Virus record (IMG/VR): IMGVR_UViG_3300036851_000217 | Span: 1 to 22,277 of that record | From: a virus | Direction: 5' to 3' (one strand) | Length of the DNA: 22,277 bases | In this document: positions 1 through 22,277 of the stretch, in pieces | Numbering within the stretch: the first letter of the stretch is position 1 | How the letters are laid out: every line of letters starts with the position of its first letter | Made by a program: the position numbers and the translations under genes | The notes under the pieces: model-generated | What the model was told of the DNA's origin: nothing | Databases searched by the model: none | Seen by the model: only the letters and a program-made list of their open reading frames with translations

Positions 1-1164
1 AAAGCTATGGAGAAGCTAACAGCTTCCGTAAGTCCAAAAGAGCGCTATAAGCAAGCTGCAAAAATTCGTGCAATCGCTGGCGCATCTGGCGTTGGTGGCG
101 GTGAAGAGTTTATGCGCCTTTCGATGAAGAATCCTGGAAAGCTAACTGCTCCAGAGAAAGAATTCTTACAGACATTTGGCACACAAATGGATACTGCTAT
201 ATCGACAATGACAAGCAGTGATAGTCTAGGTTCGCAATTCGTTGGCGGCGCATTCCAAGAAACAATGTCTGGATCCGTTTACGATGCAATGGTTAAGGCG
301 CAATCAACTGCAGGTCTCGAAGGTAGAGCAACTGATGCTGATACAGTAGCTGCATTAGGCAAACAAACTAATCAGCTTCAAGGCATGCAGAATGGCATGG
401 TTGAAGTTAAGAAGGTACTTGAAAAGATTGCAGCTTGGGGTGACGACGCAGGCGTTAAGATCTCCGGTGGTATTGCAATTGGATTGCTAGCAGGTGTTGG
501 AACAATTATCACACAGATGTTAGCAGCTCGTGCCTATCAAGCAGCAATGATGGGCGGAATTGGCAATGCAGCTGGTGCAGCAACTGGTGCACTTGGAAAA
601 ATGGCTCGATTTGCTGGAGCAGCAGGTGGTGTAGTAGCAGCAGGTGCTGTCGGATACTCAGTTGGTACGTGGTTGAATACTCTTCCAGAACAATGGGGCT
701 GGGATAGCTTAAGTACTAACATTGGTGATGCTATCGATAGATTGAAGGGAACAAATGATCTTGTATCAGGATCAGGCGATACAAACGAGTACATTAATAC
801 TCGCGGTGGTCGTATCAAGAATCCAAATTACGATGGTGTAGCGGCAGTTAACCAAAAGATGAAGTCAATCGCTGCGATCCAGGATGTGGATGAACGTCAG
901 CAAGCTCACCTAAAGATGATGTCAGAAACTAAGAGTGAGCATACCAAAGCTCTTGCTGAACAAATCAAGAGCAATACAGAAATGATGAAAGAAATGAATG
1001 AACTGATGAAGAAGGGTATGGCAGCAAGCCAAGCTGTTGCCGCTGTAACCAAAGAAAATACACAAGCCACTAAAGAAAACACAGCAACCTCGAAGACTTC
1101 TTCACGTAGTGCATTAGTTCGTGCCCCTATGTCAAACCGTCCAGCGGGAACAGGCAGCCTATAA
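1..1164 (+). CDS. Tape-measure-like structural protein, C-terminal part (5' end outside window)
   Basis: The frame is open from base 1, and no Shine-Dalgarno can be judged before the first ATG at 7, so this is probably the C-terminal part of a longer protein. The visible ~387 residues have an Ala/Gly/Met-rich hydrophobic centre (about residues 150-225) that could form two or three membrane-spanning helices. A Lys/Glu/Met-rich helical segment with coiled-coil character follows (about 290-350), then a Thr/Ser-rich tail. Hydrophobic helices followed by coiled coil is typical of tail tape measure proteins, which set tail length and help DNA cross the inner membrane. Its position just before the portal gene fits a tail gene bordering the head block. 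No family motif was recognised, so another large virion protein is possible. Confidence 0.5.
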   Translation, partial: KAMEKLTASVSPKERYKQAAKIRAIAGASGVGGGEEFMRLSMKNPGKLTAPEKEFLQTFGTQMDTAISTMTSSDSLGSQFVGGAFQETMSGSVYDAMVKAQSTAGLEGRATDADTVAALGKQTNQLQGMQNGMVEVKKVLEKIAAWGDDAGVKISGGIAIGLLAGVGTIITQMLAARAYQAAMMGGIGNAAGAATGALGKMARFAGAAGGVVAAGAVGYSVGTWLNTLPEQWGWDSLSTNIGDAIDRLKGTNDLVSGSGDTNEYINTRGGRIKNPNYDGVAAVNQKMKSIAAIQDVDERQQAHLKMMSETKSEHTKALAEQIKSNTEMMKEMNELMKKGMAASQAVAAVTKENTQATKENTATSKTSSRSALVRAPMSNRPAGTGSL

Positions 1165-1195
1165 TTGTGGGTTTGGGATCATTGCCAAAACATAC

Positions 1196-1203
1196 CATAA
1201 ATA
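1196..1203 (+). promoter_or_regulatory. T4-late-type promoter octamer CATAAATA upstream of portal gene
   Basis: This matches the T4 late consensus TATAAATA at 7 of 8 positions. It lies in the 74-base gap between the tape-measure-like gene and gene 20. With T4 spacing, RNA would start near 1209, about 30 nt before the portal ATG. A short inverted repeat CCCA (1205-1208)/TGGG (1218-1221) follows. Confidence 0.6.
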
Positions 1204-1238
1204 ACCCAACACCATAGTGGGAACGGTAAACACGTAAT

Positions 1239-2891
1239 ATGTCAGCATCAAAATGGACAGGATATTTCAAGGTCGTATCGCCTAAGCCGCAAACGACCAG
1301 CATGACAGACAGTCAGGAGATGACTGATGTCGGTGCATATAACAATTACACATGGTATCAGCGCTTAGTTCAAGGTTCAGCCTCACGTATGACGCGCTAT
1401 CGCGAATACGATTTGATGGACAATGACGTTGAAGTTGCTCGCGCCCTAGACACAATTGCTGAAGAAATGACCGGCAATAACCCAAAAACACATGAATTGC
1501 TTGAGGTTGATATTCTGAATGATGCAGAAGCCTCCCCGAACAGCCTAACAGTTGTCACATTGAAGATGGCATTGCGCCGCTTCGCTAAGATGCATGATTT
1601 CGATGTCCGCTTATTCAAGATTGCTCGCATGGTTGTTAAGTACGGTGACGTATTCTTCCGCAAGCGCGAAGTTGGAACAAAATGGGAATTCGTACATCCA
1701 AAGAATGTTATCGCAGCTCTTGTTGATGCAGTAGACGCAACAAAGGTAATTGCTTGGCAGATTAAGAACGACGTCAAGCGTCCTCGCATGAATGCATATT
1801 CATTGCCACTTGGTGCAAAACAAGACACACAGTATGACACAGAACTGGTTGATGCAAACCAGATCGTTAGATTTTCGATCAATGATGACATGTCTGATAC
1901 CCAGCCATTTGGCGAATCCGTTCTTCGCCCAGTCTATCGTTCTCACAAACAGAAAGAGTTGTTGGAAGATGCTGTCATCATTTATCGTATTCAGAGAGCA
2001 CCTGAAAGACGCGTATTCTACATTGACGTAGGTAAGATGCCGCCTCAGCGTGTTAAGACGTATCTTGAAAACATCAAGAACGAAATCAAGCAGAAGAAGA
2101 TCCCAAACATGAATGGTGGATCTTCAGAAGTTGATAGTACCTATAATCCACAGTCAATGAGCGAAGACTTCTTCTTTGCATCACGCCCTGAAGGTCGTGG
2201 TTCACGGGTTGAAACACTTCCAGGTGGTCAAGGTCTTGGCGAACTAGCCGATCTTGAGTACTTCCAACGTAAGGTATGGAGAGGCTTGAGAGTTCCAGCT
2301 TCTTACATGATCGAACAGCAGGAAGGTGGTCAGATTTGGAACGACGGCAAGGTAGGCGTAGCATACATTCAAGAACTTCGTTTCTACTTGTTCTGCTTAC
2401 GTCTACAGACATATGTCGAACGTTCGATCGACGCAGAATTCAAAAAGTATTTGAAGCAGTGCAACGTCAATATTGACGAATCAATGTACTGCATTCGTCT
2501 TCCAGAGCCTTCAAACTTTGGTAAGTATCGTCAACAGCAGCTCGACTCGAGCATCCTTACACAGTACGGATCAGCAGATGCAATCACATCATTGTCCAAG
2601 CGCTTCATTATGCAGCGTTACTTGTACATGTCTGATGAAGAAATTGCAATCAACGAGCGTCTCAAGAGAGAAGAGTTGGGCCTTGACCCTGATGGTGGTA
2701 AGGAAGACTTGCAAGCAATTTATGGAGCACCTGCTGAAGGAATGGCAGGCGGCGCAATGCCAGGTGGTTTTGGTGGCGAACCAATGCCAATGATGGCAGG
2801 TGACGAAATGGGTGCTGAAGGAGGCGATATGGGCGGAGCAGAAATGGGCGCAGCACCAGGTACAACTGGTTCTGACAACGTAGCTAGATAA
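1239..2891 (+). CDS. 20: Portal vertex protein (gp20-like)
   Basis: The dodecameric portal forms the unique head vertex, starts prohead assembly and is the channel through which gp17 pumps DNA. The 550 aa compare with 524 aa in T4 gp20. The most diagnostic segment is residues 241-260 (LLEDAVIIYR followed by IQRAPERRVF), the same block found in T4 gp20. It is followed by the acidic MSEDFF motif near 307, VETLPGG near 324 and LRVPASYM near 350, all in T4 order. The N-terminal ~45 residues are Ser/Thr-rich. The last ~55 residues form a Gly/Met/Ala-rich low-complexity tail that I do not recall in T4. The Shine-Dalgarno is weak (GGTAA near 1225), and the start was chosen as the first ATG after the late promoter. 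Confidence 0.95.
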   Translation: MSASKWTGYFKVVSPKPQTTSMTDSQEMTDVGAYNNYTWYQRLVQGSASRMTRYREYDLMDNDVEVARALDTIAEEMTGNNPKTHELLEVDILNDAEASPNSLTVVTLKMALRRFAKMHDFDVRLFKIARMVVKYGDVFFRKREVGTKWEFVHPKNVIAALVDAVDATKVIAWQIKNDVKRPRMNAYSLPLGAKQDTQYDTELVDANQIVRFSINDDMSDTQPFGESVLRPVYRSHKQKELLEDAVIIYRIQRAPERRVFYIDVGKMPPQRVKTYLENIKNEIKQKKIPNMNGGSSEVDSTYNPQSMSEDFFFASRPEGRGSRVETLPGGQGLGELADLEYFQRKVWRGLRVPASYMIEQQEGGQIWNDGKVGVAYIQELRFYLFCLRLQTYVERSIDAEFKKYLKQCNVNIDESMYCIRLPEPSNFGKYRQQQLDSSILTQYGSADAITSLSKRFIMQRYLYMSDEEIAINERLKREELGLDPDGGKEDLQAIYGAPAEGMAGGAMPGGFGGEPMPMMAGDEMGAEGGDMGGAEMGAAPGTTGSDNVAR

Positions 2892-2909
2892 CATATAACG
2901 AAATTTTCC

Positions 2910-2917
2910 CATAAATA
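2910..2917 (+). promoter_or_regulatory. T4-late-type promoter octamer CATAAATA
   Basis: This is the first of two late octamers between portal and prohead-core genes. The predicted RNA start near 2923 lies upstream of the Shine-Dalgarno of the 21-residue ORF, so this copy could drive its translation. The surrounding CCATAAATAATGTG recurs at 21174-21187. Confidence 0.6.
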
Positions 2918-2927
2918 ATGTGGTTCA

Positions 2928-2935
2928 TATAAATA
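2928..2935 (+). promoter_or_regulatory. Perfect T4-late promoter TATAAATA
   Basis: This is an exact match to the T4 late consensus in an intergenic gap. The predicted start near 2941 falls at the end of the Shine-Dalgarno of the small ORF at 2949. RNA from this promoter would therefore probably serve the prohead core gene at 3044 rather than the small ORF. Confidence 0.75.
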
Positions 2936-2944
2936 AGGGAGTAA

Positions 2945-2978
2945 GCCTATGGCTGACCTTAAAAAGTCAGGTATAGGC
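2945..2978 (+). promoter_or_regulatory. Stem-loop enclosing the start codon of the 21-aa ORF
   Basis: GCCTAT (2945-2950) pairs with ATAGGC (2973-2978). Inside it, across a 2x2 internal loop, CTGAC (2953-2957) pairs with GTCAG (2966-2970) around an 8-nt loop. The ATG at 2949 lies in the outer left arm, so folding would reduce initiation. Confidence 0.4.
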
Positions 2979-3014
2979 CCGACAGTTTTGGTACGAAACA
3001 ACCCGGAATGTTGA
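2949..3014 (+). CDS. Putative 21-residue peptide
   Basis: A short ORF begins MADLKKSGIG and ends VRNNPEC. It has a good Shine-Dalgarno, AAGGGAG at 2935-2941, 7 nt before the ATG, and sits 29 bases upstream of the prohead core gene. It shares the opening MAD with that gene. It may be a genuine virion or assembly peptide, or a leader peptide whose translation opens the stem-loop at 2945-2978. There are no membrane segments or known motifs. Support is limited to ribosome-site quality and location. Confidence 0.4.
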   Translation: MADLKKSGIGPTVLVRNNPEC

Positions 3015-3043
3015 ACAAGAAAAATTCTAAGGAGTAATACAAC

Positions 3044-3652
3044 ATGGCTGATAAGAATGCAGTTAAAGTAGCTCACGCCCTTAAAGGCAAGAGCGCTGAA
3101 GCAAAAAAGAAGGCTCTTCTTAAGGTAGTAGAGGCAATCATTGCCGACAAATCAGAAGAAGCAGCAACTCAATTTCATTCATATCTTCAAGTTAAGACAC
3201 GTGAAATCCTCATTGGCGAAAGCGATGACGATTGCGATGACGAAGACATGAAGGATGACGAGAAGAAAGAAGAGAAGTCAGAGAAGGACGAAGACAAGTC
3301 CGCTGATGACAAGAAAGACGATGCTGACAAGGACGAGAAGAAAGAAGAGAAGAAAGTTGACGAAGCTGCTAAGAACTTTGTAAAGGGTTCAGGCAAGAAG
3401 TCAGGCGCTCTTCTAGCTGGTAACAATGCACCAGAGCTTGAGCCAAAAGCAAAGGGCGACATTAAGTTCGACTCAAAAGGTAAGGCAAAGGCTTTGAAGC
3501 ATGGTAACCACGCTCCAGAACTTGAAGACAAGGTAAAGGGCGATATCAACTTTGATGGTACAGGCAAGAAGTCTGGCGCATTGAAGCACGGTAACGCAGC
3601 TCCTAAGCTTGATGACAAAGTACACGGTAACGTATACACATCAAAGCCTTAA
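3044..3652 (+). CDS. 67: Prohead core protein (gp67-like) with C-terminal tandem repeats
   Basis: It sits between portal (20) and protease (21), exactly where T4 has core genes 67 and 68. The N-terminal ~55 residues are helical and Lys/Ala-rich. They lead into an extremely acidic/basic low-complexity stretch (about 59-106, Asp/Glu/Lys almost throughout), which strongly resembles the acidic tail of T4 gp67. Unlike T4 gp67 (80 aa), this 202-aa protein continues with three tandem units of ~25-29 residues (117-198), each carrying GN.AP.L and a KG(D/N)I-type segment. AAGGAG lies about 10 nt before the ATG. Core proteins are normally degraded by gp21 during maturation. The family call rests on composition and synteny more than on alignment. 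Confidence 0.65.
   Translation: MADKNAVKVAHALKGKSAEAKKKALLKVVEAIIADKSEEAATQFHSYLQVKTREILIGESDDDCDDEDMKDDEKKEEKSEKDEDKSADDKKDDADKDEKKEEKKVDEAAKNFVKGSGKKSGALLAGNNAPELEPKAKGDIKFDSKGKAKALKHGNHAPELEDKVKGDINFDGTGKKSGALKHGNAAPKLDDKVHGNVYTSKP
3392..3637 (+). repeat. Three in-frame tandem repeats in prohead core gene
   Basis: The units are about 3392-3475, 3476-3562 and 3563-3637. At protein level each reads roughly GK..(G/K)AL..GN.AP.L..K.KGDI.FD. The second and third units share ALKHGN exactly. Confidence 0.75.
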
Positions 3653-3677
3653 TTAGGTCTTGTCTCCGGAGAGTGAA

Positions 3678-4322
3678 ATGACGAACGCATCATCGATTTT
3701 TCTTATTGAGGAACTTACTCCCAACGAGTGTAACCTCGTTGAACAGGTAGCACCAGACGGCAAGAGCATGTGGCTCTCTGGTGTGTTTATGCAAGGCGGC
3801 ATCAAAAACCGCAATGGTCGTAACTATCCTGTTAATGAAATCTCAATGGCAGTCGAAGGCGCACGTCAGCGTATCAAAGAATCGAAGGGTATTATGGGTG
3901 AGTTAGATCACCCACAAACCCTTTCGATTAATCTTGATCGCGTCTCTCACGTTATTACCGAACTTGATATGAGCGGCCAGAATGCCGTCGGTAAGGCAAA
4001 ACTAATTGATACACCAATGGGTGCAATTGCTAAAGAGCTTGTTCGTTCGGGTGTTGCTCTTGGCGTATCAAGTCGTGGTGCTGGCGCAGTCAACGAATCA
4101 GGTGGCGTAACTGGATTCCAATTTGTCACAGTTGATATCGTAGCTCAGCCATCTGCACCAAACGCCTATCCAAATACAGTTTACGAGTCACTTGACATGG
4201 CTAAGAATGGCAAAAACATTCTTACCTTAGCAGAACACGCTCGCAACGATCCATCAGCACAGAAATTCTTTAGAACCGAAATCTTGAAATGGTTGAATAC
4301 AGGTATTTTCCAGAAGCGCTAA
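3678..4322 (+). CDS. 21: Prohead maturation protease (gp21-like, peptidase U9 type)
   Basis: This protease is incorporated into the prohead core and then degrades the scaffold and trims gp23 before packaging. The 214 aa closely match T4 gp21 in length. Hallmarks in order are NRNGRNYP (44-51), GELDHP with probable catalytic His78, GVSSRG with probable catalytic Ser131 or Ser132, and D153 in the VDIVAQPSAPNA block, equivalent to T4's third triad residue. The ATG at 3678 was chosen because GGAGAG at 3668-3673 is well placed. An in-frame TTG at 3660 has no ribosome site. It lies 25 bases after the core gene, within the 20-67-21-22-23 block. Confidence 0.93.
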   Translation: MTNASSIFLIEELTPNECNLVEQVAPDGKSMWLSGVFMQGGIKNRNGRNYPVNEISMAVEGARQRIKESKGIMGELDHPQTLSINLDRVSHVITELDMSGQNAVGKAKLIDTPMGAIAKELVRSGVALGVSSRGAGAVNESGGVTGFQFVTVDIVAQPSAPNAYPNTVYESLDMAKNGKNILTLAEHARNDPSAQKFFRTEILKWLNTGIFQKR

Positions 4323-4355
4323 GAAAGTCGGAATTTTCCGCATAAAAATAGCATC

Positions 4356-4363
4356 TGTAAATA
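4356..4363 (+). promoter_or_regulatory. Possible late octamer TGTAAATA
   Basis: This is the first of three TAAATA-containing octamers in the AT-rich 166-base gap before the scaffold gene. It keeps the TAAATA core only, so it may be chance. Confidence 0.3.
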
Positions 4364-4406
4364 TGTGTATTCACAGGAAATATTTTTCACTTTGAAAAAG
4401 GTTTCC

Positions 4407-4414
4407 CTTAAATA
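4407..4414 (+). promoter_or_regulatory. Possible late promoter octamer CTTAAATA
   Basis: This is a TAAATA-core octamer 75 bases upstream of the gene 22 start. The predicted RNA start near 4420 is upstream of the hairpin at 4446-4464. Confidence 0.4.
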
Positions 4415-4424
4415 ACAAACAATT

Positions 4425-4432
4425 CGTAAATA
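4425..4432 (+). promoter_or_regulatory. Possible late promoter octamer CGTAAATA
   Basis: This is a TAAATA-core octamer. The predicted start near 4438 is just before the hairpin at 4446-4464, so RNA from it would begin with the hairpin. Confidence 0.4.
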
Positions 4433-4445
4433 GGTACGTTAAAAC

Positions 4446-4472
4446 ACCAGCACATGTTGCTGGTCGATTTTT
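4446..4472 (+). terminator. Hairpin with T-run between protease and scaffold genes
   Basis: ACCAGCA (4446-4452) pairs perfectly with TGCTGGT (4458-4464) around the loop CATGT, followed after CGA by TTTTT (4468-4472). It resembles a weak intrinsic terminator or attenuator. It ends 9 bases before the gene 22 Shine-Dalgarno, so it could also act as a 5'-leader structure protecting scaffold mRNA. Confidence 0.5.
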
Positions 4473-4488
4473 AAATTATTAGGAGAAC

Positions 4489-5430
4489 ATGAAGATGGAT
4501 GAATTGCTCCAGAAGTTACTTGAATCGCAAGTCCTTTCAGCCGAGACAAAGGTTGAGCTTGAGACAGCAATCAAGGCAAAGATTGAAGATGCAGCAAAAG
4601 AAGCTCGTGAACAGACATCAGCAGATGTCCGTGCAGAATTGACAGAGCAGTACATCACAGAGCGCGAAGCCCTCATCGAAGCAGTTGACTCAAAGGTCAG
4701 CGAACTTCTTGATGCAGAGATTTCAGAGCTTAAGGACGATATCGAGCGTTTCCGCGATCTTGAAGCAGAGCATGCAGAAAAGATTGTTGAAGCAAAGTCT
4801 CAGATGTCCGACGAACTTAAGGCAGATCTTGCACAGCTTGTAGAAAAGCTTGATGCATTCTTAGAGATCCGTCTTACATCAGAACTTGAAGAGCTTCGCG
4901 AAGATTTCGTAGAAGTTCGTAAGAATGAATTTGGTCGCAAGATTTTTGAAGCATTTGCTCAAGAATTCGTATCAAGCTACGCAGATGAAGATTCAGCAGA
5001 AGCAACGCTTCGTGACACATCAGCTAAGGTTGAAGAGCTCGAGAAGAAGTTGGATGAGGCTGAAAAGGCTCGTGCATCTCTTGAGCGTAAGATCAAAATG
5101 GAAAACGTACTCGCACCGCTTGAGCCAAAGAGCAAAGCACGCGACGTAATGGAAGCAATCCTTAAGAATGTTGAAACATCACTTCTTGAGGACGCATACA
5201 AGACCTTTATTGGTCGTGTAATCAAGGAAGGCAGCAATTCAGAGAAGGAAACACCAGTACTTGCTGAAGGCGCTTCAGAGAAGAAGGTTGTTGCAAAGCC
5301 AACACTTACCGAAAAGGTAAAAGAGGCCGTAGTAGCAACTGGCGATAACGACGAAGACGTCATCAAAGAAAGCGCAAGCCCAGAGAAGTTAGCTCATCTA
5401 GCCCATCTCCGTCGCTTGGCCGGTCTTTAA
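4489..5430 (+). CDS. 22: Prohead scaffolding core protein (gp22-like)
   Basis: It forms the internal scaffold around which gp23 assembles and is later digested by gp21. The 313 residues (T4 269) are almost entirely Glu/Lys/Ala/Leu helix with heptad-like coiled coil from about 10 to 210, typical of gp22. Many (L/I)xE-like sites suit gp21 cleavage. The C-terminus ends in a basic helical tail (HLAHLRRLAGL), as expected for the shell-contacting end. AGGAG at 4481-4485 is only 3 nt from the ATG at 4489, but 9 nt from a second in-frame ATG at 4495. Translation may really start at 4495, two residues later. It sits between protease and capsid genes, as in T4. Confidence 0.85.
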   Translation: MKMDELLQKLLESQVLSAETKVELETAIKAKIEDAAKEAREQTSADVRAELTEQYITEREALIEAVDSKVSELLDAEISELKDDIERFRDLEAEHAEKIVEAKSQMSDELKADLAQLVEKLDAFLEIRLTSELEELREDFVEVRKNEFGRKIFEAFAQEFVSSYADEDSAEATLRDTSAKVEELEKKLDEAEKARASLERKIKMENVLAPLEPKSKARDVMEAILKNVETSLLEDAYKTFIGRVIKEGSNSEKETPVLAEGASEKKVVAKPTLTEKVKEAVVATGDNDEDVIKESASPEKLAHLAHLRRLAGL

Positions 5431-5467
5431 ACACAACAAGTAACTAACAGTACAGGAGTACTAGAAA

Positions 5468-6916
5468 ATGGAATTATTCGAAAATTGGAATGAAACCAAG
5501 GCAGCCCTTCTCGAAGGTCTTTCAAGCCAGAAGCAACAGATTGTTGATCGCGTGCTTGAGAACCAGAAGAATTATCTCCTTGGCGAAGCAGCAGCAGCTG
5601 GCACAACCGCAGCACACGACATCGCAGGTTTCCGCAAGATCCTGATCCCAATGATCCGTCGTATTATCCCAGGCACAATTGCAACCGAGCTTGTTGGCGT
5701 ACAGCCAATGACAGGTCCAGTTGGTCTTGTCTACACATTGCGTTATCGTTACGCAGAAGCAGTAGCAGCAACACAGTCAAACAACCCATTCAACCTTCCA
5801 GGTGCGATTAACGTTGGTGATGAAGTGTTCGGCAACTCAAGCCCAGTACGTCAGTGGTACTCTGGTGGCGCAGGCACAGGTGGTTCACCACTTGTTAACC
5901 CAGCCGATCAGGCTAACGGTGCATCTGGTATTGATCCAGGCTTCTCAACAGGCATCGACAGCACAAACTCAACAGGTCAGGCATGGCCATCAAGCTTGCC
6001 AGCATACAACACCTCACAGTTTGGTCCAGATGCACAGACAGTTGGTTTCCCAACAGCTGGTTCATTGTTCGGTGGTTCAGGTTCCTTCATTGAAGGTTCA
6101 GGCGGCCGTAAGATGACACTTGACGTTGTAAGCCAGGCTGTAGAAGCTGGTTCACGCAAGTTGCAGGCTGGTTGGACAATCGAAGCTATGCAGGATCTTA
6201 ATGCACAGCACGGCTTGGATCTTGAGTCAGAAATGACACAGGCTCTTTCAGCTGAGATCGTTCAGGAAATCGACCAGGAAATCATCACAGACCTTATCGC
6301 CCTTGCAGGCACAGTCGACACATTCGACGGTTCAAGCACAGGTGCATACGGTACAACAGGCAACTACACACCAGCATTCGTTGGTGACCGTTTGGCAAAC
6401 CTTGGTGTTATCATCAACCGCGTTGCAAACGAAATTGCTCGTAAGACACGTCGCGGTGCAGGTAACTTCATCGTCGTATCACCACTTGTAGTATCAGTGC
6501 TTCAGTCAGCAGCAAAGAGCGTCTTCGCTCCAGCAGTTGAAGGTTCATTCAAGGGCCCAAACAACACACAGTTGGTTGGTACATTGAACGGTACAATCAA
6601 GGTATACAGCTATCTTTGGAATCAGGCTGGCGCAGGAATCGATCTTGGTTCAGGTGCTTCACCAGGTGGTTCAGTAGATGACGTCATTCTTGTCGGCTAT
6701 AAGGGCGGCAATGGTGAAGTTGATACTGGCTACTTCTACTGCCCATACGTTCCACTTATGTCTTCTGGTGTTGTTGTTAACCCAACAAACTTCCAGCCAG
6801 TCGTAAGCTTGATGACTCGCTATGGTAAGGCTGTGTTCACAAACTCAGCAAACAGCTTGGGTAACTCAGCTGATTACTACGGTAAGGTCACAGTAGCAAA
6901 CTTGGATCTTCGTTAA
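5468..6916 (+). CDS. 23: Major capsid protein (gp23-like)
   Basis: This is the main shell subunit, with the HK97 fold. The 482 aa compare with 521 aa in T4 gp23. The segment FRKILIPMIRRIIPGTIATE (55-74) and the following VGVQPM and GLVYTLRYRY are gp23 family hallmarks, as are the QEIDQEI block and the C-terminal region around FYCPYVPLM. Residues 38-40 are LGE followed by AAAA. This fits the (L/I)xE rule of gp21, so I infer cleavage after Glu40, removing a short helical N-terminal delta peptide. AGGAG at 5454-5458 is 9 nt before the ATG. The gene uses a narrow codon set (Thr mostly ACA, Gln mostly CAG), which fits high expression, and is followed by a strong terminator. Confidence 0.96.
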   Translation: MELFENWNETKAALLEGLSSQKQQIVDRVLENQKNYLLGEAAAAGTTAAHDIAGFRKILIPMIRRIIPGTIATELVGVQPMTGPVGLVYTLRYRYAEAVAATQSNNPFNLPGAINVGDEVFGNSSPVRQWYSGGAGTGGSPLVNPADQANGASGIDPGFSTGIDSTNSTGQAWPSSLPAYNTSQFGPDAQTVGFPTAGSLFGGSGSFIEGSGGRKMTLDVVSQAVEAGSRKLQAGWTIEAMQDLNAQHGLDLESEMTQALSAEIVQEIDQEIITDLIALAGTVDTFDGSSTGAYGTTGNYTPAFVGDRLANLGVIINRVANEIARKTRRGAGNFIVVSPLVVSVLQSAAKSVFAPAVEGSFKGPNNTQLVGTLNGTIKVYSYLWNQAGAGIDLGSGASPGGSVDDVILVGYKGGNGEVDTGYFYCPYVPLMSSGVVVNPTNFQPVVSLMTRYGKAVFTNSANSLGNSADYYGKVTVANLDLR

Positions 6917-6952
6917 TTCGAAGAAGCGTAAGTAAGACAATAAAAGTCGGAG

Positions 6953-6983
6953 AAGGCCAGTCGAGAGACTGGCCTTTCTTTTT
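6953..6983 (+). terminator. Strong intrinsic terminator after major capsid gene
   Basis: AAGGCCAGTC (6953-6962) pairs perfectly with GACTGGCCTT (6967-6976) across the tetraloop GAGA, followed by TCTTTTT. The 10-bp GC-rich stem plus T-run is a textbook intrinsic terminator, 36 bases after the gp23 stop. Confidence 0.93.
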
Positions 6984-7005
6984 GCCTGAAATAAAATGTG
7001 GTCAG

Positions 7006-7034
7006 TTGACCTTATATCAAATCGAGTGTAGAAT
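7006..7034 (+). promoter_or_regulatory. Sigma70-type promoter TTGACC-17-TAGAAT
   Basis: A -35 TTGACC (7006-7011) and -10 TAGAAT (7029-7034) are separated by exactly 17 bases, each one mismatch from consensus. The start would be near 7041, 54 nt before the next gene. It lies directly after the gp23 terminator, so it could restart transcription by unmodified host polymerase. Confidence 0.65.
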
Positions 7035-7057
7035 TCACATGTCAATTGTTACTGTGG

Positions 7058-7065
7058 AATAAATA
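7058..7065 (+). promoter_or_regulatory. T4-late-type promoter octamer AATAAATA
   Basis: A 7-of-8 match to TATAAATA downstream of the sigma70-type promoter gives tandem early/late control. The predicted start near 7071 is at the end of the left arm of the hairpin at 7066-7084. Confidence 0.55.
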
Positions 7066-7084
7066 ACCCAATACAACCTTGGGT
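7066..7084 (+). promoter_or_regulatory. Leader hairpin following late promoter
   Basis: ACCCAA (7066-7071) pairs with TTGGGT (7079-7084) around a 7-nt loop, 10 bases before the ATG at 7095. RNA from the sigma70 promoter would contain the whole stem, while late RNA would lack most of the left arm. Confidence 0.4.
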
Positions 7085-7094
7085 ATGTTGGTCA

Positions 7095-7433
7095 ATGTCA
7101 CAAATCACTTTCAAACAATATTTGGATTCGAAGGATAAACTGCGCGAAGCTGTGAAGAACACTCCACAGCGTACCGTAGAATATACTGTTCGTAAGTACT
7201 CCAAACTTGCAATTGGTGAGAACAAGGAATCGAAACAGTACGTTCCTGTTAAGCCTAAACACAAAATAATTGTTGAATGGCTTTATGATGATGTAGACAA
7301 TCCAACTCCTGTCAGTCTTCGCTTCGAAGGAATTGACAATGTAGATGCACAATCTGAGCATTTGACTTTTTGGTCCGGTTCTAAACTTGTGAAGTGGTTG
7401 TATCGCAACGCACGAGAAGAAACGGCTGTTTAA
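7095..7433 (+). CDS. Unrecognised 112-aa protein
   Basis: No family was assigned. The N-terminus (ITFKQYLDSKDKL) is an amphipathic helix of the kind seen at the start of many small T4-like phage proteins. The middle is mixed, with alternating hydrophobic residues around HKIIVEWLYDD suggesting beta structure. The C-terminus has a conserved-looking FWSGSKLVKWLYRNARE helix. There is no signal peptide or membrane segment. It is preceded by tandem sigma70-type and late promoters and lies 26 bases before the next gene, so the two probably form a small operon. The Shine-Dalgarno is weak (TTGG). Confidence 0.75.
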   Translation: MSQITFKQYLDSKDKLREAVKNTPQRTVEYTVRKYSKLAIGENKESKQYVPVKPKHKIIVEWLYDDVDNPTPVSLRFEGIDNVDAQSEHLTFWSGSKLVKWLYRNAREETAV

Positions 7434-7459
7434 CGTCTGTTGACTTGTCGAGGTTTTAA

Positions 7460-8125
7460 ATGAGTGCTAGCGCTTTCGCTCTCCCAAAGATCGAGAACAT
7501 CCGTTCCGAAATCCACCATATCCTGAAGTCATTAATTGACTTACAATTCACCGAATCAAAAACTGATTCACGTACGTACACATCGTACGACATCATCGAA
7601 GCTTTGCAGCTTACTGAGCGAGTTCTTGTAGAACGTCTCAATGATGGCATCGACGAATGGGCTCGTGATCACACAGCTCCCAATCGTAACAAGCTTCTTG
7701 ATCCCAAATACGATCAGCTCCCTTTCCGCTTGAAGCTGAATCTTCCTTACGGATGGCTCTTCACCAGCATCGAAGAACAGATCAAAGAAACGATCGAAAA
7801 TGAATTTTCTGATGGTGATGGTAAAATGTATCGTTTCGTCCCAACCTTCAACAACATGCTGACAGATCGTCTGATCACATGGATGCAGATGATTGGCCCA
7901 ACAGGGTCACGTGATATGGCTTCGTTCATCATTCAGGCTTTGATTCAGTTCGTTGAGAACTACGATCCTGAACAGACTAACTTGGACGAAGTTCGCGCAG
8001 GATTGAGCACGATCCGCAAGAACAACATTCGAAAAATCGCAACAGAAACACGCTCTTCAGAGAATGCACGGTTGAGCATGATTCGTCGAATGTTTGAAGA
8101 ACGCCAGGAATCTGCTGCTGCGTAA
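7460..8125 (+). CDS. Unrecognised 221-aa protein between capsid and neck genes
   Basis: No family was recognised. It is predominantly helical and charged. It contains repeated amphipathic helices (about 8-30, 45-70), a middle segment with FRLKLNLPYGWLF near 96-108, and a C-terminal Arg/Glu-rich helix (about 175-217) with basic NNIRKI and SMIRRMFEER segments that could contact nucleic acid or protein. GAGGT at 7450-7454 gives a fair Shine-Dalgarno 5 nt before the ATG. It is co-directional with the 112-aa gene and ends 36 bases before the late promoter of the neck gene. Placement suggests a head or neck accessory role, but that is inference only. Confidence 0.78.
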   Translation: MSASAFALPKIENIRSEIHHILKSLIDLQFTESKTDSRTYTSYDIIEALQLTERVLVERLNDGIDEWARDHTAPNRNKLLDPKYDQLPFRLKLNLPYGWLFTSIEEQIKETIENEFSDGDGKMYRFVPTFNNMLTDRLITWMQMIGPTGSRDMASFIIQALIQFVENYDPEQTNLDEVRAGLSTIRKNNIRKIATETRSSENARLSMIRRMFEERQESAAA

Positions 8126-8161
8126 AAGGTTCACACTGCTCATGTAATTCGTCCATTAGGC

Positions 8162-8169
8162 CATAAATA
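8162..8169 (+). promoter_or_regulatory. T4-late-type promoter octamer CATAAATA before gp13-like gene
   Basis: A 7-of-8 match to the late consensus. The predicted start is near 8175, inside the left arm of the hairpin at 8167-8194 and 22 nt before the ATG. Confidence 0.65.
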
Positions 8170-8194
8170 GCTCCTGATAAACCTCAGGAGCTAT
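8167..8194 (+). promoter_or_regulatory. 11-bp hairpin sequestering a Shine-Dalgarno
   Basis: ATAGCTCCTGA (8167-8177) is a perfect complement of TCAGGAGCTAT (8184-8194) with loop TAAACC. The right arm contains the Shine-Dalgarno AGGAG (8186-8190) of the gene starting at 8197. Read-through RNA would hide it. RNA from the overlapping late promoter would lack most of the left arm. Confidence 0.75.
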
Positions 8195-8196
8195 TG

Positions 8197-11100
8197 ATGG
8201 GCACGTTCGACACGTTTGCAGATACCCCTTTCCAGATTAGAAGTGAAGGCCAAACAATTACGTTGGCCTTCAAACAGGGCGTTCCAACTGCAACGCAAGG
8301 AACTGTCACTTGGAATATACCAATTCCAGGTGTTGATTGCAATACGGCAACAGATGGTCGTATGGGTGCCTATGCTGGTATTGTAATTCTGTTGAGCACA
8401 ACACCACTTACAGAAGCTAACGTTCCTGTTGATGGTACATTGTACACACCAGATCCAACAGCAAGCTATGACTTGCACTCTGGTGATAGAATTGGTGGTG
8501 CTCTTGTTGTCGGTGCTATCTACGAATGTGATCTAAAAGGCACAGATGATCTTACCACTGAATTAGTAATCTCAAATCTTGAAGATGGCGTTGCCTACTA
8601 CGTTGCAGGCTATGCTGTTGATTGTCAGAATCGATATCACTCAGAGGGTGTTCGTGCCTATTCTGATGTATATGCTGGTGGTGGCACAGCCAGCACACCA
8701 GCAATTCAACCAATCTTCATTGGTCACACAACAGATGGCTCAACACCACCAGTTGCTCCAACAGATGGCACAGGTTTAGTTCCAGGTGTGTTGTATCAAT
8801 TTGATTTGATGTACGGCACCAACTATCCAAAGTGCAATTATGATAAGATCTATCGTATTGGCATCAATGGAACAGACGCACAGACGTATGCTGATCTTAT
8901 TGATGAGTTAAACAAACAGTTTGCGTTGCTTGAAAATCCAATTCAATCTCCAGTACCACCAAACACTGGTAGATATTTCTGGGATCCTGTCAATAAGAAA
9001 TTGTATGAATTTGACGGAACACAATTAGTTCTTATTCCAGGTGTAATTGTTGAAGCCACTGATCCCTCAGTAGTAACTGAAGGAACATATTGGCATATCC
9101 CTTCAACACGTGAACTTTATATTCGTGTAGGTAGCCCAGCAGCTGGTTGGGATCCTGTTAATGTCATTAACTATGGTGATGTAAATCCTCAGGCAATGGA
9201 CTGTGATGATTACTGGTTCAATCCATTAACATCACAAGGCTATGTTTGGAATGGTTCAGCATGGTGTGAAGCAAATACAATCGTGTCTGATGCCGACCCA
9301 AGTTGCCCTCCACAAAGTCTTTGTGGCACATATTGGTATGATACTGTTAACTTGCAACTTTATGGTTGGAATGTCGATACAAAATCATGGGATGAGAAGA
9401 CAGCCACGTTTTGGCCTACTCCACCAAATGATCTTGATGATGGAACATTCTGGTTCAATAGCACAGCTAACACACTCAATGAGTGGAACGGTACAGCATT
9501 TGTTGCTACAGATGTAGTAATCAGTGCAACACAGCCAGTTGGCGTACCAGCGAACGGCTATTGGTATAATCCAACTACTGAAGAACTGAAGCAGTTTTTA
9601 GGTGGCTCACCAAATGCATACGTTGATGTACCTGTATTAGTGTGGCCAACAGATCCAACAGATGTCTCATCTTGTGATTTGTGGTGGGATTCTATCAACG
9701 ATGAATTGAGTGTTTGGGACAATGTAAATGGTATGTGGGTGACTACAGTTGGATTTGTTGAATCTGCAACCGATCCAAGCTTGCAGCCTGCAATCCCAGC
9801 TGGTACACTTTGGTACAGCCCTGCAAAGCACACAGTGTTCAAATGGGATGGTGTGGATTGGATTGTTATTGACGTAGTAGTTAATGACTATGATCCAACT
9901 CAGCCTGAAGAAGGTGATGCATGGTTCAATCCAGCTAACAATACATGGTACATCTGGTTCATCCCAAGCGCCGGTGCTTGGAACGCAATCGATCCAATCG
10001 ATTCAGAAGATGATCCAACAGCAATTCCTAATGGTGCATTCTGGTTCAACACAACCACAAACACTCTTTGGGTGCGTCAAGGCATTTCATGGATTGCAGT
10101 GCCGTATACAACTACAAGTCTTGCTCCATCGAAAGGTCAGATATACTTCAATACATCTGATGACAAGCTATACATGTGGACTGGAACGAAGTGGGTTCAA
10201 ACATACGGTTTGTTCATTGCAGCTATGAATGCAAAACAATATTGCGGAGCAAGTCCTCTTGCTCGTCAATCACAAATCTGTCTAGTAACAACTAAGAAAG
10301 GTTCAGGTCTGAACTTGAAGGTTCTTTCACCAGGTGCAACGGGAACGATCGGTACAGGCTTTGCAGATTTTGGTGTTGAGAACATGGTAGGTCCATCTGC
10401 ATATGACTATCCAAATGAAGCTCAACAAGTTATCGTAGGATCAAATGTCCCTGGAAATGCATTCTTGTGGAGCAATTTAGTACAAGGTTACACAATTCGT
10501 ACACAGATCTATGGTGCTGATGGTGTCTCAGACAAACCATCATATATGGAGCTTGGTGTTGGTACAGATGGAACACCAGACGAACGTCGTGAATTAATGG
10601 ATACGCTTCGATTCATGCTTGGTTATCCACAAGTTGATGTGGAACTAACAAAAGACAACTTGGATCGCTGTGTAACGTTCGCAATTGAACAATTGCGCTC
10701 GCGTTCCTCTCTTGGATACAAGAGAGGATTCTTCTTTCTTGATGTTCAATCAGGACAGCAGAAATACGTTCTTTCAAATAAGAAAATTGGATACAACAAG
10801 ATTGTAAACATTGGAGCTGTATACCGCTTCACCTCAGCATTCTTGAGTTCAGCTCACGGATCCGGTGTGTATGGACAGGTCGTGCTTCAGCACTTGTACA
10901 ACATGGGCACATACGATTTGACAAGTATGCACTTGGTAGCACAGTATATTGAAACAATGGAAATGATGTTTGCAACACGACTAACATTCCATTGGGATGA
11001 ACCATCACGCAGATTGGATCTTTACAATTCATTCGGTTACAGAGAGCGTGTTCTTATGGACACTACAATCGAAAGAACCGAACAGGAAATTCTGAAGGAT

Positions 11101-11337
11101 CGTTGGTCCAAGAATTGGATTCGTCAGTGGGCATTAGCTGAAGCAAAGGAAATGCTTGGACACGTCCGTAGCAAGTTCGGTAGCCTTCCAGGTGCCGGCG
11201 GTGGTATTAGCTTGAACGGTAGTGAATTGTTGTCACAAGCTGACACGATGAAACAGGCCCTTCTTTCAGAAATCGATGATTACATTGTGAACGACGCTGA
11301 AGATCTCGGCATGGGCACACAGTTCTTAATTGGATAA
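8197..11337 (+). CDS. 13: Neck protein: gp13-like C-terminal domain fused to FnIII-like and Trp-rich repeat modules
   Basis: A 1046-aa protein with three regions. Residues 1-~240 include a fibronectin-III-like module (VAYYVAGYAVDCQNRYHSEG near 130-150). Residues ~252-677 contain 11 degenerate repeats of 36-42 aa, each built on G.(F/Y)WFN....L..W.G..W and usually opened by a (T/D)DP motif; these probably form beta hairpins. From ~800 to the end is a gp13-type domain: LGYPQVDVELTKDNLD, a DRWSKNWIRQWALAEAKEML helix, and PGAGGGISLNG near 997-1007, a pattern I associate with T4-like neck proteins. gp14-like and gp15 genes follow, supporting a head-tail junction role. T4 gp13 is only ~309 aa. Start: ATG 8197 (AGGAG 6 nt upstream), not the in-frame TTG 8194. 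The gp13 identity is moderately sure. Confidence 0.7.
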   Translation: MGTFDTFADTPFQIRSEGQTITLAFKQGVPTATQGTVTWNIPIPGVDCNTATDGRMGAYAGIVILLSTTPLTEANVPVDGTLYTPDPTASYDLHSGDRIGGALVVGAIYECDLKGTDDLTTELVISNLEDGVAYYVAGYAVDCQNRYHSEGVRAYSDVYAGGGTASTPAIQPIFIGHTTDGSTPPVAPTDGTGLVPGVLYQFDLMYGTNYPKCNYDKIYRIGINGTDAQTYADLIDELNKQFALLENPIQSPVPPNTGRYFWDPVNKKLYEFDGTQLVLIPGVIVEATDPSVVTEGTYWHIPSTRELYIRVGSPAAGWDPVNVINYGDVNPQAMDCDDYWFNPLTSQGYVWNGSAWCEANTIVSDADPSCPPQSLCGTYWYDTVNLQLYGWNVDTKSWDEKTATFWPTPPNDLDDGTFWFNSTANTLNEWNGTAFVATDVVISATQPVGVPANGYWYNPTTEELKQFLGGSPNAYVDVPVLVWPTDPTDVSSCDLWWDSINDELSVWDNVNGMWVTTVGFVESATDPSLQPAIPAGTLWYSPAKHTVFKWDGVDWIVIDVVVNDYDPTQPEEGDAWFNPANNTWYIWFIPSAGAWNAIDPIDSEDDPTAIPNGAFWFNTTTNTLWVRQGISWIAVPYTTTSLAPSKGQIYFNTSDDKLYMWTGTKWVQTYGLFIAAMNAKQYCGASPLARQSQICLVTTKKGSGLNLKVLSPGATGTIGTGFADFGVENMVGPSAYDYPNEAQQVIVGSNVPGNAFLWSNLVQGYTIRTQIYGADGVSDKPSYMELGVGTDGTPDERRELMDTLRFMLGYPQVDVELTKDNLDRCVTFAIEQLRSRSSLGYKRGFFFLDVQSGQQKYVLSNKKIGYNKIVNIGAVYRFTSAFLSSAHGSGVYGQVVLQHLYNMGTYDLTSMHLVAQYIETMEMMFATRLTFHWDEPSRRLDLYNSFGYRERVLMDTTIERTEQEILKDRWSKNWIRQWALAEAKEMLGHVRSKFGSLPGAGGGISLNGSELLSQADTMKQALLSEIDDYIVNDAEDLGMGTQFLIG
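8950..10227 (+). repeat. Eleven degenerate protein repeats in the neck gene
   Basis: I count 11 units of about 36-42 codons, recognisable by an aromatic triplet (FWF, YWY, YWF, LWW, AWF) followed by N or D, and then by W.G..W. They are divergent at DNA level, so they are old rather than recently amplified. Confidence 0.8.
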
Positions 11338-11345
11338 GGTGATAT

Positions 11346-11681
11346 ATGAGTTTACTAGATGAAGCAATTTTTGGAATGAAAGCAAAGGACTTCGGCACAC
11401 CAGCGTTGGATAGAACATCCAAGAAGGCCGCAGCAGGCGAACCTGTAACATTAGGCTTCACAACTTATATGTTGCAACGCGATGCAGCAGAAGAAGAGGA
11501 ACAACAGGCTCCTTCACCTACTGATGAAGATCCGCAGCTTACTACTTTCTACAAAGATGTAGAAGTTATGAACATGGATCAGGCTGCTGAATATTTGTAT
11601 AATGCTGTCACTGCTGGCAAGGTATCATTACAGAATTTTAAAGAAATTCTAAGCGCAGTGTTTGATGTTCAAAACGTATGA
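11346..11681 (+). CDS. Unrecognised 111-aa protein between gp13-like and gp14-like genes
   Basis: It begins MSLLDEAIFGMKAKDFGTPA, has an acidic middle (EEEEQQ near 52) and ends with an amphipathic helical segment (MDQAAEYLYNAVTAGKVSLQ). No family was recognised. AAGGTGAT at 11336-11343 is a good ribosome site, with the ATG at 11346. Its stop overlaps the next start as ATGA (11678-11681), so the two are probably translationally coupled, and a neck-assembly accessory role is plausible. T4 has no gene here between 13 and 14. Confidence 0.75.
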   Translation: MSLLDEAIFGMKAKDFGTPALDRTSKKAAAGEPVTLGFTTYMLQRDAAEEEEQQAPSPTDEDPQLTTFYKDVEVMNMDQAAEYLYNAVTAGKVSLQNFKEILSAVFDVQNV

Positions 11682-13327
11682 CAAGAGACTGCCCACCACC
11701 ATGTGAAACAACTACGGGTCCTACATTTCCAGAAGATGTAGTACCACCAGGTCAGTGTGTTCCTAATCAAAATGGTGTGTTCTGCCCTCCAAAACCAGTT
11801 GATCCAACATGCCGCACGTGGCAGTTGGATAAAAGTCGTGATTCCTGCTATATTGATAGCCTCACAAACGAAGCACTAAACATTGCAGGTGCCACCTTAC
11901 ATGTATACAAACTCCTTGGCGTTCATGAACAAGGCAAACTTGTAGATGCAGTCGGATACGGCTCAGCCATTTCTAATGGCGATCTACCAGGCTATCCAGC
12001 ACGTTATGCATTTGACGCATTTGTGCACGAGTGGAGATCAATCCAGAAGGGAACAAACATTCCAGCTGGAGCATTCATCGGATATGACTTTGGTGAGATT
12101 AAGCGCCTAGATGGTTCACCAAGAATGTATGGTATTGAAGCGAATGTACGTAAACACATTATGGCATTCTCAATCAAACAGTCTTCTAATGCTAAAAATC
12201 GTGCTACTAAGTTACGCCTTGAACGTTCAGATGACGGTGTCAAGTGGTACGGCGTTTCGATTGTACCAATTCCTGACAATGATTGCTTGAACACAGTACT
12301 TACAAAGTCTTCTGTTCCTTCCCGTTACTGGAGATTCCGTCCTGTTGAGTTCAATGGCGGAGCTGTTGATTACTGGGGGGTACAGGCTATTCAGCTGTTC
12401 CCAGACTATCAAGCAACAGACATCAATAACATTCAAGACAAGATCTTCCTTGAGAATCGCGACCGTGATTATGCTTCTGATCCGATTACAATCAAGGGCT
12501 ATTACGATCTTGTAGATATTCAATCAGAGCTTTCAAAGTTTGGCATTGAACTTCCAAGTCAAACTCTTTCATTGCGTGTTAACTTTACTCAATGCGTAGC
12601 AGCGTTGGGTCGCCCACTTGTTGTTGGTGATATCATTGAGATTCCAAGCGAAGCTCAATATTCAGCTCTAATGAAGAAAGTCCTGAAGTGGATGGAAGTA
12701 ACAGATATTGGTTGGAGCTCAGAAGGCTACACACCAGGTTGGCAGCCAACGTTACAGACAATTACTTTGCAGCCTGCAATGGTAACACAAGAGACACAGG
12801 ACTTGTTCGGTGATCTTGCAAACGTACCTGCACCAAATGGTCTTGGGTTGATTGAAAATAACGATGGCAATGATGAATTCTTCCAAGACTACTTCGACGC
12901 TTCTCAAACAGCAACGGCTAATGCAAAAGATGATGTACCCGAGAAAGGAGCTGAAGGATCAAGCACGATTCGTGCTTGGGAGCAGTATGAGCTTGATAAC
13001 GCAGCAGCTCAAGGTGTTAAGAATCTTCAAAAGATTGGCTTGAACTATAAAGGTTTGTACGTTGAAGATGCTATGCCACCTAACAACGCAGCCTTCACAG
13101 AAGGTCCAACATATCCAACCGGTCCAGTACATGGTGCATATCACCGCTTAACATTTGAAGGATTGTCAAAAGACATTCCTGCTCAATTACATCGCTACTC
13201 TTCTGACAAAGCACGTTGGATCTATTTGGAGACTGATCGCCGCGCTCAGTACAATCCTGATATGCCAACATTACAAGAATTCTTGGTTTCACCAACAAAG
13301 AAGCCTGAAAATAAGATCACTAAATAA
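11678..13327 (+). CDS. 14: Neck protein gp14-like with N-terminal discoidin/F5-8C-like domain
   Basis: The 549 aa compare with 256 aa in T4 gp14. Residues 1-60 are Pro/Cys-rich (Cys at 5, 9, 27, 36, 45, 57). About 70-242 resembles an F5/8 type C (discoidin) fold: YAFDAFVHEW (110-119), IGYDFG (134-139), LRLERSDDGVKW (179-190), SRYWRF (215-220) and WGVQAIQLF (233-241). This fold usually binds sugars or lipids. About 285-380 matches the T4 gp14 core: KFGIELPSQ (compare FGMQVQDEV), a hydrophobic GRPLVVGDIIEIPS (compare EGDLIYFP), then TPGWQPTL and LQPAM.TQET. No Shine-Dalgarno is visible; the ATGA overlap implies coupling. The six-G run at 12375-12380 keeps frame. gp15 follows immediately, as in T4. 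Confidence 0.75.
   Translation: MTRDCPPPCETTTGPTFPEDVVPPGQCVPNQNGVFCPPKPVDPTCRTWQLDKSRDSCYIDSLTNEALNIAGATLHVYKLLGVHEQGKLVDAVGYGSAISNGDLPGYPARYAFDAFVHEWRSIQKGTNIPAGAFIGYDFGEIKRLDGSPRMYGIEANVRKHIMAFSIKQSSNAKNRATKLRLERSDDGVKWYGVSIVPIPDNDCLNTVLTKSSVPSRYWRFRPVEFNGGAVDYWGVQAIQLFPDYQATDINNIQDKIFLENRDRDYASDPITIKGYYDLVDIQSELSKFGIELPSQTLSLRVNFTQCVAALGRPLVVGDIIEIPSEAQYSALMKKVLKWMEVTDIGWSSEGYTPGWQPTLQTITLQPAMVTQETQDLFGDLANVPAPNGLGLIENNDGNDEFFQDYFDASQTATANAKDDVPEKGAEGSSTIRAWEQYELDNAAAQGVKNLQKIGLNYKGLYVEDAMPPNNAAFTEGPTYPTGPVHGAYHRLTFEGLSKDIPAQLHRYSSDKARWIYLETDRRAQYNPDMPTLQEFLVSPTKKPENKITK
13319..13326 (+). promoter_or_regulatory. Possible late octamer ACTAAATA at gp14/gp15 junction
   Basis: It carries the TAAATA core and overlaps the last codons and stop of the gp14-like gene. 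If used, RNA would start near 13332, one base before the gp15 ATG. It may simply be coding sequence. Confidence 0.25.
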
Positions 13328-13332
13328 GTGCC

Positions 13333-14145
13333 ATGCCAGAAGTAAAACAATACGAACGCCCATTCTATTACAACAGTCAGCTTCGCCGCTATCTTGTTCA
13401 ATTTATGGCTATCTTTGGTAGCTTCGAAGTAATGCTTGGATGGAATGAGGACAAGGCTCCACGCCTTGCTCCAATACCTATTGCAAATGCAAGTAAGGAC
13501 CGCGTTGTAGCGTGGATAAAGAACCAACAGACGCAAAATCAGATGATTCGCCTGCCACTATTCTCAGCATCTATGTCAAGCATAGATTTGAATCCAGACA
13601 TGCGTAAGGGTGTGGCTCAGCAACGTAGAAACACAATGATGCCAACGGGTGGATTGTTCCCAGATGACATCAAAGTCGTTCAACAACGCATGCCTGTACC
13701 CTATAAGGCAACATTTGAATTAGGGATCTGGTCCAGCAATACCGACCAGCATAATCAAATTCTAGAACAGATCTTTGCCATATTTGACCCTACGTTGAAT
13801 CTTCAGACTTCTGATGAAGTCATGGATTGGACTCGTCTGACCACCCTAAAATTAACGAATATTCGCAGTGATGAGAATGTTCCAGCTGGTCTAGACCGAC
13901 GAATCATCCAGACCTATTTGGAATTCGAAGTACCAATTTGGATCTCAATTCCTGCTGATGTTCATAAGCGTTTTGTAGAGAAGATTTTCCTTCGTGTTGG
14001 TGCTGTTTCCCAGATGGCTGATACATCAGAAGACATCATTGCAGAGTTAAATGCTCTTGGTGTTCAATACGAGGAAATTGCTGATGTTAATGATATTAAC
14101 ATCCAGACCGGCATACCAGGATTCGACGACGACACCGACGCTTAA
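13333..14145 (+). CDS. 15: Tail sheath terminator / head-tail joining protein (gp15-like)
   Basis: In T4, gp15 forms a hexamer capping the finished tail and docks to the neck. The 270 aa match T4 gp15 (272 aa). The N-terminal FYYNSQLRRY (11-20) matches the T4 FYNSSFRRY motif. IPIANASKDR (47-56) matches PITYASKEH in T4, and YKATFELGIWSSNTDQHNQI aligns with YELSIFTRYEDDMFQI. Further on, RRIIQTYLEFEVPIWISIP matches RRRIEWSLTFEVNGWMYPP. The start is fixed by an in-frame stop at 13321 and the first ATG at 13333. No Shine-Dalgarno is present, so it may depend on coupling to the gp14-like gene 5 bases upstream. The C-terminus is acidic. Confidence 0.92.
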   Translation: MPEVKQYERPFYYNSQLRRYLVQFMAIFGSFEVMLGWNEDKAPRLAPIPIANASKDRVVAWIKNQQTQNQMIRLPLFSASMSSIDLNPDMRKGVAQQRRNTMMPTGGLFPDDIKVVQQRMPVPYKATFELGIWSSNTDQHNQILEQIFAIFDPTLNLQTSDEVMDWTRLTTLKLTNIRSDENVPAGLDRRIIQTYLEFEVPIWISIPADVHKRFVEKIFLRVGAVSQMADTSEDIIAELNALGVQYEEIADVNDINIQTGIPGFDDDTDA

Positions 14146-14160
14146 TATTTTTCACCTCAA

Positions 14161-14198
14161 ATACGACCTGTCTGATAAATACAGGATACAAGTCGTAT
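14161..14198 (+). promoter_or_regulatory. Inverted repeat with a late promoter in its loop
   Basis: ATACGAC (14161-14167) pairs with GTCGTAT (14192-14198). Inside it, CTGT (14168-14171) pairs with ACAG (14181-14184), leaving a 7-nt bulge on the right side. The octamer GATAAATA occupies the loop. It is not a terminator because no T-run follows. Confidence 0.5.
14174..14181 (+). promoter_or_regulatory. T4-late-type promoter octamer GATAAATA before tail sheath gene
   Basis: A 7-of-8 match in the 93-base gap upstream of gene 18. The predicted start near 14187 gives a ~52-nt leader containing GAGGAG at 14226-14231. Confidence 0.6.
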
Positions 14199-14238
14199 AC
14201 AAGCGAAACCCTGATTTTGCTTTTGAGGAGATTGAAAT

Positions 14239-16017
14239 ATGGCGACATTAGTTAGCGCAGGCGTAAGTGTAACGGTGACAGATGAGAGTTTTTTCATCCC
14301 AGCATCGGCCCCAACAGTTCCATTGATTTTCATCGCAACAGCAGATGAGAAGACACAGCCTGATGGCATAACGCCAGCAGAGGGAACATACGAGCACGAT
14401 GTAATTCGTACCGTCACTTCATTGAAGCAAAGCACAGAGCTTTATGGCTTCCCACGTTTCTTGGAAGATGCAGCAACAGGTGCGCAGTTCCACGGCGATT
14501 GCCGAAACGAATACGGTGTGTTCGCTCTGAATCAGTTCCTGGGTGTAGGCAATCGTGCATATGTTGTACGCGCCAACGTCAACTTGAACGACGACTTCGA
14601 CGCAATTCAGTTGTTGTGGGACCGCAAGGTTGCAGCTCCTGGCGAAGCAAGCGACGTACTTGAAATTTTGATCAGCAACTTCCTTGCTGAGTACAACACA
14701 CAGAACGGTTTCATTCCTGATGATGCTGGATACAAGGTAACCGTAACAGGTGCAGAGCTTGTTACGCTTACAACTGAAGCAACTGAAGAGTTGTTCAACA
14801 TGTACTCCTTCACTGGCACACAAGCAGATTTCATGGATGCGCATTCTGGCTCACCAAATCCTCCACTTGATGTATACGCAGATGGATTCGATCTTCCACC
14901 AACTGGAACATACGAAGGCTACACATACATCGCTGAGAACATTGGCAGCTTCCCAAGCTATCCAGGCGGTGGCACAGTGTCTGGCGAATTCACACCTGCA
15001 GAAGGCAAATTGTTCCTTGAAGCAACATCAGATGACTTCAAGTTCACTCGTGAGTTCTTGTTTGAGACAAGCCTTGGTGCAAATGATGCAGCTCGTCGTC
15101 AGGCAATTGTTCAGGCATTGCAGGCAACGATCAACAGCAACACAGAACTTCGTTCAGAGAACTTCGATTACAACCTTATCTTGACACCAGCCTTCCCAGA
15201 AGTGGTGGACGAGATGTTGGCTCTTGTAGTAGATATTCAAGAAGAGGCCCTTGTCATCGGTGATACACCAATGAACTTGGATCCAGATGGAATTACAAAT
15301 CCATCAACAGGTTGGGCAGCATCTTCAGCACGTCGTGTTTCTTCAAACCTTGCATATTACTACCCATCAGCACTTGCATCAAATCTTGATGGTGTTGATG
15401 TCTGCGTAGCAGCATCTGGTGTAGCACTTCGCACATACGCTTACAACGACAACGTTGCATTCTTGTGGTTTGCTCCAGCAGGTACACGTCGTGGTATTAT
15501 CACTGGCGTATCAATGCTTGGTTTCGTCGAGGGAACACTTGGCACACCAACAACATTCACAGAGTTGAACCTTAACCAAGGTCAGCGAGATGCATTGTAT
15601 CAGTACGCTGCATCAGGCGGCATCAACCCACTTGTATTCTTCCCAGGCCGCGGATTCTTGGTATGGGGACAGAAGACATCAACAGCATTAACAGCAAGCG
15701 CTATGGACCGTGTAAATGTTTCACGTTTGGTCAAGTATGTCAAGCGTCAGCTTCGTCGTAACACTCTAACATTCGTGTTCGAGCCAAACGATCAGCTTAC
15801 ACGCGACAACTTAAAGGCAACAGTCGATGCATTCTTGGGTGATTTGGTTGTCAAGCGTGGCTTGTATGATTACGCAACAGTTTGCGATGAGTCAAACAAC
15901 ACACCAGACCGTATCGACCGCAATGAAATGTACATTGATGTTGCATTGAAACCTGTCAAGGCAGCTGAATTTATCTACATCCCAATTCGCATCGTAACGA
16001 CTGCAACTGAGATCTAA
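14239..16017 (+). CDS. 18: Contractile tail sheath protein (gp18-like)
   Basis: Sheath subunits surround the tube and contract to drive it through the cell envelope. The 592 aa compare with 659 in T4. The N-terminus (VTDESFFIPASAPTVPLIFIAT) fits the beta-rich start of phage sheath proteins. The C-terminal domain carries the family hallmarks: GRGFLVWGQKT near 470, VSRLVKYVKRQLR near 495, FEPND near 513, and the final strand FIYIPIRIV, which reaches a neighbouring subunit in known sheaths. The middle (about 150-350) is the variable outer domain. GAGGAG at 14226-14231 is 7 nt before the ATG. The tube gene follows 43 bases downstream with its own late octamer. Confidence 0.94.
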   Translation: MATLVSAGVSVTVTDESFFIPASAPTVPLIFIATADEKTQPDGITPAEGTYEHDVIRTVTSLKQSTELYGFPRFLEDAATGAQFHGDCRNEYGVFALNQFLGVGNRAYVVRANVNLNDDFDAIQLLWDRKVAAPGEASDVLEILISNFLAEYNTQNGFIPDDAGYKVTVTGAELVTLTTEATEELFNMYSFTGTQADFMDAHSGSPNPPLDVYADGFDLPPTGTYEGYTYIAENIGSFPSYPGGGTVSGEFTPAEGKLFLEATSDDFKFTREFLFETSLGANDAARRQAIVQALQATINSNTELRSENFDYNLILTPAFPEVVDEMLALVVDIQEEALVIGDTPMNLDPDGITNPSTGWAASSARRVSSNLAYYYPSALASNLDGVDVCVAASGVALRTYAYNDNVAFLWFAPAGTRRGIITGVSMLGFVEGTLGTPTTFTELNLNQGQRDALYQYAASGGINPLVFFPGRGFLVWGQKTSTALTASAMDRVNVSRLVKYVKRQLRRNTLTFVFEPNDQLTRDNLKATVDAFLGDLVVKRGLYDYATVCDESNNTPDRIDRNEMYIDVALKPVKAAEFIYIPIRIVTTATEI

Positions 16018-16025
16018 GGTAAATA
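16018..16025 (+). promoter_or_regulatory. Late promoter octamer GGTAAATA before tail tube gene
   Basis: It lies immediately after the gene 18 stop. The predicted start near 16031 gives a ~30-nt leader containing the AAGGA ribosome site of gene 19. Confidence 0.45.
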
Positions 16026-16060
16026 ACAAATAACAGGTCTATTAGTAAGGACAAACAGAT

Positions 16061-16654
16061 ATGGCAACAATTAATGACATCGGCATCCCAGGAGTTGGTA
16101 CTGGTATTCTTCAGCCAAAGTTAAAGCACCGTTGGCGTGCTACCTTTGCAAACCTTGGTGGCGGCACAGATGCGCAGCCTCTAAGCATGCAGGTTGTAAC
16201 TTTCGCTCGCCCATCAGTAGAGTTTGATGAGGTACAGTTGGACCGTTACACTTCACGAGCTTTCGTAGCTGGTAAGTACACATGGGCTGACACAGCAATC
16301 ACACTTCAGGACGACGTCACAGGTTCAGCATCCGCAGTAATTCGCGAACAGATGCAGAAGCAGCAGTGGTTGATCGGTGCTGAAGGTCCATGGCTTGCAG
16401 CAGCAGGTGAAGGTTCACTGTACAAGTTCGTCACATATCTTGATATGATGGATGGTAACGATCAGGTAATCGAGAAGTGGACACTTGAAGGTTGCTGGTT
16501 GAAGTCTGTGGATTACACAGATCTTGATTACTCATCTTCAGATCCAGTAATGATCAATCTTACAATGCGCTTCGACCACGCCCGCCAGGATATCGGCGGA
16601 TACGATCAGGGTCAGGGTGTTGCACTAGGCGGCGCAGGTCGCATTGGTGGCTAA
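16061..16654 (+). CDS. 19: Tail tube protein (gp19-like)
   Basis: Hexameric rings of this protein form the inner tail tube. The 197 aa compare with 163 in T4 gp19. Features of the fold include an early KLKHRWRATFANLG strand, VVTFARPSVEFDEVQL, an RAFVAGKYTW loop and TITLQDDV, with the ITL strand typical of tube proteins. These are followed by the KWTLEGCWLKSVDYTDLDYSSSDPVMINLTMRFDHA block, the common end of T4-like tube subunits. AAGGA near 16047 serves the ATG. It is followed by a strong terminator, which fits a high-copy product. Confidence 0.92.
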   Translation: MATINDIGIPGVGTGILQPKLKHRWRATFANLGGGTDAQPLSMQVVTFARPSVEFDEVQLDRYTSRAFVAGKYTWADTAITLQDDVTGSASAVIREQMQKQQWLIGAEGPWLAAAGEGSLYKFVTYLDMMDGNDQVIEKWTLEGCWLKSVDYTDLDYSSSDPVMINLTMRFDHARQDIGGYDQGQGVALGGAGRIGG

Positions 16655-16694
16655 TAGTACTTCGCAGGAAGCGCTTTAGTTACACGGAAGTAAC

Positions 16695-16724
16695 AATAAT
16701 AGGGCCGAACGGCCCTATTATTTT
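16695..16724 (+). terminator. Intrinsic terminator after tail tube gene
   Basis: AATAATAGGGCC (16695-16706) pairs perfectly with GGCCCTATTATT (16711-16722) across the loop GAAC. The 12-bp stem merges with the T-rich 3' end. The matching A-rich left flank would also allow it to work weakly from the minus strand. Confidence 0.92.
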
Positions 16725-16738
16725 GTCTACAACATTTA

Positions 16739-16746
16739 GATAAATA
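16739..16746 (+). promoter_or_regulatory. T4-late-type promoter octamer GATAAATA
   Basis: It restarts transcription just after the gene 19 terminator. The predicted start near 16752 is two bases upstream of AAGGAG (16754-16759), so late RNA would have a very short 16-nt leader. Confidence 0.6.
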
Positions 16747-16767
16747 CCCATTCAAGGAGCACCATCA

Positions 16768-18135
16768 ATGGCTGTAGACCCACGTAAATTTCTAGTTGCA
16801 GATTGCCCTGTCGATCAAAAGGGACAGTCAAATAATGCAGCCACCAAACGCAATTTCTTCAGTGCGCTAGGTAAGATTGGTGATCTAAATGCACTCAATG
16901 ATGTTGGTGCAGGAAGTATCGGACAAGGCCTTCGTACATTGACACACGTATCGAATGCGATTCGTACAGGACAGAGTGTTGTTCCAGGTCGTGAAGGCAA
17001 TGATATTTTTAACAGCACTTTAGGCCGAATTGCTAACACAGCTGCCAACGCTGTCAACAATGGTGCTAACATTGTATTAGATACAGTTGGATTAGGTGGA
17101 GCATTTGACAAAGTAGCAGGTAGTTTCAATCCAGGTGTTGCAAATAATGCATACGGCGCTGCTAAGCAAGTCTTTGAGAAAGTAAAGCAAGGCAATTTCA
17201 AATCTACCGACATTCCTGGTGCATTCCAAGATTTACAGAATCTTGAGATTCTTGCAAAGGGAATCTTCACACCAAGCCAAACAGCAGAAGCAAAAGCAAT
17301 TCAAGGTTGCGTATCACCATATGCAGCAGATTTGATTAAATTCGCTCCTAAGAACAAGTTTATGTTCATTGTCCAATTCACTTACAGTCCTGCCTATCAG
17401 GGATGGAAGCAGTTGGGAAATGATTTTGCATTCATCGTCAAAACCAGTGGTCGTCCAAATATTGAATTTGAATACGAAGAAGTCAACATGTATAACTTCA
17501 GAACACGTATTCCAAAAAGAACAGTATACCAACCAATTACAATGTCGTTTTATGACGATAACCAGAACAATGCAAACTTGTTTTACACCTCATATCTACG
17601 TGCCATTAGCCCACAAGCTAATATGGGCAATGGCTCTATCCCAACAGTAGAAATGTACGAAGAAGCAAGCATGTCAACTGAGCAGGTATCGGGAACAACA
17701 TTCGGTAATGGTCCATCAATTACGGTTGGTGGTGGTTCACTTGGTGCGCTGAACGACAACACTAAGAACATCTTGAGTGAAATTCGTCTATTCCATATAT
17801 TTGATTATGGCAAGTTGATGAACATCTATCACTTCTATCATCCAAAGATTCTAAACATGAATCTTGACGACCTGAATATGGCTGAGACAGGACAAGGCAA
17901 TGAGTTCTCTCTAGAGTTTGCATACGATGCACTATATGTTGAGCCTAACTATGATGTTAAGAACACAGTCACTTACAACATCACAGATCTGACAGGTGGC
18001 AACAATGCACAATATCCAATTCGTCCTGTGTTTAGTGATCAGCCATCATCAGAAGATGGAACAGCAAACGCACCATCATCTCAGAACATGAATATGATAG
18101 CAGAGGAACTTCCTGATATAATTGTCAGAGGCTAA
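16768..18135 (+). CDS. Second tail-tube-fold protein, probable tube/baseplate junction protein (gp54/gp48-like)
   Basis: The N-terminal ~190 residues are Gly/Asn/Ala-rich and helical. From ~190 a tube-like fold follows: KNKFMFIVQFTYSP, then FIVKTSGRPNIEFEYEEVNM (~222-241), TVYQPITMSFYDDNQNN, and a last LEFAYDALYVEP strand (~384-395). The RP..E(F/Y)(E/D) to ITM.F.DD order mirrors tail tube proteins, so this is probably a tube initiator or cap that joins tube to baseplate, the role of gp54 and gp48 in T4. The length (455 aa) exceeds both (320 and 364 aa). AAGGAG at 16754-16759 is 8 nt upstream of the ATG. The exact T4 equivalent is uncertain. Confidence 0.65.
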   Translation: MAVDPRKFLVADCPVDQKGQSNNAATKRNFFSALGKIGDLNALNDVGAGSIGQGLRTLTHVSNAIRTGQSVVPGREGNDIFNSTLGRIANTAANAVNNGANIVLDTVGLGGAFDKVAGSFNPGVANNAYGAAKQVFEKVKQGNFKSTDIPGAFQDLQNLEILAKGIFTPSQTAEAKAIQGCVSPYAADLIKFAPKNKFMFIVQFTYSPAYQGWKQLGNDFAFIVKTSGRPNIEFEYEEVNMYNFRTRIPKRTVYQPITMSFYDDNQNNANLFYTSYLRAISPQANMGNGSIPTVEMYEEASMSTEQVSGTTFGNGPSITVGGGSLGALNDNTKNILSEIRLFHIFDYGKLMNIYHFYHPKILNMNLDDLNMAETGQGNEFSLEFAYDALYVEPNYDVKNTVTYNITDLTGGNNAQYPIRPVFSDQPSSEDGTANAPSSQNMNMIAEELPDIIVRG

Positions 18136-18136
18136 T

Positions 18137-18595
18137 ATGAGCCTAACCATAACTGGCGAATTCACACCTAAACATCCTGAGAAGTACGTGAGTGGCCGTA
18201 GAGGCAAGAAAAAGATTATCTACCGTTCCTCATGGGAAAGAGAATTCAACAAATTCTTGGATAACAATCCAAATGTTATTCAATGGTCATCAGAAGAGAT
18301 TGGTATTCCTTACGTCAAACCAACATCAAGACGGCACAATAAAGTTCACATCTACTATCCAGACTATTGGGTTAAGTACAAAAACAAACGTGGTGAAATC
18401 ATCCAAGAGATCATAGAAGTTAAGCCAATTGCACAAGTAAACAAGCCATCAACCGTTGGAAAGAAGAAAATGCAACAACTACGTGAAGCTATCACGTGGG
18501 AAATCAATAAGGCCAAATGGAAAGCCGCCACCGATTATTGTAATAAATACGGTATGAAGTTCCGCATTGTTTCGGAAAACAAAATGTTCAGGTAA
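18137..18595 (+). CDS. 4: Head completion protein (gp4-like, endonuclease-type fold)
   Basis: In T4, gp4 (also called 50) acts on the filled head before tail joining. The 152 aa match T4 gp4 (150 aa) along the whole length: PEKYVSGRRGKKKIIYRSSW, FLDNNPNVIQWSSEEIGIPY, PDYWVK, IIEVKP and the final KWKAA.DYCNKYGMKFRIVSE. The candidate catalytic set is E54 (WSSEE), D76 (PDYW), E94 and K96 (EVK), the arrangement of PD-(D/E)xK/TnsA-like nucleases. The start is ATG 18137 with AGAGG 6-7 nt upstream; an in-frame TTG at 18122 overlaps the previous gene and lacks support. Its stop is only 5 bases from the gp16 ATG. Confidence 0.93.
   Translation: MSLTITGEFTPKHPEKYVSGRRGKKKIIYRSSWEREFNKFLDNNPNVIQWSSEEIGIPYVKPTSRRHNKVHIYYPDYWVKYKNKRGEIIQEIIEVKPIAQVNKPSTVGKKKMQQLREAITWEINKAKWKAATDYCNKYGMKFRIVSENKMFR
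18542..18549 (+). promoter_or_regulatory. Possible internal late octamer AATAAATA within gene 4
   Basis: A 7-of-8 match inside the end of gene 4, encoding Asn-Lys-Tyr. It could supply extra gp16 mRNA with a start near 18555, but it is coding sequence and may be chance. Confidence 0.25.
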
Positions 18596-18599
18596 GCAT

Positions 18600-19046
18600 A
18601 TGGTACAGAAAGTAGTCAAAGAAGTAGCAGTAGCACATCCAATGGAAGATATCTTCGAAATTGAAGAAGGTACCACATTGGTTGAACGTGTAGAAACTAT
18701 CCCCACACCGCTTGCGCCCATCCAAGAATATGACGTCAAAGACAATGAGATTGAGAAACAGTTTCAGGAAGTCTATGACGCTGCAATGACTGCGTTTGAA
18801 ATCACATCTGAGTCAGTTCAACAGGTCGAGCCAAAGTTCCGTGCCCGCAATGAAGAAGTTGCTGTTCAGTACTTGACAGCAGCTCTTAGTGCCGCATCTC
18901 AGAAGGCAGCGTTGAAGCAGCACAAAGACAAAGTGTCGATTACAAAAGTCAAAGCAACCACACCCAACACTGTGAACAATAATTTGATCGTTTCAGACAG
19001 AAATGAGCTGTTAAAACAAATACTTAACAAGCCAAAATCTGAATAA
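18600..19046 (+). CDS. 16: Terminase small subunit (gp16-like)
   Basis: gp16 recognises DNA and regulates gp17 during packaging initiation. The 148 aa (T4 164) show the three-part gp16 layout. There is an acidic N-terminal part (EDIFEIEEG). A central coiled-coil oligomerisation region from about 45 (IEKQFQEVYDAAMTAFEITS) ends in KQHKDKVSI, compare T4 LKLHKDMKDI. The short C-terminal motif NTVNNNLIVSDRNELLKQI corresponds to NIQNATVFMGSPTELMDEI in T4. The adjacent gp17 gene confirms it. I chose ATG 18600, preceded by AGGTAA after the gp4 stop, over ATG 18567, which lies inside gene 4 and would add 11 unrelated residues. Confidence 0.88.
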   Translation: MVQKVVKEVAVAHPMEDIFEIEEGTTLVERVETIPTPLAPIQEYDVKDNEIEKQFQEVYDAAMTAFEITSESVQQVEPKFRARNEEVAVQYLTAALSAASQKAALKQHKDKVSITKVKATTPNTVNNNLIVSDRNELLKQILNKPKSE

Positions 19047-19051
19047 CAGGA

Positions 19052-19080
19052 TTGGTAACCTAGTAAATTACCCATATACA
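19052..19080 (+). promoter_or_regulatory. Possible weak promoter TTGGTA-17-TATACA before gp17
   Basis: The -35 TTGGTA (19052-19057) and -10 TATACA (19075-19080), 17 bases apart, each match consensus at 4 of 6 positions. The start would be near 19087, directly at the gp17 ATG. Confidence 0.3.
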
Positions 19081-19090
19081 TAAGTATATG
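19073..19090 (+). promoter_or_regulatory. 7-bp hairpin containing the gp17 start codon
   Basis: CATATAC (19073-19079) pairs perfectly with GTATATG (19084-19090) around ATAA. The ATG is the last three bases of the right arm. There is no Shine-Dalgarno upstream. Confidence 0.5.
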
Positions 19091-20632
19091 GCACGAACAA
19101 GAAATCCCAACTTAAAGAAAGCTAACCAAATCGTTGAGTATACTCACGAGCAGGTGTTAGAGCTTAAGCGTTGTGCTGAAGATCCAGTTTACTTCATCAA
19201 GAAGTACATTCGTATCCAACATCCTATACAGGGATCTATTCCATTTGAATTGTACGACTACCAAGAAGACATGGTTCGATCGTTTCACAAGAATCGATAC
19301 ACTGTAGTTCTTAGCGCTCGTCAGACAGGTAAGTCACAAACAGCAGGTGCATACCTTCTTTGGTTCACAATTTTCCACTTTGACAAGACTGTTCTTGTTG
19401 CATCCAACAAGAACAGCAACGCTATGGAAATGGTTGCTCGTATCAAGTATGCATATGAGAATCTTCCTAACTGGATTAAGCCAGGCATTAAGGAAGATGA
19501 ATGGAACAAGCACGTTCTTGGATTTGATAATGGATCTCGTATTATTTCTGAAGCAACATCCGAGAATTCCGGTCGTGGTCTTTCCATCTCCCTTCTATAC
19601 TTAGACGAATTTGCATTCGTCCCACCAGACGTTCAGCAAGAGTTCTGGACTTCTATCAGCCCTACATTGGCAACTGGTGGTAGTTGTATTATGACGTCTA
19701 CACCAAACGGTGACATTAACATCTTCGCTGAGATTTGGCGTGGCGCTCAAGTCGAAGCAAACGGGTTTGTTCCAATTCGTGTATATTGGAATCAGCCTCC
19801 TGGCCGTGATGAGAAGTTCAAAGAGCAACAGATTGGACAGGTTGGTGAACGTATGTGGATGCAGGAATATGAATGCGAATTCTTATCCTCAGACGCATTG
19901 TTGATTCGTTCACTTGTATTGCAAAACTTGACAAAGGAATTGAAGAACATCCGTCCTAAGTTTGTATTGAAGGAGACAATCTTCTGGAGCGATATTGTAC
20001 CTGGAAGAACATATCTAGTTGGCGTCGATCCTGCTACAGGCATTGGTACCGACTTTACAGTTATCAGTGTATTTGAATTCCCAACTATGCTTCAAGTTGC
20101 TGAATTCAGATCAAACTCAATGTCTACAAATGATGTGTACGATATCCTGAAGAATATGCTGAACTACTTTGTCAAAAAGGAATGTCAAGTGTATCTTTCA
20201 GTTGAAAACAATGGTGTCGGTGATGGTATCATTTCATTGTTTGAAGCAGATGACAGCCAGCCAGATGTTGAATTCGTTTCAGAGCCAGGCCGCAACAAGA
20301 GAGGCATGACAACAACTTCCAAGTCAAAGATGAAGGCTTGCGTTAACCTTCGTGAAATGATTGAAAAGAATACAATGTTTATCAGATCCCCAATGTTGTT
20401 GGCTGAATTAAAACAGTTCGTTCGTAAGCGTGGAGCTTATGCTGCCCAGCCAGGCAGTACTGATGACTGTATTTCATCTGTGTTGGTTATCATTCGTTTG
20501 ATTGAAGAAATTGCTTCGTATGACCAAGCTGCATTTGACAAGTTGTATTCAAATGGTGGCGTTGGTGATGAGTGGTCAGATGGAGACATCCAATATAACG
20601 ACGAGCAATCCTACGATCCTGTAGTATTTTAG
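19088..20632 (+). CDS. 17: Terminase large subunit, packaging motor ATPase/nuclease (gp17-like)
   Basis: It docks on the portal, pumps DNA with ATP and cuts the concatemer. N-terminal ATPase: Walker A SARQTGKS (76-83, Lys82), Walker B LLYLDEF (Asp173, Glu174), coupling motif TSTPNG (203-208). C-terminal RNase H-like nuclease: Asp314 (VGVDPATG), Glu373 (SVENNGVG), Asp459 or Asp460 (STDDC). NPNLKKANQIVEYT (6-19) aligns with LPNLKRANIKTQWT of T4, so the 514-aa protein lacks the ~90-residue N-terminal extension of T4 gp17 (610 aa). In-frame stops at 19061 and 19064, and no alternative start, fix ATG 19088, although no Shine-Dalgarno precedes it. Translational coupling to gp16, 41 bases upstream, is unlikely. 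Confidence 0.97.
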   Translation: MARTRNPNLKKANQIVEYTHEQVLELKRCAEDPVYFIKKYIRIQHPIQGSIPFELYDYQEDMVRSFHKNRYTVVLSARQTGKSQTAGAYLLWFTIFHFDKTVLVASNKNSNAMEMVARIKYAYENLPNWIKPGIKEDEWNKHVLGFDNGSRIISEATSENSGRGLSISLLYLDEFAFVPPDVQQEFWTSISPTLATGGSCIMTSTPNGDINIFAEIWRGAQVEANGFVPIRVYWNQPPGRDEKFKEQQIGQVGERMWMQEYECEFLSSDALLIRSLVLQNLTKELKNIRPKFVLKETIFWSDIVPGRTYLVGVDPATGIGTDFTVISVFEFPTMLQVAEFRSNSMSTNDVYDILKNMLNYFVKKECQVYLSVENNGVGDGIISLFEADDSQPDVEFVSEPGRNKRGMTTTSKSKMKACVNLREMIEKNTMFIRSPMLLAELKQFVRKRGAYAAQPGSTDDCISSVLVIIRLIEEIASYDQAAFDKLYSNGGVGDEWSDGDIQYNDEQSYDPVVF

Positions 20633-20637
20633 TACCG

Positions 20638-20665
20638 TTGACATTGACCCATTATCTAGTATAAT
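20638..20665 (+). promoter_or_regulatory. Consensus sigma70 promoter TTGACA-16-TATAAT
   Basis: Both hexamers are perfect (20638-20643 and 20660-20665) with a 16-base spacer. The start would be near 20672, three bases before the kinase ATG, predicting a leaderless or nearly leaderless mRNA made by host-type RNA polymerase. Confidence 0.85.
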
Positions 20666-20674
20666 CGTGGTATT

Positions 20675-21172
20675 ATGACACTCAATACCGAAGTTACACA
20701 GCCGATTGCAATCATCCCAATTGGTCCTTCTGGAAGCGGGAAATCTACGCTATACACCAAGTTGGTGAAGGATATTCCTGATCTCAAGTCTTTCTCTTGG
20801 GACACTCTGCGCTTGGAATGGTATGACCCGAAAGATTACTCAAAAGCTTGGGCACTCGCCAACAAAGACAAGCAGTTCTATAACAGAGCTCTTGATTTGT
20901 TCATGGAGATGTTGCGCAAGAAAGAGAACATCTATGTCGACAATATCAACATCACACCACGAAGCCGTAGTCAGTTCGTTCGTGCTGCAAAACAGTACGG
21001 ATACAAAGTGGTTGCACAGGTGTTCAATGTGACTGAAAAGACATTGATGGAACGTGCAAAAACTCGCAAGGACAAGTCTGTCCCACACGATGCACTTCGT
21101 CGCCAGATCGAATCTCTCCAGATCCCTGTTCAGGGTGACGGCGAGTTCGATGAAGTGAAACTAGTCGAGTAA
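20675..21172 (+). CDS. Polynucleotide-kinase-like P-loop protein
   Basis: It resembles the 5'-kinase domain of T4 Pnk, which phosphorylates 5'-OH ends of DNA or RNA. Over 165 aa the Pnk landmarks run in order: P-loop GPSGSGKS (17-24, Lys23); SWDTLR (Asp43, compare the catalytic Asp of T4 NRDDYR); DN at 89-90 in IYVDNINITPRSR; and the lid RAKTRKDKSVP (Arg127, Arg131), like KRNSKRGTKAVP in T4. The 3'-phosphatase domain of full-length T4 Pnk is absent. An in-frame stop at 20657 and no other start before the P-loop fix ATG 20675. There is no Shine-Dalgarno. It has its own consensus promoter, so it may be expressed early. Substrate specificity is not deducible. Confidence 0.85.
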   Translation: MTLNTEVTQPIAIIPIGPSGSGKSTLYTKLVKDIPDLKSFSWDTLRLEWYDPKDYSKAWALANKDKQFYNRALDLFMEMLRKKENIYVDNINITPRSRSQFVRAAKQYGYKVVAQVFNVTEKTLMERAKTRKDKSVPHDALRRQIESLQIPVQGDGEFDEVKLVE

Positions 21173-21174
21173 AC

Positions 21175-21182
21175 CATAAATA
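21175..21182 (+). promoter_or_regulatory. T4-late-type promoter octamer CATAAATA
   Basis: A 7-of-8 match 3 bases after the kinase stop. With T4 geometry the RNA starts at about 21188, which is the A of the next gene's ATG. Confidence 0.55.
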
Positions 21183-21206
21183 ATGTGATGAGTGACTCAT
21201 CACATT
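21182..21206 (+). promoter_or_regulatory. 11-bp hairpin containing the start codon of the SWIM gene
   Basis: AATGTGATGAG (21182-21192) pairs perfectly with CTCATCACATT (21196-21206), leaving a 3-nt loop. The left arm contains GTG 21185 and ATG 21188. RNA reading through from the kinase promoter would bury the start codon. Confidence 0.65.
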
Positions 21207-21772
21207 GGTTAATTCGTGGCGCCCGTATAGAGCAACAGCTTGAACGCGAAATTGTTCAGCTGGAAGAACGTTCCTATCAGGATCTCGAAGTCAAAACCAA
21301 GAACTTCGCTCCACCTGCAAGTCCGACAGCACGTCAAAATGCTGTCGGTCCTATCCAAGTTCAGAAGCTTCAATTGATTCCAGCACGACAAAGTGGTTCG
21401 CTTGAAGTTAAAGCGCTCGTATCTAGTAAGAACTCAAAGTACAATCCATCACTTCAATTTGACAAAGTAATATTTGATGATTCAGATCAGTCTGATAACA
21501 CATCATTTAAAGGTGTTGATGGACAGGAATATCATATCGTTCCAATTCCTCTGGCTCAGAGCAATGTGAAAGTGCAGTGTAACTGCTTAGACTTCTACTA
21601 CCGATTTGCTCAGTACAATAGTCGCGATGGAAGTTTGCTTGGACAGCCCCCACCTCCATATCAACGCAAGACAATGACACGACCGCCAGCTAATATTCAA
21701 AAGACACCCGGCGTGTGCAAACACATTATGAAAGCTATCGTAGCGTTGAAGGGTGTAGATATCGTTCGTTAA
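21188..21772 (+). CDS. SWIM-type zinc-finger-like protein of unknown role
   Basis: A 194-aa protein. Near the C-terminus is CNC (131-133), then 43 residues with LDFYYRFAQYN and a Pro-rich PPPPYQRK, then CKH (177-179). This is the CxC...CxH zinc-ligand order of SWIM domains, which bind DNA or proteins; the spacer is long for SWIM. The N-terminal ~50 residues are helical and charged. A kinase-gene stop at 21170 and lack of other start codons restrict the start to GTG 21185 or ATG 21188. No Shine-Dalgarno is present. It ends tail-to-tail with a minus-strand gene, sharing TTAA (21769-21772). I have seen similar conserved proteins in T4-like phages but cannot assign a role. Confidence 0.78.
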   Translation: MSDSSHWLIRGARIEQQLEREIVQLEERSYQDLEVKTKNFAPPASPTARQNAVGPIQVQKLQLIPARQSGSLEVKALVSSKNSKYNPSLQFDKVIFDDSDQSDNTSFKGVDGQEYHIVPIPLAQSNVKVQCNCLDFYYRFAQYNSRDGSLLGQPPPPYQRKTMTRPPANIQKTPGVCKHIMKAIVALKGVDIVR

Positions 21773-22277
21773 TGTAACTTAACGATGGGCTTTTTAATAG
21801 GAGCAGTGATAGCTTTTCTGGTCTCTCTAAGAATGTCTCTTACCTTCTGATCGATAACCGTATCAACTTTTTGTTCGTTGACATCTTTTGTGCTATCAGG
21901 CTTGTTTGCATCAGGTGGGATATTGGCAAGACTTCTAAGTAGTCCTCCATTCTGACGTGCTTTCTTGTTGGATGGCACTCTTGGTCTGATAACTGGCTTC
22001 TTAGCTTCGCGAACATCTTGCTTCTTGGTAGAATCGTCTGTAGCCTTAGAGTCGACCGCAGTTGAATCACCATCCTTCTTAGTTTCTTCTTTCTTGTCTC
22101 CGTCAGAGCCAAGTGTTACGTTCTTAGGTGTGGTAGATTGTAACTCGTGTGTCTCAATAACATTTAACACACCTTTTGCAGGCTGGAAATAATAACCGTC
22201 GACGACAATTTCAATATGGTAGCTATATGTTGGTAGTACTAATGAAGCAAGTGCAGGAATGGTAACACTCCACGTAT
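21769..22277 (-). CDS. Unrecognised virion-like protein, C-terminal part (5' end outside window)
   Basis: The minus-strand frame is open from the window edge (22277) to TAA at 21769-21771, at least 168 residues. A GTG at 22170 is a poor start, because the upstream frame continues as a coherent beta-rich segment (VTIPALASLVLPTYSYHIEI, then VDGYYFQPAKG) without a stop. After that domain the protein has a long Lys/Asp/Ser/Thr-rich low-complexity stretch, then a basic helical tail ending KAITAPIKKPIVKLH. It looks like a small beta-sandwich with a flexible charged tail, perhaps a virion or assembly protein, but no family was recognised. It is the only minus-strand gene here and marks a change of operon direction. 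Confidence 0.7.
   Translation of the reverse strand, partial: TWSVTIPALASLVLPTYSYHIEIVVDGYYFQPAKGVLNVIETHELQSTTPKNVTLGSDGDKKEETKKDGDSTAVDSKATDDSTKKQDVREAKKPVIRPRVPSNKKARQNGGLLRSLANIPPDANKPDSTKDVNEQKVDTVIDQKVRDILRETRKAITAPIKKPIVKLH

Follow-up and report, generated by a model that had tools for sequence, protein, structure and literature searches.

A promoter-dependent translational switch of the kind described in phage T4 very probably operates at the neck protein gene of a T4-related giant phage, as judged from the leader sequence and its relatives. RNA reading in from upstream would keep both arms of an inverted repeat and form a hairpin of 12 to 17 bp, which would bury the Shine-Dalgarno (SD) sequence and AUG of the neck gene and leave the long RNA untranslated. 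RNA from the gene's own late promoter would instead begin at about position 8175 and keep only about 3 nt of the left arm, so that the ribosome site would be open and neck protein could be translated. The anatomy of this putative switch is well supported; we infer that read-through RNA exists and that its translation is repressed. The device is a known one from T4, and the gene and the phage group are new for it. It would thus bring a classic T4 regulatory device to T4-related giant phages, a large group most of which is uncultured, where a conserved core virion gene appears to have retained it despite deep divergence (30 to 48% protein identity). The use suggested below, the setting of protein ratios within one expression class, is other than the textbook one.

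The window, meaning the whole stretch of DNA analyzed, is a 22,277-base IMG/VR fragment from a T4-related giant phage and contains a block of late structural genes, namely those for portal, protease, capsid, neck, sheath, tube, and terminase. The neck protein gene (positions 8197 to 11337, + strand) encodes 1,046 amino acids, made up of a T4 gp13-type C terminus and a long N-terminal extension, and a profile match (phrog_211, E value of 1.8e-170) places its product in the head-tail adaptor Ad2 (gp13-type) family. No Pfam match was obtained for the neck protein or for the neighboring proteins tried, and a DNA-level search of the neck region against named phages found none. A 221-aa gene directly precedes the octamer, the hairpin, and the neck gene. 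Farther upstream, a terminator-like intrinsic hairpin (6952 to 6977, + strand) lies 3′ of the major capsid gene.

The late octamer, AGGAG, and ATG that a sequence-only reading of this DNA had placed around 8162 to 8199 are all present. The octamer, CATAAATA (8162 to 8169, + strand), is a sequence match to T4-type late promoters and lies in the same place in most neck-gene relatives. The perfect 11-bp inverted repeat of that reading also exists but is longer: its perfect core is 12 bp (AATAGCTCCTGA at 8166 to 8177 and TCAGGAGCTATT at 8184 to 8195), and the full repeat (8161 to 8177 and 8184 to 8200, + strand) comprises 17 nt at 94% with one mismatch, spanning the octamer, the AGGAG, and the ATG. 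As had been proposed, the left arm overlaps the octamer, lying between it and the predicted RNA start and mostly upstream of the latter, and the right arm hides the ribosome site of the neck gene, covering the SD AGGAG (8186 to 8190), the spacer, and the ATG (8197 to 8199). Of the features that define the T4 kind of switch, sequence can settle two, and the window has both: a T4-type late octamer a short way before the gene, and a right arm over the SD and/or AUG. At short range, the 22-kb window has no inverted repeats longer than this one and another at 21177 to 21193 and 21195 to 21211; both of these start at a late octamer. The window shows no excess of octamer-like words (15 found versus 15.5 expected); it is their placement that matters.

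Folding predictions separated the two RNAs. RNA covering 8140 to 8230 folded at -30.9 kcal/mol, compared with -16.9 ± 3.3 for shuffled sequences (z of -4.2; 0/200), while RNA from the predicted start at 8175 folded at -6.6 (z of +1.2), so its structure is not unusual. The predicted probability that the SD is free was 0.00 in the long RNA and 0.32, which is only moderately free, in the short RNA.

The position of the late RNA start was approached through octamer spacing. Distances from the octamer to the first ATG of an ORF in this phage group show, besides a broad hump at 19 to 42 nt, a sharp spike confined to 5 nt. This spike contains 20 ORFs versus ~1.2 per other short spacing and was drawn from G001, G002, G008, G009, XacN1, and RAS14; no such spike was seen in the 36 kb of T4 that were examined. 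In XacN1 and RAS14, 11 distinct sites with the 5-nt spacing were inspected, and every one opens an ORF of at least 114 aa; sites of this spacing include RAS14 200386 and 281509. Both of the RAS14 sites that were looked up are annotated gene starts. A few 5-nt sites chosen from other relatives open no long frame, as expected of a short pattern. A simple reading is that the spike represents putative leaderless late RNAs whose AUG is +1, and this reading places the late RNA start of the neck gene at 8175 (+ strand; octamer plus 5 nt, then +1). We infer the same start from the spike combined with T4 geometry, and the spike backs the earlier proposal of a start near 8175. A late RNA begun at that point would lack most of the left arm. 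Of 11 relatives searched, not counting T4 itself, 10 have a member of the T4 gp55 late sigma family.

A likely source of read-through into the hairpin is a late-type octamer of the 112-aa gene, AATAAATA (7058 to 7065, + strand), from which no + strand terminator-like site was found up to 8162. Since many homologs of the 112-aa gene also have an octamer in front, RNA reading into the hairpin would more plausibly be late than early. The hairpin could then serve as an insulator, with a low-copy connector translated only from RNA of its own promoter and not overproduced from late RNA of the capsid region. The same reading, for which as a whole we see about an even chance, takes in intrinsic terminators that some related phages would use before some promoters, the loss of the promoter in others, where the neck start would lie at the end of the upstream gene, and late genes that would be leaderless, their RNA beginning at its own AUG. 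If the hairpin is an insulator, the amount of neck protein would follow the neck gene's own promoter.

The sequence-only reading had favored early/late timing, as in T4 gene e, with read-through RNA from 7006 to 7034 staying silent. The promoter there would be of the sigma70 type, and its early or middle RNA would go untranslated until the onset of late transcription. We consider this use possible but somewhat doubtful. The site in question (TTGACC-17-TAGAAT, 10/12) lies downstream of the capsid terminator and ahead of the 112-aa gene, no + strand terminator-like site separates it from the hairpin, and T4 provides precedents (PMC3014915, PMC2988022). However, sigma70-like sites occur in this stretch at chance frequency (3 found versus 4.1 expected), the 112-aa gene and many of its homologs have the late-type octamer, and the neighboring genes are structural and hence expected to be late. 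The chance-level standing of the 7006 to 7034 site, together with the late octamer of the 112-aa gene, favors insulation over a pure early/late block.

Leaders of known T4 systems resemble the neck leader to different degrees. In T4 gene e (lysozyme), the octamer is followed by ATACCTTCTA, which pairs with TAGGAGGTAT before the ATG, and the late promoters lie within the left arm of the leader hairpin (PMC3014915). The same code applied to T4 recovers e, and the arms of relative L002 (ATACCTTGTA and TACAGGAGTAT) are almost identical to those of T4 e. Unlike the neck gene, e is a lysis gene on early RNA and has two late promoters; the neck gene has a single octamer and an upstream neighbor with a late-type octamer. 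The leader of T4 gene 49 (endonuclease VII), AATAAATACCCTTATC...AAGGTAAGGGTTTATTATG, folds with the same geometry as the neck leader, its octamer pairing with the SD-ATG spacer as in relatives L033 and L003, but gene 49 is non-structural and, according to the literature, is carried on a long early/middle RNA. The leader geometry of both genes thus agrees with the proposed likeness to e and 49. For I-TevI/II/III, segB, and mobE (Aeh1), upstream RNA sequesters the SD and a late promoter within the left arm relieves this (PMC2988022); these are genes of mobile endonucleases rather than of the conserved virion core. The 60 nt upstream of the T4 gene 13 ATG contain no octamer; this leader has a GC-rich hairpin 5′ of the SD instead. 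The claim that the device is new on a structural gene was too strong, as the T4 soc product is a capsid protein. T4 soc, 25, and 26 have already been reported with RNA structure that sequesters the ribosome binding site (PMC2988022); they are virion-related, like the neck gene, but are different genes. Of the earlier interpretation, the hairpin, the predicted RNA start, and the T4-like geometry are supported; early read-through from 7006 to 7034 is not supported, and novelty for structural genes was overstated.

Conservation was examined in 73 neck loci at 30 to 48% protein identity, obtained from one alignment-based scan. Their leaders were grouped into 35 distinct clusters for pairing tests, and since neck leaders share ancestry, these clusters are not fully independent. 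The octamer lies 27 to 40 nt before the ATG in most relatives. On a tree of 61 neck proteins (L008/L067 was left out: frameshifted, octamer region missing), the window's clade has 22 members, of which 19 have the stem; outside this clade, it is present or absent irregularly, and eight leaders have no octamer. No stem is present in XacN1 or RAS14. The RNA between the octamer and the predicted start can pair with the SD region in many relatives, although the sequences differ; examples are GCTCCTGA/TCAGGAGC, CTTGTA/TACAGG (one G-U), CTCCCA/TGGGAG, and ATCCTA/TAGGAT. Unconserved stem sequence in close relatives had been named in advance as grounds for abandoning the switch. Stem sequence does change, but pairing is mostly kept, so those grounds do not apply. 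The SD zone pairs with octamer positions 5 to 13 and hardly elsewhere in the 120-nt leader, and the SD-pairing signal stops at the predicted RNA start. The architecture is thus kept in relatives, a supporting rather than defining feature. For some relatives (e.g., L003 and L005), the short RNA does not exceed the long one in predicted accessibility of the SD.

Exchanging arms between leaders weakened pairing. Across the 35 neck clusters, own arms had a mean of -5.15 kcal/mol versus -3.36 ± 0.31 kcal/mol for swapped arms (0/20,000 permutations), and within the window's clade alone the P value was 88/20,000 (0.004). Covariation in a fixed register, measured on alignment A2 (20 leaders from the window's clade and its neighbors), showed no excess (0.116 versus 0.124 for shuffled). 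The pairing register differs by one from member to member, and sequence constraint acts on the octamer as well as on the SD; we therefore relied on the swap test and on specificity over covariation, which counts as moderate evidence only. Because of the same sequence constraint, column-wise compensatory change in a fixed structure, which was not found, is a supporting and not a defining feature. Much of the conservation signal is complementarity, not compensatory change.

These results bear on an unlikely alternative, in which the repeat is functionless and arises by chance, or as an extended late-promoter consensus (ATACTCC) meets the SD consensus. The constraint on the octamer and the SD and the covariation null fit this view, as does the fact that CTCC after the octamer complements GGAG by itself. 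Shuffled leaders also often pair: mid-shuffled neck leaders still gave 10.8 ± 1.3 "stems" of 35, so the stem count is in part, but not entirely, due to composition and to complementarity between octamer and spacer. Other late promoters of the same phages, however, seldom pair. By one fixed measure, a stem was scored in 18 of 35 neck clusters and in 8 of 85 other late leaders (P = 1.6e-6), with mean expected pairs of 6.1 and 1.4, respectively, and of the 60 late leaders in a 363-kb relative, that of the neck gene ranks highest. Own arms outperform swapped arms, and the stem in the window reaches far past CTCC/GGAG. Marine T4-like gp13 leaders, which have the same protein family and octamer as the window, lack the hairpin signal (a stem in only 3 of 23 clusters and a null arm-swap result). 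This comparison argues against chance, and it also indicates that the hairpin is not shared by gp13 genes in general.

It is very unlikely that the palindrome acts at the DNA level, as an operator or cruciform affecting use of the late promoter. Its arms do overlap the promoter, and T4 I-TevI, which binds its own late promoter, sets a precedent for autorepression (PMC2988022). Arm sequences nevertheless vary among relatives with pairing mostly kept, which is unlike a sequence-specific site; the predicted RNA stems hold 21 G-U pairs and only 2 internal A-C mismatches; and the arms consistently reach the SD/AUG. A terminator or RNase processing site is the least probable explanation of what is a stable stem-loop between genes, since no U-run follows the stem (GCTATTGATGGG), the 8161 to 8200 hairpin is not among the terminator-like sites, the stem includes the SD and AUG of the next gene, and the window has no Rfam match.

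Viral contigs scanned for the combination of octamer, CTCCT, and AGGAG yielded T4-type e (lysozyme) genes and putative GIY-YIG endonucleases along with the present neck family. The control pattern, ATAAATACCTTC, contained T4 e itself and is therefore a poor negative control. The same octamer/SD hairpin was observed at L111 (- strand, octamer at 2818), L120 (+ strand, octamer at 12067), and L089 (+ strand); the genes under these hairpins are those for a 333-aa protein with a signal-like N terminus and a 118-aa membrane-like protein, plus a third gene. Leaders with an octamer and CTCCT...AGGAG were also found repeatedly at phrog_452-type phage nucleases (MYEYRA..VDGDTVDVDIDLGFG) in L125, L128, L136, L196, and others, and these nucleases are possibly another gene class under a hairpin switch.

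Terminator-like sites were noted elsewhere. In the window, a perfect 13-bp inverted repeat followed by TTGT (16695 to 16722) sits between the tail tube gene and a 455-aa gene, upstream of an octamer at 16739. As a candidate replacement for the stem, upstream terminators were rejected: they occurred at 1 of 28 leaders with a stem and 3 of 25 others, which is not a significant difference.

A leaderless late gene class, if real, would improve start-codon annotation. In the region 21175 to 21211 of the window, a late octamer precedes the ATG (21188) of a 194-aa gene by exactly 5 nt, and the product is probably made from a leaderless late mRNA; the 5-nt octamer-ATG spacing is shared by each of the four homologs whose start could be aligned (L099, L104, L116, and L118). 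Its start lies inside the second 17-nt inverted repeat, with no terminator directly in front, whereas in the four homologs a terminator-like hairpin closely precedes the octamer. At a chitinase-annotated gene of XacN1, the annotated start is 72 nt downstream of a 5-nt-spaced ATG.
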